NCBI GenBank assembly: GCA_947258755.1
Contig: CAMYJO010000016.1
Coordinates: 58,545-122,544 of the forward strand
Direction of reading: 5' to 3'
Length of the DNA: 64,000 nt
DNA from: an uncultured Gammaproteobacteria bacterium
GTDB lineage: Bacteria; Pseudomonadota; Gammaproteobacteria; JAADHQ01
Shown here: positions 1-64,000 of the stretch, in pieces
Numbering within the stretch: the first letter of the stretch is position 1
How the letters are laid out: every line of letters starts with the position of its first letter
The notes under the pieces: generated by a model
Database searches by the model: none
What the model was told of the DNA's origin: nothing
What the model saw: the letters and a program-made list of their open reading frames with translations, nothing else
Position numbers and translations under genes: made by a program

Positions 1-143
1 GGATCACTTGGATTGATAAAAAAATCACTCACTGCATGCGGCATGGATACCCTGTTGGGCTTCAATGTGCCGTAGTTTAGAAATATCCTCGGGGCTAGCG
101 ATATTTCCCGCACCAGTTTTTCTATTAATTTTCCTATCATCAT
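1..143 (-). CDS. partial protein, N-terminus only, runs off the window's left edge
   Basis: A leftward frame opens with two ATG codons (MMIGKLIEKL) and stays open for 47 codons to the window edge, with residues such as LNYGTLKPNRVSMPHAVSDF. An in-frame stop lies five codons upstream of the first ATG, so the start is fixed to this pair. The codon use and amino-acid mix look like real protein. It lies downstream of, and on the same strand as, two glycosyltransferase genes, so it is probably another gene of the polysaccharide locus. The family cannot be named from 47 residues. Confidence 0.5.
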   Translation of the reverse strand, partial: MMIGKLIEKLVREISLAPRIFLNYGTLKPNRVSMPHAVSDFFINPSD

Positions 144-234
144 AAATGTACTTTTTGTCTATATGTTAAAAAAACTTGTCTGTACTATAAGAGACATGTT
201 GCATGGATGCTATGATAGCGTCATTTCAAGCATA

Positions 235-1296
235 TTATCGCATGTAGTTGGATATCTTTATATAGGATTTTCGAACTAAATCTCCTATGCTGGACACTGG
301 ATGTTGTTTCCTTGCTAGTCTGCGCGACAGTAGTTCTTGTCCATCTATCGCCGGTCTGTTTTGTTTGTGTCGTTTGACGATCTCTCTGTTCAGAACAGAA
401 AAAATATTATACTCATCGATTAATTTATTTCTGGCCTGTATGATGTAAGGAAGTCTTTTTTCGTATTCATTATTTTCGATGGAGGAGATAATAGTGTTGT
501 AGGCTGATTCGAAGTCATTGATATCGATGGGTATAAAGCTCTCCGGCGGAAAATATTCGTCCGCGTTCGGGCAGCCATAGTAGAAAGGTAGAGTGTACCC
601 TAAAAATGCATCTGCAAGTTTTTCTGTCCAGGCATGCTTGCCAATAAAGTTTTCTATTGCTATGTGATACTTATAGTTGTCCAGTGATATTGCCTTGTCA
701 TCCATATCCCTGACTCCGTGCCCAAACACATCAAGCTCATCGAGACGTGCTTTTAATTGCTGGGTAAAGTTGTACCGTTTGTTGTGAAGGGTATGTTTTT
801 GTTTTTTATTAGAACAAACAGTCGATATTGTGCGTGTTTTTGTTGGCTGCCCCATTGTTTTTAATGTATCAAGTGATAGTGCGTGATTTTTACCTATACC
901 ATAAAACCAGCGTAAGGCGGGTTGTGAATATATCCTGTCCGGGTGCTTCAGAGCATCAGGTTCCTGGCTGGTGAGAACGCATCCGAATTGCGAGACATAA
1001 GCACTGCCATATATTTTTATTGATGAGGGCTCAGTTGTGACCAGTATAGTATGTTGTGGTGGGCACCTCAGGATTTCTTTTCGATGTGAGAATCGTTCAT
1101 TGTAAGCGGGCGGTAGATCGTCATAGACGACAAGCCAGTCGTATACATCTGCACCCGGGTTAAATATAAATTCACACTGACCCCAGACGGACTCGCCGTC
1201 GGTAAAGTTTCTTATCCATTCTCTTTTGTCTATTCGGCTAAGAAATTTGACAATTATTTTTTCATTTTCTGTATGTTTATTGAGTGAAGCTTGCAT
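235..1296 (-). CDS. GT10-family (alpha-1,3-fucosyltransferase-like) glycosyltransferase
   Basis: The 353-aa protein carries the C-terminal signature of glycosyltransferase family 10: YKYHIAIEN, then WTEKLADAF, then PFYYGCPNADEYFPPESFI (about residues 208-258). This is the donor-nucleotide binding region of bacterial and eukaryotic alpha-1,3-fucosyltransferases, so GDP-fucose or a related GDP-sugar is the likely donor. No signal peptide or membrane segment is seen; it should be cytosolic or peripheral, adding a sugar to an O-antigen or capsule precursor. It sits 55 bp downstream of another glycosyltransferase on the same strand, probably in one transcript. The acceptor and the exact sugar cannot be deduced. 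Confidence 0.75.
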   Translation of the reverse strand: MQASLNKHTENEKIIVKFLSRIDKREWIRNFTDGESVWGQCEFIFNPGADVYDWLVVYDDLPPAYNERFSHRKEILRCPPQHTILVTTEPSSIKIYGSAYVSQFGCVLTSQEPDALKHPDRIYSQPALRWFYGIGKNHALSLDTLKTMGQPTKTRTISTVCSNKKQKHTLHNKRYNFTQQLKARLDELDVFGHGVRDMDDKAISLDNYKYHIAIENFIGKHAWTEKLADAFLGYTLPFYYGCPNADEYFPPESFIPIDINDFESAYNTIISSIENNEYEKRLPYIIQARNKLIDEYNIFSVLNREIVKRHKQNRPAIDGQELLSRRLARKQHPVSSIGDLVRKSYIKISNYMR

Positions 1297-1351
1297 TGGT
1301 TAAGTATGCCACAGAATCTTATGAAACTGAGAGGATGCCAGGTTGTGATAA

Positions 1352-2095
1352 CTATTTGACATAGTACCAGATATCCTGTACCCAGGTAGTTGGTCGTATA
1401 TACTTATAGGTTTTTTTGAAAATATTTTTTGTAGGCCAATTGCCCTGGGCGGCCTCAGGCGGATTAGGCGCGCCCGGGAAGGCGACAATCCTGGCGTTAG
1501 AGGGAAGGACCGGTTCCTTGAAAAAACGCATGGGCCATGGAGGAACGCAATGAACTTTAAAAAGAATACACCAATCATCAGGCCAGTAATTTATTTCCTT
1601 GATGGTTCTTGATATATAAGTTTGTGAATTGCGATACTGTTTAATTAGTTCAATGTGGTTCTGCAGTAGATTCTCGTGAAGGTAGGAGTGGCTGCCTACT
1701 TTAAACCGGTAGACTGAGGTGTTGCCAATACCGGAGTCTGGCTGTGTCCAGTTATGCATTACAATGAATGATTTTTCTGGCTTATACGTAAAGAACTCAT
1801 CTAACGATCCTGTAATAACGACATCCAGGTCTAAAAATAACCAGTCACCTTCCATGTTGGGAAGTGTTTTTGCCCATAGTGTTACTTTACGCCAGGGGCG
1901 GTTATTATGTGGTGCCGCTATGTCTATACTGGGGCAATTCATGCATATCACTTCTGGCCTGATCCCCTCGCTATCATCAGTTAAGCAAACGAAACGGAAA
2001 TCACCAGTAATTTGCCTGCTGACCATCCCATATAGTTTGTTGACATAATCGGGGCCGTATAGCTTACCCCATTTCATACAGACTATTTGCTTCAT
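1352..2095 (-). CDS. putative glycosyltransferase with DXD motif
   Basis: The 247-aa protein starts MKQIVCMKWG and has the layout of a small nucleotide-sugar transferase: an N-terminal alpha/beta part, an acidic LDLDVV motif near residue 93 that fits the metal-binding DXD site, then GIGNTSVYRF and WPDDWC segments. It resembles uncharacterised glycosyltransferases of surface-polysaccharide loci. The substrate is unknown. It is transcribed leftward, just upstream of the GT10 gene. No transmembrane helix is visible. Confidence 0.6.
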   Translation of the reverse strand: MKQIVCMKWGKLYGPDYVNKLYGMVSRQITGDFRFVCLTDDSEGIRPEVICMNCPSIDIAAPHNNRPWRKVTLWAKTLPNMEGDWLFLDLDVVITGSLDEFFTYKPEKSFIVMHNWTQPDSGIGNTSVYRFKVGSHSYLHENLLQNHIELIKQYRNSQTYISRTIKEINYWPDDWCILFKVHCVPPWPMRFFKEPVLPSNARIVAFPGAPNPPEAAQGNWPTKNIFKKTYKYIRPTTWVQDIWYYVK

Positions 2096-2156
2096 TAATG
2101 TACCAGCCTTGAATGATAAGTTTTCAATATTTATTTGAATTATACATCATGAGTAT

Positions 2157-2839
2157 GTGCAAACGGAAAAAATATCTTTAGGAAATGAGGATCATTTGTA
2201 TGCAGCGATCCGTAATGATTTAATTAATTGTCGTCCAATACACCGATGGATTAGGTGTGAAATAACAGAAGGAATTGTGATTCCAAGAAAACCACGCATT
2301 TATATGGCAGCTGTTCCCTGTCATATCATCCAGAGAGGCAATAATCGCCAGGCCTGTTTTTTTTCGCAGAACAGGATTATCAATTTTACCTGGAATGTCT
2401 TGGTGATGCCTGTGAGTGCTATTAGGTATCCCTCCATGCCTATGTGTTAATGACCAATCATGTGTACCTGTTGATGATACTGATAAAGCTGATGATATTT
2501 CCTGGGTGATGCAATCACTCGGGCGTCGTTATGCGCAATATATCAATTTCGAGTATCGGCGTAGCGGCACCTTGTGGGAAGGGCGTCATAAGGCGAGCCT
2601 GGTTGATGCCGGGGATGAAGTGTTACCGTTATATCGAACTCAATCAGATCCGTGCGGGGATGGTTGAGCACCCGACTGATTATAAATGGTCGAGTTACCG
2701 ACCCAATGCATACGGTGAGCAATGTGGACACCTTAAGTCACACAGTCTTTATCAGGGGATTTCAGCTCATCCTGAAGAAAGGAAAGCGGACGCACATTTC
2801 CCCTATTCAATATTTGCGAAAATCATGATAAGTTATTGA
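2157..2839 (+). pseudogene. decayed RAYT / IS200-like Y1 transposase
   Basis: Fragments of one REP-associated tyrosine transposase lie in three frames. Frame 1 has PRKPRIYMAAVPCHIIQRGN, the usual RAYT N-terminus. Frame 2 resumes near 2470 with DKADDISWVMQSLGRRYAQ and GTLWEGRHKASL. Frame 3 carries CYRYIELNQIRAGMVEHP and YKWSSYR. An eight-T run at about 2358 marks the first frame change. In the intervening frame a TAG replaces an expected codon and the metal-binding His-x-His reads HVY. At least three frameshifts, one stop and a damaged HUH motif make it inactive. Family knowledge: RAYTs mobilise REP hairpins, and REP-like hairpins are present in this window. Confidence 0.8.
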
Positions 2840-2931
2840 TTAAATAAAATATAATTATATTTTAAAAAAGTGACAGATATAAGGACCGAACGGTCTTTGC
2901 ATCACACTTAGGCAGATAAGGAATTATCCAA

Positions 2932-3657
2932 ATGAGCAACAAACTAAAGCACTACATTAATCGCTTTAATTATCACCGTAAGCACAGGATGCTGCCGAGT
3001 CTTGAGGGTGGGTTGGCGGCGTGTGGTCAAGATATCCTCGTCCATGAATTGTTGGGTCATAAACGAGATGGGGTATTTATTGATATCGGCGCTAATGACG
3101 GCGTCACTATCAGCAATACACTTTATTTTGAAAAAGAATTTGGCTGGACAGGATTGGCTGTTGAACCGATACCAAATATTTTTGATAAATTAAAGCAAAA
3201 CAGAAACTGTAATGTTGTGCATGGCTGCATCACCCCTACCCCGGGAAATGCTAAGTTCATAGAAGTTGTGGGCGCCCCAAACATGCTTAGCACATTAGCC
3301 GTGCATAACACGGGACTTACCGCACGACGATTGCGCAAAAACGCCAAGCGACATGGTGCCATAATTAATGAAATTGATGTGGAGTGCTTTAACTTAAATG
3401 TGTTGTCGAAAAAATTTGGAATATCAGAGGTTGACTTCCTGAGCATTGATACTGAGGGAGGGGAATTAGAAATTCTAAGAAGCATCAACTTCGATGATCT
3501 TCCGGTGAAGGTGGTCTCGGTTGAGAATAACTACTACACTAATTCAATCCGACATTACATGGAAAAAAACGGGTTTATATTTATTGGAGCATTTAAAGTA
3601 GACGAAATCTACGTATTTGGAGGAAAAGAATTGAGAGAAAAAATGAAAAATGCCTAA
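2932..3657 (+). CDS. FkbM-family SAM-dependent methyltransferase
   Basis: The 241-aa protein has the FkbM fold signature: FIDIGANDGVTISNT (SAM-binding motif I, about residues 45-59), then FGWTGLAVEPIP, and VDFLSIDTEGGELEIL (about residues 164-179). FkbM enzymes O-methylate sugars or polyketides; beside glycosyltransferases the likely target is a surface sugar. The start is supported by AAGGAA seven bases upstream of ATG. It stands alone on the plus strand after the transposase wreck, and a short GACCG/CGGTC hairpin lies just upstream at 2884-2895. Confidence 0.8.
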   Translation: MSNKLKHYINRFNYHRKHRMLPSLEGGLAACGQDILVHELLGHKRDGVFIDIGANDGVTISNTLYFEKEFGWTGLAVEPIPNIFDKLKQNRNCNVVHGCITPTPGNAKFIEVVGAPNMLSTLAVHNTGLTARRLRKNAKRHGAIINEIDVECFNLNVLSKKFGISEVDFLSIDTEGGELEILRSINFDDLPVKVVSVENNYYTNSIRHYMEKNGFIFIGAFKVDEIYVFGGKELREKMKNA

Positions 3658-4141
3658 CTAACGACTGCGATGAAGCACCCCTCATTGATCATTCAAAAAC
3701 TTCAATGCGAGGTCAGAGTAAACACTCCGTATTTCTTAGGCATGCTCTGAATCTATACAAGTATATCCATATAGATATATTTGAAATATACCTTTAAGTA
3801 TATAAAAGTCAAATATATATGTAAGGGTATATTATTAAAATATATACATAAAGATATATTATTGGATTTGAAAGATAATCTTTTCTATGTGAAAAGGGGC
3901 GGCGACAAACTATTAGCATTGAGTGTCGAAGAATAGTCTATTCAAGTGTTGTCGATTACGCCGGAGGAGCAGGCATTGAATGTCAGGCTGGTTCAGGTAA
4001 AGCGAGGCAGGCCAAGAATCGAAGATGAGATGGTGGTGGAGAATGAGAATCATATATCACCGATCCTTCTAAACATTACGTCTTATGTCAAATTCGAGAG
4101 GGTTTTCGATATACGGATGTTGTTATGTCGAAAAGAAATCC
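3658..4141. other. intergenic stretch with AT-rich repeat tract and possible gene fragment
   Basis: No convincing gene is seen. Positions 3761-3863 form a tract of overlapping TATATCC/TATATATT-like units in both orientations, far more AT-rich than the surroundings. After it, an open frame at 3946-4182 (ITPEEQALNVRLVQVKRGRPR) looks like a scrap of a mobile-element or regulator gene but matches no family I can name. Together with the neighbouring transposase wreck this suggests an old insertion site. Confidence 0.4.
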
Positions 4142-5065
4142 TTAGTCATAAACAGTGTTTTGCTCCCCGGGCCGGCCCTTGAAGCGTCGGTGTGCCCACA
4201 GGTATTGTTCGGGGCGCATGCGGATCATCTTTTCCAGCTCATGATTGATGCGGGCGGTATCCTGTTCGTTGTCTTGCGTCGGGTAGTTTTCGAGGGCGGG
4301 AAATAGTTGCAGTCGATAGCCTTGCAGCCCGGGCAGGCGTTCCTGGAAAAAGGGGACTACTTGCGCATGGCTGATGCTGGCGATGCGCGATGTGGCCGGG
4401 TTGCTCGGTGCCGGCATATTAAAAAAGGGTGTAACGACATTATTGGCGCCGCCAAAGTGCTGATCGGGCGCGTACCATACCGGCATGTTGTCCTTCAGAC
4501 TTTTCAGTAGTTCCTTGACGTTGTTGCGATGAATGGCCTTTTGGAAGTTGCGTATACGCGAATGCGTCATGACGGCATCGAACAGCAGGTTTTTCTGGTC
4601 ACGTTGCAACACATAAAAGGGCTTGTGCAAACGTAGTAGACGACCGCCGATTTCCAGGGTGGTGAAATGCGCGCCCAGCAGGATAACGCCATGGCCTTGT
4701 TGTAAGGCATCTTCGAGATGGTTCAATCCTTCAATGCGTACGCGTTTACGCAGCGCGCGATCGCTGCTCCACCAGCTCATGGCGATCTCGACTAGGCTCA
4801 TGCCCATGGACAAGCAGTTTTGAAATAATAGTTTTTTGCGCTGCTTTGCGGTCATCTGCGGAAAGCACTTGTCGAGATTGATGCGGATAATGCGTTTTTT
4901 CGCGATCGGTAACAGCCAGATAATAAGGCCGATGCTGTGGCCGCACAGGGTTTGCAGCGGATAGGGGAGCAGGGCGATCAGGCGCAATAATGCGAGACCA
5001 AGCCAGGTAGGCCAGTACCTTGGGGCTAGGTACGAAGTCAGGCTTGGGGATGTCTGCGGGTTCAC
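4142..5065 (-). CDS. lpxL: Kdo2-lipid IVA lauroyltransferase-like late acyltransferase (LpxL/HtrB family)
   Basis: The enzyme adds a secondary acyl chain to lipid A at the cytoplasmic face of the inner membrane. The catalytic HX4E motif is visible as GAHFTTLEIG, followed by FYVLQRDQKN and WYAPDQHFG blocks typical of the family. One N-terminal membrane-anchoring segment (LGLALLRLIALLPYPL) is present. A frame open to an ATG at 5125 would overlap the end of msbA by 41 bp; a GTG at 5065 gives a start closer to the family norm (VNPQTSP, then LAPRYWPTWLGL) and is preferred here. It lies directly downstream of msbA on the same strand. Whether it transfers laurate or another chain is not known. Confidence 0.85.
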   Translation of the reverse strand: MNPQTSPSLTSYLAPRYWPTWLGLALLRLIALLPYPLQTLCGHSIGLIIWLLPIAKKRIIRINLDKCFPQMTAKQRKKLLFQNCLSMGMSLVEIAMSWWSSDRALRKRVRIEGLNHLEDALQQGHGVILLGAHFTTLEIGGRLLRLHKPFYVLQRDQKNLLFDAVMTHSRIRNFQKAIHRNNVKELLKSLKDNMPVWYAPDQHFGGANNVVTPFFNMPAPSNPATSRIASISHAQVVPFFQERLPGLQGYRLQLFPALENYPTQDNEQDTARINHELEKMIRMRPEQYLWAHRRFKGRPGEQNTVYD

Positions 5066-5084
5066 AATGACGGCAGCGGGTGCG

Positions 5085-6863
5085 TTAAAAGGACTGCAGT
5101 TGTTGCAGTCTGTTGTAGATGCCACCCTCGGCGATCAAGCTTTCGTGGGTGCCGACCTCGGCGATTTTCCCCTTGTCCAGAACAACGATGCGGTCGGCAT
5201 TTTTGATGGTCGACAGGCGGTGGGCAATAATGATCGTGGTGCGGCCACGCTTGAGGTTTTCCAGCGCTTCCTGCACATGTTTTTCGGACTGGGTATCCAG
5301 TGCCGAGGTGGCTTCGTCGAGGATCAGTATCGGCGCATCCTTGAGGATCGCGCGGGCTATCGCCAGGCGTTGACGTTGACCGCCGGACAGGCGTACGCCA
5401 TTCTCACCGACTTGAGTTTGCAGGCCCTCGGGCATGGCATCAATAAATTCCATTGCGTGCGCGGCCGTGGCGGCGTCGATAATGTCTTGCTCGGAAAATT
5501 TTTCCTGCATAGTGCCGTAGGCGATGTTGTTGGCGACGCTGTCATCAAACAAAATGACCTCCTGACTGACCAGTGCCAGGTTGTTGCGTAGATCAGCGAG
5601 GACAATATCATTGATGTTGATACCGTCGAGCAGGATTTCGCCAGCCATCGGGATGTAAAAACGGGGGATCATATTGACCAGGGTGGTTTTACCGCTGCCA
5701 GATTGGCCGACCAATGCAACCGTTTCGCCCGCGTTGATATCCAGGTTGATGTCGCTGAGCGCGGCCCGTTCGCTGTCTTCATATAAATAATTGACTTGTT
5801 TGAATTGCAGTCTGCCGTCGGCCCGATCGATGTGTCTAGTGCCCATGTCCGGTTCCGGTGTTTCATCGATCAGCGCAAAAATACTTTCCGCCGCTGCAAT
5901 GGCAGTCTGGATTTGTTCGTTAACCCTGGTCAGCCTTTTGGTCGGTGCAAACAGCAGGGCCATGGCAGTAAAGAATGAAATAAAACCGCCGACGGTCAGG
6001 TTGCCTTGCACAGAGCTGAGCGAAGCCATATAGATAATAAAGGCCAGCGCGACCGCAACAATCAATTCCATCAGCGGGGTATTGTAGGCGGAGGTGGTAT
6101 AGTATTTCAGCGTAAAACGGCGCACGCGGTTATTGATCTGATGGAAGCGCTTTTTCTCATAATCCTGGCCGCCAAATATCTTGATGACCTTGTTACCATT
6201 GATGCTTTCTTCGATGGCATGGGTCAGGTCGCCGATGGTCTCCTGTAGCGAGCGGCTCAATCTGCGCAAGCGATTGGAGACTATTTTAACGAGGATGCCG
6301 GCAATCGGCAGCACAATAAAAAAGATCAGCGACATTTTCCAGTCGAGATAAAACATCCATATCAGCAGGCCAATGATTGCGAAGCTGTCCCGGATCAGGA
6401 TAACCAGCGAATTGGTGCAGGCATTGGTGACCTGGTTGACGTTATAGGTCAGTTTGGAAATGATGTTGCCGGTCGCGTTGGCATTGTAATAGCGGTTGGG
6501 CAGGCTGACGATACGGTCGAACATGTCGGTGCGCACGTCCATGACGATGCGTGTGGCGATCCATTGAATCGAGACGTTACTGATAAAGCCGAATAAGCCG
6601 CGAAAGACAAATAACAGGATCAACAGCACCGGCATCAGACGGATGCTTTCAGGGTCTTTGTCAACGAAACTCCCATCGAGCAGTGATTTGAGCAAGGCTG
6701 GTAGTAATGGTTCAGTGGCTGCCAGCAGTATCATGGCGATGACGGCAACGACAAACACCTTGCGATAGGGCCTGACATAGGTGAGCAGGCGCCGGTACAG
6801 TTCCTTGCCGCTCAGTCGAGGCGGCTCTGTTTTGCTGTTGGTGCTGGGTTTGGATGTTGACAT
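5085..6863 (-). CDS. msbA: lipid A export ATP-binding/permease protein MsbA
   Basis: A 592-aa half-transporter of the ABC exporter type. An N-terminal domain with six membrane helices (about residues 30-320) is followed by a nucleotide-binding domain with Walker A GQSGSGKTTLV, Q-loop ALVSQEVILF, signature LSGGQRQRLAIARA and Walker B ILILDEATSALD. The length matches MsbA. Its neighbours are an LpxL acyltransferase downstream and waaA divergent upstream, which fits flipping of lipid A-core across the inner membrane rather than drug export. It works as a homodimer. Confidence 0.9.
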   Translation of the reverse strand: MSTSKPSTNSKTEPPRLSGKELYRRLLTYVRPYRKVFVVAVIAMILLAATEPLLPALLKSLLDGSFVDKDPESIRLMPVLLILLFVFRGLFGFISNVSIQWIATRIVMDVRTDMFDRIVSLPNRYYNANATGNIISKLTYNVNQVTNACTNSLVILIRDSFAIIGLLIWMFYLDWKMSLIFFIVLPIAGILVKIVSNRLRRLSRSLQETIGDLTHAIEESINGNKVIKIFGGQDYEKKRFHQINNRVRRFTLKYYTTSAYNTPLMELIVAVALAFIIYMASLSSVQGNLTVGGFISFFTAMALLFAPTKRLTRVNEQIQTAIAAAESIFALIDETPEPDMGTRHIDRADGRLQFKQVNYLYEDSERAALSDINLDINAGETVALVGQSGSGKTTLVNMIPRFYIPMAGEILLDGININDIVLADLRNNLALVSQEVILFDDSVANNIAYGTMQEKFSEQDIIDAATAAHAMEFIDAMPEGLQTQVGENGVRLSGGQRQRLAIARAILKDAPILILDEATSALDTQSEKHVQEALENLKRGRTTIIIAHRLSTIKNADRIVVLDKGKIAEVGTHESLIAEGGIYNRLQQLQSF

Positions 6864-7190
6864 GATCGTGTTTAGTGTATGCGAGGCCGGTTATTGGCGT
6901 GGTGCAGTTGTGCGTGACAGCCATCTTCAGGGAGTAGTAGATTCGGCTGTAAAGGCAAGTTCACTATTCTTCTGTTGTATGAAAGGCTTTATTGTAATGA
7001 TCTGTATGATTGAACACAACAACAGGCATGAGTGGCCGAGCCGAGTAAATTGCCAGTGCCTGTGCTATGATCTGATGCAGCGCCTCGGCGCGACAAATAA
7101 CAAATAAGCTGCTGATTATAATGGTAATAATAAGCGAGTGATTCCTCTGCAAAGGACCTTTGAATGAACCGGGGCAAATAAGCGACAGCC
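6864..7190. promoter_or_regulatory. divergent intergenic region between msbA and waaA
   Basis: About 330 bp separate the two divergent gene starts and must contain promoters for the msbA-lpxL and waaA transcripts. I find no supported small gene, hairpin terminator or recognised operator here. Confidence 0.4.
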
Positions 7191-8483
7191 ATGCGTTTCC
7201 TGTATAGCACTCTCCTTTATTGTCTGGCTCCAGTTATTGTGCTGCGTTTGTTGTGGCGTTCACGTAAAAGCCCGGCCTATCGCCAGCGTCTGCGCGAACG
7301 ATTTGCCTATGGATGCATGCCGGTAGATCGACCGGTGATCTGGGTGCATTCTGTCTCGGTGGGTGAAACCCTTGCTGCGGTGCCGTTGGTGCAGTCGCTG
7401 CAACAACAATATCCGCAACATATCGTATTGATAACGACGATGACGCCGACCGGTAGTGAGCAAGTCAGACAGCAGTTTGCGGACAGCGTGTTGCATGTGT
7501 ATGCGCCTTATGACCTACCGGGTGCCGTTGGTCGATTTCTGCGATGTTTCCGTCCCGAGATCGCGATTATCATGGAAACCGAAATATGGCCTAACCTGTT
7601 CCACACTTGCCGGCAACGTGGGCTGCCGGTGATACTGGCCAATGCGCGCCTGTCGGAAAAATCCGCGCGTGGTTACAGCCGGTTTTCTACGTTGATGCAG
7701 GCAACCTTGCGTTGTATCGATACCATCGCCTGTCAGACGCAGGCGGATGCCGAGCGTTTCAGTCAGCTCGGGGCCAGTGAGCGACAACTGCGGGTCAGCG
7801 GCAGCATCAAGTTCGATTTGCAATTGCCTGCTGGTCTGCTGCAGCGTGCTGCGAGCTTGCGCAGTGAGTTGAGCCAACAGCGGCCGGTATGGATCGCTGC
7901 CAGCACCCATGAGGGTGAAGACGAATTGATCCTCGAAGCTTATAAACAATTGCTCGAGGTGTCGGATGATTTGTTCTTGATACTGGTGCCACGCCATCCT
8001 GAGCGCTTTGAACAGGTAGCAAGACTCTGTGAGAAAAATAAGCTGACAGTCGTTCGACGCAGTAGTGGCCAAGCATGTGACAAACAAACACAGGTCTACC
8101 TGGGCGACACCATGGGTGAGTTGTTACTGCTGTATGCGCTTGCCGACGTTGCCTTTGTTGGCGGTAGCCTGGTACCGGTCGGTGGCCATAACCTGCTGGA
8201 ACCAGCGGCCCTGGGTATTGCCACGGTCAGCGGCCCGTATATGCATAATTTTAGCGAGATCACCAGGCGTTTATTGGACTGCGGCGGTCTTGTCCAGATA
8301 GAGGAAGCCAGCCAGCTCACTGCCCGTGTTGGCGGCTTGTTGGCTGACATGGATGTACGTCAACAAATGGGTGCGAATGCGCAGGCCTTTGTCGAAGCGA
8401 ATCGCGGAGCGCTGCAGCAACTACAATTATTGATTGATGAGACGCTGATGACTAAAGCCCTGGATAAGGGCATTCACGAGTAA
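7191..8483 (+). CDS. waaA: 3-deoxy-D-manno-octulosonic acid (Kdo) transferase
   Basis: A 430-aa GT30/GT-B enzyme that transfers Kdo from CMP-Kdo to lipid IVA. It has an N-terminal membrane anchor (LLYCLAPVIVLRLLW), the family segment HSVSVGETLAAVPLV with the catalytic Glu, TTMTPTGSEQV, METEIWPNL and the C-terminal nucleotide-binding block GGSLVPVGGHNLLEPAALG. Length is standard. It converges on a second acyltransferase gene with a 10-bp tail overlap (8474-8483), so lipid A genes surround it. Whether it adds one or two Kdo units cannot be read from sequence. Confidence 0.93.
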   Translation: MRFLYSTLLYCLAPVIVLRLLWRSRKSPAYRQRLRERFAYGCMPVDRPVIWVHSVSVGETLAAVPLVQSLQQQYPQHIVLITTMTPTGSEQVRQQFADSVLHVYAPYDLPGAVGRFLRCFRPEIAIIMETEIWPNLFHTCRQRGLPVILANARLSEKSARGYSRFSTLMQATLRCIDTIACQTQADAERFSQLGASERQLRVSGSIKFDLQLPAGLLQRAASLRSELSQQRPVWIAASTHEGEDELILEAYKQLLEVSDDLFLILVPRHPERFEQVARLCEKNKLTVVRRSSGQACDKQTQVYLGDTMGELLLLYALADVAFVGGSLVPVGGHNLLEPAALGIATVSGPYMHNFSEITRRLLDCGGLVQIEEASQLTARVGGLLADMDVRQQMGANAQAFVEANRGALQQLQLLIDETLMTKALDKGIHE

Positions 8484-9349
8484 GGCGAGTCTTCGCCTTG
8501 CGGTTGCACATTGAAGCGTTTGTAGCTCCACCAATATTGCGCAGGGACCTGGCGAATACATTGTTCCAAGCCCAGATTTATTGCGCTCGCCGATTTATGT
8601 TTGTCCGGATCATAGACAGAGTCATCAGCAGGCACGAAATGCATACGATAACCTTTACCCCAGCGCAGGCGTTCCGTGTAACAGTACAGGACCGTGGCGT
8701 GGTTGCGCTGCGCCAGTCTGGAAAGTAGTACCATGGTATTGGCCTTGCGACCAAAGAAGGGTGCAAATACGCCGCTGCCCCGGCCAGGGTTCTGGTCGGG
8801 CAGAATGGCAGTGAGTTCGTTGTTATCCAGTGCCTTGTATAACGCGCGCACACCACCTGCGTCCGTCGCGACCAGGTTTGCACCAAAACGCTGACGGCCG
8901 CTACGAACAAAGTTGTCCAACTCGGGTGAACGATGTTGTGGACGATACAGGCTGGTCATCGGGTAACGTGTCGATGCATACAGTCCGATCAGTTCCCAGT
9001 TGCCTAGATGCGGGATTGCGAGTATGACGCCATTCCCTTGTTGCATGCCTTGCTCAAGGTATTCAAGACCATGGATGTCGGTGATCAGCGATTGCATGCG
9101 TTCACGCGACAGGCTCAGCAGGGCCGGGATTTCCAGAAAGGTGCGGGCCTCATTGATCAGGCTACGGCGGGCCAGTTGATGCCGCTGCCACGCTGTTAGT
9201 TGCGGTAGACAGATGGACAGATTGATATAGGTGATACGTCTTTTTTTGTTCGGAATCAGCCAGAAAAAGCAGCCCAGGATGTAACCGATCAGTTGCAATA
9301 ATGGCAAGGGCAGTCTGGCAAGCAGTGATATTAATTGGCTGGAAGACAA
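8474..9349 (-). CDS. second LpxL/LpxM-family lysophospholipid acyltransferase
   Basis: A 291-aa member of the bacterial lipid A late acyltransferase family. The catalytic motif is IPHLGNWELIG (HX4E), preceded by MQQGNGVI and followed by ILPDQNPGRGSGVFAPFFGR. An N-terminal hydrophobic helix anchors it to the membrane. It is about 20 residues shorter than the paralogue near 4.1-5.1 kb and differs in the PDQNPG block, which is also seen in acyltransferases outside lipid A synthesis. It may add the second secondary chain to lipid A. Its 3' end overlaps waaA convergently. Confidence 0.75.
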   Translation of the reverse strand: MSSSQLISLLARLPLPLLQLIGYILGCFFWLIPNKKRRITYINLSICLPQLTAWQRHQLARRSLINEARTFLEIPALLSLSRERMQSLITDIHGLEYLEQGMQQGNGVILAIPHLGNWELIGLYASTRYPMTSLYRPQHRSPELDNFVRSGRQRFGANLVATDAGGVRALYKALDNNELTAILPDQNPGRGSGVFAPFFGRKANTMVLLSRLAQRNHATVLYCYTERLRWGKGYRMHFVPADDSVYDPDKHKSASAINLGLEQCIRQVPAQYWWSYKRFNVQPQGEDSPYS

Positions 9350-9487
9350 TAAACTGGCTCGTTTTAGTTAAGGTATGGCAATCAGTGTCGATAAAACTAA
9401 GATGAATTCTAGTGTAAATCATCAACATAGTGCAAATATGAACTAGACTGTTTAGGGGATTTATTGCAATTTCATTTGAGGGACGGC

Positions 9488-10894
9488 ATGGAACGAGAAA
9501 TAAAAGACCCGCATCAAAAGGCGCTTGCGCTCAATCTGGACAAAGCCACCTATGGCACCATAGCCGAAATCGGTGCTGGTCAGGAGACCGCACGCTGGTT
9601 CTTCCGGGTCGGCGGTGCCGCCGGCACGATCGCCAAGGCGATGTCCGCCTATAGTATGAAATTCAGTGACGCCATCTATGGGCCCTGTCAGCGCTATGTT
9701 AGTCGTGATCGTCTCAGGGATATGCTTGACCTGGAATATAAGTTATTAATCGAACGACTGGATGACAGTATTGGCGCGGATAGCACCTTCTTTGCCTTTG
9801 CCAATACCGTTGCCGCACGCAGCTTCACCTATAAGACCGACGGCCATGGCTGGTTGGGTATCCTGTTTCAACGTCGTTCCGGTGAGAAGCCATCACGTAT
9901 CGATATCCATGTCAGCCTGCATGGCAAACAACATGTGCAGGACCATGAAACCCTGGGCGTGTTGGGTGTCAATCTAATCTATGGCGCGATGCGCCTGCAT
10001 ACCGATCCCGAGGCCCTGTTGCGTTCCTTGATGGATCAGCTCTATAGCGAGCTGGTTGAAGTCGATATGATCGAGTTTTCCGGGCCAGCCTTTGGCAAGG
10101 TCGATAATCGCTTGATGGCATTACGCCTGGTGCAACATGGCCTATCCAATGCAGCGATGTTTACCGCAGATGGTCATGTCGCGCAGATATCGGATACATT
10201 GTACAAAAAAGCGGTTTTATTGGAGCGCAGCCGTTTTCGCCCGCCGACTAATTTTACCCTGGATCTGCTCGACTGTGCGCAGACTGCATTTCTGACTGAT
10301 ACCGATGTATCCGAGAATGAACTGTTCGAGTTGTCGGAGATGACCCTGACCAATCTTTCAGAAGACGGTGATGATATTGATGTAAACGATTTTCTGTGTC
10401 GCGCCGATATCCTGTGTGCGCTCGGTAAGAACGTGTTGATCTCGAATTATGGTGAGTATTATCGTCTCGCCCAGTTTTTGTTCCGTTATACCAGTAGGCC
10501 GGTGGCGTTGACGATGGGCCTGCCATCATTGCAGGAAATATTTAACGAAAAATATTACGAAGACCTGCCCGGCGGTATTCTCGAATCTTTCGGCAGACTG
10601 TTTAAGCATGATCTGAGGTTGTACGTATCACCCGCACTAGACCCCGCCAGTGGTAAAAAGCAAGGCGTTCATGAGCTTGAAGTAGATGCGCATCTGCGTC
10701 ATCTCTATCTGTATCTGCTTGAGAATAATTATGTGCAGGCGCTCGATACTGTCAATGATGACTATCTAAAAATACTGTCTCACGAGGTCCTGCATAAGAT
10801 GCATAAAGGCGATCGCGAATGGGAATCACAGGTCCCTGAGAAGGTCAGTCAGATGATCAGGGAGCAGAAGTTGTTTGATGTGTGTGGGAGCTAG
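9488..10894 (+). CDS. conserved protein of unknown function (~468 aa)
   Basis: I recognise a widespread family that opens ALALNLDKATYGTIAEIGAGQE and continues WFFRVGGAAGTIAKAMSAY, GWLGILFQ, LGVNLIYGA and MIEFSGPAF, ending YYEDLPGGILESFGRLFK. Despite the IGAGQE string it lacks the rest of a methyltransferase fold, and no experimentally supported function is known to me. No signal peptide or membrane helix. ATG at 9488 is chosen over an earlier TTG (9464) because GAGGGACGG precedes it at a good distance. It is monocistronic, followed by repeats. Confidence 0.7.
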   Translation: MEREIKDPHQKALALNLDKATYGTIAEIGAGQETARWFFRVGGAAGTIAKAMSAYSMKFSDAIYGPCQRYVSRDRLRDMLDLEYKLLIERLDDSIGADSTFFAFANTVAARSFTYKTDGHGWLGILFQRRSGEKPSRIDIHVSLHGKQHVQDHETLGVLGVNLIYGAMRLHTDPEALLRSLMDQLYSELVEVDMIEFSGPAFGKVDNRLMALRLVQHGLSNAAMFTADGHVAQISDTLYKKAVLLERSRFRPPTNFTLDLLDCAQTAFLTDTDVSENELFELSEMTLTNLSEDGDDIDVNDFLCRADILCALGKNVLISNYGEYYRLAQFLFRYTSRPVALTMGLPSLQEIFNEKYYEDLPGGILESFGRLFKHDLRLYVSPALDPASGKKQGVHELEVDAHLRHLYLYLLENNYVQALDTVNDDYLKILSHEVLHKMHKGDREWESQVPEKVSQMIREQKLFDVCGS

Positions 10895-11362
10895 TTCCCT
10901 TCTCTGTAGGAGCGGCACCTCCGCCGCGAAAAATGTCGCCATGTAGGCGGCGGCCTGTATTCTCCTTTCACTAAGAGACGTGATCACTGTATCTGTGGGC
11001 ATTTAACTCCTTCATAAATAGAATGGTGCTTACTTAAACAAAAAAGCTCGTCATTGCGAGCTTTGGCCAGGACGGCCTTATGTCGCGGAGGCCACGGAAG
11101 GCCGAGAGCGACGTAGCGCGGCAATCTCTCAAACCCGGTATCCAGTCACGCTTCCTCCTATGACTGGGTAAACCGTTTACAGATCGCCGCGACACAAAAC
11201 CCGGCTCGGCTTTGGCTCCAGGTGTCGCTCTAACGCCTACTTCCCTGTAAGCGGTCTCGCGATGACAGGAATCTTTCCTGAATAAAAATATTATTTAAGC
11301 GTCCGGTTTCCAGGGCTTCGCTTTTCGCGGCGGAAGCGCCGCTCCTACAGGTGGTGTCATGG
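10895..11362. repeat. composite repeat region: REP pair enclosing a CGTCATTGCGAG-type element
   Basis: A REP-like hairpin at 10905-10930 (TGTAGGAGCGGC...CCGCCGCGAA) and an inverted copy at 11324-11350 bracket another palindromic element at 11049-11268. No gene is present. The downstream flank of the inverted copy, read on its own strand, continues AAGCGAAGCCC, which recurs at the REP near 16.6 kb, so the repeat unit is longer than the hairpin alone. Confidence 0.75.
11049..11268. repeat. CGTCATTGCGAG-type inverted-repeat element
   Basis: The element begins CGTCATTGCGAG and ends CTCGCGATGACAG, which are near-perfect inverted copies. Inside, GCGCGGCAATCT (11117-11128) and AGATCGCCGCG (11181-11191) form a second inverted pair. 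This architecture is common to dispersed intergenic palindromes in many proteobacteria. It sits wholly between the two REP hairpins of this gap. Confidence 0.65.
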
Positions 11363-11881
11363 CTAGCGGGGTTGTTCGCGTCTTTCTCGCATACTCTTGC
11401 CTATTCGTTGTAACTGCTCAGTGCTGAGCATATGCTGTGCGATCGGCAGGAAAGCTTCTTCCTCAGTCTTGATGTGCTGGCGATAGCTGGTGCAAAACGT
11501 ACTGACCCTTTGTTCGAACTCCGGGGTCTCTTCAATGCTGGCGGGACGCGCTAGTAGTGGTGCCAGTTTTTCCCAGTGTGCATCTATGCCTTTATGGTCC
11601 TGTTTAAGGCTGTGGATGATCGTGGCCATTTTCAAGGATGAGCCGATCAATAACGGGAACAGGTCCTGTTCTTCGTCCATATGATGAAGTCTGGCGGCGC
11701 TGGAAAAATAACGATGTACCTTTTTGATGGATTGTTTGGCCTCGTCATCGACGCCATGTTCTTTGATATGCGCGATAATTTTTTCCAATAAATCACAAAA
11801 TCCGAGCATGCGTTGATGACAGGCCTGGAGCAGACCCAGCGGATCATTGAAGTCCGGCGCGGGTTGTTGACCGGGGAACAT
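11363..11881 (-). CDS. hemerythrin-domain protein
   Basis: A 172-aa cytosolic protein with the four-helix hemerythrin pattern. Candidate diiron ligands are His in LLQACHQRM, the HHMDEEQDLFPLL segment, His in LKQDHKGIDAHW, and HIKTEEEAFLP. Such proteins bind O2 or NO or sense iron and oxygen; the role here is unknown. It starts two bases after the tolC stop, so it is translated from the tolC transcript. A REP hairpin begins about 12 bases beyond its stop codon. Confidence 0.8.
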   Translation of the reverse strand: MFPGQQPAPDFNDPLGLLQACHQRMLGFCDLLEKIIAHIKEHGVDDEAKQSIKKVHRYFSSAARLHHMDEEQDLFPLLIGSSLKMATIIHSLKQDHKGIDAHWEKLAPLLARPASIEETPEFEQRVSTFCTSYRQHIKTEEEAFLPIAQHMLSTEQLQRIGKSMRERREQPR

Positions 11882-11883
11882 GC

Positions 11884-13179
11884 CTATTGTTCAAGCCACT
11901 GATTAAAGTATTCCAGGTCGGAGGGTGCCAGGGTGCCGGCGGCCAGCTTCAGTCGCAGGATGTTGAGGATATATTGATGGCGTGCCTGGCTGTAGTCACG
12001 TCTGGCGCCGAACAGGCCGCGTTGGGCCAGCAATACGTCGACGATGGTACGCGTGCCGACTTCAAAGCCTGCCTGGGTCGTTTCCAGTGCACTACGATTG
12101 GAGACAGTCGCCTGCTTCAGCGCCTGTGCCTGGCCGATGCCATTGATGACGCCGCGATAGGCATCACGGGTCTGGCGTAACACCGAGCGACGCTCGCGGT
12201 CGACATTGTGTTTTGCCTGCGTATAAAGGTGCGCGGATTCTTTTACCTGCGCCGTAGTGAGTCCACCTTTGAACAATGGTACATTCAACTGCAAGGCCAC
12301 ACTGTCGCTGGTGGTCTCACGCGCAAAGTCACCACCACTATCGGAAAAATCATGCGCGGCTACGATGTCCAGAGTCGGGTAGTGCCCGGCCCGCTGTAGG
12401 CGGATATTCTGTTTCGCGATTTCGCTGCTCAGTGTCAATGCCTTTAGTTGCAGGTTTTGTTGCAGGGCGATGTCGGTCCAGTTTTCCATATTGTCCGGGT
12501 TCGGACGCTGCAGTGGTAGACCATCTCCCAGTCGGGCAAGACTGGTATGAGTAGAGCCGGTGATCTCGGTGAGGGCTTCGACGGCGCTGGCGAGCTGATT
12601 GCCGGCCGTGATCTCCGATGCGGTCGCCAGGTCATAGGCGGCCTGTGCTTCATGCACGTCGGTGATGGCGATCAGGCCGACATCAAAGCGTTTCTGCGCC
12701 TGTTCCAGTTGTTTGGCAATGGCGGTCTTTTCGGATTGGGCGAATTCCAATGCCGCCTGTGATGATAGCAGGTCGAAATAACGTTCGGCGGCCTTCAACA
12801 TGATCTGTTGCTGGGTCGCCGATAATGCTGTTTGCGATTGCTGTATATTGATATCGGCCTGTTTGTTCTGTACCAGTGATTCATAGCGAAACACCGGCTG
12901 TGTAATACTGAGCGTGTAGCCAGAATTATTAAATGTAGATTTTCCTGATATGGTGCTGTCCTGCTTAATCCTGGATGCGTCGCCGGAAAGATCGGCATTC
13001 GGCAATAGTAGCGCGCGTGCCTTATCCTTGCTTAACAGGTTGGCGCGGTGTTCGGCTTCGGCGGCCTTCAGCTCCGGGTCGCTGTCGAGCACCTGTTGAT
13101 AGACTGTCATCAGGTCATCGCTGGCCGCGGCCGTGCTCATCATTATTGATAGTAATGTGACTAAAAATATTCTCGGCAT
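11884..13179 (-). CDS. tolC: TolC-family outer-membrane efflux protein
   Basis: A trimeric outer-membrane channel for type I secretion and drug efflux. A signal peptide (MPRIFLVTLLSIMMSTAAAS) precedes the OEP repeats: LMTVYQQVLDSDPEL, ALLLPNADLSG, and in the second half LKALTLSSEIAKQNI and AGHYPTLDIVA, followed by FEVGTRTIVDVLLAQ. The frame is open to 13224, but ATG at 13179 has AAGGAAA upstream and places the signal peptide correctly. It lies in a leftward run pcm - rhodanese - tolC - hemerythrin; pcm next to tolC is a known arrangement in gammaproteobacteria. Confidence 0.88.
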   Translation of the reverse strand: MPRIFLVTLLSIMMSTAAASDDLMTVYQQVLDSDPELKAAEAEHRANLLSKDKARALLLPNADLSGDASRIKQDSTISGKSTFNNSGYTLSITQPVFRYESLVQNKQADINIQQSQTALSATQQQIMLKAAERYFDLLSSQAALEFAQSEKTAIAKQLEQAQKRFDVGLIAITDVHEAQAAYDLATASEITAGNQLASAVEALTEITGSTHTSLARLGDGLPLQRPNPDNMENWTDIALQQNLQLKALTLSSEIAKQNIRLQRAGHYPTLDIVAAHDFSDSGGDFARETTSDSVALQLNVPLFKGGLTTAQVKESAHLYTQAKHNVDRERRSVLRQTRDAYRGVINGIGQAQALKQATVSNRSALETTQAGFEVGTRTIVDVLLAQRGLFGARRDYSQARHQYILNILRLKLAAGTLAPSDLEYFNQWLEQ

Positions 13180-13263
13180 TGTATTTCCTTGTACGCGAAT
13201 AGAATGAACAGGTATGCTGGTCAAGTCGGTATTGGATTCCTGAGCTTTAAATATACTACAGTT

Positions 13264-13584
13264 TCAGTAGGTAGGCATATCCAGATCAACCTCGCGTGAC
13301 CAGGCCTCGACACCGCCGCTCAGGTTGATTACATCATTAAAACCATGTCTTTCCATAAACAGGGCCACACTGCGGCTACGTATGCCGTGATGGCAGATAA
13401 CCACAGTTTCCCGTTGCGGGTCCAGGTTTTCCAGCTTGCTTGCAATCTGTCCCATCGGTATCAGTTCGGAATTTTCTATCGAGCAGATATCGAATTCCCA
13501 GGGTTCACGTACGTCCAGCAGCAGGGGTTGTTGCCCGTCTTGCTGCAGACGTTCATGCAGTTGCACAGGGGTGAAATTTCGCAT
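13264..13584 (-). CDS. rhodanese-domain sulfurtransferase (single domain)
   Basis: A 106-aa single-domain rhodanese. The active-site loop CHHGIRS (about residues 64-70) supplies the catalytic Cys, after LLDVREPWEFD near residue 23. The size and loop resemble GlpE-like proteins. It may move sulfane sulfur in this sulfur-metabolising cell, but its placement between pcm and tolC gives no specific partner. No signal peptide is seen. Confidence 0.85.
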   Translation of the reverse strand: MRNFTPVQLHERLQQDGQQPLLLDVREPWEFDICSIENSELIPMGQIASKLENLDPQRETVVICHHGIRSRSVALFMERHGFNDVINLSGGVEAWSREVDLDMPTY

Positions 13585-13599
13585 ATTCAGGTAACAGGC

Positions 13600-14262
13600 T
13601 TAAAACTCAAAAGCCTGGGGTTTCATGGCATTGATCAAGTTTGGCAGATGTGTTTCGAACAGCGATTCGGTTGAGCATGCATCCGCACTGACCCTGACGA
13701 TCCGTTGCGCCTCCATCAGCAACTTGTCGCCTATGACGACGAACATCCTGCCGCCGATTGTTAGCGATTCCTGAAAGGCCGGTTGCGGCATGGGTAATGA
13801 GCCGGTAATAACAATGACGTCAAATTCGCCGTCCTGTTGCCAGCCACAGGCGGCATCACCGACCCTGAATTCGATGTTTTCCAGACCCAGTCCGGCGATC
13901 TGTTGTTGTGCCTGCTGGCTGAATTCAGGGTAAATATCGACGCTGACCACGCTGCCACCGAGTTTGCCCAGGCAGGCCGTCAGATAACCGCTGCCGGTGC
14001 CGATTTCGAGGATGCGGTCGGTTGGTTTTATCTGCAAGGCCTGCAGGATGCGCCCTTCAAGCTTGGGCTCGAGCATGGACTGGCCATGCGCCAGCGGGAT
14101 TTCGGTATCGGTAAAGGCCAGATTCTGGTATTCCTTGGGTACGAAACGCTCGCGCGGTGTGTTGGCAATGACGTCCAGCACCCTCGGGTCAAGGACATCC
14201 CAGGGGCGGATCTGTTGCTCGATCATATTGTAGCGGGCTCGGTCTAGATTGATATCCGTCAT
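13600..14262 (-). CDS. pcm: protein-L-isoaspartate O-methyltransferase family protein
   Basis: A 220-aa SAM-dependent methyltransferase. MVEQQIRP-like N-terminus (MIEQQIRPWDVLDPRVL), RFVPKEYQNLAFTD, MLEPKLEGRILQ and motif I ILEIGTGSGYLTACL identify the PCMT family, which repairs isoaspartyl residues in aged proteins. This tolC-linked subgroup is somewhat divergent from Escherichia coli Pcm, so true isoaspartyl activity is likely but not certain. It is the first gene of a leftward operon. Confidence 0.82.
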   Translation of the reverse strand: MTDINLDRARYNMIEQQIRPWDVLDPRVLDVIANTPRERFVPKEYQNLAFTDTEIPLAHGQSMLEPKLEGRILQALQIKPTDRILEIGTGSGYLTACLGKLGGSVVSVDIYPEFSQQAQQQIAGLGLENIEFRVGDAACGWQQDGEFDVIVITGSLPMPQPAFQESLTIGGRMFVVIGDKLLMEAQRIVRVSADACSTESLFETHLPNLINAMKPQAFEF

Positions 14263-14410
14263 GATAAATGTCCTGAAGCGTTGTCATTGTTTGATCCTGC
14301 CAAGGTTATGTTTTTTACCCGGCACAGGCAAGATATAAACAGTAATACGACTATTAACAGGAATAATGGTCTTGCAATAACGGGGTAGATCCTATAGTTT
14401 GGCAGTTCCA

Positions 14411-14513
14411 GCAGCTAGGGGTGCACCTTAATAAATGGTGCTGAGAAATACCCTTAACCCTTTATATATTAGGGATTTACCTGATCCGGTTAGTACCGGC
14501 GTAGGGAAGCTAA
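14411..14513 (+). promoter_or_regulatory. TPP riboswitch (THI element) upstream of thiC
   Basis: The thi-box landmarks are present in order: CTAGGGGTGC (start of P1/P2), GCTGAGAAATACCC, a variable P3, ACCTGATCCGG and the closing GTAGGGAAGCTAA. A CCATCTGTCAGATGG hairpin follows at about 14518-14532 and could be part of the expression platform. It lies 86 bp before thiC and should shut the gene down when thiamine pyrophosphate is abundant. Confidence 0.95.
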
Positions 14514-14569
14514 CATCCCATCTGTCAGATGGCTTTCCTGTTGTCAGTCCCGGCTGCTTAATACCTTAA

Positions 14570-16474
<1,905 letters not shown>

Positions 16475-16872
16475 GCGTAGAGCAGGGTGCTGTCTCCGAT
16501 TCCCCCCCCCTTCCATGCAGAAAGGGGGAATCGGAGGAAAAGCCGGGTCAGCAAGAAGACACGAAGAAAAGCAATTATTACTAATTCCCTCTGTAGGAGC
16601 GGCGCCCCCGCCGCGAATAAGCGAAGCCCGAACCCTGAAAACCACCAGCCAAGGTTTTTAATCAAACGATGCCCCAGCATTGCCTAATGGTCAGAAACCA
16701 ACCCTGTCAATTGCACACAGACGGTGCGTTGCTTTCATGGCTTCGTCTGTTCGCGGCGGGGCGCCGCTCCTACCGTTCAAATGACGATTGTGTTAAATAA
16801 GTAAAATCGTATCGGCACTGCAATCACAGTGTCTTCTGTTTATGATAAACTGCATGCTGTAAGAAATATTTT
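16475..16872. repeat. thiC 3' region: long hairpin and REP pair
   Basis: A perfect 12-bp stem (TCCGATTCCCCC / GGGGGAATCGGA) spans 16495-16535, directly after thiC; with no T-run it is not a classical terminator. REP-like hairpins follow at 16592-16617 (plus) and 16750-16774 (inverted). Read on their own strands both continue into an AGCGAAGCC or AGACGAAGCC tail. No gene is visible. Confidence 0.7.
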
Positions 16873-17874
16873 ATGGCGTCAGTAACAGTGACACAGCTCG
16901 AAGACAATAGAACACCGCAACAGGTCTATGAAGGACTGAAGGGTAGTATTGCCCGTCAGCGCGAAGTCCTGTCGGACATGATCAAAATCCCGTTACAGGA
17001 ACTGGCTAATATTTGTGCCGAAGTCTGGCCAGATAAGACCTTACTTGATCAGGCCTTGATGTCCGGACTGGACAGCTTGCCCTACTGTCAATTTTTATAT
17101 GCCCTTGATACCGAAGCGCAACAAATCAGTGACAATGCCAGTCGTCAAGGCCAGTTGCCCGAACATTTTGGACGTGATCGTTCACAACGACCCTATGTTC
17201 GGAATCTCGTCCCTGCTGAAAATTTCATCCTCTCCGGTGCCTACATGAGCTTGCGTGCTCATCGTCCGTCGGTAACGGCAATCCAGGTTATTAGAAAAGA
17301 GGATCGGGTCGTGGGCTTTATCGGCGCTGACTTTGACCTGCGTGATCTACCTCTGACACGTGTGTTGTATGAAGAGCCTGCGCAATGGAAGCAGATCAAG
17401 GGGGACCCCGCCATCAGAGGCAGCGTGTTTTTACAGACGCGGGCGCAGAGCCGCCTGGATGAGCAGCTGGATGATGCGCTGATCATACTCGAGGAATTGA
17501 TTACGGTGCATGGCGTTTTTCATAGTCAGATTCACTTTTCCAGTAGTCGGGCCATCATCTGGTTACGAAATGATCCTTTTCGCTATCGCTTGCTGGACGT
17601 TAATGAACTGCTGGATCCTGAAATCTGTTTTGCCTACCCGATCGTGGATTATCCGGAAAATACTGTCATCAAAGTCGAGCAGATAAAACCGATACTGGAG
17701 AGTTTTCGCCAGTTGCGTTTTGGTGATGAAAGTATTTATCTGCGCTCCGGCAGTATGAATATTTTTAATGGATTGATCGGACTGAACTTTTCCTGTGACG
17801 GTTCACACTACATTCCGCATGTGGAGTTCCTGGATAAAGATATGTCCTTTTGGGGGATTAGTGCCGCATCATAG
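16873..17874 (+). CDS. PDC/Cache-type sensor-domain protein
   Basis: A 333-aa protein whose first half resembles a PDC (Cache-like) ligand-sensing fold: LPYCQFLYALDTEAQQISDN, FGRDRSQRPYV, GAYMSLRAHRPSVTAIQVI and GFIGADFDLRDLP. There is no transmembrane helix and no output domain, so it is unlike membrane chemoreceptors and may sense a ligand in the cytosol or act through a partner. The second half (GVFHSQIHFSSSRAIIW) is conserved in related proteins but unassigned. It is followed by a bidirectional terminator. Confidence 0.6.
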   Translation: MASVTVTQLEDNRTPQQVYEGLKGSIARQREVLSDMIKIPLQELANICAEVWPDKTLLDQALMSGLDSLPYCQFLYALDTEAQQISDNASRQGQLPEHFGRDRSQRPYVRNLVPAENFILSGAYMSLRAHRPSVTAIQVIRKEDRVVGFIGADFDLRDLPLTRVLYEEPAQWKQIKGDPAIRGSVFLQTRAQSRLDEQLDDALIILEELITVHGVFHSQIHFSSSRAIIWLRNDPFRYRLLDVNELLDPEICFAYPIVDYPENTVIKVEQIKPILESFRQLRFGDESIYLRSGSMNIFNGLIGLNFSCDGSHYIPHVEFLDKDMSFWGISAAS

Positions 17875-17894
17875 CGGTTCGTTAGTGCAAAAAT

Positions 17895-17920
17895 AAAAGG
17901 CCTCTATAAAGAGGCCTTTT
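17895..17920. terminator. bidirectional Rho-independent terminator
   Basis: AAAAGGCCTC-TATAAA-GAGGCCTTTT is a perfect 10-bp stem with A/T runs on both sides, between the convergent PDC-sensor gene and the small 17.9-18.2 kb gene. Confidence 0.9.
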
Positions 17921-17942
17921 AGCTTAGCGTGTTGAATGCAGG

Positions 17943-18173
17943 TCAGAACAGCGTATGCCCCTTATCCCAGACATTGGTAGTATTACGACGGTCTTCGGTC
18001 TGGCGACGATCTGATTTGTCCAGCTCAAAGCGAACCAAGGAACGTCTGTCGTGCCCGCAACGGCGTTGACCGACCCTTCGCTCTGGTCCATCGTAAGGTG
18101 GTTTTTCCGAGATTTTCTCGTCCAGCTCCTTTTCCAGAGCTGCATTGTCTACTAATTCGAATTCCATACCCAT
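17943..18173 (-). CDS. small conserved Arg-rich protein
   Basis: A 76-aa protein with an acidic first half (LEKELDEKISE) and a repeated basic pattern: PERRVGQRR, HDRRSLVRF, SDRRQTEDRR. I know similar ERR/DRR-rich short proteins in gammaproteobacteria but no assigned function. Two in-frame ATGs (18173 and 18167) compete; the GAGAG ribosome-binding sequence suits the second better. It converges on the PDC-sensor gene and shares its terminator. Confidence 0.6.
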   Translation of the reverse strand: MGMEFELVDNAALEKELDEKISEKPPYDGPERRVGQRRCGHDRRSLVRFELDKSDRRQTEDRRNTTNVWDKGHTLF

Positions 18174-18464
18174 CTCTCTGTTGAAATAGATTGCTATTAA
18201 TAAAAGTATAGAACGAAATGGGGATTATTTCTAACCGTTTAATTACATAAAAAACAAACACTTAAATATAGTATCGAGTTGATTTTATCGGCTATTGGCG
18301 GTGTTGGGACATTGGCTGAGGGTAATAGGCTGGATTGGCGACAGTGATCCAGCCTTGATAGCACAGGGAATTTAGTGCTCGACCGTGGCGCGTCCGCCCA
18401 AGGGTTTGATCTTGGTGCAGTTTTCTCTTACAGTGCATGCATCCAATAACAGTAAAGAAATGAT

Positions 18465-19328
18465 ATGAACAATCTAAGTAGACTGGAAAAGAAAAAATTG
18501 GCAAAGCAGCAGGTGACAATGGCCAGTCAGGCCGATCGTCATGAGCTATATCAGAAATCGGTACAGGATACTGATGTAGAACTTGAGTTGATGTTGGAGA
18601 AATACCAGGAAATTCGTGGTTCTGAACCTTTCAGTTTTCGTGAAGATTTTTGTGGTACTGCACTGTTATCGGTTGCCTGGTGTCAGGCCAACCCAAAACG
18701 CACGGCGCAGGGCGTTGACCTGTGCGAGCAAACACTGGACTGGGGAAAGCAGCGCAATGTTTTGCCGGCCGGTGAAGAGGTGGCTTCGCGCGTGGACCTG
18801 GTACATGGCAATGTGCTTGAGCCCAGAGAGCCCAAAGTGGACATCACCTGCGCATTTAATTTCAGTTACTCAGTATTCAAAACGCGCGATTTGCTGCGTA
18901 GTTATTTTCAGGCGGCGCATGCGGGACTGAAAGACAACGGCGTGTTTATACTTGATGTGTTCGGCGGCACCGAGGCGATAGATAGCACCAAGGAGAAACG
19001 CAAGATTGAAGGTGAGCCATTTAAATTTATCTGGGAACAGGAAAAATATAATCCGGTGACCAATGAGATTTTGTGCCACATCAATTTCAAGTTTAAAGAT
19101 GGCTCCAAGATCAAGCCGGCCTTTACCTATGACTGGCGACTGTGGACCATACCCGAGATACATGAGTTATTACTGGAGGCAGGTTTTTCCAAAGTGCATG
19201 TCTATTGGGAAGAATACCAGGAAGACGATGAAGATGAAGATTATCTGGTTGCCAGTGGTGATTACATTGAGGTCACCGAAGTGGAAAACCAGGAATCCTG
19301 GGTTTCTTATATATTTGCGGAGGTTTGA
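18465..19328 (+). CDS. class I SAM-dependent methyltransferase
   Basis: A 287-aa soluble protein. FREDFCGTALLSVAW corresponds to SAM motif I (glycine-poor variant), GVDLCEQTLDWGKQR to motif II and ITCAFNFSYSVFKTRDLL to motif IV. The C-terminus contains an acidic EDDEDEDY stretch. The substrate is unknown. It stands alone on the plus strand, with an AGTAGC-type palindromic repeat 70 bp downstream. Confidence 0.7.
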   Translation: MNNLSRLEKKKLAKQQVTMASQADRHELYQKSVQDTDVELELMLEKYQEIRGSEPFSFREDFCGTALLSVAWCQANPKRTAQGVDLCEQTLDWGKQRNVLPAGEEVASRVDLVHGNVLEPREPKVDITCAFNFSYSVFKTRDLLRSYFQAAHAGLKDNGVFILDVFGGTEAIDSTKEKRKIEGEPFKFIWEQEKYNPVTNEILCHINFKFKDGSKIKPAFTYDWRLWTIPEIHELLLEAGFSKVHVYWEEYQEDDEDEDYLVASGDYIEVTEVENQESWVSYIFAEV

Positions 19329-19397
19329 CGTGGGTGTGAGGGTAAGCGAGGTAAATACTGATTTTGCAAACTACGGGTTAAGTGTAGCCGCAAATAT

Positions 19398-19483
19398 GTA
19401 GCTAGTAGCGAGTGGCTGGTAGCGAGGTCGATTCATGTAGGTAGGAGATTTTTCTAGCTACTCGCCACCAGCAACTAGCTACT
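19398..19483. repeat. AGTAGC-type palindromic repeat, copy 1
   Basis: Left arm GTAGCTAGTAGCGAGTGGCT (from 19398) and right arm CGCCACCAGCAACTAGCTAC (ending near 19482) are imperfect inverted copies around a 26-bp loop. The right arm runs into the end of moaE and supplies its last two serine codons and TAG stop on the minus strand. Confidence 0.75.
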
Positions 19484-19903
19484 GTTTTTTTCTACCCACC
19501 GTGAACCTTGCGCAAGCGTTTCCTTTTTCCAGAACGGGGCCTTTGATTTTAATTCTTCCATAATGTAGCGGCTGGCGTTAAATGCATTGGCTCGATGTGC
19601 AGACCAGACGGCGACGACCACGATACTGTCATCGGGGAGGATGTTGCCGACACGGTGTACAATCAGGGCATCGAGAAATGGCCATTGTTGTTCGGCTTGT
19701 TGTATTATTTTTTCAAGGTGCTTTTCAGTCATGCCCGGATAATGTTCCAGAGTCATGGCCCTGACTTCGTCGCCTTCATTGAAATCTCGCATACTGCCGA
19801 CAAAAACGGCAGTGGCACCGTATTTTCCTTTGAACGACAGCTGCTGTTGATACTGTTGTAGCTCGGCCCAGGGATCAAAACGGTCGGTGCGGATCTGGAT
19901 CAT
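19475..19903 (-). CDS. moaE: molybdopterin synthase catalytic subunit MoaE
   Basis: A 142-aa subunit that inserts sulfur from MoaD into precursor Z to form molybdopterin. GATAVFVGSMRDFNEGD, LEHYPGMTEKHLEKI, IVHRVGNI and VVAVWSAHRANAF are family blocks, with SKAPFWKKE holding the active-site Lys near the C-terminus. It directly follows moaD (adjacent stop and start). The last codons, Ser-Ser-stop, are formed by the arm of a palindromic repeat. It supplies cofactor for SoeA. Confidence 0.93.
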   Translation of the reverse strand: MIQIRTDRFDPWAELQQYQQQLSFKGKYGATAVFVGSMRDFNEGDEVRAMTLEHYPGMTEKHLEKIIQQAEQQWPFLDALIVHRVGNILPDDSIVVVAVWSAHRANAFNASRYIMEELKSKAPFWKKETLAQGSRWVEKNSS

Positions 19904-20137
19904 TTAACCCCCGGTTACCGGTGGGAAGAAGGCCACCTCATCACCATCTTTGACGACATGCCCGGCATCGACATACTCCATGTTGATCGCACACAGGGTA
20001 TTGGCAGGCATGTCCATATCCTTGCTGACACAGGCCCAGACCTCGCCAACTGTTTTGGCCAAATCGGCTTCGAGCCGATCATCGGCCTTGCCCATGTGTT
20101 CTCTTAAGGAAGCGAAATAGCGTACATTAATACTCAT
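19904..20137 (-). CDS. moaD: molybdopterin synthase sulfur carrier subunit MoaD
   Basis: A 77-aa ubiquitin-fold protein starting MSINVRYFASLREHMGK and ending VAFFPPVTGG. The terminal Gly-Gly carries the thiocarboxylate used by MoaE. Its stop is immediately followed by the moaE start codon, so the two are co-translated. moaC lies divergent, 120 bp away. Confidence 0.92.
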   Translation of the reverse strand: MSINVRYFASLREHMGKADDRLEADLAKTVGEVWACVSKDMDMPANTLCAINMEYVDAGHVVKDGDEVAFFPPVTGG

Positions 20138-20257
20138 GATGACCTTGAAACAATCTATCGGTTAAAACGGGGTTGCCTGGTTGCGTCACCAGAATAACTG
20201 GCTTAGTATCCATTATACCTTATCCAACACAAAGGCTGTATAGCGGCCTGGACTATC

Positions 20258-20731
20258 ATGGCAGAACTGACACATTTCAATCAATCCGGCGAAGCACATA
20301 TGGTTGATGTCGGCGACAAGGCGACAACACACCGTCGAGCCGTGGTTGAAGGGCGCATTTTTATGCAGGCCGAGACCCTGGAGCGCATTCTGCAGGGCTC
20401 ACATAAGAAAGGCGATGTGTTGGGTATAGCCCGCATCGCCGGTATTATGGCCGCGAAAAAGACCTCGGACCTGATCCCCTTATGCCATCCGCTGGCACTC
20501 ACACATGTCGAGATCGAGTTAAAGGCCGAGCACGATCCAGATGCTGTCTATTGCCTGACTACCGTAGAAACCCGTGGCCAAACCGGTGTCGAGATGGAGG
20601 CGTTGACGGCGACACAGATCGCATTATTGACGATCTATGATATGTGCAAGGCCATCGACCGGGGTATGGTCATCAGTGAAGTCGGTTTGTTACAAAAATC
20701 AGGTGGTAAGTCCGGGGATTGGGTTCGATAG
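20258..20731 (+). CDS. moaC: cyclic pyranopterin monophosphate synthase MoaC
   Basis: A 157-aa enzyme for the second half of cyclic pyranopterin (precursor Z) formation with MoaA. The family signature is complete: [39 protein letters not shown] and [13 protein letters not shown]. It is divergent from moaDE. MoaA is not in the window. Confidence 0.95.
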
Positions 20732-20752
20732 ACACTGTTGATGCGTATCAAG

Positions 20753-22396
20753 CTAGAAGTCGTTAGGGTCGGCAACAGCGAGACGGTTGCGACCGGATTC
20801 CTTTGCCTGGTACAAGGCCTTGTCGGCTGCCTCGTTTAATTCTGCGGAGGTATCGAAATACGGATAGGCCGCCAGACCACAACTAAAGGTGACGTAAAAC
20901 TCGGTATCCTCTGCGTTGTGTTTGAGCAAGGAGAAATTCTCGCGTATTTCATTGATGACTTTCTTGGCATTGTTGATGTCCGTTTCATACATCACGATGG
21001 CAAACTCCTCACCGCCATAGCGACCTATAGTATCTGATTTGCGCAGTCGTTGCTTTAGTATTCGTGCCAGACTTTTTATGACCTTGTCGCCGACTGGGTG
21101 TCCATAGGTATCGTTGACGGATTTGAACTTGTCGATATCGAGCATCGCAAACACCAGGTGTGTATCGTTTCTACTGCAGCGATAAAGGTCCTGCTCCAGC
21201 AGCTCTTTGGTTTTGGTGTGATTGTAAAGACCGGTGAGACTGTCGCGTACCATTTGTGCTCGTAAGTTGCGATAACGCTTGGTGCGGGTCTCGACCGATT
21301 TAATTAAATGCTCGGGTTCAATCGGTTTGGTCAGGAAGTCATCACCGCCATGGCGCATAGCATCTAGTTGTTTTGATGTGTCCAGCTCGGAAGATAAGTA
21401 AACTATGGGGATGCTGTCGTAGCTTTCATACTGTCGTATAACTGCTGCCAGCTCGGGTCCACTACAGCCCGGCATATACATATCCAGTAGTATCAATTCA
21501 GGGTTAAAGTCGGGTAATACATCCATTACCTGCATAGGATCGTTGACGATACAGGTAGTCATGCCAGCGCTTTGTAATGTTGCCTCGAAGAACAAAGCCA
21601 TGCTTTTAGTATCCTCGACAATAAGGATTCGGTTGGGCTCTTCGTGTTGCTCTTGCGTAATCCGGTCGAGTGCGTCTATCAGGTCCGGCGTGTATACGGG
21701 TTTTTTGAAAAAGCCGGTGCCACCTGCGCGCACTTCTTGCAGGCGCGTTTCGATGTCATCTTGTTCAGACAGGAATATGGTTGGTATTGTCGTATTCTGA
21801 CCTTGCTTTCTAAAGGACTGGTTGTGTGTATGCAGGCTGATATCGATGATGATGGCAAAAGGATTAATACGGGTTATTTCTGCGCCCAGGTTATCGGCAG
21901 TGGTCAGTAAGGTGATATCGTAGCCATAATGCTGCAGCTGTTCAACGATTTCAGCTGCTTCGTGTTCGGATTGCATGGCAATAATCAGGTTCATGTTGTC
22001 AGGTATTGTCGCGGTGTCTGAGTCGTCCAGATCATTTGCAGGAGTGGTGAAGTTATCGTCTGCACTTAATTTGGAATCTTGTAATGACTTCAGTAATGCA
22101 GCGATCTGACTTCTCTGTTGATCGTCAGGGGTTTTATCTTGTTCCTGTACCTTACCCAGCAATGTATAAAGCTGAGCCGCAGTCTCGCTGACACTTGAGA
22201 ATCCATAGGTCGCGCCAGAACCCTTCAGGCTATGGGCCTGGCGTAGTAATAATTGCAGGACTTGTGCTGGATCGTCCGCCTTCTCATAGCCATTCCAGTT
22301 TTGTACGATTGCTTTTATGCGCGCCGGGAACTGCCCTACATAATCACTACGTAAGGCTTTTAAGCGTTCGAGAAATTGTTCATTGGAATTAGTCAT
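20753..22396 (-). CDS. Hpt-REC-REC-GGDEF diguanylate cyclase
   Basis: A 547-aa cytosolic signalling protein. Residues about 15-110 form a histidine phosphotransfer domain (AHSLKGSGATYGF). Next is a receiver-like domain (about 130-240) that keeps the Asp of IIIDISL and KKP but has lost the acidic pair (LIIAMQS in place of the usual DD motif). A canonical receiver follows (RILIVEDTKS, LILLDMYMPG, LTKPIEPE; about 255-375), then GGDEF (GRYGGEEFAIV, about 385-540) with an intact catalytic site for c-di-GMP synthesis. A paralogue of the same architecture lies at 42.9-44.5 kb beside a hybrid kinase; this copy has no kinase neighbour. Confidence 0.88.
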   Translation of the reverse strand: MTNSNEQFLERLKALRSDYVGQFPARIKAIVQNWNGYEKADDPAQVLQLLLRQAHSLKGSGATYGFSSVSETAAQLYTLLGKVQEQDKTPDDQQRSQIAALLKSLQDSKLSADDNFTTPANDLDDSDTATIPDNMNLIIAMQSEHEAAEIVEQLQHYGYDITLLTTADNLGAEITRINPFAIIIDISLHTHNQSFRKQGQNTTIPTIFLSEQDDIETRLQEVRAGGTGFFKKPVYTPDLIDALDRITQEQHEEPNRILIVEDTKSMALFFEATLQSAGMTTCIVNDPMQVMDVLPDFNPELILLDMYMPGCSGPELAAVIRQYESYDSIPIVYLSSELDTSKQLDAMRHGGDDFLTKPIEPEHLIKSVETRTKRYRNLRAQMVRDSLTGLYNHTKTKELLEQDLYRCSRNDTHLVFAMLDIDKFKSVNDTYGHPVGDKVIKSLARILKQRLRKSDTIGRYGGEEFAIVMYETDINNAKKVINEIRENFSLLKHNAEDTEFYVTFSCGLAAYPYFDTSAELNEAADKALYQAKESGRNRLAVADPNDF

Positions 22397-22621
22397 AGGG
22401 TTATGGTCATATTCTGAATTTGGTTTTATAAAAACTATATTAGCACACGCTCTATTTTATTAGCGGCACTAACGCTGTGTTTTTGATCGATATATTGTAA
22501 ACATTTGTGACAGACTATTTGGAGTGCCATGCTGCTATATAGTAATAGTTAAAGCAGGGTTTTTGCGCAGCAGAGGATAATATCTGCTAGAATTCGGGTT
22601 CAGTAAAAGTGGAGTAGCACG

Positions 22622-22942
22622 ATGATTTTAGATGTATTTGTTGACGGCCAGGAGATCAAGATCGAGATACCCGAATCGGTTTTGACTGATGCCGATGACT
22701 TCTTCAAGAAAATGGATAGCGATATGGATAAGGGCTGGAAGATTGGTCCGACCTATGTCGAGAATCCGGACGCGATGATGCGTGCACAAATTGCTGCAGA
22801 CAAGATCTTAACGGCGATCGATACCGAAAACAGAACTCTGGCGCAGTTGATGGCGGGTTACATCGTCAGCCGAATTCCCGGAGTCAGATCGGTTAATATC
22901 GATATACACGGCGAACCATTGAATACCGAAATCATCGTTTAA
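22622..22942 (+). CDS. conserved hypothetical protein (106 aa)
   Basis: A small acidic soluble protein beginning MILDVFVDGQEIKIEIPES, with KGWKIGPTYVENP in the middle and a C-terminal hydrophobic patch LAQLMAGYIVSRIPGVRSV. GGAG lies nine bases before ATG. It overlaps the convergent thioredoxin gene by four bases. I recognise no domain. Confidence 0.55.
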   Translation: MILDVFVDGQEIKIEIPESVLTDADDFFKKMDSDMDKGWKIGPTYVENPDAMMRAQIAADKILTAIDTENRTLAQLMAGYIVSRIPGVRSVNIDIHGEPLNTEIIV

Positions 22943-23289
22943 TCCAGGTGGTTCTCGATAAACGTACGGATAAAGTGCTTGGGTTTGGCACCAGTAAAGC
23001 GTTCCACCTCTTCCCCATCCCTGATCAGGATGACGGTCGGGAATCCGCGCGTCTGGTAACGCCCGGCGATTTTCATGTTATCGCCCTCATCGACTTCCAG
23101 TTTAGCCAGGGCGACTTGGCCGTCAAATTCCTTGATGATTGCAGCCAGAATTGGCGCAATGACAATACAGGGTGAGCACCAGTCCGCCCAGAAGTCGACC
23201 AGTATGGGTCTATGCCTTGAGGCCTCGATCACCGATGTGTCGAAATCATGGATAGATACATCAAAAATAGCGTTTGTAAGGTCTTTCAT
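22939..23289 (-). CDS. thioredoxin-family protein with WCSPC active site
   Basis: A 116-aa thioredoxin fold: VDFWADWCSPCIVIAPIL (active site near residue 33), LAKLEVDEGDNMKIAGRY and the cis-Pro loop GFPTVILIRDGE. The active site is CSPC rather than the CGPC of classical thioredoxins, which should change its redox potential. No signal peptide, so cytosolic. The partner is unknown. Confidence 0.85.
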   Translation of the reverse strand: MKDLTNAIFDVSIHDFDTSVIEASRHRPILVDFWADWCSPCIVIAPILAAIIKEFDGQVALAKLEVDEGDNMKIAGRYQTRGFPTVILIRDGEEVERFTGAKPKHFIRTFIENHLD

Positions 23290-23503
23290 TTTCTCACTTC
23301 ATTCCCATAGGCGTATCAATTCTGCATCAGATGAGGCCTGTTGTCGGCATATTGCCGTTATATTCGTGTTCAGTAGCGAAATATACTGGCTGAAACAGGG
23401 ATACCCGCTAAAATTATAAAAAAATTAACAAATTATGCCAAAGTAATGTCTGGAGTAGTCGACATATTACTTGAATGGCATTAAAGATTACAGGACCTCA
23501 TTG

Positions 23504-25159
23504 ATGATGAAATCTTCAGATTTATTTGTGAAATGTTTAGAAAAGGAAGGCGTTGAGTATATCTTCGGTGTGCCGGGGGAGGAAAACGCCGATTTTATGA
23601 TGTCACTGGAAAAGTCTGACAAGATCCGTTTCATCCTGACACGACATGAGCAGGGCGCTGCTTTCATGGCCGAGGTCTATGGACGCTTGACAGGCAATCC
23701 GGCCTGTTGTCTGGGAACACTGGGCCCTGGTGCCACCAATTTAATTACCGGTGTCGCTGACTCTAATATGGATCGCTCGCCGATGTTGGTATTAACCGGC
23801 CAGGGGGCATCAACACGCCTGCACAAGGAATCGCACCAGGTCATGGATGTGGTAGCGATGTTCGAGCCGGTGACCAAGTGGGCGCACAGCGTATTGCATC
23901 CGGATAACATCCCTGAAATTATACGCAAGGCTGTGCGAGTGGCGCGCACCGAAAAGCCGGGCGCCTGTCATATAGAATTACCCGAAGACATTGCCAAGGA
24001 ACAAACGGATGTCGAGCCAATGCACCCGATCCGTTTCCGCAGGCCCGTGGCTGACGATAAGATTGTTGATCTGGCCTTCAACAAAATCAGAAATGCCAAG
24101 CGTCCGCTTATTATTGCCGGCAATGGTTGTATACGAAAACGTGCCAGTAAGCAGTTGCGTATCCTCTGTGAAAAAACCGGCATCGGGGTCATCAGCACCT
24201 TTATGGCAAAGGGATGTGTGGATATGGATGCGGATTATTGCCTGTATACGATCGGCCTGCAATCCAAGGATGTTGTGTCCTGTGCGTTGGACGCTGCCGA
24301 TCTGGTTATCACCCTGGGCTATGATATGGTCGAGTATCATCCGCACCTGTGGAACAGAAACAAGGACAAGAATATTGTGCATGCGGACTTCCTGCCCGCA
24401 GAAATTGACGATAACTATCATCCAGAAGTCGAAGTGGTGGGGGATCTTGCGCATACCCTGTGGATGCTGAATGAGCGTTTTGAAAAAAATGGTGTGCCGG
24501 ACTTCAATCTGTCCCAACAGGCTGCTACACGTCGGGATATGGGCGCTGAATTGGCGTTGCATAAGGATGATGATGCCGAGGGACTGATAAAACCGCAAAA
24601 GGTCTTGTGGGATGTACGCCAGGTGATGAGTCCCGAAGATATCCTGCTATCGGATGTCGGTGCACACAAGATGTGGATCGCCCGGCATTACCAATGCCAT
24701 GAACCCAATACCTGCTTAATACCCAACGGTTTCTGTTCGATGGGTTTTGCCTTGCCCGGTTCGATTGGTGCCAGCCTTGTGTTTCCAGAGCGGCGCATCA
24801 TGGCGATCTGTGGTGATGCCGGCTTTATGATGAACGTGCAGGAAATGGAAACGGCAAAACGTTTGAATTCGAATATCGTTGTTATGGTCTGGGAGGACAA
24901 GAGTTATGGCTTGATTGCCTGGAAGCAAACCAATGAATTCGGCCATCACACCGATTTATCTTTCAATAACCCGGATTGGCTGCAATTGGCCAGTGCATTT
25001 GGTTGGCATGGACATTTTGTTAACAACAGCCGTGACTTGCAGGCAAGTCTTGAAGACGCCTTTAATGAATCCGGCCCTAGTCTGGTGGTGGTGCCGATTG
25101 ATTACCGCGAGAATATGTTATTGACCCAGAGGCTTGGTGATATCAGTTGTCCGATATAG
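23504..25159 (+). CDS. acetolactate synthase large-subunit-like ThDP-dependent enzyme
   Basis: A 551-aa thiamine-diphosphate enzyme. The N-terminal pyrimidine-binding domain has IFGVPGEEN (activating Glu) and TRHEQGAAFMAEVYGR. The central domain has RPLIIAGNGCIRK. The C-terminal PP-binding domain has GDAGFMMNVQEMETAKR with EDKSYGLI. It resembles catabolic acetolactate synthases; no regulatory small subunit (IlvN) gene follows, so biosynthetic IlvB is less likely. ATG at 23504 is chosen because AGGA lies eight bases upstream. yjbQ follows on the same strand. Confidence 0.8.
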   Translation: MMKSSDLFVKCLEKEGVEYIFGVPGEENADFMMSLEKSDKIRFILTRHEQGAAFMAEVYGRLTGNPACCLGTLGPGATNLITGVADSNMDRSPMLVLTGQGASTRLHKESHQVMDVVAMFEPVTKWAHSVLHPDNIPEIIRKAVRVARTEKPGACHIELPEDIAKEQTDVEPMHPIRFRRPVADDKIVDLAFNKIRNAKRPLIIAGNGCIRKRASKQLRILCEKTGIGVISTFMAKGCVDMDADYCLYTIGLQSKDVVSCALDAADLVITLGYDMVEYHPHLWNRNKDKNIVHADFLPAEIDDNYHPEVEVVGDLAHTLWMLNERFEKNGVPDFNLSQQAATRRDMGAELALHKDDDAEGLIKPQKVLWDVRQVMSPEDILLSDVGAHKMWIARHYQCHEPNTCLIPNGFCSMGFALPGSIGASLVFPERRIMAICGDAGFMMNVQEMETAKRLNSNIVVMVWEDKSYGLIAWKQTNEFGHHTDLSFNNPDWLQLASAFGWHGHFVNNSRDLQASLEDAFNESGPSLVVVPIDYRENMLLTQRLGDISCPI

Positions 25160-25197
25160 ACTTGGTATTAACGTTTTAGTCTAGGTTGATGGGTGTT

Positions 25198-25614
25198 ATG
25201 TATCATAAAAAAATTCATATCGATACACGTGGTCGTGGCAGTGTTGATGTGACGCGCGAAGTGCAACAGGTGGTGGCGGCTAGTCAAATAGCACAAGGTC
25301 TTTGTCATATTTTTGTTCATCATACCAGCGCTTCATTAATGTTATGTGAAAACGCGGATCCGACGGTACGTGCGGACCTTGAACGTTTCATGGCCAGGCT
25401 GGCGCCGGATGGTGATCCGCTGTTCGAGCATACCGATGAAGGGCCGGATGATATGCCGGCGCACGTTAGGACAATGCTCAGTGGTACCGGTCTAACGATC
25501 CCGGTTCAACAAGGACGCTGTGATCTGGGTACCTGGCAGGGAGTTTATCTGTGGGAGCATCGCACGCATGGGCATCGACGATACATCAGTATTACAGTGG
25601 CAGGGGAAAGGTAA
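25198..25614 (+). CDS. yjbQ: YjbQ/UPF0047 family protein (secondary thiamine-phosphate synthase-like)
   Basis: A protein of about 138 aa with IFVHHTSASLMLCENADP, DDMPAHVRTMLSGT and WQGVYLWEHRTHGHRRYI, the conserved blocks of the UPF0047 family. Escherichia coli YjbQ shows weak thiamine-phosphate synthase activity, and its true role is unsettled. Starts at TTG 25186, ATG 25189 and ATG 25198 are in frame; 25198 gives the usual family N-terminus (MYHKKIHIDTRGRG). It follows a ThDP enzyme gene by 38 bp. Confidence 0.82.
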   Translation: MYHKKIHIDTRGRGSVDVTREVQQVVAASQIAQGLCHIFVHHTSASLMLCENADPTVRADLERFMARLAPDGDPLFEHTDEGPDDMPAHVRTMLSGTGLTIPVQQGRCDLGTWQGVYLWEHRTHGHRRYISITVAGER

Positions 25615-25920
25615 AAGATAAAAGGGGAAAGGGTGGAGCATGCTGATGCCGGCACGTATCGACTGTGTAGGAGTGGCCCCATGGCCGCGATTGGACAGTA
25701 GCGAGTGGCTTGTAGCTAGGAAAAGATCTGGCTTGTAATTCCTTTTACTTCGCTACCAGCTACTAGCCACTCGCTACTATTTTTTTCGCGGCCATGGGGC
25801 CGCTCCTACAGAAAGGTGGCCTTGAGTTAGTCGGGCATTTATGGGGCTTTGTGCGTCACAGCCAGGGGGTAAGTTTGTTGCCCCTTTGGCTGATAATATG
25901 CATTTATCAATTTAGTGATC
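25615..25920. other. intergenic gap filled by nested REP and AGTAGC repeats
   Basis: No gene is seen. The centre (25666-25810) is a REP-flanked composite palindrome, listed separately. The remainder is short spacer up to the stop of the convergent lipoprotein gene. Confidence 0.6.
25666..25810. repeat. nested palindrome: REP pair enclosing AGTAGC-type repeat, copy 2
   Basis: Outer arms are TGTAGGAGTGGCCCCATGGC (from 25666) and its inverted copy GCCATGGGGCCGCTCCTACA (ending 25810). They match each other even in the variable core CCCCATGG/CCATGGGG. Inner arms AGTAGCGAGTGGCTTGTAGC (from 25697) and AGCTACTAGCCACTCGCTAC (25758-25777) are inverted copies around a 37-bp centre. The unit could fold as one long hairpin. 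Confidence 0.85.
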
Positions 25921-28563
25921 CTAGTCAATCGACAGGGTGTACTCTGTGTTGGTACCAAATGTTGTATTGGTAACGAACACATATGCTGTGCCGGTATACG
26001 TCGCAGTCCACTGGATGCGTGAGGTCAGCAAGCCTGGGTTCTGGTTGTCATTGAAATCAATAGATGACAGATTACTGTTATACAGGGTCAGTCGGGTGTC
26101 GGTATCCAGACCCAGATTCGAAGTGCTGATGGTATACGAGACACCCTGCGTGATATTCAAGGCTACCCAGTCTCCGTTATCGTAACAGAAATTCCGATTC
26201 TCGGATGTACCGACAGTAAATGCCGCAGCGCGAGTATAACTATTGTCGTCTTCAAATGGGTCTCGGTTACAGCGGGCATGAGTGAAACTGTAGCGCTGTG
26301 ATGCATCCTCCCTCAAGACATGTCCTGCCACCATATAATAGGTGCCGTCTTCTGGGGCAAGCCAGGCCAGGTGAGAGTCATAGTCCGAGCCACTTTCGAT
26401 CGCATACCGTCCCCCCATGGGCTGGCTGATACCGTTTTCGTTATACATATTCAATGTTGGTATGTAGCTGGAGTCAACTGCACGCCCGTTGAATACATGC
26501 ACTTCACCGGCTTTCGCGTTGAAACTGAACCAGTCCTGACGGTCATCGCAGGTGTTTCGTGTAAACGATTGCCCTGGTATCGTTGGTGTCGCAGTTGCGG
26601 CGGTATCATCCTCCTCACTGTCATCCGGCGCACAGGGGGGTAGTATCAGTTCCACTAATGTTGCTGCAGAAGTATTGTTCCCCTCATTCTCCTCGACGAC
26701 ATTGTTTTGCGGATCTACAATCGCTCCGATGTAATACTGACCAGGAGTGATATTTGCTTCAATCGATACCCAGCCGCGCTCTGCTCGTGCCATACCAGCA
26801 TCTATGGCGGGAACCTGGCGTGTTGCCAGTAATGTGTCGGCTGTCGTTATCGTATCATCGGTGGACAGATAGACGCCCAGCTCAGTCGCTGACGAAGTCA
26901 GTGAGCCGGCATTGGTGGCTTTGATGACAAGATATTCTCCATTACCGAGCCGGATCGGGCCGCTGAATGGATTAATGCTGCTAGTTAGATCGGGAAACGA
27001 TTGTGTCAGATTGAGATCGTAATCGAGGCTGCCTCCACTGGAGCCACTCGACGTGCTTAAACGGATATAAAAGGTCCCTGTCGAATTCGCATTCCAGACA
27101 AGTTGATTGCCGGACTGTGAGGAGGTGACAAAATTCCCGTTAGCGTCGTAAAGCCTGATGGTGACACCAAATGGTGACGCTGTTTTGACATCGACAAGAT
27201 AATCAAGGCTCTGGGTAGCGGCAAATTGTATCCAGTCGGTATTGTCCTCGCAGAAATTACGTGACTGTGTTTCTCCGACGATAATGATTGAGTTGGTATC
27301 CGCGCGTACATCATCCTCTTCAAAGGTGTCTGCGATACAGGCCAATGAATTGACGACAAAGGCTTTTGTCGAGGCATTATTCTGTTCGTTTACCTCGCCG
27401 ACGATGTTGCTGTGGTCCGCCAGGATACCGAGATAATAATTACCCGGCGTGGTTCCCGCCGGGATATTGAAGGTGAGACTGTTCAGGGCTTCACTGTCTG
27501 CTGCTGTCAGTGCATCGACATTCCAGCTTGTCAGCAAGGTATCGGCATTATCAATAACAGCGTCGCTGGACAGATATAGGCCGGCTATCGAACTGCCCGC
27601 GTCGGTATACCCGGTGTTTTGCACCGTGCCCGACACATTAATCACACCGCCGGGGTTGCCATTATCTGGCGCATTGATTCCGGTCACGATCAGGTCACTG
27701 CCAGCCTCGTTGGACGATAGTGTGTACCCGGTCTGCTCGCCGGAATACTCCAGGTTGAAAAAAGGGGACGCTCGCAGGTAGTAGGTATCGTTTGCCGGTG
27801 CAGTCCAGACCAGGCGCGCATCACCGCGTTGCAATCCATTCAACGAACCGGCTGCGAGAGGCTGGTCCTTATCGTCGTAGATGGCCAGATACAGCTTGGT
27901 ATTGGCTTCGGTGGCAATGCCTTCAAACGCAAAAACCTCGCCGGCAGTGGCCTGGAATACATGCCAGTCATCTGCATCTTCACAGTGGTTATGATCAAAG
28001 GACTGCCCCTTGTCGAGACTGGTTGCGCTATTACGGTCATCATCCTCTTCAAGGCTATCTGTGGTACAGCTGCTGCCATTGATTTGCAGTACTGCCGTCG
28101 CTTTATTGTTCTTAGGTGTCAGGTCGCGCACCGTTGTGCTACCGCCAGTCTGGTTGGCCCCGGGGTCCGGTGAATAGGCATGGACATAGTAGGTGCCGCT
28201 ACGCAGGAAATCCGGCAGGGTAATCTCTACGGTATCTGATAAACTGCTACCCGGATTAATGATTAATGCCGGCAGACTGATAGTCTGGAAGGTATCGTAA
28301 AAAATGTTCAGTTCGGGGTTGACGGAGAGGTAGATCGTCACACCTGGCGAGGCGAGTAGGTCGCCGCGGTTCTCCACGGTCAAGGACACTGACAGTTTGT
28401 CGCCCGCATTCGCGCTGATACTGGACAGAGAGAATGTCGTGATGGCGATATCATAACTGGATCCACCGCCGGTTGTAGTAGGGCCGCCACTACCGCCGCT
28501 GCCTCCGCCGCCGCAGGACAGCATGGTTATCGCCGCAAGTATTATGAAAAAGTGTTTTTTGAT
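25921..28563 (-). CDS. large lipoprotein with alternating CARDB and pre-peptidase C-terminal (PPC) domains
   Basis: From ATG 28524 the protein (867 aa) opens MLSCGGGGSGG, a lipobox with no signal peptide. The same frame continues upstream as (I)KKHFFIILAAIT, a perfect lipoprotein signal, but begins with ATC at 28561-28563; no ATG, GTG or TTG occurs before the in-frame stop. After a Gly/Ser linker come a CARDB-like domain, then units built CxxDxxEEDD...N-x-C-x-D-x-x-DW (PPC-like, four copies, starting CTTD, CIAD, CAPD, CNRD) alternating with CARDB domains (SVSLTVENRG, NVSGTVQNTG, VIKATNAG). Probably surface-exposed or periplasmic, binding other proteins or polymers. No peptidase domain is present. 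Confidence 0.75.
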   Translation of the reverse strand: MKKHFFIILAAITMLSCGGGGSGGSGGPTTTGGGSSYDIAITTFSLSSISANAGDKLSVSLTVENRGDLLASPGVTIYLSVNPELNIFYDTFQTISLPALIINPGSSLSDTVEITLPDFLRSGTYYVHAYSPDPGANQTGGSTTVRDLTPKNNKATAVLQINGSSCTTDSLEEDDDRNSATSLDKGQSFDHNHCEDADDWHVFQATAGEVFAFEGIATEANTKLYLAIYDDKDQPLAAGSLNGLQRGDARLVWTAPANDTYYLRASPFFNLEYSGEQTGYTLSSNEAGSDLIVTGINAPDNGNPGGVINVSGTVQNTGYTDAGSSIAGLYLSSDAVIDNADTLLTSWNVDALTAADSEALNSLTFNIPAGTTPGNYYLGILADHSNIVGEVNEQNNASTKAFVVNSLACIADTFEEDDVRADTNSIIIVGETQSRNFCEDNTDWIQFAATQSLDYLVDVKTASPFGVTIRLYDANGNFVTSSQSGNQLVWNANSTGTFYIRLSTSSGSSGGSLDYDLNLTQSFPDLTSSINPFSGPIRLGNGEYLVIKATNAGSLTSSATELGVYLSTDDTITTADTLLATRQVPAIDAGMARAERGWVSIEANITPGQYYIGAIVDPQNNVVEENEGNNTSAATLVELILPPCAPDDSEEDDTAATATPTIPGQSFTRNTCDDRQDWFSFNAKAGEVHVFNGRAVDSSYIPTLNMYNENGISQPMGGRYAIESGSDYDSHLAWLAPEDGTYYMVAGHVLREDASQRYSFTHARCNRDPFEDDNSYTRAAAFTVGTSENRNFCYDNGDWVALNITQGVSYTISTSNLGLDTDTRLTLYNSNLSSIDFNDNQNPGLLTSRIQWTATYTGTAYVFVTNTTFGTNTEYTLSID

Positions 28564-28753
28564 TCCCGTTAGGATGGCACTCGCCTCTATCTGAGTATTT
28601 TTATTCTATCGACTGATTATCTGCGTAACTTCAGTCGTACAAGTTTCTGGCTAGCGAACTGTGAACTGGTTCGCGGATTATTGTAGGCAAAATTGATCCA
28701 TCATTGTTGTGAATGGTGGCAGGCATCGCAGGATCTGAAGCTCTCGGTCTAAC

Positions 28754-29290
28754 TTAGTTGCCGGTATTCTGGATATCGGCCATATCCAGTTCGACGCCCT
28801 CGAACTCCATTTTATCCAGATCGGCGATGATATAGGTGGCCGGAGCGCCAATACCAGCCACGGTGCCGGGATTGACCAGTACGGTTTTACTACCCTTGAT
28901 ATTATCGAGCCAATCAACGCGCAGCTTGTGGTCATGACCACAGCAAACCATGTCCCAATCTCCGGTTGCAGCCATGGCTTCGGCATAATGCGGGTAATGG
29001 ACAATGAATATTTTGCGTCCGCCCAGTTCGATGCCGGCATCCATGCCGTAGTAGGACAGTTGACCGCCGGACTTTTCCGCCATGCGGTGCAATGTAAACT
29101 GGTCGCCGGTGTTATTGCCGTGGATCACATGCACAGGCATGTCAAAATGTTGCGTTACATTGAGCGTGCTCGGGGCAACAACATCACCGCAGTGGACAAT
29201 GGCTTCGGCACCACGACGCTTGCTGTCAGCGACAGCCGTCTCAAGCAGGCGGCGGTTGTCATGGCTGTCAGATAAAATACAAATCTTCAT
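28754..29290 (-). CDS. YfcE/MJ0936-type metallophosphoesterase
   Basis: A 178-aa calcineurin-like phosphodiesterase: MKICILSDSHDN (metal ligands D and H), IVHCGDVV, VIHGNNTGD, FIVHYPHY and CCGHDHKL supply the two-metal site, and NPGTVAG closes the fold. ATG at 29290 is preferred over the ATG at 29323 because family members start exactly at MKI. The substrate is unknown; relatives hydrolyse phosphodiesters. It lies 75 bp downstream of the ppa stop, on the same strand. Confidence 0.85.
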   Translation of the reverse strand: MKICILSDSHDNRRLLETAVADSKRRGAEAIVHCGDVVAPSTLNVTQHFDMPVHVIHGNNTGDQFTLHRMAEKSGGQLSYYGMDAGIELGGRKIFIVHYPHYAEAMAATGDWDMVCCGHDHKLRVDWLDNIKGSKTVLVNPGTVAGIGAPATYIIADLDKMEFEGVELDMADIQNTGN

Positions 29291-29365
29291 AATGTCGTCA
29301 CCGTACTGAATGGTTGCCAGCACAGTTTAGCGCGGCTGTTCTGAACAGTATAACTGTCTGTAGTG

Positions 29366-29914
29366 CTAAAAGTTCGGCTTTTCCGGTGCGTTCTGGTACA
29401 TTTTCACGCTGTCCAGAATTTCTTCTTTGGCTTCGTCTACGCCAGCCCAGCCTTCCACACGTACCCATTTGCCTTCGTCCAGATCTTTGTAGTGCTCAAA
29501 AAAATGCGCAATCTGATCCAGCATCACCGGGGACAGGTCACGAAAACCCTGAACCTTGCGGTAGACCTTGCACAATTTGTCGATCGGTACTGCCAGTATC
29601 TTGGCATCATCACCCGATTCATCGGTCATTTTCAGTACACCAACCGGGCGGCAGGCGACCACCGAACCGCTGATCAGTGGTACCGGTGTCGGAACCAGCA
29701 CATCGACCGGGTCGCCATCCTTAGATAGGGTGTGCGGCACATAGCCATAATTGCAGGGGTAGTGCATAGCCGTGGTCATGAACCGGTCGACATACATAGC
29801 GCCGGTTTCCTTGTCTACTTCATATTTGACCGGGTCGCTAAGCGAGGGTATCTCGATGATGACATTGATTTCGTTAGGAACATCGTGACCCGATTTGACT
29901 CTATCCAAATTCAT
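29366..29914 (-). CDS. ppa: inorganic pyrophosphatase, soluble family I
   Basis: A 182-aa family I PPase. [39 protein letters not shown] and the metal-binding [12 protein letters not shown] are conserved. It hydrolyses cytosolic PPi to phosphate. The gene follows hppA on the same strand. Having both soluble and membrane pyrophosphatases side by side points to PPi management as a local theme. Confidence 0.95.
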
Positions 29915-29940
29915 GATTGGCTATCCACTCAAAAACGCAA

Positions 29941-29960
29941 AGGCCGCATTATAGCGGCCT
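29941..29960 (-). terminator. hairpin between hppA and ppa
   Basis: AGGCCGC-ATTATA-GCGGCCT forms a perfect 7-bp stem; on the minus strand it is followed by a T-rich stretch (TTTGCGTTTTT). A second inverted pair, GCCGCGG/CCGCGGC, lies at 29979-30007. Together they probably limit read-through from hppA into ppa. Confidence 0.6.
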
Positions 29961-30023
29961 CTGGGTATTAAAGAAACCGCCGCGGTATTTCTTGTCTACC
30001 CCGCGGCAATTTTCACGACCTGT

Positions 30024-32063
30024 CTAAATCAAGGGGACGATCAACAGTGCCACAATATTTATGATTTTAATCAGTGGGTTAACGGCTGGCCCGGCAGTGT
30101 CCTTGTACGGATCGCCGACGGTATCACCGGTCACCGCTGCCTTATGGGCATCCGAGCCCTTGCCGCCATGGTGACCATCCTCGATATATTTTTTGGCATT
30201 GTCCCAGGCGCCACCGCCGGTGGTCATGGAGATGGCGACGAACAGGCCGGTCACAATCGTACCGATCAAAAGTCCGCCTAGCGCCTCCTTACCCAGCAGT
30301 ACGCCGACCAATATCGGTACCAGTACCGGTAGCAATGATGGAATAATCATTTCCTTGATGGCGGACTTGGTCAACATATCGACGGCCTTGGAGTAATCCG
30401 GCTTCTGGCTATGATCCATGATGCCGGGCATCTCCTTGAACTGGCGACGGACCTCGTTGACGATACCACCGGCGGCACGACCGACTGCCTCCATGGCCAT
30501 TGCGCCAAACAGGTAGGGCACCAGTCCACCGATAAACAGACCAATGATGACCATGTGATTGTCGAGTGAGAAATTAAGGGCCTCACCGCCCATGCCTTCC
30601 AGGGCATGGGTGTAGTCTGCAAACAGAACCAACGCCGCCAGACCTGCCGAACCGATGGCATAGCCCTTGGTCACGGCCTTGGTGGTATTACCCACCGCAT
30701 CCAGGGGATCGGTGATGTTACGGATCTTCTCGTCCAGCTCGGCCATTTCAGCGATACCACCGGCATTGTCGGTGATCGGTCCATAGGCATCGAGGGCGAC
30801 GATAATGCCGGTCATGGACAACATCGAAGTCGCTGCAATAGCAATACCGTATAGGCCAGCCAGTTCATAGGCGCCCCAGATAGAGGCGCATATGACCAGT
30901 ACCGGTGCTGCCGTGGATTTCATCGAAATTCCCAGTCCGGCGATGACATTGGTACCGTCACCAGTAGTGGAAGCGGCGGCGATACGCTTGACCGGACCAA
31001 ATTCGGTGGCGGTGTAATACTCGGTGATCACCACCATGGCCGCGGTCAGCCCGAGGCCGATGAGGGCACAATAGAACAGATTCATGGTCGACATGCTGTG
31101 GCCATCGAGGGTGATGCTGGCTCCCATAATGGCTTGGGTGACAAAATAGAACGCAATTGCTGCCAGTCCGGCGGCAACTATCAGGCCGCGATACAAGGCG
31201 TTCATGATTTTACCACCCTCACGCGCCTTGACGAAAAAAGTACCGATAATGGATGCGACAATCGACACGCCGCCAAGGACCAGTGGGTAGATGGCCGCCT
31301 GGGTGGCAATATCGGTTAATAACAGTGTACCCAGTAGCATGGTCGCGACCACGGTGACGGCATAGGTCTCAAACAGGTCAGCAGCCATACCGGCGCAGTC
31401 GCCGACATTGTCACCGACATTGTCGGCGATGACGGCCGGGTTGCGCGGGTCATCTTCCGGAATACCGGCCTCGACCTTACCAACGATGTCGGCGCCAACA
31501 TCCGCGCCTTTGGTAAAGATACCGCCACCGAGACGGGCAAAGATCGAGATCAATGAACCACCGAAGGCCAGGCCGACTAAAGGATGAATCGGATCTTCGA
31601 CACCCATGGCCAGCAGGATGTAATAGAAACCGGCAACGCCCAGCAGTGCCAGGCCTACCACCAGCATACCGGTAATGGCGCCACCGCGGAAAGCGATCTG
31701 CATGGCTGCATTGAGACCGTCATGGGCGGCCTCGGCAGTACGTGAATTGGCGCGGACCGAAATGTTCATGCCGATGTAACCGGTCAGGCCCGACAGTATC
31801 GCACCGACGGCAAAACCGATGGCCGTGTATTTCTCCAGGAAGATAAACAAGGCGATAAATATAATCGCGCCTACAATCCCAATGGCCATATACTGGCGAT
31901 TGAGATAGGCAGTGGCTCCTTCCTGTATGGCTGCGGCGATCTCCTGCATGCGGTCATTGCCCATGGGTTTGGCAAGGATCCACTTAATCGAGACAACGCC
32001 GTATATCAACGCCAGAAAGGCACAAATAATCGCAATAGTCAGTCCATTCAGACCTAAGAACAT
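30024..32063 (-). CDS. hppA: K+-independent proton-translocating membrane pyrophosphatase
   Basis: A 679-aa, about 16-helix membrane PPase that couples PPi hydrolysis to H+ pumping, or the reverse. The PPi/Mg site motifs [33 protein letters not shown] and [16 protein letters not shown] are intact. The ion-selectivity segment reads [10 protein letters not shown]; Lys and Thr here mark the K+-independent subfamily, where K+-dependent pumps have Ala and Gly/Ala. ATG at 32063 has AGGAGG eight bases upstream and is preferred to the GTG at 32069. Confidence 0.95.
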
Positions 32064-32183
32064 AACCACTTCCTCCTCGTTATTTATAATTTATTAGTAT
32101 GTTGCGCTTGCTACTGACACACACCGATAAAGATGAAAACTATTGTCAGCGTGTCTTAATGTCTGCACGTTTGTTACAGACAT

Positions 32184-32214
32184 AAAAAAAGCCCCGGCAA
32201 ATCTGCAGAGGCTT
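32184..32214 (-). terminator. Rho-independent terminator after the small 32.2-32.4 kb frame
   Basis: On the minus strand AAGCCTC-loop-GGGGCTT is followed by seven T residues. It lies 8 bp beyond the stop of the 57-codon frame and upstream of hppA, so it ends a transcript arriving from that frame or beyond. Confidence 0.7.
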
Positions 32215-32222
32215 ATTAATAA

Positions 32223-32396
32223 TCAGAATTCTGTTCCTGGTTGGAAGCTGAGTATTTTTTCCAGCACCAGGGTGTTTATCAGGCCATCCACCGCTGCATA
32301 TTCATGTTCGCGCTGAACCTCGGCGCCATTACGATAATAGCTGCTTCCCATCAATGCCTGTACGGCGTGCAATTCATTGGCATTTCCCAGAGTCAT
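32223..32396 (-). CDS. possible small protein (57 aa)
   Basis: A leftward frame MTLGNANELHAVQALMGSSY... ends PGTEF and a TGA eight bases before a good terminator. Amino-acid content is typical of a soluble protein. The frame stays open and protein-like upstream of the ATG (RLTLIENGPQCN) to a stop near 32443 without a usual start codon, so the true N-terminus is uncertain. No family recognised. Confidence 0.4.
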   Translation of the reverse strand: MTLGNANELHAVQALMGSSYYRNGAEVQREHEYAAVDGLINTLVLEKILSFQPGTEF

Positions 32397-32474
32397 ATTA
32401 CATTGTGGTCCATTCTCAATTAATGTTAAACGAGATTCCGTTTATCTATATATTAACAGACTTTTTACAGATCA

Positions 32475-32501
32475 GAAAAAAGGGGCCGCAGGCCCCCTTT
32501 T
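32475..32501. terminator. Rho-independent terminator after the PPi-PFK gene
   Basis: AAAAGGGGCC-GCA-GGCCCCCTTTT: a strong GC stem flanked by A and T runs, just downstream of the leftward phosphofructokinase gene. Confidence 0.88.
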
Positions 32502-32525
32502 ATTCTAGTAAGCTATTGTAATGAC

Positions 32526-33794
32526 TTACTTAACTTTGAAATCCTTGTCGAGTTTCTTTTTCACGGCAACCTTCTTCAGCTGCACATATTTCGGCATACC
32601 GTCCTTGCCATACGGAGGGTAATCCTCGCCCTGCATCAATGGCGCCAGGTAATCACGGCATTTCTTGGTAATACCAAAACCATCTTTTGTGATAAAACTC
32701 TTCGGCATCATTTTTTCGACGTTGGCAACGCGTGACAGTTTGGCCTTGCCGATGCTCCAACGATAAGGCTTGTTGGATTTACGCACAACGGTAGGCATGA
32801 CCGAGTTTTCACCCTTCAGTGCCAGCTCGACAGCGGCCTTGCCCATGGCGTAGGCTTGTTCGACATCACTCTTGGAAGCAATATGGCGTGCGGCACGTTG
32901 CAGGTAATCGGCCACGGCCCAATGATATTTGTAACCAAGTTTATCGCGAACCATATTGGCGATTACCGGAGCGACACCACCCAGTTGGGCGTGACCGAAG
33001 GCATCCTTGAGGCCCTGGTCGGCGAGGAATTTTCCGCTGCGATCATGCACACCTTCAGAAACCACAATCGAGCAGTAACCAAATTTCTTCACTTTCTCTT
33101 TAACGGCCTTGAGGAATTTACCCTGGCTGAAGTTCACTTCCGGGAACAGGATAAGCACCGGGATTTCGCAGTCTTCGCTTGAAGCCATACCACCAGCGGC
33201 CGCAATCCAGCCAGCGTGGCGTCCCATGACTTCCAGTACAAAGACCTTGGTAGAAGTCTTGGCCATTGAGGCAACATCAAAGCTTGCTTCGCGCGTGGAG
33301 ATGGCGATGTATTTGGCTACAGAGCCGAAACCCGGGCAGTTATCCGTTATCGGCAGGTCGTTATCAACTGTTTTTGGAACATGAATAGCCTGGATAGGTG
33401 CGCCCATGCTCTTGGCCAGTTGTGAGACCTTCAGGCAGGTATCGGCAGAATCGCCGCCGCCATTATAGAAAAAGTAGCCGATGTTATGCGCGGCAAAGAC
33501 CTCGATCAGGCGCTCATACTCGCGGCGATTTTCTTCCAGGCTTTTTAGTTTATAACGACAGGAGCCGAATGCGCCGGAAGGTGTATGACGCAGTGCTGCG
33601 ATGTCCCTGGCGGATTCTTTGCTGGTATCGATCAGGTCTTCGGTCAAGGCGCCGATGATGCCGTTTCGTCCGGCATAGACTTTACCGATCTTGTCTTTGT
33701 TCTTGCGTGCAGTTTCAATAACGCCGCATGCGGAGGCATTGATGACTGCGGTGACTCCACCTGATTGTGCATAAAAGGCATTCTTCTTGGCCAT
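32526..33794 (-). CDS. pfp: PPi-type 6-phosphofructokinase
   Basis: A 422-aa PFKA-family enzyme interconverting fructose 6-phosphate and fructose 1,6-bisphosphate. VIHVPKTVDNDL-like HVPKTVDNDLPITDNCPG carries the Lys found in PPi-using enzymes where ATP-PFKs have Gly (PGTIDND). The phosphate-donor loop reads NGGGDSADT rather than the usual GGDDS of PPi-PFKs, so donor choice is likely but not proven. MGRHAGWIAA is the sugar-phosphate site. GAGAGGAAACTAC precedes ATG. The hppA-ppa genes downstream support a PPi role. Confidence 0.82.
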   Translation of the reverse strand: MAKKNAFYAQSGGVTAVINASACGVIETARKNKDKIGKVYAGRNGIIGALTEDLIDTSKESARDIAALRHTPSGAFGSCRYKLKSLEENRREYERLIEVFAAHNIGYFFYNGGGDSADTCLKVSQLAKSMGAPIQAIHVPKTVDNDLPITDNCPGFGSVAKYIAISTREASFDVASMAKTSTKVFVLEVMGRHAGWIAAAGGMASSEDCEIPVLILFPEVNFSQGKFLKAVKEKVKKFGYCSIVVSEGVHDRSGKFLADQGLKDAFGHAQLGGVAPVIANMVRDKLGYKYHWAVADYLQRAARHIASKSDVEQAYAMGKAAVELALKGENSVMPTVVRKSNKPYRWSIGKAKLSRVANVEKMMPKSFITKDGFGITKKCRDYLAPLMQGEDYPPYGKDGMPKYVQLKKVAVKKKLDKDFKVK

Positions 33795-34279
33795 GTAGTT
33801 TCCTCTCTTTAGATAGATATGATGATATTGTTATATGAAGATGATGTTATCTTTGAATAATTCCGTGATCGTGATTTTCAGGATTCCGTAGAGACCGGTG
33901 CGGCACGTTCATGATCGACCTGGGTCTGTAAGATGGAGACGACACACTGTGCGAGGCCGTCATACTCATCGGTGCCGGCGCTGAGTTCGCGGTCAGAGAT
34001 ATCCGCTATTTTAGGCATAAATACATCCCGATTGATCGTTGCAGAACTTTTACGAGGGCAGAAGAATAGCGCATCTTGATAGAAATTGCATGGATTTCAT
34101 TGACTTCGCAACGTAACTAATAGTAGCTTAAACCATTGAGGAAGATATCTGCGTGAAAAACTATGCAGACTATCTATATATATAGCTCGTTTTCAGTCTA
34201 TGTGGCCACTGAGATGTGTACATAGGAAGATAGGGCAGCATAAAAAAATCAATAAAAACAATGTAATGAGGATTTATGC
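33795..34279. other. intergenic region between the PFK gene and the adenylate kinase gene
   Basis: The stretch holds one supported small leftward frame (33878-34018, listed separately). The rest, about 34019-34279, is AT-rich and contains the promoter region for the adenylate kinase gene; GAGGA lies close to its start codon. Confidence 0.4.
33878..34018 (-). CDS. small acidic protein (46 aa)
   Basis: MPKIADISDRELSAGTDEYD... ends APVSTES with TGA. GGGATGTATTT gives a good ribosome-binding spacing before ATG, and codon choice matches neighbouring genes. It is leftward and would be first in a transcript leading into the PFK gene 80 bp further on. It has no recognised domain; the acidic composition suggests a soluble protein. 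Confidence 0.5.
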   Translation of the reverse strand: MPKIADISDRELSAGTDEYDGLAQCVVSILQTQVDHERAAPVSTES

Positions 34280-35452
34280 ATGAGGGTGGTTCTGTTCGGT
34301 GCTCCCGGATCGGGAAAGGGTACTCAGGCCCGGCTAATAGTAGAGAAATACGGTATCCCAGAGATCGCTGTCGGCGAACTGCTGCGTGAAGCCATGGCCG
34401 CTGGTACACCATCAGGCATTCAGGCCAGGTCACTATTGGATAATGGTAATCCGGTGTCGGATGAACTGATGGCCAATATCATCAGGGAACGGCTGTCACG
34501 ACCCGACGCAAGCAAGGGATTTACGCTGGACGGCTACCCGGAAAATATAGCCCAGGCCCAGGCCCTGGATATATTATTACAATCGATGGGCCGTCCATTG
34601 CACCTGGCGTTGCTGCTTGAAACGGATTTTGATGCATTGATGCAGCGTATCACTGGCCGCCGTGCCTGCAGCTCTTGCGGACATGTGCACAATATTTTTA
34701 CCGATCCACCGAAAATGGATGGCCAGTGTGATCTATGTGGAGGCAACCTCCGTCACCGCGCTGATGATAATGAAGAGATCATTAGTAACCGTTATCGCGT
34801 GTACGAATCCCAGATCATGCCAGTGATCGATTACTATAAACAGCAGGGAAGGTTACGTGTTGTCCAGGGTATTGGCGAAGCGGAGGATATTTTTGCGGCC
34901 ATATCCCAGCTATTGGATAGCATTGAGGATGATGATGAAGAGATCATGATGCCCACGGTAGAGGCCCTTGAGCAGATGATTTTGTCCAAGGCGCAGGAAG
35001 CCCAGGTCGAGGAACGGCCTGCTAGTGAAAGCAAGCCTGCGCCCAAAAAGAAAGTGACTGCGAAGAAAAAGGTGGCCGCGAAAAAGAGCAAAACAACAGC
35101 AAAAACAGGCAAAAAAACACCACAAAAAAAGGTGCCCGTGAAGAAGGCGGGGTCGGCTGCTAAGAAAAAAACGACGACGAAAAAAACCAGCGGAAAAGTC
35201 GCGAAGAAAAAGACCGCAGTAAAAAAGAAAACGACGACGAAGGCCCCCGCCAAGAAAAAGACAGTGGCAAAGAAGACGGCAGCGAAGAAAAAGACGTCTA
35301 CTGCCAGGAAAAAGCCTACTTCCAAGAAAGTCGCGGTGAAGAAGACAGTCAAGAAAAAGGTCGCAGCAAAGAAGTCGGTTACAAAAAAGTCCGTTGCCAG
35401 AAAAAAGGCGCCGGTAAAAAAGAAGGCAGCAAGCAAAAAGAAAAAACGATAA
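34280..35452 (+). CDS. adk: adenylate kinase with Lys/Ala-rich histone-H1-like C-terminal tail
   Basis: Residues 1-215 are a Zn-type adenylate kinase: P-loop GAPGSGKGTQA, GFTLDGYPEN, LID Cys pairs CSSCGH and CDLCGG, and RYRVYESQIMPVIDYY. The NMP site reads AVGELLREAM where most have STGDMLR, a divergence that may alter kinetics. After an acidic linker (EDDDEE) come about 135 residues dominated by KKK, AAKK, TTKK and VKK units, like AlgP or histone-H1-type tails. The reaction ATP + AMP = 2 ADP recycles AMP. The tail suggests DNA, RNA or polyphosphate binding; its function is unknown. Confidence 0.88.
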   Translation: MRVVLFGAPGSGKGTQARLIVEKYGIPEIAVGELLREAMAAGTPSGIQARSLLDNGNPVSDELMANIIRERLSRPDASKGFTLDGYPENIAQAQALDILLQSMGRPLHLALLLETDFDALMQRITGRRACSSCGHVHNIFTDPPKMDGQCDLCGGNLRHRADDNEEIISNRYRVYESQIMPVIDYYKQQGRLRVVQGIGEAEDIFAAISQLLDSIEDDDEEIMMPTVEALEQMILSKAQEAQVEERPASESKPAPKKKVTAKKKVAAKKSKTTAKTGKKTPQKKVPVKKAGSAAKKKTTTKKTSGKVAKKKTAVKKKTTTKAPAKKKTVAKKTAAKKKTSTARKKPTSKKVAVKKTVKKKVAAKKSVTKKSVARKKAPVKKKAASKKKKR

Positions 35453-35966
35453 CCAGCGCTTTTGTCCAAAAGGTAATACCCATAGACCTTGGATTTTGTC
35501 TCAACAAGCTGTGGGAGCGGCCCTTGGCCGCGAAAAAACAGTAGCTAGGGTCGAGTGGCTAGTAGCGAGGTAAAACAGGGCCTAAATTTTAGTCTTTTTC
35601 TAGCCACTAGCTACTCGACCCTAGCTACTCGATTGATCGCGGCCAAGGGCCGCTCCCACAGAGTCACAAGCAAGCCAGGTTAATTCCCTATTATTATTCA
35701 TGGTTATAGCTGTCAGATGGTGGCTGTCGCATAGGATTCCGTCCAGTCTGAAAGATTCTTAACTCTCTATTTTAAATAGATATCTTTCTTCTGGCCGGGT
35801 CGATGCATCGTGCACCCTCCGGGCCCGCTAGGCATGTGCATCGATCCTGCCCCCTTCAAACGTTAAACATTAGCTTGATAATGGTCTATTTTTCCTCAAG
35901 TCCTGACCGAATCAGACGAAACAACTGCTATATGAAAGAAAAAATAGAAGGCGAGGGCTAGAAAAC
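35453..35966. other. intergenic region with nested repeat and long inverted repeat
   Basis: Apart from the nested repeat at 35510-35660, positions 35810-35817 and 35837-35844 form an 8-bp inverted pair (TCGATGCA/TGCATCGA) around a GC-rich loop, about 120 bp before the cheV-like start. It may be an operator or RNA hairpin. No gene is seen. Confidence 0.45.
35510..35660. repeat. nested palindrome: REP pair enclosing AGTAGC-type repeat, copy 3
   Basis: Outer arms TGTGGGAGCGGCCCTTGGCC (from 35510) and GGCCAAGGGCCGCTCCCACA (to 35660) are exact inverted copies, including the CCCTTGG core that differs from the other REP pairs. Inner arms AGTAGCTAGGGTCGAGTGGC (from 35540) and GCTACTCGACCCTAGCTACT (to 35629) pair over 30 bp with few mismatches. 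Confidence 0.87.
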
Positions 35967-36932
35967 ATGTCTAATTTTATGCAGTCAGTCGATGAGCGCA
36001 CGCAGTTAGCTGGCGCCAATAGACTGGAGATCTTACTGTTTAGTCTGGGTAAGAATAGAGAAACTGGGCGTGATGAAGTCTTTGGTATCAATGTCTTCAA
36101 GGTCCGAGAGGTCATGAATCTGCCGGACATTACCCGTGCGCCAGACATGCCGCCGGGTGTGCAGGGGATGGTCAGTTTACGTGGCACCATGATTCCGGTG
36201 ATAGACCTCGGTCATTTTTGCGACCTGGATGTGGATGACCCGCCACAAATCCTGATCGTGACCGAATACAATCGTGCTATACAGGGCTTCCTGGTTAACT
36301 CGGTCGAGCAAATCCTGCGAATGGAATGGAATGATATCAGGGTGCCACCGCCGATGATGGCACATCGACACGGCGGTCTGGTGACGGCGGTATCGGAGTT
36401 GAAAGATGACCGTATCGTGATGTTGTTGGATGTTGAGAAGGTGTTAGCGGAAACGGTTTCACTGGGTGTTGATGAAGATGTTTATGCGGACATTGAGGAC
36501 ATGGGGATAAAAACAACTATCCTATTTGCCGATGATTCTTCGGTAGCGCGTAAACAGATCGAGGGTGCATTGAAGGCCATGGGCGTTAACTCACTGGTGG
36601 CAAAAAATGGCGTTGAGGCCTGGGAAAAACTGGATGAATTGGCGAACAGGGCAGAACAAACCAATACGCCAGTCTATGAAATGGTTTCGGTAATACTGAC
36701 CGATATTGAGATGCCGGGTATGGATGGTTATGTATTAACGCGCAAGATTAAATCAGACGCACGTTTCAAAGGTATTCCGGTCATCATGCACTCATCACTA
36801 TCGGCTGATGCGAATATGAATCTTGGTCGTTCTGTGGGTGCTGATGCCTATTGTCCCAAGTTCAATGCTATCGAATTGTCAAAGACCTTGACGCCATTCC
36901 TGAAAAAGGCGGCTGAAGAGAAAACTGAATAA
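35967..36932 (+). CDS. cheV: CheV-like chemotaxis coupling protein (CheW-REC)
   Basis: A 321-aa protein. An N-terminal CheW domain (LLFSLGKNRETGRDEVFGIN, KVREVMNLPDI, GMVSLRGTMIPVIDL; about residues 15-165) is joined to a receiver domain (TTILFADDSSVARKQIEG, phospho-Asp in VILTDIEMPGMDG, Lys in DAYCPKFNA; about 180-315). CheV proteins couple chemoreceptors to CheA and adapt by phosphorylation. No other chemotaxis gene is nearby, so its receptor or kinase is encoded elsewhere. Confidence 0.88.
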   Translation: MSNFMQSVDERTQLAGANRLEILLFSLGKNRETGRDEVFGINVFKVREVMNLPDITRAPDMPPGVQGMVSLRGTMIPVIDLGHFCDLDVDDPPQILIVTEYNRAIQGFLVNSVEQILRMEWNDIRVPPPMMAHRHGGLVTAVSELKDDRIVMLLDVEKVLAETVSLGVDEDVYADIEDMGIKTTILFADDSSVARKQIEGALKAMGVNSLVAKNGVEAWEKLDELANRAEQTNTPVYEMVSVILTDIEMPGMDGYVLTRKIKSDARFKGIPVIMHSSLSADANMNLGRSVGADAYCPKFNAIELSKTLTPFLKKAAEEKTE

Positions 36933-36952
36933 AAATAAAATCTGATACCTGA

Positions 36953-36988
36953 AAAAAACAAACCCTCCGTCAGGAGGGTTTGTTTTTT
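36953..36988. terminator. bidirectional Rho-independent terminator
   Basis: AAAAAACAAACCCTCC-GTCA-GGAGGGTTTGTTTTTT is a perfect 16-bp inverted repeat between the convergent cheV-like and sat genes. Confidence 0.95.
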
Positions 36989-37000
36989 ACGTGATTAAGT

Positions 37001-38185
37001 TTACAGGCTTTGGTAATAATTAATCAGTATCTGTGCCACTTCAGGGCGTGAAAATTCCTTTGGTGGGGCAGTGCCATTACCCAGCATTTCACGCACCTTG
37101 GTGCCGGACAACAGCACGAAGTCTTCCTTTTCATGGTCCGGTGCTTCGCGCATCATGATGACCTTATTCAATTTCTTCGACCAGGCAGTATGATCGGCCT
37201 TGAAAATTTCGATTTCCATTGCACCTGCAGGTACTTCGTCATCGAAAATAGTCTGTGCATCAAAGGCACCGTAGTAATCACCGACGCCGGCATGGTCACG
37301 ACCGATAATGAAATGGGTGGCACCCATATTCTGACGGAAATAGGCATGTAGCACGGCCTCACGTGGACCTGCATAAAGCATATCGAAGCCGTAGCCGGTG
37401 ACCATGGCGCTATTCGGTGGGAAGTACAGCTCGACCATCTTGCGGATGGCGGCATCACGTACCGGTGCAGGGATATCGCCGGGCTTCAGTTTACCCAGTA
37501 GCATGTGAATGACGAGGCCGTCACAACCCAATCGTTCCATGGCCATGTGGCATAACTCCTCATGCGCCAGATGCATCGGATTACGGGTTTGGAAGGCGAC
37601 GACCTTTTTCCAGCCGTGTTCCTGTATTTCGTTACGAATTTCTACAGCGGTACGGAAGGTGTCTGGGAATTCAGTGTTGAAGTAGCTGAAATTGAGGACC
37701 TTGATCGGTCCGGAGATGGCAATGCGGCCAACCGTATTGAAGGCGTTGACACCCGGGTGTTCCATGTCATCGGTACGATAGACCTTGTCAGTCATCATCG
37801 CCATCTGTTCAGCAGTGACCTCTTCGACGGCGACCACATCCTGTACTGCGATAACCGGGTTGCCATCGACATTAGGGTCGCGCAGTGCAATGCGTGATCC
37901 GGCACTAATGCCATCGGCATTTTCGACCAGGTTTAAAACTGGAACCGGGAAGAACTGACCAGAGGTCATTTTCATGGTTTCCGCTACGCTGATTGCGTCA
38001 GCCACGTTCATGTAGCCATTCAACGGTGTGAAATATCCACCGCCCATCATTACCGCATTACCTGCGGCAGCGGAGCTGATAAGAATTGAAGGTAGTCCTT
38101 CGGCTTCCTTACTCAGGGTATCATGTTCGTCTGTATCATAGACAAATAACGGCATCAGTTCGTCTGATCCAATGGGCTTGATCAT
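37001..38185 (-). CDS. sat: sulfate adenylyltransferase (ATP sulfurylase), dissimilatory type
   Basis: A 394-aa homo-oligomeric ATP sulfurylase. FQTRNPMHLAHEELC (the QTRNPxHxxH nucleotide site), IIGRDHAGVGDYYG and the C-terminal GTKVREMLGNG are conserved. In sulfur oxidisers it runs in reverse, APS + PPi giving ATP + sulfate, after reverse APS reductase. aprAB is not in the window. AGAGGATAGACGC precedes ATG. It links the sulfite branch (soeABC) and the PPi genes in this segment. Confidence 0.95.
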   Translation of the reverse strand: MIKPIGSDELMPLFVYDTDEHDTLSKEAEGLPSILISSAAAGNAVMMGGGYFTPLNGYMNVADAISVAETMKMTSGQFFPVPVLNLVENADGISAGSRIALRDPNVDGNPVIAVQDVVAVEEVTAEQMAMMTDKVYRTDDMEHPGVNAFNTVGRIAISGPIKVLNFSYFNTEFPDTFRTAVEIRNEIQEHGWKKVVAFQTRNPMHLAHEELCHMAMERLGCDGLVIHMLLGKLKPGDIPAPVRDAAIRKMVELYFPPNSAMVTGYGFDMLYAGPREAVLHAYFRQNMGATHFIIGRDHAGVGDYYGAFDAQTIFDDEVPAGAMEIEIFKADHTAWSKKLNKVIMMREAPDHEKEDFVLLSGTKVREMLGNGTAPPKEFSRPEVAQILINYYQSL

Positions 38186-38822
38186 GCGTCTATCCTCTTT
38201 GTGATAACTATCATTATATATGTCGTAGGCCAGTTACTTTTTGCCGCCACGTGCTTACAGTCAGGGAAGTGGCGCTCCCAGGTCGCACCGGATTTGGCCC
38301 GATAAATGTGAGCGAACTATAGCAGAGGATCGGCATCGGGTGGTGTAGCCAGGGCGATATTTTGCCATGAGATTAATAATGCCTTTATAAATATGTCGAA
38401 TAGCCGGCGCGAACCGACCTTGGCTGAATTGCCGCAAAAACCATATAACCCTATGTTTATATAGATATAAACAGTGAAATGATTACAATATTTAGAGCAG
38501 ATGAGGCGCGGAATGATAGTGGCCAGGCTTTATTTTTTTTGTTCAGATTATTGATTTTATTAGCACAGTTTCCAGGCAGTTATTGATGTGAGTTAATATG
38601 AGGTACCCAAATTAGGCGCAAAGCGAAAACATAGTATCCATCCAAACCATGGTCAGTAAACTTGTGGATGAGTTGCTTGCTTGTGAGGCGTCCGTTATGA
38701 CTTGTCTGTGACAGTTGTTCACATTTCCCCATCGTATGTAGCTTAGGCATGCGACTATAATATTAGGTATTAGAAAACTCCTTGTGCAATTCACGATAAT
38801 TGATTTTAGATGCGATTAACTG
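38186..38822. promoter_or_regulatory. divergent intergenic region sat / hybrid kinase
   Basis: About 640 bp with no supported gene. GTTTATAT-AG-ATATAAAC at 38455-38472 is a perfect inverted repeat of 8-bp arms, of a size suited to a dimeric regulator. The remainder is AT-rich with no further structure that I recognise. Confidence 0.4.
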
Positions 38823-41800
38823 ATGTTTAGATATCCAGCCAGTTTTCCTGTTATTTTTACTGTCATCATGGGCAGTGTTTTGTCGGTGATTGCCTATGTG
38901 ATTGTTGCCAAATACGAACAAAGTAATGCGGCAAGTCAATTTGAAAAAATTGCATACGAACGTGTGGTTTCACTCGAGGAGCATGTGGGTGTTAATTTAA
39001 TAGAGTTGAATTCTATTGCCTCGTTTTTTCAGAGTTCAAAAGAGGTTACTGGCACGGCCTTTAAAACATTTGTAACCCCAGTCATGGAGGCTACGCAGAA
39101 CATCAATGTGATTCAATGGCTGCCCTACGTTGCAGCAGGTAGTCGAAAGCAGAAATATTCAGTGCTATTTGCGGTGTCTAGGAAGGGATATCAGGGTCAT
39201 GCTGAAAAGGCTTTTGCTAATGGCCCAGCGTTGATCGATTTGTTGGCAAAGGCTAAAGAAAGTGGTGAGACTTTTGTCAGTAGCATCTTGGACCTGGGTG
39301 CTGTCGATGCAGGCAGAAGCGTAGTATTTGTAAAGCCTGTATACAACACAGCAGCGCTGGGTAAAGGTAATCAAGTTGAACAAGATGTACGAGGGTACAT
39401 TCTGTCTTATGTCAGCGTACGAGAAATGGTTGAGGGTCTGTTTTCTGAAAGGCTTCATACTCAGTATATGCAACAAGATGTCGATATCTACCTCTATGAT
39501 GTTAAGGCGTCTGCAGACAAGAGTCTGCTTTACTTGCATCAATCACCTTTACGTCAACAATATCAGGCGCCTGTTTTATCCAGGTCGCAGGCGCTTATGG
39601 GTGTGCATGAGTCGTATGAATTTATTGTTGGGGGTAAGACCTGGCAGGTAGTGGCAAGACCTACACAAGGTAGTCTGGTGCAAGGGTTTAACTGGATAGC
39701 CGCGTTGGCGTTGATGATAGGTTTTTTGTTGACAGCTTCACTGATTGCCTATCTACGTATGTCTATCCGCGAAAAAGGCTCTATTGAGCAGTTGGCTAAA
39801 CAGCGTGCCAGCAATGAATTAGATAGATTCAAATATGTTCTGGATAATACGCTCGATATGATTTTTATGTTTGATCAGGAGGATCTGCATTTTATCTATA
39901 TGAATCGGGGTGCCGTTGAAAGCATGGGTTATACCCAGGAAGAGCTTTTGCAAATGACACCGTATGATATTAAGCCAATGTATGAGGAAACTGAATTCCG
40001 GGAAATGATTCAACCACTGCTCGCTGCAAAAGAAGACGTACTGCATTTCGAAACGGTGCATCGGCGTAAGGATGGGGTGGATTTTCCGGTAGAGATTTTT
40101 CTGCAATTGGTCAGGGAGCCGAATGGCGGTGGCCGATTTATTGCTATTGTGCGTGATATTTCCGAACGCAAGCAAGCGGAACAACAGGAAAAGCGCTATG
40201 CAATGGCGCTGGAAGATTTGCATGATATTACGTCCCAGCCTGGGATGGTATTTGAAGAAAGGATTCATGCCTTGTTGGAGTTGGGCCGGAAATTCTTTGG
40301 CCTGCCAATTGCTATCATGAGCCGTATAGACGGTCAACGCTATACTGTAGAGCATGTGGTTGGCAGCATCCTAAAGATAGAGCCGGGCTCGGAGTATGAC
40401 CTGCAAGAAACATATTGCAGTGAGGCAAGTAAGACCTTGCAGCCGGTAGGCTATCACCACGTAGGCAAAAGCCTGAATAGCCAGCATCCATGTTATAAAA
40501 GTTCCGCACTTGAGGCATATATCGGTACACCATTGATGATCGAAGGGGAGTTATATGGGACGTTGAACTTTTCCGGTCCGGATGCACTGGAGAAGCCGTT
40601 TAACAAAGGTGACTTCTCACTGTTAAGGATATTCGCACAGTGGGTAGGTAATGAAATTACGCGCATTAAGATTGATAATGACTTGCAGGACAACGCAGCA
40701 CGTCTGGCAACTATTCTGGATACTGTGGTTGACGCGATCATTACTATTAATGAAGTGGGTAATATTGATTCCCTTAATACAGCTGGCAGCGAATTATTTG
40801 GCTATTCAGCCGAAGAATTAATTGGTATGCCATTCAAAGACCTGTTGCCGGAGAAAGAAGCGTATGAATATCAGCAATATTTGCAGAAATACCTGACGAC
40901 GGGTGAAGCCACCTTGATGGGAAGGCGCGTCGAGGCAAATGGTATGCGAAAAGACGGGTCTTACGTGCCGATTGAATTCGCAGTTAATGAGATGATACTC
41001 GGTGGCCGACGTTATTTTACTGCGGTGGTTCGTGATATTAGTGAACGTAAGAAAGTCGATCGTATGAAGAGTGAGTTTGTGTCTACTGTCAGCCATGAAT
41101 TACGGACGCCATTGACTTCAATTCGGGGTGCATTGAGTCTCGTGCTTGGAAAGACCGCAGGTGAATTACCGAGGAAGGTTCGGCATATGCTCGAAATGGC
41201 CAACCGTAACAGTGAACGTTTAACCTTCCTTATAAATGATATTCTTGATCTTGAAAAAATTGATGCCGGACACCTTGAGTTCGAGATGCACAGCATCGAC
41301 CTTGTTGAACTGATAAAAAGGGCGATAGAGGATAATGACTCGTTTGCGCACTCACATAAGGTGACCTTGTCTTTTGCAGGCGCTTCCGTAGATGAGGCAC
41401 TTGTGTATGCAGACGAACATAGGCTTTCACAGGTGCTGGCCAACCTGATATCCAATGCGGTCAAATATTCAAATGAAGGTTCGGTTGTGATGATAGAGCT
41501 GAAAAAGAATGCCGACAAGTTCCGTGTTTCTATAAGCGATACGGGTGCCGGGATTCCTGAAGAATTTCGTTCAAGAATTTTCGCTCGCTTTGCGCAGGCG
41601 GACAGCTCGGATACACGCGACAAGGGTGGAACGGGCCTGGGCCTGGCCATCACTAAGGCTATTATAGATCAACATGCCGGTCACATAGACTATCGCAGTG
41701 AGGTGGGGCAGGGTACAGAGTTTTTCTTCGATCTGCCGGAATGGAAGAGCGTCAGGCTGGCAGCAAATGAAAATGCCAGTTTGCCAAGGGTTCTAATTTG

Positions 41801-42515
41801 TGAGGACAATAGCGATGTAGCAGAGATTTTAGTAAATCTGCTGGATCAGGATGGTTTTCGCAGTGACATTGCTGCAACGTTGAATGATGCCAGGGATTTA
41901 TTAGCTGCGCATGACTACCAGCTGTTATTGCTTGATCTGACTTTGCCGGATGGTGATGGCTTGCAATTGATTCAGGATATTCGAAGTACAGAAGGCACTG
42001 AATTGCTGCCGGTAATTGTTGTCTCTGCACGTGCTGATGATGCACGACAGGAGCTCGTCGGCGATGCGTTTACGATGATTGACTGGATTCAAAAACCTAT
42101 TGAGCGTGGTAGATTATCCATGGCCTTGCAGCAGGTGTTGGCTAATAACAAGCAGCCACGCGTATTGCATGTTGAGGATGACCTCGATGTGGTGCAGATT
42201 ACCAGGGCGCTACTGGAAGAGGTTGGGGATATCGATTACGTGACCAGTCTTGAGCAGGCTCGCGCGCGCTTGAAAGCGGGAGCCTATGATTTATTAATCC
42301 TTGATTTGAGCTTGCCCGACGGTTCTGGCCTTGACTTGTTGGATGAATTAAAAGCCTGTTGCCCCGTCGTTATCTTTTCTGGTCTAGAACCTGATAAAAA
42401 AATTATTGAACAGGTTGAGGCCGCATTGACTAAATCGAGGACCAATGGTGAATTGTTGCTAAAGACGGTGAGGCGGGTATTGCAACAGTCGTATCGAGAA
42501 AAGAATTATGGTTGA
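38823..42515 (+). CDS. CHASE-PAS-GAF-PAS hybrid sensor histidine kinase with two receiver domains
   Basis: A 1230-aa inner-membrane kinase. Two membrane helices (about residues 8-28 and 290-312) bracket a periplasmic CHASE domain. Then come PAS (about 330-450), GAF (about 470-625), PAS (about 635-745), HisKA with phospho-His in VSTVSHELRTPLTS, HATPase (NLISNAVKYS, ISDTGAGIPEEF, GGTGLGLAI), and two receivers (VLICEDNSD with LLLDLTLPDGDG; VLHVEDDLD with LILDLSLPDGSG). It overlaps the next receiver gene by 8 bp. The ligand is unknown; the likely output is c-di-GMP through the third gene. Confidence 0.9.
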   Translation: MFRYPASFPVIFTVIMGSVLSVIAYVIVAKYEQSNAASQFEKIAYERVVSLEEHVGVNLIELNSIASFFQSSKEVTGTAFKTFVTPVMEATQNINVIQWLPYVAAGSRKQKYSVLFAVSRKGYQGHAEKAFANGPALIDLLAKAKESGETFVSSILDLGAVDAGRSVVFVKPVYNTAALGKGNQVEQDVRGYILSYVSVREMVEGLFSERLHTQYMQQDVDIYLYDVKASADKSLLYLHQSPLRQQYQAPVLSRSQALMGVHESYEFIVGGKTWQVVARPTQGSLVQGFNWIAALALMIGFLLTASLIAYLRMSIREKGSIEQLAKQRASNELDRFKYVLDNTLDMIFMFDQEDLHFIYMNRGAVESMGYTQEELLQMTPYDIKPMYEETEFREMIQPLLAAKEDVLHFETVHRRKDGVDFPVEIFLQLVREPNGGGRFIAIVRDISERKQAEQQEKRYAMALEDLHDITSQPGMVFEERIHALLELGRKFFGLPIAIMSRIDGQRYTVEHVVGSILKIEPGSEYDLQETYCSEASKTLQPVGYHHVGKSLNSQHPCYKSSALEAYIGTPLMIEGELYGTLNFSGPDALEKPFNKGDFSLLRIFAQWVGNEITRIKIDNDLQDNAARLATILDTVVDAIITINEVGNIDSLNTAGSELFGYSAEELIGMPFKDLLPEKEAYEYQQYLQKYLTTGEATLMGRRVEANGMRKDGSYVPIEFAVNEMILGGRRYFTAVVRDISERKKVDRMKSEFVSTVSHELRTPLTSIRGALSLVLGKTAGELPRKVRHMLEMANRNSERLTFLINDILDLEKIDAGHLEFEMHSIDLVELIKRAIEDNDSFAHSHKVTLSFAGASVDEALVYADEHRLSQVLANLISNAVKYSNEGSVVMIELKKNADKFRVSISDTGAGIPEEFRSRIFARFAQADSSDTRDKGGTGLGLAITKAIIDQHAGHIDYRSEVGQGTEFFFDLPEWKSVRLAANENASLPRVLICEDNSDVAEILVNLLDQDGFRSDIAATLNDARDLLAAHDYQLLLLDLTLPDGDGLQLIQDIRSTEGTELLPVIVVSARADDARQELVGDAFTMIDWIQKPIERGRLSMALQQVLANNKQPRVLHVEDDLDVVQITRALLEEVGDIDYVTSLEQARARLKAGAYDLLILDLSLPDGSGLDLLDELKACCPVVIFSGLEPDKKIIEQVEAALTKSRTNGELLLKTVRRVLQQSYREKNYG

Positions 42516-42888
42516 TTTAAGGCTATTATATGTGGAAGATGAAGCGGATATTCGTGAGGTCGCCAATTTCGCCCTTGAGGATGAAAACTTTGAATTGCTT
42601 TTTTGCTCGTCAGGTCCTGAAGCGATAGAGAAAGCAGTTGATTTTAAGCCTGATCTGTTGTTGCTGGACGTGATGATGCCGGGGATGGATGGTAAAGCAA
42701 CGCTAAAAAGTATACGCAAACTAGATGGACTTGAAGACGTCCCGGCCATATTCGTGACTGCAAAGGTGCAGCAGGATGAGTTGACGGAGCTCTACAATGT
42801 TGGTGCATTAGATGTTATTCCAAAACCTTTTGATCCGATGACACTGGCCGAGCAGATTATGAGCATATGGGGTCGCAGTCATAACTAA
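42508..42888 (+). CDS. stand-alone response-regulator receiver protein
   Basis: A 126-aa single receiver domain: LLYVEDEADIR, LLLDVMMPGMDG (phospho-Asp), FVTAK and VIPKPFDP. With no output domain it is probably a phosphate shuttle between the upstream hybrid kinase and the downstream Hpt domain. It starts inside the kinase stop region and its own stop overlaps the likely start of the next gene, so the three are translationally linked. Confidence 0.9.
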   Translation: MVDLRLLYVEDEADIREVANFALEDENFELLFCSSGPEAIEKAVDFKPDLLLLDVMMPGMDGKATLKSIRKLDGLEDVPAIFVTAKVQQDELTELYNVGALDVIPKPFDPMTLAEQIMSIWGRSHN

Positions 42889-44530
42889 TCAATCACCTAC
42901 AAAACGGGAAAAGCTGCAGCAGCTGCAGGCCAAATATGTCAGTGCCTTGCCACAAAAGATATCAGATTTGCAGATTTTATGGGATCAGTTACAACAGACT
43001 GACGACCAGGAGGTGCTGGATAATTTAAATAGAAGTGTGCATAACCTGGCAGGCTCGGCAGGTACCTTTGGTTTTCCTGCTTTGAGTCAGCACACGCGCG
43101 AGCTTGAGAAAACCCTACTGCAGTTGCGCTTCGATTATAACCTGGACGGAGAAATGCGAGAGTCCATAACCAATGCCCTGGATAACATTTCTGGACTCGC
43201 CCGTGCTGATCCTGATATTGTTTACCAGGACCTTGATTGTCGCCCGCAAGCCGAGGTTAGCGTCGCTAGTGATACCGATAAACAACTGATTTATGTGGTT
43301 GAGGATGACCTCCTGCTGGCTGAGGAGTTAAGTACACAGTTGACGCATTTTGGCTACGAAGTCCAGGTGTTCGCAGATTGTGAAGCTGCACGCCTTGGTG
43401 TCAGTAAGCAGTTACCTAAAGCCATGATAGTCGATGTTAATTTACCCACGGGGGAATTGTCAGGTCCGGCATTTTTCAAGGAGGTCACTACAGATCTGAA
43501 GCAGGAGATCCCGGTCATCTTTATCTCGAACCGGGATGACTGGGAAGCGCATCTTGCCGCCGTCCGTGCCGGGGGGGATGATTATCTGAGTAAGCCAATT
43601 GTCTATGGCGAATTACTAGACAAGCTGGATGTGTTGTTACAATCCGAGTATTTCGATCCTTATCGGGTCATTATTATCGATGACATGCCTTTGCTGGCAG
43701 AACATTATGCATTGGTGTTGCGCGAGCGCGGGATGTTGGTCGAGGTATTAACAAACCCTGCTGGCCTATTTGAATTATTAAAGGAATTTAATGCCGAGCT
43801 GATCTTGATGGATATCTACATGCCCGGATGTACCGGGCTTGAAGCAGCCAAAATAGTCAGACAAAAAGATGAGTTGGCAGGGATTCCGATCGTATTCCTG
43901 TCGACAGAAAGTGATAGCCTGCAACAGGTGGCGGCAATGAAGCTGGGGGCAGATGACTTTTTGCAAAAACCGGTGGAAGACGAACAACTCTTTAGTTCCG
44001 CCAGCCTGCGAGTTGAGCGTTTTAGAAAGTTGCGGTCTATGATGTTTAATGACAGTCTGACCGGCTTGCTAAATCATGTTGCTATCAAGACGCGATTGAA
44101 GACAGAGTTGGCGCTCGCTGTTAGACAAAAGCGTTCACTGGTTTTTGCAATGATTGATATTGATCGTTTCAAGTCGGTCAACGATCGTTATGGGCACCAG
44201 GTAGGTGATCGGGTTATCAAGAGCCTGTCGCGATTATTGCAGCAGCGGCTGCGGCAATCCGACATTCTTGGCCGATATGGTGGTGAGGAATTTGCCTTAA
44301 TCTTGCCAGACACAGATATCAGCAATGCCGAAGAATTGATCAATAATTTGCGTCATCAGTTCGGAGAGATCATGCATCAGCATGAAGGTGAGCAATTTGC
44401 GTGTAGTTTCAGTGCCGGGTTGGCAACATCGTTTAATGCGAGTGAAGATAATGAATTGATTAATGCCGCTGATGTTGCCTTGTATGAGGCAAAGAAATCA
44501 GGGCGAAATCGAATCAAGTGCGCAGGCTAG
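42881..44530 (+). CDS. Hpt-REC-REC-GGDEF diguanylate cyclase (kinase-linked paralogue)
   Basis: Hpt (VHNLAGSAGTFGF), two canonical receivers (YVVEDDLLL with IVDVNLPTG; VIIIDDMPLL with LMDIYMPGCTG) and GGDEF (GRYGGEEFALI) make a cyclase of about 549 aa. The first usual start is TTG at 42947, but the same frame reads upstream KREKLQQLQAKYVSA, matching the Hpt N-terminus of the 20.7-22.4 kb paralogue. It opens at ATA 42881 followed by Thr-Asn, and the paralogue begins Met-Thr-Asn. No ATG, GTG or TTG lies between 42881 and 42947, so an ATA start, or ATG mutated to ATA, is inferred. Confidence 0.8.
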   Translation: MTNQSPTKREKLQQLQAKYVSALPQKISDLQILWDQLQQTDDQEVLDNLNRSVHNLAGSAGTFGFPALSQHTRELEKTLLQLRFDYNLDGEMRESITNALDNISGLARADPDIVYQDLDCRPQAEVSVASDTDKQLIYVVEDDLLLAEELSTQLTHFGYEVQVFADCEAARLGVSKQLPKAMIVDVNLPTGELSGPAFFKEVTTDLKQEIPVIFISNRDDWEAHLAAVRAGGDDYLSKPIVYGELLDKLDVLLQSEYFDPYRVIIIDDMPLLAEHYALVLRERGMLVEVLTNPAGLFELLKEFNAELILMDIYMPGCTGLEAAKIVRQKDELAGIPIVFLSTESDSLQQVAAMKLGADDFLQKPVEDEQLFSSASLRVERFRKLRSMMFNDSLTGLLNHVAIKTRLKTELALAVRQKRSLVFAMIDIDRFKSVNDRYGHQVGDRVIKSLSRLLQQRLRQSDILGRYGGEEFALILPDTDISNAEELINNLRHQFGEIMHQHEGEQFACSFSAGLATSFNASEDNELINAADVALYEAKKSGRNRIKCAG

Positions 44531-44589
44531 ATTAAGTCGGACGCAGGCGCGATCGATGATCGTGCCTGGGGATGCTAGCCCCGCGGTTT

Positions 44590-45567
44590 CTAGATCGTTT
44601 GGTAATACAGATTCTGAGGATGTTTGGCCTGAGCAAAAAAGAACCAGCGCTCTGCCAGCAAGCCCAGGTATTGCGCCACAAACGCGGTTATCAGGATGTC
44701 GATGCTGGCACTACGCATACCAGTAGCCAGTAGCACGACCGGCACCAGAAATACCAGCACCAGGAATATCCATTTCATTGATTTGAACAGGCCCATCTTT
44801 GCGCCATGGAAGAACTCGCGTGTATTAAACGATCCACCCATAAGCCCCATGGCCTTCTGTTGAATATTAGTATGACGCACGCCAATGGCGGTTTGTAATG
44901 AGGATTTATGCTTAATACGTGCATTGCGTAGTAGTGAGGCAGTACGGCTAACCAAGGCGGTTAAGGTAATGATTGTTGCCCAGGTGCCAAACAAGGTGAC
45001 CAGTTCGGGTGCCATCATGGCCGAGTAGGCAGTCGCCAGCGTGAAACCGGAGGCGGTACCGAGCAGGGTGTAGTTAATAACCGTTAATGGGCTGTGCCAC
45101 TCCTGTAAGAACTTCAGGCAGGCATAGATCATCGCAGTACAGATAAATAGTGCGAAACAAAGCACCGTGCCAATAATGCCGATATATAACGATAACTGAC
45201 CCTGCAGAGGATGTTCAGTCTTAATGACGAGCGGATCCCAACCAAAATAATGCATGACGCCATAAACGAATACAAAAAACATAAAGGCCGGCAGCGCGAT
45301 GACTTCACGTGATAACCATGATGTGCGCCAGCGGGCAACCGAGCGCCATGCGCGTTCCGGATGACCCAGATGGAAGAATGATGCCAGCAGCCCACCGATT
45401 AACAGCAGCAATGCAATGCCGCTGCCATAAGCATAGAACTGTTGCGGATTCTGAATGGTGACAAAATCAACGGCGGCATAACTTTGTGCCGTGAACAAGG
45501 CCAGAAACAGGCCTTGGCCTGCGCCGATAAGTGTCGTCAAAAATATAACTGATAATGCGGGATGCAT
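44590..45567 (-). CDS. soeC: sulfite dehydrogenase membrane subunit SoeC (NrfD/DmsC family)
   Basis: A 325-aa protein with about eight membrane helices, starting HPALSVIFLTTLIGAGQGLF and containing SFFHLGHPERAWRS and WLSREV, typical of DmsC-type anchors. In SoeABC it passes electrons from the iron-sulfur subunit to the quinone pool at the inner membrane. The size matches described SoeC proteins. It is separated from soeB by a palindromic repeat (45581-45733) yet keeps the same direction; GGAG lies next to the repeat arm upstream of ATG. Confidence 0.8.
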   Translation of the reverse strand: MHPALSVIFLTTLIGAGQGLFLALFTAQSYAAVDFVTIQNPQQFYAYGSGIALLLLIGGLLASFFHLGHPERAWRSVARWRTSWLSREVIALPAFMFFVFVYGVMHYFGWDPLVIKTEHPLQGQLSLYIGIIGTVLCFALFICTAMIYACLKFLQEWHSPLTVINYTLLGTASGFTLATAYSAMMAPELVTLFGTWATIITLTALVSRTASLLRNARIKHKSSLQTAIGVRHTNIQQKAMGLMGGSFNTREFFHGAKMGLFKSMKWIFLVLVFLVPVVLLATGMRSASIDILITAFVAQYLGLLAERWFFFAQAKHPQNLYYQTI

Positions 45568-45580
45568 GGTCGTGAACTCC

Positions 45581-45733
45581 AGTAGCTAGTTGCGAGTGGC
45601 TAGTCGCTAGGAAAACCAGCCTTCTCGCTCTTGCAAATGTCACCGGTAGTCTTAAAACGACCGGATATAATTTAATTTAAAATATGCAGTGGCAGTGCTT
45701 TTCCTAGCTACCCGCTACTAGCCACTCGCTACT
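45581..45733. repeat. AGTAGC-type palindromic repeat, copy 4 (soeB-soeC gap)
   Basis: Left arm AGTAGCTAGTTGCGAGTGGC (from 45581, about 35 bp) and right arm ending TAGCCACTCGCTACT at 45733 are imperfect inverted copies, both bordered internally by GGAAAA/TTTTCC. The 83-bp centre is AT-rich. It directly abuts a 12-bp stem at 45734-45761. Confidence 0.8.
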
Positions 45734-45761
45734 GATGATGTTACCAACTGGTAACATCATC
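45734..45761 (-). terminator. perfect hairpin over the soeB stop codon
   Basis: GATGATGTTACC-AACT-GGTAACATCATC is a perfect 12-bp stem with a 4-base loop. On the minus strand its second half contains the soeB TAA stop. No T-run follows, so it may protect or pause RNA rather than terminate it. Its outer edge coincides with the repeat boundary. Confidence 0.5.
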
Positions 45762-46478
45762 CAAGGTGGCCTCATCAACAACCGTCTTCGGTTTAAGGCC
45801 TTCCTTCTTCAGCGGGTTATCTGCACGGATCAATTCATCTTCGTGGATCTTGATCTTGGTCTTGCGTCGGGGCAGATAGTGGTTCGCTGGTTGGGTTCCC
45901 CACTCGGGCATCAGCTGGTAACCACCGGACTCACGAATCGTCACAGATACCTCTGATTCGGAATCGTGAACATCGCCGAATAAACGTGCGTTGGTTGGGC
46001 AGGCCAGTACACAGGCCGGCTTGCGCTCTGCTTCAGGCAAGGCTTCATCATAAATTCTGTCGACACATAAGGTGCACTTTTTCATGACCTTCTGATGTTC
46101 GTCCAGTTCACGTGCGCCATAAGGGCATGCCCATGAACAGTATTTGCAGCCTATGCATTTGTCATAGTCGACCAGGACGATGCCATCTTCTTCACGCTTG
46201 TAACTGGCGCCGGTTGGACACACGGGTACACAAGGTGGTTCTTCGCAGTGCAGGCAGCTTTTCGGGAAATGCACCAGCTCGGTATTGGGGTAATCACCAA
46301 TCTCGAACGACTGTACACGGTTGAAGAAGGTACCGGTCGGATCCTTGCCATAAGGATTATCATCACTCATCGCGCCAGCAGGCCCTGATGTGTTCCACTG
46401 CTTGCAACTGGTCACGCAGGCATGGCAGCCAACGCAGACGTTCAAATCTATTACTAATGCTTCCTACTTAATGTTCAT
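45741..46478 (-). CDS. soeB: sulfite dehydrogenase iron-sulfur subunit SoeB, with in-frame amber near the start
   Basis: A 4x[4Fe-4S] ferredoxin subunit: CVGCHACVTSCKQWN, CLHCEEPPCVPVCPTGA, CIGCKYCSWACPYGA and CTLCVDRI...CVLACP. It carries electrons from SoeA to SoeC. The reading frame begins, by family alignment, with an ATG at 46476-46478 (Met-Asn-Ile-Lys), but codon 5 is TAG (46464-46466), followed by EALVIDLNVCVGC. A TTG at 46443-46445 is the first usual start after the stop, but it would drop the conserved ALVID segment. Either the amber is real and translation restarts or reads through, or it is a sequence error. Confidence 0.8.
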
Positions 46479-46488
46479 TACTTACGTA

Positions 46489-46555
46489 AGTGGCAAGTGC
46501 AAGTGGCGAGATAAAAAATTGAAACCTCGCTACTAGCTACTCGCAACAAGCTACT
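46489..46555. repeat. AGTAGC-type palindromic repeat, copy 5 (soeA-soeB gap, degenerate)
   Basis: Right arm CTCGCTACTAGCTACTCGCA (46526-46545) continues CAAGCTACT to 46555; the left arm AAGTGGCAAGTGCAAGTGGCG (trimmed, from 46489) is a weaker inverted match. The end of the right arm provides the TAG stop codon of soeA. Confidence 0.65.
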
Positions 46556-49457
46556 GTTTTTTGCCTCCAGCAAAAAACCCTAGCCAGGATTTGCGTTTCG
46601 GTTGGCCGGGAGCCGGTTTGACCGGATCAAACTGTGGCATAGTGACAGGCTTCTCATTGTCGCCGACCTTGTAGATACGTACGCGCACATCATACCAACC
46701 GGCCTGTCCTGTAACGGGGTCAGAGTTAGAAATGTGTTCGCCAGCATCATGTGCGGGCAGTTCTTCTGAAATCACGTGATTCAACAGGAAGCCTTGCTTG
46801 GATTCATTCGCATTCGGCTCCAGGTTCCAGGCGCCGCTGGCCTTGCCGATGGCGTTCCAGGTCCAAACGGTGCCTGGCTCAAGTGCCTCGGAGTAACGGC
46901 ACAGGCAACGCACCTTGCCCCATTGCGATTCAACCCAGAGCCAGTCGCCATCAGCGATACCCTCTGCCTTGGCAGTGGCCGAATTCACATACAGATAATT
47001 GTAGGTGTGGATCTGGCGCAACCAGGCATTCTGTGAGTCCCATGAATGGTACATGGCCATGGGTCGTTGTGTGACGGCATTCAGCGGATACTTGTGCTTG
47101 TCGGTCAGCTGCGATTCCAATGGTTCATAGTAGAACGGCAACGGATCGAAATAGGTCTCAACACGTTTGCGTAAATGATCCGGCGGCTGCTTGCCATCGG
47201 ATTTACCCTGTGCGGCCATGCGGAATTTCTGCAGTACCTCGGAATAGATATGAATGTTAATCGGCTCGGCATAGCGGGTCAGGCGATGTTCCTGGGCCCA
47301 TTCCAGATAACCCTTGTTCCAGTTTCGCATATACTGGAAAGAACGTGGTAGCTCATAATGGAACACGCAGTTGTTCTTCTCGTACATTTCCCATTGGTTC
47401 GGGTTCGGTTCACCTTTCATGAATTGTTCGCCGCCCTTGCCACGCCAGCCGGACAGGAAGCCGATACCGGAACCGGGTTCAGTCTCAAAGTTGACGACAA
47501 AGTCTGGATAGTCGCGGAACTTGCGTTCACCTTTTTCATTGACGAAAGCCGGTAGTTTCAGGCGCGTACCCAGTTCGAGCAGGACTTCCTGGAATGGCTT
47601 GCACTCACCTGTTGGCGGCAGCACCGGAATACGTACCGAGTCGACCGGACCATCGTATTCAGAAATCGGGCGGTCGAGCATGGACATGACATCATGACGT
47701 TCCAGGTAGGTTGTGTCTGGCAGCACCAGATCGGCATACGAAACCATTTCTGACTGGAAGGCATCGCAAACGATCAGGTACGGGATCTTGTATTCGCCGT
47801 TGTCGTCCTTGTCGTTGAGCATATCGCGCACTTGCTCGGTGTTCATGCTCGAGTTCCAGGCCATGTTGGCCATGAAAATCAACAACGTGTCGATGGTGTA
47901 CGGGTCTCCACGCCAGGCATTGGTGATCGCATTGTGCATCATACCGTGTACCGATAGTGGGAATTCCCATGAAAAGGCCTTGTCCAGGCGTACCGGTTCA
48001 CCCTTGTCATCGACAAACAGGTCATCGGGATCGGCCGGCCAGCCCAAGGGCATGCCATTCAAAGGGGTTTCCGGCTGGACGTCTTCTGGGCCCTTCGGCG
48101 TTTTCGCGCACGGTGGAATCGGACGCGGGAACGGTGCCTTGTGACGGAAACCACCGGGACGATCGATGGTGCCGAGCAGACTCATTAATATAGATAGGGC
48201 GCGGATAGAATGGAAGCCGTTCGAATGGGCAGCCAGGCCGCGCATCGCATGAAACGAGACCGGATTACCGGTAACGGTATCGTGCTCACGACCCCAGACA
48301 TCGGTCCAGGCGATCGGTAATTCGATCTTCTCGTCGCGCGCGGTGATACCCATTTCATGGGCCAGACGACGAATCGTAGCGGCCGGGATACCGGTGATGT
48401 TTTCGGCCCATTCCGGTGTGTATTTTTCCAGACGTTCATGCAGCAATTGGAACGAGGTCTTGACCGGAGTACCGTCTTGAAGTGCATATTCGCCGAGCAG
48501 GTAGGGGTCATGGTCGATTGCACGATCTGCAACAATTGCTTTGTCAGTGTTGCGATCCCACCAAAGTTTGTTCTGTGGATCAAAACAGCCTTCTTCTTCC
48601 GGGACCTCGGCACGAACAAACATGCCATACTCGGTGCTGTTATCGTCCATGTTGACCAGTTCTGCCGAGTTACTGTATTCGATCAGAAAATCGCGGTCAT
48701 ACAGACCGGTGCGAATGATTTCATGGTTCAGGGCCATCAAAAGCGCGGCATCGGTGCCTGGCTTGATCGGGATCCATTCATCGGCGATGGCCGAGTAACC
48801 CGTACGTACCGGGTTGATCGAGATAAATTTACCACCCTGGCGCTTGAATTTGGACAGTTCCATTTTCAGCGGATTGGAGTGGTGGTCTTCAGCAGTACCG
48901 ATCATGACGAACAACTTGGAGCGCTCCAGGTCGGGTCCGCCGAATTCCCAGAAGGAACCGCCAATGGTATAGATCATGCCGGCAGCCATATTGACCGAAC
49001 AGAAACCGCCGTGGGCTGCGTAGTTGGGTGTGCCATATTGTTTGGCAAACAGACCGGTCATGGCCTGCATCTGGTCACGGCCGGTAAACATCGCGAATTG
49101 TTTCGGGTCGGTCTTGCGCAATTTGGCCATGCGCTCTTCCATGATCGAGAACGCTTCGTCCCAGCTGATTTCTTCAAATTCACTGTCACCGCGGTCTGCA
49201 CCCGGTTTGCGCCGCAGCGGCTTGGTCAGTCGGGCCGGCGAGTATTGCTTCATGATGCCGGAAGAGCCCTTGGCACAGATGATACCCTTGTTCAGCGGAT
49301 GGTCCGGGTTGCCCTGGATATAGCGGACTTCGCCATCGCGCAGGGTCACGCGGATGCCGCAACGGCAGGCGCACATGTAACAGGTGGTGTTTTTGACCTC
49401 GATGCGCTCGCTGTCGGGCTGTTTGATCGGGTCATGGATCGGCTTGGGTGTGCTCAT
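46551..49457 (-). CDS. soeA: sulfite dehydrogenase molybdopterin subunit SoeA
   Basis: A 968-aa DMSO-reductase-superfamily enzyme. The N-terminus carries a [4Fe-4S] site (CYMCACRCGIRV, IICAKGSSG), then MFTGRDQMQ, GTPNYAAHGGFCSVN, WTDVWGREHDT, DLVLPDTTYLERHD and a C-terminal pterin-binding domain (YVNSATAKAEGIADGDWLWV). No Tat signal is seen, so it faces the cytoplasm, as known for SoeA. Size and gene order A-B-C match SoeABC of purple sulfur bacteria, which oxidises cytoplasmic sulfite to sulfate; a related reductase cannot be excluded. The TAG stop falls inside a repeat arm. Confidence 0.82.
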   Translation of the reverse strand: MSTPKPIHDPIKQPDSERIEVKNTTCYMCACRCGIRVTLRDGEVRYIQGNPDHPLNKGIICAKGSSGIMKQYSPARLTKPLRRKPGADRGDSEFEEISWDEAFSIMEERMAKLRKTDPKQFAMFTGRDQMQAMTGLFAKQYGTPNYAAHGGFCSVNMAAGMIYTIGGSFWEFGGPDLERSKLFVMIGTAEDHHSNPLKMELSKFKRQGGKFISINPVRTGYSAIADEWIPIKPGTDAALLMALNHEIIRTGLYDRDFLIEYSNSAELVNMDDNSTEYGMFVRAEVPEEEGCFDPQNKLWWDRNTDKAIVADRAIDHDPYLLGEYALQDGTPVKTSFQLLHERLEKYTPEWAENITGIPAATIRRLAHEMGITARDEKIELPIAWTDVWGREHDTVTGNPVSFHAMRGLAAHSNGFHSIRALSILMSLLGTIDRPGGFRHKAPFPRPIPPCAKTPKGPEDVQPETPLNGMPLGWPADPDDLFVDDKGEPVRLDKAFSWEFPLSVHGMMHNAITNAWRGDPYTIDTLLIFMANMAWNSSMNTEQVRDMLNDKDDNGEYKIPYLIVCDAFQSEMVSYADLVLPDTTYLERHDVMSMLDRPISEYDGPVDSVRIPVLPPTGECKPFQEVLLELGTRLKLPAFVNEKGERKFRDYPDFVVNFETEPGSGIGFLSGWRGKGGEQFMKGEPNPNQWEMYEKNNCVFHYELPRSFQYMRNWNKGYLEWAQEHRLTRYAEPINIHIYSEVLQKFRMAAQGKSDGKQPPDHLRKRVETYFDPLPFYYEPLESQLTDKHKYPLNAVTQRPMAMYHSWDSQNAWLRQIHTYNYLYVNSATAKAEGIADGDWLWVESQWGKVRCLCRYSEALEPGTVWTWNAIGKASGAWNLEPNANESKQGFLLNHVISEELPAHDAGEHISNSDPVTGQAGWYDVRVRIYKVGDNEKPVTMPQFDPVKPAPGQPKRKSWLGFFAGGKKQ

Positions 49458-50073
49458 GAATTATATAACCTAGTAAAAAAGTCAGCATACTGTACAAGGA
49501 AGCATGCTGACTTACCAATAAACAAAATTAAGAATACCATAAAATAAGCATATTCTAATATAATCTTAGGCGAAAATAAAAAGTAATATTAAGTCAATAA
49601 AAACAATAACATATAAGATTGGAAAGTTAGTGTTTTTTCAATAAGGTCGATTGATACCCCGTAAAGATAAAGCTGTTTTGCTTTCTTTGTCTAACTATAT
49701 ATGGTTAGCGCCCCGGTGCAAGTTAGTGGCTTCTTTTTGATGAATAGGCACAACAATTACTGGGGAAAGAGTCCTTAGCAGTTTCAATCCTGATCTGGGT
49801 TTTATCGACAAAAGACGATTTAAAGTATTAGGTTAAAGGCCATCATGCCAAAACTCATGAGCCAGTGCTAACCCGGTGGTATTTATAAATCGCGCTAAAC
49901 GTTTGGAGAAAACGGCAATGCCTTCATTTTTAGGTACCTACAGAGGAGTGTAAGGAAGTCATCCAGCAAAAGCATGAGAAAATATTAAGAAATAACATAT
50001 ACGTGATCCACTAGAAGGTGTGGAGAAATAGACGCTTGATATGCTAGATTATTTCCATCCGCTAATAGAAAAA

Positions 50074-50108
50074 ATCGGCTTGATCAAAAATAAAGCCGGT
50101 TGTTTTTT
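50074..50108 (+). terminator. Rho-independent terminator in the 49.5-50.3 kb gap
   Basis: ATCGGCTT-11-nt loop-AAGCCGGT forms an 8-bp stem followed by TGTTTTTTG. No annotated gene precedes it on this strand within 5 kb, so it probably ends a short transcript from this gap. Confidence 0.65.
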
Positions 50109-50188
50109 GCTTTCTGCCTCATCCTTAACTACATTAAAGTACTGCTTCAGATGCAACAGGCAACAAAAAGCAACAATTCTGAATTCTC

Positions 50189-50202
50189 TTGATCTGAATC
50201 AA
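50189..50202. promoter_or_regulatory. FNR-type operator (TTGAT-N4-ATCAA)
   Basis: TTGATCTGAATCAA matches the FNR consensus exactly, with both half-sites intact. It lies 118 bp before the cytochrome start codon. Candidate -10 sequences (TAAAAT at 50236-50241) lie downstream at roughly activating distance. Oxygen-responsive activation of the cytochrome operon is inferred. Confidence 0.7.
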
Positions 50203-50319
50203 TACTCGTAATCTGATAAATGTGTTCTAGTTACGTAAAATACCCGAATCCCGTAGTACCCGATGAATTTCCGCCAGGTGGACGCATCTGCTGCCGGTAA
50301 AATACGAAAGGGGAATAAA

Positions 50320-52725
50320 ATGAAAATAATCACTCTTCTTGCACTGTTACTGTTGTCTGCTTCATCCACCGCCATGGCTAAAATGGACACAGTTTCGAAA
50401 AAGCTTGCGGCCGAAAAGGGCTGTCTGGCATGTCATCAAGGCCTAGAGCCGATTCGGGAAGAAACCAGCGCGATGATGCTACAGATCAAGGGTGTCGGTA
50501 GTGGACATGGTGATGCGAATGGCTGTGTCGTCTGCCATGGTGGTAATCCCAAGGCAAACACCAAGAATGATGCGCATGCAGGCAGTCCCGAGAGCCTGAA
50601 GGCAGCCAAGGGTCCACAGGAATTTTATCGTGATCCGGGTAGTATATGGATTAACCAGTTCACCTGTGGTCAGGCCGGCTGTCACAAGGGTTATTCGGAG
50701 CGCGTGGAAAAATCCCTGATGAATACCGAGGCCGGCAAGATCCAGGGTAACCTGCATACCTGGGGCATCAAGGAAGTGTTTGATCACAAGGTGCCGTGGG
50801 GTAACTATGATGTGACAGATACCGATGGCGCCGTTCCAGACATCGGTACCAAGGAATACAAGGATTACATGGCGGCCATGATCAAGGCCCATCCGAAGCA
50901 GTTCCCGAAAGAATTGAAAATGGTGCCACAACCCACGGTCGAGGAAATCGAAAAGGATCCCAAGCTGGCGGGCATGACCTATCAGCGCCAGCAGTGCCAA
51001 CGTTGCCATGTCGGAGTGCGTGGGCGCGAGAAGCGTGGTGATTATCGTGGCATGGGTTGTTCCTCCTGTCACATCCCCTACAGCAACGATGCCTACTACG
51101 AAGGTGGCGATCCGACGATCGATAAAACCAAACAGGGACATATGATGCTACATAGCATCCAATCCAGCCGTAAAGCCAAGGTTAAGGGTCCAAATGGAAC
51201 CTATTCAGGTATCCCGGTTGAAACCTGTAACTCCTGCCATAACCGCGGCAAGCGTATTGGTGTGACCTATCAGGGCCTGATGGAATTCCCCTATGGCAGC
51301 CCGTTCAATGAGCAGGGCGAGAAACAGCCCAAACTGCATACCAAGAAATACCTGTTTATCTCCGATGACCTGCATCACCAGATCAAGAGCCGCGAAGGTA
51401 ATCCCAAAGGGGGCTTGTTGTGCCAGGACTGTCATACCACCATTGATATGCATGGTGACGGTAATATCTTTGGAACTACATTGGCGCAGGTGGAGATCGA
51501 ATGTGAAGACTGCCACGGCACGCCACGCAAATTCCCATGGGAATTGCCAATGGGTTATGGCGAGGAGTTCGGCAAGAAGATATCAAGCAAGCCGCGCGGC
51601 CTGGCCGATGCTGCATTGCCTGAAACATCAGGTTTCGCAACCCATTACGACAAGAAGGATGGCTATTTAAAAACTACACGTGGTAATCCCTTTGGTAATG
51701 TCGTTAAGGATGGCAAGAAAGTCATGCTGCATTCAGCTACAGGTAATGATTTTGAAGTGCCGGTACTCAAGCAGTTGGCTCTGGATGACAACTGGAAGAG
51801 CCCGAATGCCATGGTGGCGATGGACCGGGTAGAAAAACATTCGAAGAGTCTTGAATGTTATGCCTGTCATGCCTCCTGGGTACCACAATGCTATGGTTGT
51901 CATGTGAAAATGGACTACGGCAAGGACAAGAATGGTAAGCCCTATCAGGATATCGACTGGGTCGCTTCCGGTAACAAGCGTACATCGAATGGTGAAACAG
52001 CTGAATCCATCCTCGGTACAGGCGGCATCAAGAGCCCAGGTAAGGCGTTTGAAACCCGCTCTTACCTACGCTGGGAAGAGCCGGTTCTGGGTATCAACGG
52101 TGAAGGCCGCGTCACCCCACTGATGCCGGGTTGTCAGGTGATTTATACCGTGGTTGACCGTAAGGGCAAGACCATCGCGTTGAACCAGACAGGCCGGTCT
52201 ACAGACGAGGCGAAGCAATTAGGCCAGAAGCGAATCCCATTAGGTATCGATATGGCGCCGGTGCAACCACATTCAGCACAGCGCAAGGCGCGTACCTGTG
52301 AGAGTTGTCATAACAATCCGAAGGCCATGGGTTACGGTATCTCCGGAGGCGTATTTATGGCCCGTAGCACAGAAAATGTGATTGAGGACCTGATTGACCA
52401 GAAGACCGGTAAACCCATTCCGGGCCGTTACCAGATCCAGATCCCCAAGATTGACGGGTTGGATTTCGACTTGTCCACGATTGTCAACGATAAGGGCGAG
52501 CAGGTGGCTACAGTCGGTACACACTGGCCATTGTCCAGGTCCCTGACCAAGGAAATGCGCGATGGTATGAAGCGCACCGGTTTGTGTATGGGCTGTCACC
52601 GTGAAATGACCAATGAACAACTATGGGGCAAGGTGGCTCAACCTGGAACGTTGACAGATGAGCAGCACATTGAACTGATGAACAAGATGTTCAAGACTTA
52701 TGCTGGCAGTAAAGCAAAGAAATAG
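50320..52725 (+). CDS. 12-haem periplasmic c-type cytochrome
   Basis: An 801-aa precursor with a signal peptide (MKIITLLALLLLSASSTAMA); AGGGGAATAAA precedes ATG 50320, preferred to an earlier ATG at 50263. Eleven CXXCH motifs start near residues 35, 69, 226, 247, 303, 368, 395, 513, 524, 660 and 756, plus one CGQAGCH (CX4CH) near 116. No transmembrane helix, so periplasmic. The 524-660 gap could house a non-haem domain. It does not match octahaem nitrite, tetrathionate or sulfite (MccA, CX15CH) reductases in haem number. It leads an operon with a TPR lipoprotein, an exported protein and a porin, behind an FNR box. Function unknown; probably anaerobic electron transfer. Confidence 0.88.
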   Translation: MKIITLLALLLLSASSTAMAKMDTVSKKLAAEKGCLACHQGLEPIREETSAMMLQIKGVGSGHGDANGCVVCHGGNPKANTKNDAHAGSPESLKAAKGPQEFYRDPGSIWINQFTCGQAGCHKGYSERVEKSLMNTEAGKIQGNLHTWGIKEVFDHKVPWGNYDVTDTDGAVPDIGTKEYKDYMAAMIKAHPKQFPKELKMVPQPTVEEIEKDPKLAGMTYQRQQCQRCHVGVRGREKRGDYRGMGCSSCHIPYSNDAYYEGGDPTIDKTKQGHMMLHSIQSSRKAKVKGPNGTYSGIPVETCNSCHNRGKRIGVTYQGLMEFPYGSPFNEQGEKQPKLHTKKYLFISDDLHHQIKSREGNPKGGLLCQDCHTTIDMHGDGNIFGTTLAQVEIECEDCHGTPRKFPWELPMGYGEEFGKKISSKPRGLADAALPETSGFATHYDKKDGYLKTTRGNPFGNVVKDGKKVMLHSATGNDFEVPVLKQLALDDNWKSPNAMVAMDRVEKHSKSLECYACHASWVPQCYGCHVKMDYGKDKNGKPYQDIDWVASGNKRTSNGETAESILGTGGIKSPGKAFETRSYLRWEEPVLGINGEGRVTPLMPGCQVIYTVVDRKGKTIALNQTGRSTDEAKQLGQKRIPLGIDMAPVQPHSAQRKARTCESCHNNPKAMGYGISGGVFMARSTENVIEDLIDQKTGKPIPGRYQIQIPKIDGLDFDLSTIVNDKGEQVATVGTHWPLSRSLTKEMRDGMKRTGLCMGCHREMTNEQLWGKVAQPGTLTDEQHIELMNKMFKTYAGSKAKK

Positions 52726-52753
52726 ACACTGAAAAGCAGAAAAAAGGAAAAGT

Positions 52754-53539
52754 ATGCAAAGGTCAACATACTGGACACTGCTGTTCGTACTAGTGTCTAT
52801 GATCGGGATAGGAGCGTGCGATCGGGGTGATAAAGCTGCGGCGACAGTATCACCGGCAAGCACAGATGTCAGTAAGGTTAGTGCGGACGCCGCTGCCCCT
52901 GTCAAAAAGCGCACAGGCGCACATGGTGCCTACGATCCGCATGCCGCACTCACGCCGGACAAGCACATCCTGGTTGCGTTGCAACATCAGCAGGAGGGCA
53001 GGCCGCAACAGGCCTTTGATGTGCTGGACCAGGCAATCAAGCAATTTTCCAATAACGCCGAATTGCTTTCTGTGCGTGCCAGCCTGCTACTGGAGTCCGG
53101 CAAGGCCAGCATGGCATTGCAAGATCTGGAGGCAGCCATTGCTATTGAGCCGCATAATGCCTTGTTGCATGTTAATCGTGCCCAGGCCTATCGCAGCTTT
53201 GGTAGTATCGAGGAGGCATTGAAGGACCTTGATCAAGCACTGAAACTGCAGCCTGGTCTGGTGGCGGCACATTTCAATCGTGGCGCAATCCGTTACAGCA
53301 GTGGCGAATACGAGTCTGCATTGGCCGACTTCAATGCCTGTATTGAAGCTCAAGCTGATATTGCGGCACCCTATTTCAACCGCGCAGCAGTGTATGATGC
53401 GATGGATAAAAAACCGTTGGCTATCGCGGACCTGCAACGGTTTATCGAGTTGAGCGAAAGCGAGTCGTGGAAACAGACGGCACAAAAGCTGCTGGATGAA
53501 TGGCAAGGGAAGGCGAGTAAGGCGACCGATAAATCATGA
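52754..53539 (+). CDS. TPR-repeat lipoprotein
   Basis: A 261-aa lipoprotein: signal with lipobox GIGAC (Cys about residue 22), a low-complexity linker, a DPHAALTPDKHI segment, then about four to five tetratricopeptide repeats (HQQEGRPQQAFDVLDQAI, LESGKASMALQDLEAAI, YRSFGSIEEALKDLDQAL, YSSGEYESALADFNACI). It should be anchored in the outer or inner membrane facing the periplasm and act as a scaffold. It starts 28 bp after the cytochrome gene, suggesting that it assembles or docks that cytochrome. Confidence 0.82.
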   Translation: MQRSTYWTLLFVLVSMIGIGACDRGDKAAATVSPASTDVSKVSADAAAPVKKRTGAHGAYDPHAALTPDKHILVALQHQQEGRPQQAFDVLDQAIKQFSNNAELLSVRASLLLESGKASMALQDLEAAIAIEPHNALLHVNRAQAYRSFGSIEEALKDLDQALKLQPGLVAAHFNRGAIRYSSGEYESALADFNACIEAQADIAAPYFNRAAVYDAMDKKPLAIADLQRFIELSESESWKQTAQKLLDEWQGKASKATDKS

Positions 53540-53555
53540 GTAATTGGTTGAGTTG

Positions 53556-54137
53556 ATGGCGCGTTCATTCAAGTTAATTTTTGGATTTGTTTTTCTGCTT
53601 TGTTCGGTGCCGTTATGTGCGGCAAAAAATTCACTAGACTTCTCTGCGTTGTTACAGGAGTCGGGACTCAGCATGACGGAGATGCCCGGCTTCAATGAAA
53701 TATCACCCGCCAAGGATGACGTGTTGTCGTATGAATATGCGCTACGTCATGAGAATGAGTTAATGGAGATCCGCTATAGTATACGCCCGATCAAGCGCAT
53801 CAAGATTGACTATGAAGACCCGCATAATAATGCGCCCGAGCCGAACCATTTGTTTAATATGATGTTTGAGACAATCGTTGAGCAGTTATCAGATGGTGGT
53901 CATAGTCCCAGAAGGGAATACCCGACTGAGCAATCACAACAACGCTTCAATGCCGGCTGGGCCGCTGCCGCGGTGTTTGATGTGAATGAAAGCTATTCAA
54001 CAGACTATCGTCAGGCTTTGATGTTGACATTACACAAGAATAATCATGCCGATGCCTATATTGTTTTTTTATATAATGACTATGCCAAGGTAAAAGAGCT
54101 GATCAATGACAGTATGTCGGCATTACGTTTTAAATAA
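53556..54137 (+). CDS. exported protein of unknown function
   Basis: A 193-aa protein with a signal peptide (MARSFKLIFGFVFLLCSVPLCAA). The mature part has MPGFNEISPAKDDVLSYEYAL, EIRYSIRPIKRIKIDYEDPH and FNAGWAAAAVFDVN; I recognise no domain, though the layout suggests a small beta-rich periplasmic protein. ATG at 53556 is preferred to an upstream TTG at 53544 as it places the signal peptide at the N-terminus. It sits inside the cytochrome-porin operon. Confidence 0.65.
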   Translation: MARSFKLIFGFVFLLCSVPLCAAKNSLDFSALLQESGLSMTEMPGFNEISPAKDDVLSYEYALRHENELMEIRYSIRPIKRIKIDYEDPHNNAPEPNHLFNMMFETIVEQLSDGGHSPRREYPTEQSQQRFNAGWAAAAVFDVNESYSTDYRQALMLTLHKNNHADAYIVFLYNDYAKVKELINDSMSALRFK

Positions 54138-54168
54138 CTATTATTAAATAGAGAGGAAGGACTTTGCT

Positions 54169-55242
54169 ATGAATATCATTAATAACAAGTCTATTTTAAG
54201 CGTTGCCCTGATTGCATCAATGACGGCACCGGCAGGACTGGCGCAAGCTGCGATTAATCTGGACAAAGATGGCAATGTAAAATTGTATGGCGATTTTCGT
54301 CTGCGTGCTGAATATGATGATCGTACCACCTCGGCAGGTGTAAGCCAGGACCGTGACCGTTTCCGTTATCGCGCGCGCCTGGGTCTCAGTTATAAAGTGA
54401 ATGATCAATGGTCAGGCGTGGCGAGGTTGGCAACCGGTACTAGCGCACTGAATTCGCCGCATATCTCGTTTGGAACGACTGACAGTTCCAGTAATGCAGA
54501 CATCGGTTTCGACCAGGCCTATGTCGCTTATAAACCGCTGTCGAACCTGACTTTTCATGCCGGCAAGACGCCACTAAACTACTGGCAGTCGAGCGAGATG
54601 TTCTGGGACAAGGACATTAACCCGGATGCATTCGCCGTCGTATACCAAAATGGTCCGCTGACATTGAATGGTGCCTATGCGATGGTCACTGAAGATTCCT
54701 GGGGGGATGACACCGACGTGCTACTGTATCAGGCCGTCTATAAAGGCGAAATACAAGGCATGAAAGTGAAAGGAGCCATCGGTGGTGCGATGTTGGATGC
54801 GCCAGCAGGTACATTTCAGGCCGAGGACCATTATATGATCAATGGTGAGTTGCGCACAGGTCCCTGGCGCTTTGGACTGGAATACCTGAAGAGTGACGCC
54901 AATGATCATGATACCGCTTATGTGCTCGAAGGACGCTACAAGGTCAATAACAAGGTAGGCCTGCGTTTATATTATTTCGATGTTGAGGCGCATGCGCCAC
55001 TGGGTGATGGTACGTTTTCGCAGGATGACTTCCCCAATCCTGGTAGTACCGGCGTGTCAAACTTCGATGGTTTCCGCTTGCAGTTAGATTACAATATTGC
55101 CAAACGGGTCAATCTGGACCTGCGTTATTATGACATGGAAAGGATTGTTGATACCGCGACACTGGGTGCCAGTGCCAGTGATGCGCGCTTCAATGACCGT
55201 GACCGTTATCGTATACAGGCGAACCTGAATATTAAATTCTAA
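54169..55242 (+). CDS. outer-membrane porin (putative-porin / Porin_5-like)
   Basis: A 357-aa beta-barrel precursor. The signal peptide ends GLAQA; the barrel opens NVKLYGDFRLRAEYDDR and RFRYRARLGLSYKVND, contains FHAGKTPLNYW, and ends NIKF with the terminal Phe needed for BAM insertion. Alternating amphipathic strands suggest about 14-16. It is much shorter than MtrB-type cytochrome conduits, so a substrate pore is more likely than an electron conduit. It ends the operon, with a terminator 22 bp downstream. Confidence 0.8.
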   Translation: MNIINNKSILSVALIASMTAPAGLAQAAINLDKDGNVKLYGDFRLRAEYDDRTTSAGVSQDRDRFRYRARLGLSYKVNDQWSGVARLATGTSALNSPHISFGTTDSSSNADIGFDQAYVAYKPLSNLTFHAGKTPLNYWQSSEMFWDKDINPDAFAVVYQNGPLTLNGAYAMVTEDSWGDDTDVLLYQAVYKGEIQGMKVKGAIGGAMLDAPAGTFQAEDHYMINGELRTGPWRFGLEYLKSDANDHDTAYVLEGRYKVNNKVGLRLYYFDVEAHAPLGDGTFSQDDFPNPGSTGVSNFDGFRLQLDYNIAKRVNLDLRYYDMERIVDTATLGASASDARFNDRDRYRIQANLNIKF

Positions 55243-55263
55243 TAGTTATTTTTTGTAAATCAG

Positions 55264-55297
55264 GAAAGCCCTGTCCCTTTAATGGGCAGGGCTTTTT
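55264..55297 (+). terminator. Rho-independent terminator after the porin gene
   Basis: AAAGCCCTG(T)CCC-TTTAAT-GGGCAGGGCTTTTT: a long GC stem with one bulge and a T-run, closing the cytochrome-porin operon. Confidence 0.92.
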
Positions 55298-55320
55298 GTG
55301 TGGGGTTAATCGATAGATAG

Positions 55321-55665
55321 ATGCCATCGCCCAAATTGCCGTTGATTATGATAATGCTGTGTTCTGTTTCTGCTTGCGCTACTGTTAATAGCAAAAAGCA
55401 ACAGGATGCCTGGTTTGCTCCTGATAAAGCGAAACACTTTGCTGTTTCTGCTGCGATTGGTGCCAGCGTCGGTGCAGGCCTGAAAAATAACGGTAGTAGT
55501 GATTGTGATGCGGCAACTGCAGGTATCAGCATAAGTCTGGTAATCGGTGCCGGGAAAGAATACCACGATAAATATATCAGTAAGAAATATTGGAGCTGGA
55601 AAGATATGTTCTGGAATCTTGTAGGTGGAGCAGTCGGCAGTCACTTGGCCACTGGGTGTCACTAG
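55321..55665 (+). CDS. YfiM-like small lipoprotein
   Basis: A 114-aa protein with lipobox SVSAC (Cys about residue 19). APDKAKHFAVSAAIGASVGA, GAGKEYHDKY and SWKDMFWNLVGGAVGS are the features of YfiM/DUF2279-type proteins: two hydrophobic, glycine-rich segments separated by a charged loop. Function unknown. It comes after the operon terminator, so it is probably transcribed alone. Confidence 0.65.
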   Translation: MPSPKLPLIMIMLCSVSACATVNSKKQQDAWFAPDKAKHFAVSAAIGASVGAGLKNNGSSDCDAATAGISISLVIGAGKEYHDKYISKKYWSWKDMFWNLVGGAVGSHLATGCH

Positions 55666-55916
55666 TTAAAAATTGACTATGTGTAAAAAAATCAGCTTCT
55701 GCAGAGTTTATTCCAAATATTTTCGAAAAATTTACTTGCGCATTTTTTTATCTTAATTAATGAGTATGCAAATGCATTATTAATCGTGCAAGATGCAAGG
55801 TGGGGTGAATAGGCAATCAGTATTTATGAAATTAATTTCATGATTATCATGTAATTACAAATATGGCATCAATTATGCTCCTGTTTGGATCACAACATCC
55901 AAAAAGGAGAGGTGAC

Positions 55917-56617
55917 ATGAAAACAATAATCAAGTTATCTGCCATATTGATGGTAGTGCATTTATTTGTACCTTCGGCCAACGCTAATTTACCAAAAAAT
56001 ATAATTGATGCTTTTCCATCGGCAACTATTAGCATAAGCCGCATCGTGCTTAAGGCCCCGGATATTGCTGAAAATGGTGCGGTCGTGAATGTCATCATTC
56101 AGAAAGTATTACTACAAGATAAAAAGTTAACTGTACGGGAGATTTGGTTATTCGACCACAATCGAAAAACGCCTATCTCGCATTATAAGTTAGCGGAAAA
56201 TACATTGGCCGACGGCCTGGCAACACGTTACAAATTGGCGGGTACGAGTGTAATCTATGCCGTTGCCTTGCTCAGTGACGGCAGCATGGTTAGTGGTGCA
56301 AAGAAGGTCCATCGGTGGTTGTGGTGGCGGTGGTTCGTATACGGGCCGAAATTATAATTCGCCTGGGTATAATCCGCCCTTATCCAGGGCAAATAATTCA
56401 TACGTTAATGTAGGATATTTATCTAATATTGAGAATTATGCCCACCTGATTAGTAGCGGTAGCCGCTTTCGGACAATTGCTACGCAGCAGCCCCTATATC
56501 AATACTATGAGCTATGATCAGGTTTATAATCTGGCCAGTAAGGCGCAAGGCAGCGACGAGCGAGGCTATCGTAGAGAGTTTCTCGAATTGGTATCTGCGG
56601 CAGGCTCATTAAAATAA
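55917..56617 (+). pseudogene. SoxY-like head joined to vWA (YfbK-type) remnants, frameshifted and deleted
   Basis: ATG 55917 starts a signal peptide and a SoxY-like domain: IVLKAPDIAENGAVVNVII, YKLAGTSVIYAVALLSDG and SMVSGAKKV. The frame is then lost near 56308; the next frame gives SIGGCGGGGSYTGRN, containing the GGCGG motif that carries sulfur at the C-terminus of SoxY. It then continues into NIENYAHL and RFRTIATQQPL, which resemble the start of YfbK-type von Willebrand proteins. A third frame from about 56507 gives SYDQVYNLASKAQG and GYRREFLELVSAAGSLK, like the C-terminal end of those proteins. The whole vWA core between these two pieces is missing. A dead gene is the simplest reading. Confidence 0.6.
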
Positions 56618-56623
56618 TCAAGT

Positions 56624-57343
56624 ATGATGGGGGTGGTTGTGAATAATATAGCTAGATACATTACTCGCTGGCTGTTGCTGGTGCTGTTACTTGGCGTCCA
56701 TGTCACGGTCATTGCCGCGCCGGGGGAGTCAATGACAGCTGAGGAGCTTGAAGAGTGGTTTAATTCTGATGAAGAGGTTGTTGATCCGCTCAAGCTAATC
56801 AATGAAGGTGAGTTGGCATTCTTAAAGCAGGAGCCGCAACGCAAGCCACATGAAGCGCAACACGTTATTACCCTGTTGCCCGGCAGTCAGGACGATGGCT
56901 GGGTAAGGTTGGAGCAATGTCATGATAACCTAGATGTGATGCCAGCGGCGCAGGTGGTGTTCATCAATAAACGTGTGCGTAAACTAAAAGTCATTTCCAG
57001 TAACAATATCGAAAAGTCTTGGGTTGAAAATGATACGGTGCAAATGAAAAAAATAGGACGGGGTGCTCGTTTATGTCTTAGTTTGGAGACGAGGGCATTG
57101 TGGAAAAATAAAGATGGTAGCTATTCTCTGCGAACCGGGCCATACCAACGTAAATTCCTCGATGGCTATTTCCCAATGAGGCTGGTGTTGGATATTCATT
57201 ATGCTGAGGCCAACATGAGCTATAGGTCGATCGTGCCTGAAGTGCAGCCCGGTTTATCAATTGTCGTTAAAGGCAGTTCGATGAATATTAAGGCATTGTT
57301 TGAGGGCATGCTTTATCTTAATGTAAGATTCACAGAGAAGTAG
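56624..57343 (+). CDS. exported hypothetical protein
   Basis: A 239-aa protein with an N-terminal hydrophobic segment (WLLLVLLLGVHVTVIAAPG) that is probably cleaved. An acidic part follows (SMTAEELEEWFNSDEEVVD), then a possible beta-sandwich: HVITLLPGSQDDGWVRLEQC, ARLCLSLETRALW, MRLVLDIHYAEANMSY. Two conserved-looking Cys residues could form a disulfide. No family recognised. It begins seven bases after the stop of the upstream wreck. Confidence 0.55.
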   Translation: MMGVVVNNIARYITRWLLLVLLLGVHVTVIAAPGESMTAEELEEWFNSDEEVVDPLKLINEGELAFLKQEPQRKPHEAQHVITLLPGSQDDGWVRLEQCHDNLDVMPAAQVVFINKRVRKLKVISSNNIEKSWVENDTVQMKKIGRGARLCLSLETRALWKNKDGSYSLRTGPYQRKFLDGYFPMRLVLDIHYAEANMSYRSIVPEVQPGLSIVVKGSSMNIKALFEGMLYLNVRFTEK

Positions 57344-57815
57344 TGAGCTAATGTGTAAATAGGTCAGGCCTATTATTAGATAGAGTAAAAATGACATCGA
57401 AAACAATAAGTGGGCCGTTAGGGCCGTTTATTGTTGGTATTAAAAGTTAGTTTAAGCTAAGACTATTGCTTGCTTATCTTGCTGGCCCAGCGATGCATAT
57501 GTATATGCTAAAAGATGTTTACAGTGAATATTTTAACGTTTCTTAATAAACAATATGGGTGTCTAAGTGCTTGTGGGTAACAAAGGGGCCTGTACAAATC
57601 AGCAGCAAACAGCAGGCTTGTTGCGCTGATAGGTGCTATGTGCAATTAGCGTAAAAAACGGATTATAGGTGTCGTCTGTTGCCAGTGCGTACTGTCTGGG
57701 CGCAAATGGCTGGTGATAGTGCCTGAAGATACTTGGCCGCGAGAATAATCGAGTATTTGTACGGCCAGGCTTAATCAGATAACAATATATTGATGTATCT
57801 AGATGGTGAAGACTA
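57344..57815. other. intergenic region between an exported protein and ccmI
   Basis: Two convergent genes end here. CAATAA...GGCC-GTTA-GGCC...TTATTG near 57400-57433 is an imperfect hairpin that may act as terminator for the plus-strand gene. The rest shows no gene-like frame and no repeat that I recognise. Confidence 0.4.
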
Positions 57816-59072
57816 TCATGGAACCTGGCTTTGAATCTCAAGATTCAATTCAGCCTTACCCTTAACGTCAACCTCAGGCTGGTTACTAATCAGGTCACCA
57901 CTCTGTGTCATCGCATTGCCCGATTTTGAAACCCGCGCACTGACGACTACCTGGTCAAAATTAGATAGTTTCATTTGCGCCATCATCGCCATGCTGTCAT
58001 CCAATGTAAATTCAAATGGTAGATCCTTGACCTGTTTGCGTACGATCGCTAGTGGCATGCGTGGACCGCTGAGTGCACGCGCATAGACGAATACTGTATC
58101 TTCCGGACTGACTTTGTCCTTCATGCTGTCGGCCAGTGCGACGCGGCCGGTTATGCTGGCCTTGGTGTCTGACGCAACTGCTGATTTCGGTGTTGGTTCA
58201 GGCTCAGTTGGTTCTATACCCAGGCGTTTCTGCGCATCGGCAATACTGCCTCGGATCATCTCGGCGTCTTTGGAATCGACAGGTAATTCCTGTTGCAGGG
58301 TCTGCCAAAATCGGATGGCCTTGTCATATTGTTGTTGCTGGAAATGATAGGTGCCGGCCAGCCACAAGGCCTTGGGGTGTTTGGGTTCGATGGCCAGTGC
58401 GCGTTTGGCATATTCATAAGGCTTGCCTTCAAGGCTACCATTCTGGTTGACCGCCACAACGTCGGCATAATTGGCCCAGATATTGGCATCATTAGTGGCC
58501 AGTTGTGTCAGTTTTTGTAAGGCCTGTTCGGCCTTCTCAAATTGTTGCGTGTGCATATAGGCGCGTGATAGCAGGTACCAGCCTTTGGCATCTTCAGGTT
58601 CTTCCTGCAAGCGTTTTTCTAATTTGATAATCATTTCGCTAACACTGGGTGCATCGCCTGTGGTCTGTGCGCCTTCGTGAGGACTGCCGGCCAGGCGAGT
58701 GGCGGACGGCATATCAATTGTCTGTGGGCTGCCCAGGGTCAGGTATAGGGGGATGGCCAGCGCTGGGACCGTAAACAGTATGATGATCAGGCTGGCGCGG
58801 CTGCGAGTGCTATCAATTTTTTGCTGTGCTTGTTCAGGGATATCGAAAATCAGTTGTTTTTCAAGGTCCTGTTGAGCATCCTGGTATTCCTGTTGCTCGA
58901 TTTGTCCTTCAGCAAGATCGTTGTCGAGTTCGGCCATGCGTTGCTTATAGATGTCGAGGTTGACCTGTTTACGTTCAACCTGATTATCATGTTGCTTACT
59001 TACTAGCGGACGCACAAGCAGAATAATGGCGAACAGCAACATCAGTGCCGCGATGATAGAGAAACTAATCAT
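57816..59072 (-). CDS. ccmI: cytochrome c maturation protein CcmI
   Basis: A 418-aa inner-membrane protein: two N-terminal membrane helices (MISFSIIAALMLLFAIILLV; SLIIILFTVPALAIPLYL) around a cytoplasmic loop rich in DNDLAEGQIEQQEY, then periplasmic TPRs (GWYLLSRAYMHTQQFEKAEQ, LWLAGTYHFQQQQYDKAI). The C-terminal domain is beta-rich (FVYARALSGPRMPLAIVRK). It presents apocytochrome to CcmF/H. It is last in the leftward ccm operon and overlaps ccmH by 8 bp. Confidence 0.9.
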   Translation of the reverse strand: MISFSIIAALMLLFAIILLVRPLVSKQHDNQVERKQVNLDIYKQRMAELDNDLAEGQIEQQEYQDAQQDLEKQLIFDIPEQAQQKIDSTRSRASLIIILFTVPALAIPLYLTLGSPQTIDMPSATRLAGSPHEGAQTTGDAPSVSEMIIKLEKRLQEEPEDAKGWYLLSRAYMHTQQFEKAEQALQKLTQLATNDANIWANYADVVAVNQNGSLEGKPYEYAKRALAIEPKHPKALWLAGTYHFQQQQYDKAIRFWQTLQQELPVDSKDAEMIRGSIADAQKRLGIEPTEPEPTPKSAVASDTKASITGRVALADSMKDKVSPEDTVFVYARALSGPRMPLAIVRKQVKDLPFEFTLDDSMAMMAQMKLSNFDQVVVSARVSKSGNAMTQSGDLISNQPEVDVKGKAELNLEIQSQVP

Positions 59073-59544
59073 GGGTGTTTTCCTTGTGCTCTTCTTGCAG
59101 CATGGCTTTAATACGTTGGTGCTCGTGCTCGTCTATTTCGACTGTTGGGCTCTGTGTGCGTTTGCGAATATAGATAACCAGGAATATGATGCCGAGCCCC
59201 AGCATGATAAATGGTCCCGCGTATAACGGGTAGGTACTCTTTTTTACGGGTGGCCGGTAGAGGACGAAGTCGGTAAAGCGTTCGGACATGAAGTCCTTGA
59301 CCTGCTGCTCATTTTTACCTTCCTGTACCATCTTGTAGACCTTGTCGCGCAGATCTTTGGCGAGACTGGCATTGGAGTCTGCGATGGTCTGGTTTTGACA
59401 AACGGTGCATCGTAGTTCGTTGATCAGATAGTCGAAACGTTTTTGTTTTTCCGGGTCATCGAACTGATAGGTATTGAAGGCTGCCTGTGCATTGAAGGCA
59501 AACAGCGACAGCAGTAAAGTCCAGATGAGGGGCAAAGTTTTCAT
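59065..59544 (-). CDS. ccmH: cytochrome c maturation thiol reductase CcmH
   Basis: A 159-aa protein with a signal peptide, the LRCTVCQNQTIADSNASLA redox motif (LRCxxC, about residue 45), AKDLRDKVYKMVQEGK and a C-terminal membrane helix (FIMLGLGIIFLVIYI). It keeps apocytochrome haem-binding cysteines reduced. It starts within the ccmG stop region. Confidence 0.95.
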   Translation of the reverse strand: MKTLPLIWTLLLSLFAFNAQAAFNTYQFDDPEKQKRFDYLINELRCTVCQNQTIADSNASLAKDLRDKVYKMVQEGKNEQQVKDFMSERFTDFVLYRPPVKKSTYPLYAGPFIMLGLGIIFLVIYIRKRTQSPTVEIDEHEHQRIKAMLQEEHKENTHD

Positions 59545-60074
59545 GATTCCTGCTCCAGTTTGCGTATCATTGGCAGTATTTCATCGTTGATTACATCGCT
59601 TGTCACCGGGCCAATTTGTTTGTAGCGGATAATACCTTTTTTATCGACCAGGAAGGTCTCGGGAACGCCGTAGACGCCCCAGTCGATGCCAACGGTGCCG
59701 GATAGGTCAAAGGCGCTGTTAATGTATGGATTGCCGAAGGCCTGCAACCAGCGAATGGCATCATTTCGTTGGTCTTTGTAATTGAGACCAATGATCGGGG
59801 TCTGATGTTGTTTGGCAAACTCGACCAGTAAGGGATGCTCCTCACGACAGGCGACACACCAGGAGGCCCAGACATTAAACAGCGTTACTTTGCCGAGGAA
59901 GTCCTCGTGACTGACCCGTTGTTGCGGCTGCAACACGGCCGGTAAATTAAATGCCGGCGCCGGCTTGCCGATCAATGGTGATGGAATTTTCTTTGGGTCC
60001 CGAGTCAATCCAATGGCCAGCAGGATAACCAGGGCTATAAATGTCGCCAGGGGTATCAGTGCACGTAGTTTCAT
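59541..60074 (-). CDS. ccmG: periplasmic thiol:disulfide interchange protein CcmG/DsbE
   Basis: A 177-aa thioredoxin-fold protein anchored by an N-terminal helix. The active site NVWASWCVACREEHPLL is preceded by GKPAPAFNLP and followed by the GVYGVPETFLVDKKG cis-Pro loop. It reduces apocytochrome c via CcmH. CVAC in place of the more usual CPTC/CVPC is a mild variation. Confidence 0.93.
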   Translation of the reverse strand: MKLRALIPLATFIALVILLAIGLTRDPKKIPSPLIGKPAPAFNLPAVLQPQQRVSHEDFLGKVTLFNVWASWCVACREEHPLLVEFAKQHQTPIIGLNYKDQRNDAIRWLQAFGNPYINSAFDLSGTVGIDWGVYGVPETFLVDKKGIIRYKQIGPVTSDVINDEILPMIRKLEQES

Positions 60075-62032
60075 GCCGATTGCTCCGCCCTATTCTGTTT
60101 GTTGTTACGCTTCAGGCGATAGCGTTTGTCACTCAGTGCGAGCACGCCGCCGATAGCCATGATCAGCGAGCCAAGCCATATCCAGCGAATCAGGGGTTTG
60201 TACTGCATGCGCACACTCCATTCACCATTTCCGAGCGGTTCACCGAGGGCGACAAACAGATCGCGCATCAGGCCAGCATCGATTGCGGCCTCGGTCATCG
60301 GACTACGCTGCACGAGGTACAGGCGCTTTTGCGGCTTCAGTTCGGTATAGGGCTGATCATTACGGCTGACACTAATATCGCCTTCCTGGGCGCGGTAGTT
60401 AGGGCCGTTGACATCTTTGACGCCGTTGAAGCGGAAGTCGTAACCGCCCAGGTTCAGGCTGTCACCGGGTTTCATGCGAATATCTTTTTCAATACTGTAA
60501 CTGCTGGTGAAGGTCACACCCAATGCGAATACGGCCACGCCGATATGGGCGAGGAACATACCATAGAAGCTACGTGGTACCCGTACTAATGCTACCAATT
60601 TGTTGGGCTTGTTTTGCACGTGTTTATACAAATTCAGGAAAGCGCTGCTGACCATCCAGGAAAATAGTGCAATCATCATTGCCACCGGCCATGAGATGTC
60701 ACCGAGAATGTAGTAAGCGCTAATGCCAACCACTATAGACAGGACGAAAATGATCTTCAGGTCATTGGCCAGGCGTGACAGTTTGTGTTGTTTCCAGCGC
60801 GCCATTGGGCCGATCGCAGACAGGAACAGGATCGGTAACATTAACGGAACAAACACGGTCTGGAAATAAGGTGGGCCGACCGATAACTTTTCGTTTAAGA
60901 AGGCATCGATGGCCAGCGGGTATAAGGTGCCAAACAATACCGTTGCGCATGCGACCACAAAAATGACATTGTTGATCAACAGCAATGTTTCACGCGATAA
61001 CAGGCTGAACTTGCCGACACTGTGGATGCTGCCGGCACGCAGCGCATACAATAACAGTGAACCGCCGACGACGATACCGAGAAAGATCAGGATGAATACG
61101 CCACGGGCCGGGTCGGTGGCGAAGGCGTGTACGGAGGTCAATACCCCGGAGCGCACCAGGAAGGTACCGAGCAGGCTCAGTGAAAAGGCCAGTATCGCCA
61201 ACATCACGGTCCAGCTTTTAAACGCACCGCGTTTTTCCGTGACCGCCAGTGAATGAATCAGGGCCGTGCCGACCAACCAGGGCATGAACGACGCATTTTC
61301 GACCGGATCCCAGAACCACCAGCCACCCCAGCCGAGTTCATAATAGGCCCACCAGCTGCCAAGGGCGATACCAACAGTCAGGAAGGCCCAGGCCATCGTC
61401 GTCCACGGTCTGGACCAGCGCGCCCAGGCGCTATCCAACTGGCCACCAAGCAATGCCGCAATCGCAAATGCAAACGCAACTGAGAAACCGACATAACCCA
61501 TGTACAGCATGGGTGGATGGATGATCAGGCCAAAGTCCTGCAATAACGGATTCAGGTCGCGGCCTTCAGCCGCTGCCGGGATCAGGCGTTCGAACGGATT
61601 CGACGTTAGCAGCGTGAACAGCAGGAAGCCGATGCTGACCAGTCCCATGACGCCGAGTACGCGCGCGAGCATGGCCTGCGGTAGATGGCGGCTGAAGATA
61701 GTGACGGCCAGTGTCCAGGTGCCGAGAATCAGCACCCATAACAATAGTGAACCTTCATGTGAACCCCACACGGCCGAGATGCGGTATTGCAGCGGAAGTA
61801 ATGAGTTGGAATTGTGTGCAACATAGGCGACCGAGAAATCATTGACAATAAATGCGTAGGTCAGGCACAGATACGAGATCAGCAGGAACAGAAACTGACC
61901 GCGCGCGGCTGGCCGGGCCATGGCCATCCAGCGGGTCTTGCCCGATGCTGCACCGGCGATCGGAAAAAAGGCCTGGAAGATGGCCATGCACAGCGCCAGG
62001 ATAAGGGCAAATTGACCGAGTTCAGCTACCAT
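60071..62032 (-). CDS. ccmF: haem lyase subunit CcmF
   Basis: A 653-aa, about 15-helix membrane protein. The tryptophan-rich WWD signature is visible as WGGWWFWDPVENASFMPWL, with conserved periplasmic His residues (IIHPPMLYMGYVG). With CcmH and CcmI it forms the lyase that joins haem to CXXCH. The unusual CX4CH haem site of the 12-haem cytochrome would have to be served by this or another lyase; no second lyase is in the window. It overlaps ccmE and ccmG by a few bases. Confidence 0.96.
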   Translation of the reverse strand: MVAELGQFALILALCMAIFQAFFPIAGAASGKTRWMAMARPAARGQFLFLLISYLCLTYAFIVNDFSVAYVAHNSNSLLPLQYRISAVWGSHEGSLLLWVLILGTWTLAVTIFSRHLPQAMLARVLGVMGLVSIGFLLFTLLTSNPFERLIPAAAEGRDLNPLLQDFGLIIHPPMLYMGYVGFSVAFAFAIAALLGGQLDSAWARWSRPWTTMAWAFLTVGIALGSWWAYYELGWGGWWFWDPVENASFMPWLVGTALIHSLAVTEKRGAFKSWTVMLAILAFSLSLLGTFLVRSGVLTSVHAFATDPARGVFILIFLGIVVGGSLLLYALRAGSIHSVGKFSLLSRETLLLINNVIFVVACATVLFGTLYPLAIDAFLNEKLSVGPPYFQTVFVPLMLPILFLSAIGPMARWKQHKLSRLANDLKIIFVLSIVVGISAYYILGDISWPVAMMIALFSWMVSSAFLNLYKHVQNKPNKLVALVRVPRSFYGMFLAHIGVAVFALGVTFTSSYSIEKDIRMKPGDSLNLGGYDFRFNGVKDVNGPNYRAQEGDISVSRNDQPYTELKPQKRLYLVQRSPMTEAAIDAGLMRDLFVALGEPLGNGEWSVRMQYKPLIRWIWLGSLIMAIGGVLALSDKRYRLKRNNKQNRAEQSA

Positions 62033-62478
62033 CAGTATTTAGCCTTTTCTGTCTTGTCGACACCTTTCGGCTTCATTGCTGCAGCCACTTCCGGCGGCAT
62101 GTAGTTTTCATCATGTTTGGCCAGTACTTCGTCGGCGATGAATACGCCATCTGCAGCCAGCTTGCCCTGGGCGACGATGCCCTGTCCTTCACGGAACAGG
62201 TCCGGCAGGATGCCCGTGTAGGCGATAGTGACTTCTTTGGCATTATCATGCACAACAAAACGTACGGTCAGGCCGTCGCGGTTGACACTGTTGTCCTTGA
62301 CCATGCCGCCAACGCGGAATGAACGGTTCAGCGGTGCCTCACCGGCTGCAACCTGGCTCGGTGAAAAGAAAAACATCAGGTTTTTATTAAAGGCAGTCAG
62401 CGCCAGGGCAGCGGCAGCTCCCACACCGAGCACGATCAGTGCTACCATCATCAATCTGCGTTTACGCGTAGGGGTCAT
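62032..62478 (-). CDS. ccmE: haem chaperone CcmE
   Basis: A 148-aa periplasmic OB-fold protein with an N-terminal anchor helix. The haem-binding region reads [13 protein letters not shown], the HxxxY motif with the covalent-haem His. [11 protein letters not shown] and [19 protein letters not shown] are conserved. It receives haem from CcmC and hands it to CcmF. Confidence 0.95.
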
Positions 62479-62642
62479 GTGCGTTGTCCTCGTCTTTTCT
62501 TTCTACCAAGTTGTTTCAATAATTGTTTTTTGCGTTTCATTGGGCCATTGACCAAGGCCAGCATGACGACGATGGCGAGGCCAAACGATAGCCAGACATA
62601 CAGGTAGTAGCCATCCATATCCAAAAAATCTAACAGTGTCAT
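62475..62642 (-). CDS. ccmD: small membrane protein CcmD
   Basis: A 55-aa protein with one membrane helix ([18 protein letters not shown]) and a very basic C-terminus ([19 protein letters not shown]). ATG at 62642 overlaps the ccmC stop (ATGA) and is preferred over an upstream start at 62669 lying inside ccmC. It helps release holo-CcmE. Confidence 0.9.
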
Positions 62643-63379
62643 AGGCGCTCTCTCTCTTCCTGTACCCACTTTGTGTGAGACTCTCTTTCCAGAATTTCGT
62701 TCCGACTGCGCATCAGTAAAACCGTCGCAAAATAAAACTTGAAGGCCGTTGCCATAATCATCAGTGGGATCAGCATGCTTTTATCCATGGCCTGCTTGTC
62801 TTGCATGACCTGTACTGTCGGCCCCTGATGTAGCGTGAACCACCATTCTACCGAATAATGAATAATCGGAATGTTAACCACACCCACAATCGCCAGGATC
62901 GCGGTTGCGCGTGCAGCGGTGCGTTTATCTTCAAATGCGGATTGCAGCGCCATATAACCGAGATACAGGAATAACAGCACCAGTTCTGATGTTAAACGCG
63001 CATCCCATTCCCACCAGGTGCCCCACATCGGTTTGCCCCAAAGTGAGCCGGTCGCCAGAGCCAGGAAGGTGAAGGCAGCGCCGATCGGTGCGCAACTATT
63101 GGCGACAACCTCGGAGGCCTTGGTTTTCCAGATTAATGATGCAGCCGCCGATACGGCCATGACCATATAGACAAACAACGACATCCACGCCGCTGGTACA
63201 TGAACAAAGATAATGCGATAGCTGTCCTTCTGTTGATAGTCGGCTGGCGCCTCAACCAGTCCCCAGTACAGACCGACTAGCATCAGGATCAATGTCGGCC
63301 ATGCGAACCAGGGTAATAATTTTCCGCAGAAGAAATAAAAATTCCTTAATGAGGCCAGTTTGGTGATTGTTTGTAACAT
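62639..63379 (-). CDS. ccmC: haem exporter/handling protein CcmC
   Basis: A 246-aa protein of six membrane helices. The WWD motif is WGKPMWGTWWEWDARLTSELVL, with flanking periplasmic His residues (FVHVPAAWMS; HYSVEWWFTLHQGPT). It loads haem onto CcmE. The start is four bases after the ccmB stop. Confidence 0.96.
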   Translation of the reverse strand: MLQTITKLASLRNFYFFCGKLLPWFAWPTLILMLVGLYWGLVEAPADYQQKDSYRIIFVHVPAAWMSLFVYMVMAVSAAASLIWKTKASEVVANSCAPIGAAFTFLALATGSLWGKPMWGTWWEWDARLTSELVLLFLYLGYMALQSAFEDKRTAARATAILAIVGVVNIPIIHYSVEWWFTLHQGPTVQVMQDKQAMDKSMLIPLMIMATAFKFYFATVLLMRSRNEILERESHTKWVQEERERL

Positions 63380-63382
63380 GTC

Positions 63383-64000
63383 TTATCCTATACTCGCGCG
63401 CAAGGCCGCCGCTGTCGCCAGCGGTGCCAGGGTTAAGGCCAGGGCCAGCAATGCTGCGATTAGCATCAGGTGACCACTGATATCCAGGCCGACAGTCGAG
63501 GCGGCCACGGCATTGGCGCCGAAAATCAATACCGGTACATAAAGCGGTAATACCAACAGCGAGATCAACATACTGCCACGTTTCAGTCCCACTGTCAGGG
63601 CGCTACCGATGGCACCGACCAGACTCAATACCGGTGTACCAAGCAGTAAAGTCTGCATCAGGATCAACGTGGCGTCGAAATCCAGATGGAAGAATGTGGC
63701 CAGTAAGGGTGATAACAGGATCAGCGGCAATCCGGTCAGCAGCCAGTGTACAGCAATCTTGCCCAGTACCAGCATCCCGAACGGGTATGGTGACAAGGTC
63801 AGTTGTTCAAGACTGCCATCCTCATAATCGGCGCGGAACATCGTGTCCAGTGACAATAGTGCGGCCAGCAATGCCACTACCCAGATAATGCCCGGTGCAA
63901 TTTGTTTCAGGATGACGGTATCCGGGCCGATGCCGAGCGGGAATAGCACCGCCGCAAATACAAAAAACAATAACGGGTTCAACCATTCGGATTTGTTTCT
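63383..64000 (-). CDS. ccmB: haem exporter permease CcmB, N-terminus cut by the window edge
   Basis: About 206 residues are visible and the frame is open at the right edge (RNKSEWLNPLLFFVF), so the first 15 or so residues and ccmA lie outside. Six membrane helices and LPLYVPVLIFG, TLSPYPFGMLVLGK are typical of CcmB, the permease partner of the CcmA ATPase. A TTG at 63982 could be mistaken for its start, but the family pattern continues beyond it. Confidence 0.93.
   Translation of the reverse strand, partial: RNKSEWLNPLLFFVFAAVLFPLGIGPDTVILKQIAPGIIWVVALLAALLSLDTMFRADYEDGSLEQLTLSPYPFGMLVLGKIAVHWLLTGLPLILLSPLLATFFHLDFDATLILMQTLLLGTPVLSLVGAIGSALTVGLKRGSMLISLLVLPLYVPVLIFGANAVAASTVGLDISGHLMLIAALLALALTLAPLATAAALRASIG

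Follow-up and report, generated by a model that had tools for sequence, protein, structure and literature searches.

In Geobacter, the extHIJKLMNOPQS cluster encodes ExtM, which has been described as a 12-haem cytochrome (PMC5877670). The metalloid phenotype of this cluster was demonstrated for ExtI alone and not for ExtM (PMC5877670), and extHIJKL also influences the reduction of Fe(III) and Mn(IV) (PMC6148476). In the SirA/SirEFG and NrfA/NrfEFG systems, a multihaem reductase is encoded beside a lyase of the CcmF-CcmH type, and SirG is a TPR-type chaperone (PMC6976685). Periplasmic multihaem respiratory cytochromes are an ordinary kind of protein; the variant analysed here is widespread, apparently undescribed, and found in a consistent genetic setting. 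Beyond ExtM, our search for published descriptions of 12-haem cytochromes and of ccmF-linked multihaem cytochromes, which covered a minority of subscription papers, found none for this family, and a close characterised homologue, which would have told against the earlier note on this DNA, was likewise not found.

The window, that is, the whole 64 kb stretch of DNA that was analysed, carries four closely spaced genes on the plus strand, with intergenic gaps of 28, ~16, and 31 bp. A perfect FNR/ANR-type box, TTGATCTGAATCAA (50189..50202, plus strand), precedes them and a strong intrinsic terminator (~55263..55297, plus strand) ends them, so that the layout first noticed in the bare sequence was confirmed feature by feature. 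The first gene (50320..52725) encodes a periplasmic dodecahaem c-type cytochrome; its open reading frame opens at 50263, while the ATG at 50320 is favoured as the start by the signal peptide and by the homologues. It is followed by genes for a TPR protein with a lipobox-like signal (52754..53539; Pfam TPR_1, 9.7e-22), which is a probable apocytochrome chaperone or assembly factor, for an orphan exported protein (53556..54137, in a reading frame running from TTG 53544), and for a porin of 357 aa (54169..55242; Porin_5/Porin_4). The terminator hairpin (-22.8 kcal/mol, z = -3.6) has one bulged base and a T run after it, and none of 200 shuffled sequences was equally stable. Beyond it, a few small genes separate the operon from the convergent cytochrome c maturation genes ccmI, H, G, F, E, C, and B (57816..63982, minus strand). 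By synteny, 15 other loci keep the cytochrome, TPR, and exported-protein genes together, and locus L011 has the full set of four in identical order, which upholds the view of a linked unit. Judged from sequence, the operon is a real gene set, probably regulated by oxygen, that encodes a large electron-transfer protein with twelve haems together with its helpers.

The cytochrome has 11 CxxCH motifs and one CGQAGCH (CX4CH) motif at haem site 3 (50665..50685, plus strand), giving 12 haem sites, all of which align across 73 homologues. Most Gammaproteobacteria, along with a few others, have CX4CH at site 3, and the remaining sequences have CX2CH; since most homologues have CxxCH at this position, the 12-haem count is real and conserved. 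The earlier note was right about the twelve haems, but the count is not without precedent, because ExtM of Geobacter is likewise described as having 12 (PMC5877670). ExtM (NF040943) is the best NCBIfam match of the cytochrome, with similarity along the greater part of its length (206.8 bits, E = 4.8e-61); this relation had been overlooked. The two have in common the haem number and a nearby porin gene, but ExtM is ~600 residues long as compared to ~820 for the window cytochrome, and its cut-off of 800 bits is reached neither by the window protein nor by four relatives (237-324 bits). Genes for ExtN, ExtKL, ExtO, ExtP, ExtQ, and ExtS are missing from the locus, which has the FNR box and ccm linkage instead; the cytochrome has the TPR, orphan exported, porin, soeABC, and ccm genes as neighbours, and these do not form an ext-like cluster. 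The family is related to ExtM and lies outside ExtM as curated.

One scan of 84,980 GTDB species genomes returned 101 relatives from several phyla, of which 80 were kept. Many of them come from MAGs, in which contamination of single bins is possible. Identity is mostly 71-89% in Gammaproteobacteria (57-62% for some), 55-62% in Alphaproteobacteria, and 59-66% in Thermaceae and their relatives; further relatives occur in Chloroflexi, Campylobacterota, Hydrogenothermaceae, Aureispira, Planctomycetota, and, at 33%, Thermodesulfobacteria. The distribution is sporadic, since only 7 of 219 genomes in one alphaproteobacterial family have the cytochrome (two more matches were short and weak). A tblastn search of plasmids gave partial 27% matches in Sphingobium only. 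In the tree, the window cytochrome clusters with those of L011 and L012.

Three types of loci were found. The cytochrome-TPR-exported type occurs in Gammaproteobacteria and Thermaceae, with one Chloroflexi locus having the TPR gene alone; the second type, chiefly alphaproteobacterial, pairs the cytochrome with a small exported Rap1a-domain protein (PF18602, 58 bits); and the more distant lineages have neither companion. The three Thermaceae rows of the tree stand beside the gammaproteobacterial TPR/exported type, a placement that is consistent with transfer of the cassette between phyla.

Because the window holds seven matches to the box with at most one mismatch against 3.63 expected, the box on its own is weak evidence, even though TTGATCTGAATCAA is one of only two perfect matches within the 64 kb. 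Its position in relatives tells more. When up to one mismatch is allowed, 34 of 74 loci have a box ahead of the first haem codon, 12 of these boxes being perfect, as compared to 3.7% of controls, which were random 460-base windows drawn from the same loci; the p value of this enrichment is a guide only, related loci being non-independent. Chance occurrence of the box was dropped as an explanation. The upstream box is thus conserved in relatives, as expected of an FNR regulon member, and this supports the FNR-type control proposed earlier. The sequence evidence also favours the proposed periplasmic electron-transfer role under anaerobic control. Among Gammaproteobacteria of the TPR/exported type, which have no adjacent regulator gene, the box is present in 8 of 13 loci, and of the 39 informative loci of the Rap1a type, 32 have a gene of the CRP/FNR family with N-terminal cysteines, mostly divergent from the cytochrome gene. 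Regulators of the DNR/FixK type recognise the same kind of box as FNR. The box-to-promoter spacing in the window shows no clear class II arrangement.

The exported protein is closely tied to the cytochrome. It was found in 4 of 56 gammaproteobacterial genomes, all of them cytochrome-bearing (4/6 versus 0/50, p = 4e-5); the alphaproteobacterial genomes tested all lacked it. Pfam, NCBIfam, and PHROGs gave no match. Foldseek with the predicted model (pLDDT 85) placed PsbP/CyanoP first and Mog1 a close second (best E 1.6e-5, probability 1.00); matches below E = 0.001 had TM-scores of 0.37-0.57. The predicted fold is like that of these proteins, but identity is 8-13%, no family model is shared, and the setting is different. 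Such a fold points to a function in assembly or as an accessory, rather than to redox chemistry. In the TPR protein, the lipobox-like cysteine is present in some relatives and missing in others.

The strongest context signal is the linkage to ccm genes, which the earlier note did not remark on. Of the 48 informative loci that belong to the two main types, 41 have ccm genes (8 of 9 for TPR/exported and 33 of 39 for Rap1a), as compared to none of four loci with neither companion. Seven alphaproteobacterial genomes were tested, and six of them have two or three copies of CcmF, the one linked to the cytochrome being extra; linked copies have 69-75% identity to the L033 query and other copies 51-56%. 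The exception, L082, has a single CcmF that is not linked. One copy was also found in the window genome and in both Thermaceae, and L012 has one copy plus a marginal fragment. Given the single CcmF of the window genome and Thermaceae, an additional, linked haem lyase has been demonstrated in Alphaproteobacteria alone. These linkages are a new case for the question of why some multihaem cytochromes bring their own haem lyase.

The cytochrome resembles SirA/MccA and NrfA in being a putatively anaerobic multihaem protein with a linked lyase and, here, an adjoining TPR gene. However, SirA/MccA has 8 haems and NrfA has 5, as compared to 12 here, no sequence relation was found, and the extra lyase is confined to Alphaproteobacteria, the window genome having a single Ccm set. 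The 24 haem cysteines all lie within CxxCH or CX4CH motifs and one further Cys stands alone, so the Cys contexts contain neither the CXXCK site of NrfA nor a catalytic motif of the CX12-15CH (CX15CH) type known from SirA/MccA.

This lone cysteine, Cys624, lies in a haem-free block of residues 590-634 (RSYLRWEEP...PGCQ; 52030..52164, plus strand) that is as conserved as the haem motifs (mean column conservation 0.86) and also holds Arg, Trp, and Glu residues. Cys624 is present in 41 of 41 aligned sequences and, when the set is widened, in 72 of 73, which makes the block the foremost candidate for binding substrate or supplying an unusual haem ligand. Ten non-motif histidines are conserved (105, 297, 359, 371, 397, 490, 526, 670, 754, and 802), which leaves two or more of the 12 haems with no conserved distal His; other ligand candidates are Met153, Met340, Met520, and Cys624 itself. 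Searches of PDB sequences with the single protein and with a 41-row profile gave chance or single-haem matches only. Foldseek with the cytochrome model (pLDDT 81, pTM 0.82) returned nothing below E = 0.6, which is weak evidence for a new fold, as the model is haem-free and has little secondary structure.

We propose a scheme in which, without oxygen, a regulator of the FNR family would turn on the gene for a dodecahaem cytochrome that is soluble and periplasmic. Its 12 haems would be attached by the Ccm system, in many Alphaproteobacteria probably by means of the linked extra CcmF-CcmH-CcmI set, while the TPR protein and the exported protein with its predicted PsbP/Mog1-like fold would serve as assembly or stabilising factors, with the Rap1a-like protein in their stead in Alphaproteobacteria. 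The mature cytochrome may receive electrons from the quinol pool via other carriers and act as a terminal reductase that serves a small acceptor in the periplasm, the invariant block around Cys624 being the most likely site; a porin, if encoded, would let the solute in. Taken as a whole, the reading as a periplasmic multihaem reductase (or electron hub) under FNR control, together with its assembly factors, comes close to an even chance, in our judgement, without quite reaching it. In its favour are the 12 sites shared by 73 homologues, the conserved box, the CRP/FNR-family and ccm genes nearby, and the exported protein, which accompanies only the cytochrome and has an accessory-type fold. The reading is further supported by the extra linked CcmF, which resembles the SirA/SirEFG and NrfA/NrfEFG layout (PMC6976685), and by the invariant non-haem block with Cys624 together with the haems that have no conserved distal His. 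In L035, genes for a tetrahaem cytochrome, a DsrO-like protein (just below cut-off), and DsrP (above cut-off) immediately precede the cytochrome gene and are compatible with the quinol pool as the ultimate donor in at least one lineage; the window operon contains no quinol dehydrogenase gene. Counting against the scheme are the single CcmF in the window genome, the four distant loci without ccm genes, and the Cys contexts, in which no CXXCK or CX15CH-type motif occurs; nor is a block proven catalytic by being conserved in sequence. The haem count, the conserved box, the gene linkage, the specificity of the companion, and the invariant residues are established by the data, and the roles in maturation, the reductase activity, and the direction of electron flow are inferred.

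The system is widespread, consistently built, and probably oxygen-controlled, it is found in many kinds of bacteria, its kinship to any studied protein is distant, and it probably allows cells to use some electron acceptor when oxygen is absent. A bolder reading is that the cytochrome represents a new class of anaerobic terminal reductase, dodecahaem, spread over several phyla, with an active site around the invariant Cys, an acceptor as yet without an assigned enzyme family, and, in many Alphaproteobacteria, a linked CcmFHI lyase; we advance it tentatively, as a possibility on the doubtful side. The hosts include named isolates, such as Roseibium aggregatum, Tropicimonas, Aliiruegeria, Shimia abyssi, and Rhodobium orientis, in which gene deletion is feasible.

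The alternative that survives best is a non-catalytic periplasmic wire or capacitor, which would carry or store electrons between quinol dehydrogenases and other reductases. Twelve haems, mostly with conserved His ligands, would suit such a protein, as would the sporadic distribution; many large multihaem proteins are carriers, and the L035 neighbours could supply a carrier as well as an enzyme. However, the lone Cys, Arg, Trp, and Glu of the best-conserved non-haem block exceed what a wire needs, and the specific assembly companions and the extra lyase recall reductase operons. We consider a wire possible but rather doubtful.

A component of a selenite or tellurite (metalloid oxyanion) reductase, as proposed for the Geobacter ext cluster, is improbable. 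ExtM is indeed the closest named match, and a porin adjoins the gene here and a porin-like gene adjoins the L088 and L090 homologues, as with ExtI. Yet the score falls far short of the ExtM cut-off, the other ext genes are missing, and the Geobacter phenotype comes from ExtI rather than ExtM (PMC5877670), in a cluster whose extHIJKL genes affect Fe(III) and Mn(IV) too (PMC6148476).

We also give little credence to a partner in sulfur metabolism, for example an electron carrier for SoeABC or a polythionate or sulfite enzyme. This idea extends the hint that the earlier note drew from the divergent soeABC genes, and it could appeal to many sulfur-oxidising hosts, to SoxB in the window genome, and to the DsrO/DsrP-like genes of L035. 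The linkage is limited to a few Gammaproteobacteria, though: soeABC is adjacent and divergent only in the genus of the window (here and in L069), lies ~8 kb away in L012, and was seen in none of the other loci. SoxB was found in 26 of 31 cytochrome-positive and 26 of 37 cytochrome-negative genomes (p = 0.25), and was absent from the Thermaceae hosts searched. NosZ does not track the cytochrome either (17/31 versus 16/37, p = 0.47); both tests are rough, with positives from several alphaproteobacterial families and negatives from one. We therefore dropped soeABC as the key partner, the stable neighbour being ccm.

The likeness to OmcA/MtrC consists of a weak match to MtrC/MtrF domain II/IV (41.5 bits); TIGR03507 gave 28.1 bits, well below its cut-off of 209.3, and the operon has no surface lipoprotein cytochrome. 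A porin-cytochrome conduit for extracellular electron transfer, to which this match and the porin encoded in this operon and in that of L011 might point, is very improbable, because the 357-aa porin matches general porins, most loci have no porin, and 31 of 33 cytochrome-bearing genomes, that of the window included, lack the MtrB/PioB barrel (PF11854), which two have. The outer-membrane part of the earlier proposal is not supported on these grounds, nor is the porin as a core part of the module, and the porin as conduit sheath was dropped. The porin is an optional general porin that lies near the cytochrome gene in five loci; L011 repeats the gene order of the window, and in the rest the porin gene is placed upstream and transcribed divergently.

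The ExtM-like 12-haem cytochrome of Thermodesulfobacteria scores 324 bits against ExtM, the Geobacter family nearest to ours among named ones (NCBIfam NF040943, curated cut-off 800 bits), and is an intermediate between ExtM and the 12-haem cytochrome family of the window. At both thermodesulfobacterial loci, L088 (5265-8594) and L090 (3346-6678), a porin-like gene lies directly 5' of the cytochrome gene.

At another locus, L035 (2-5134), the genes ahead of the 12-haem cytochrome encode a second, tetrahaem cytochrome together with a DsrO-like ferredoxin and a DsrP that scores over its cut-off, an arrangement that possibly represents a quinol-linked form of the system. The contig of L014 carries, besides the 12-haem cassette, a cytochrome with eight CxxCH motifs (1-1246), whose gene is incomplete at the contig end and whose hydrazine-dehydrogenase-like match is weak.

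With regard to regulation, a second perfect FNR-type box (TTGATGCGTATCAA, window 20738-20751) lies just 3' of a GGDEF response-regulator gene on the minus strand and precedes none of the listed window genes of at least 200 aa. At L033 (8934-9737) and similar loci, genes for CRP/FNR-family regulators are divergent from the 12-haem cytochrome; these regulators have an N-terminal CX2CX4C-like cysteine group, whereas the cysteine spacing of E. coli FNR is different.

A small exported Rap1a-domain protein is encoded at L033 (12386-12787) and in about 46 other loci, and is a constant companion of the 12-haem cytochrome in Alphaproteobacteria. The Rap1a family takes its name from T6SS immunity; its members may serve more broadly as accessory proteins.
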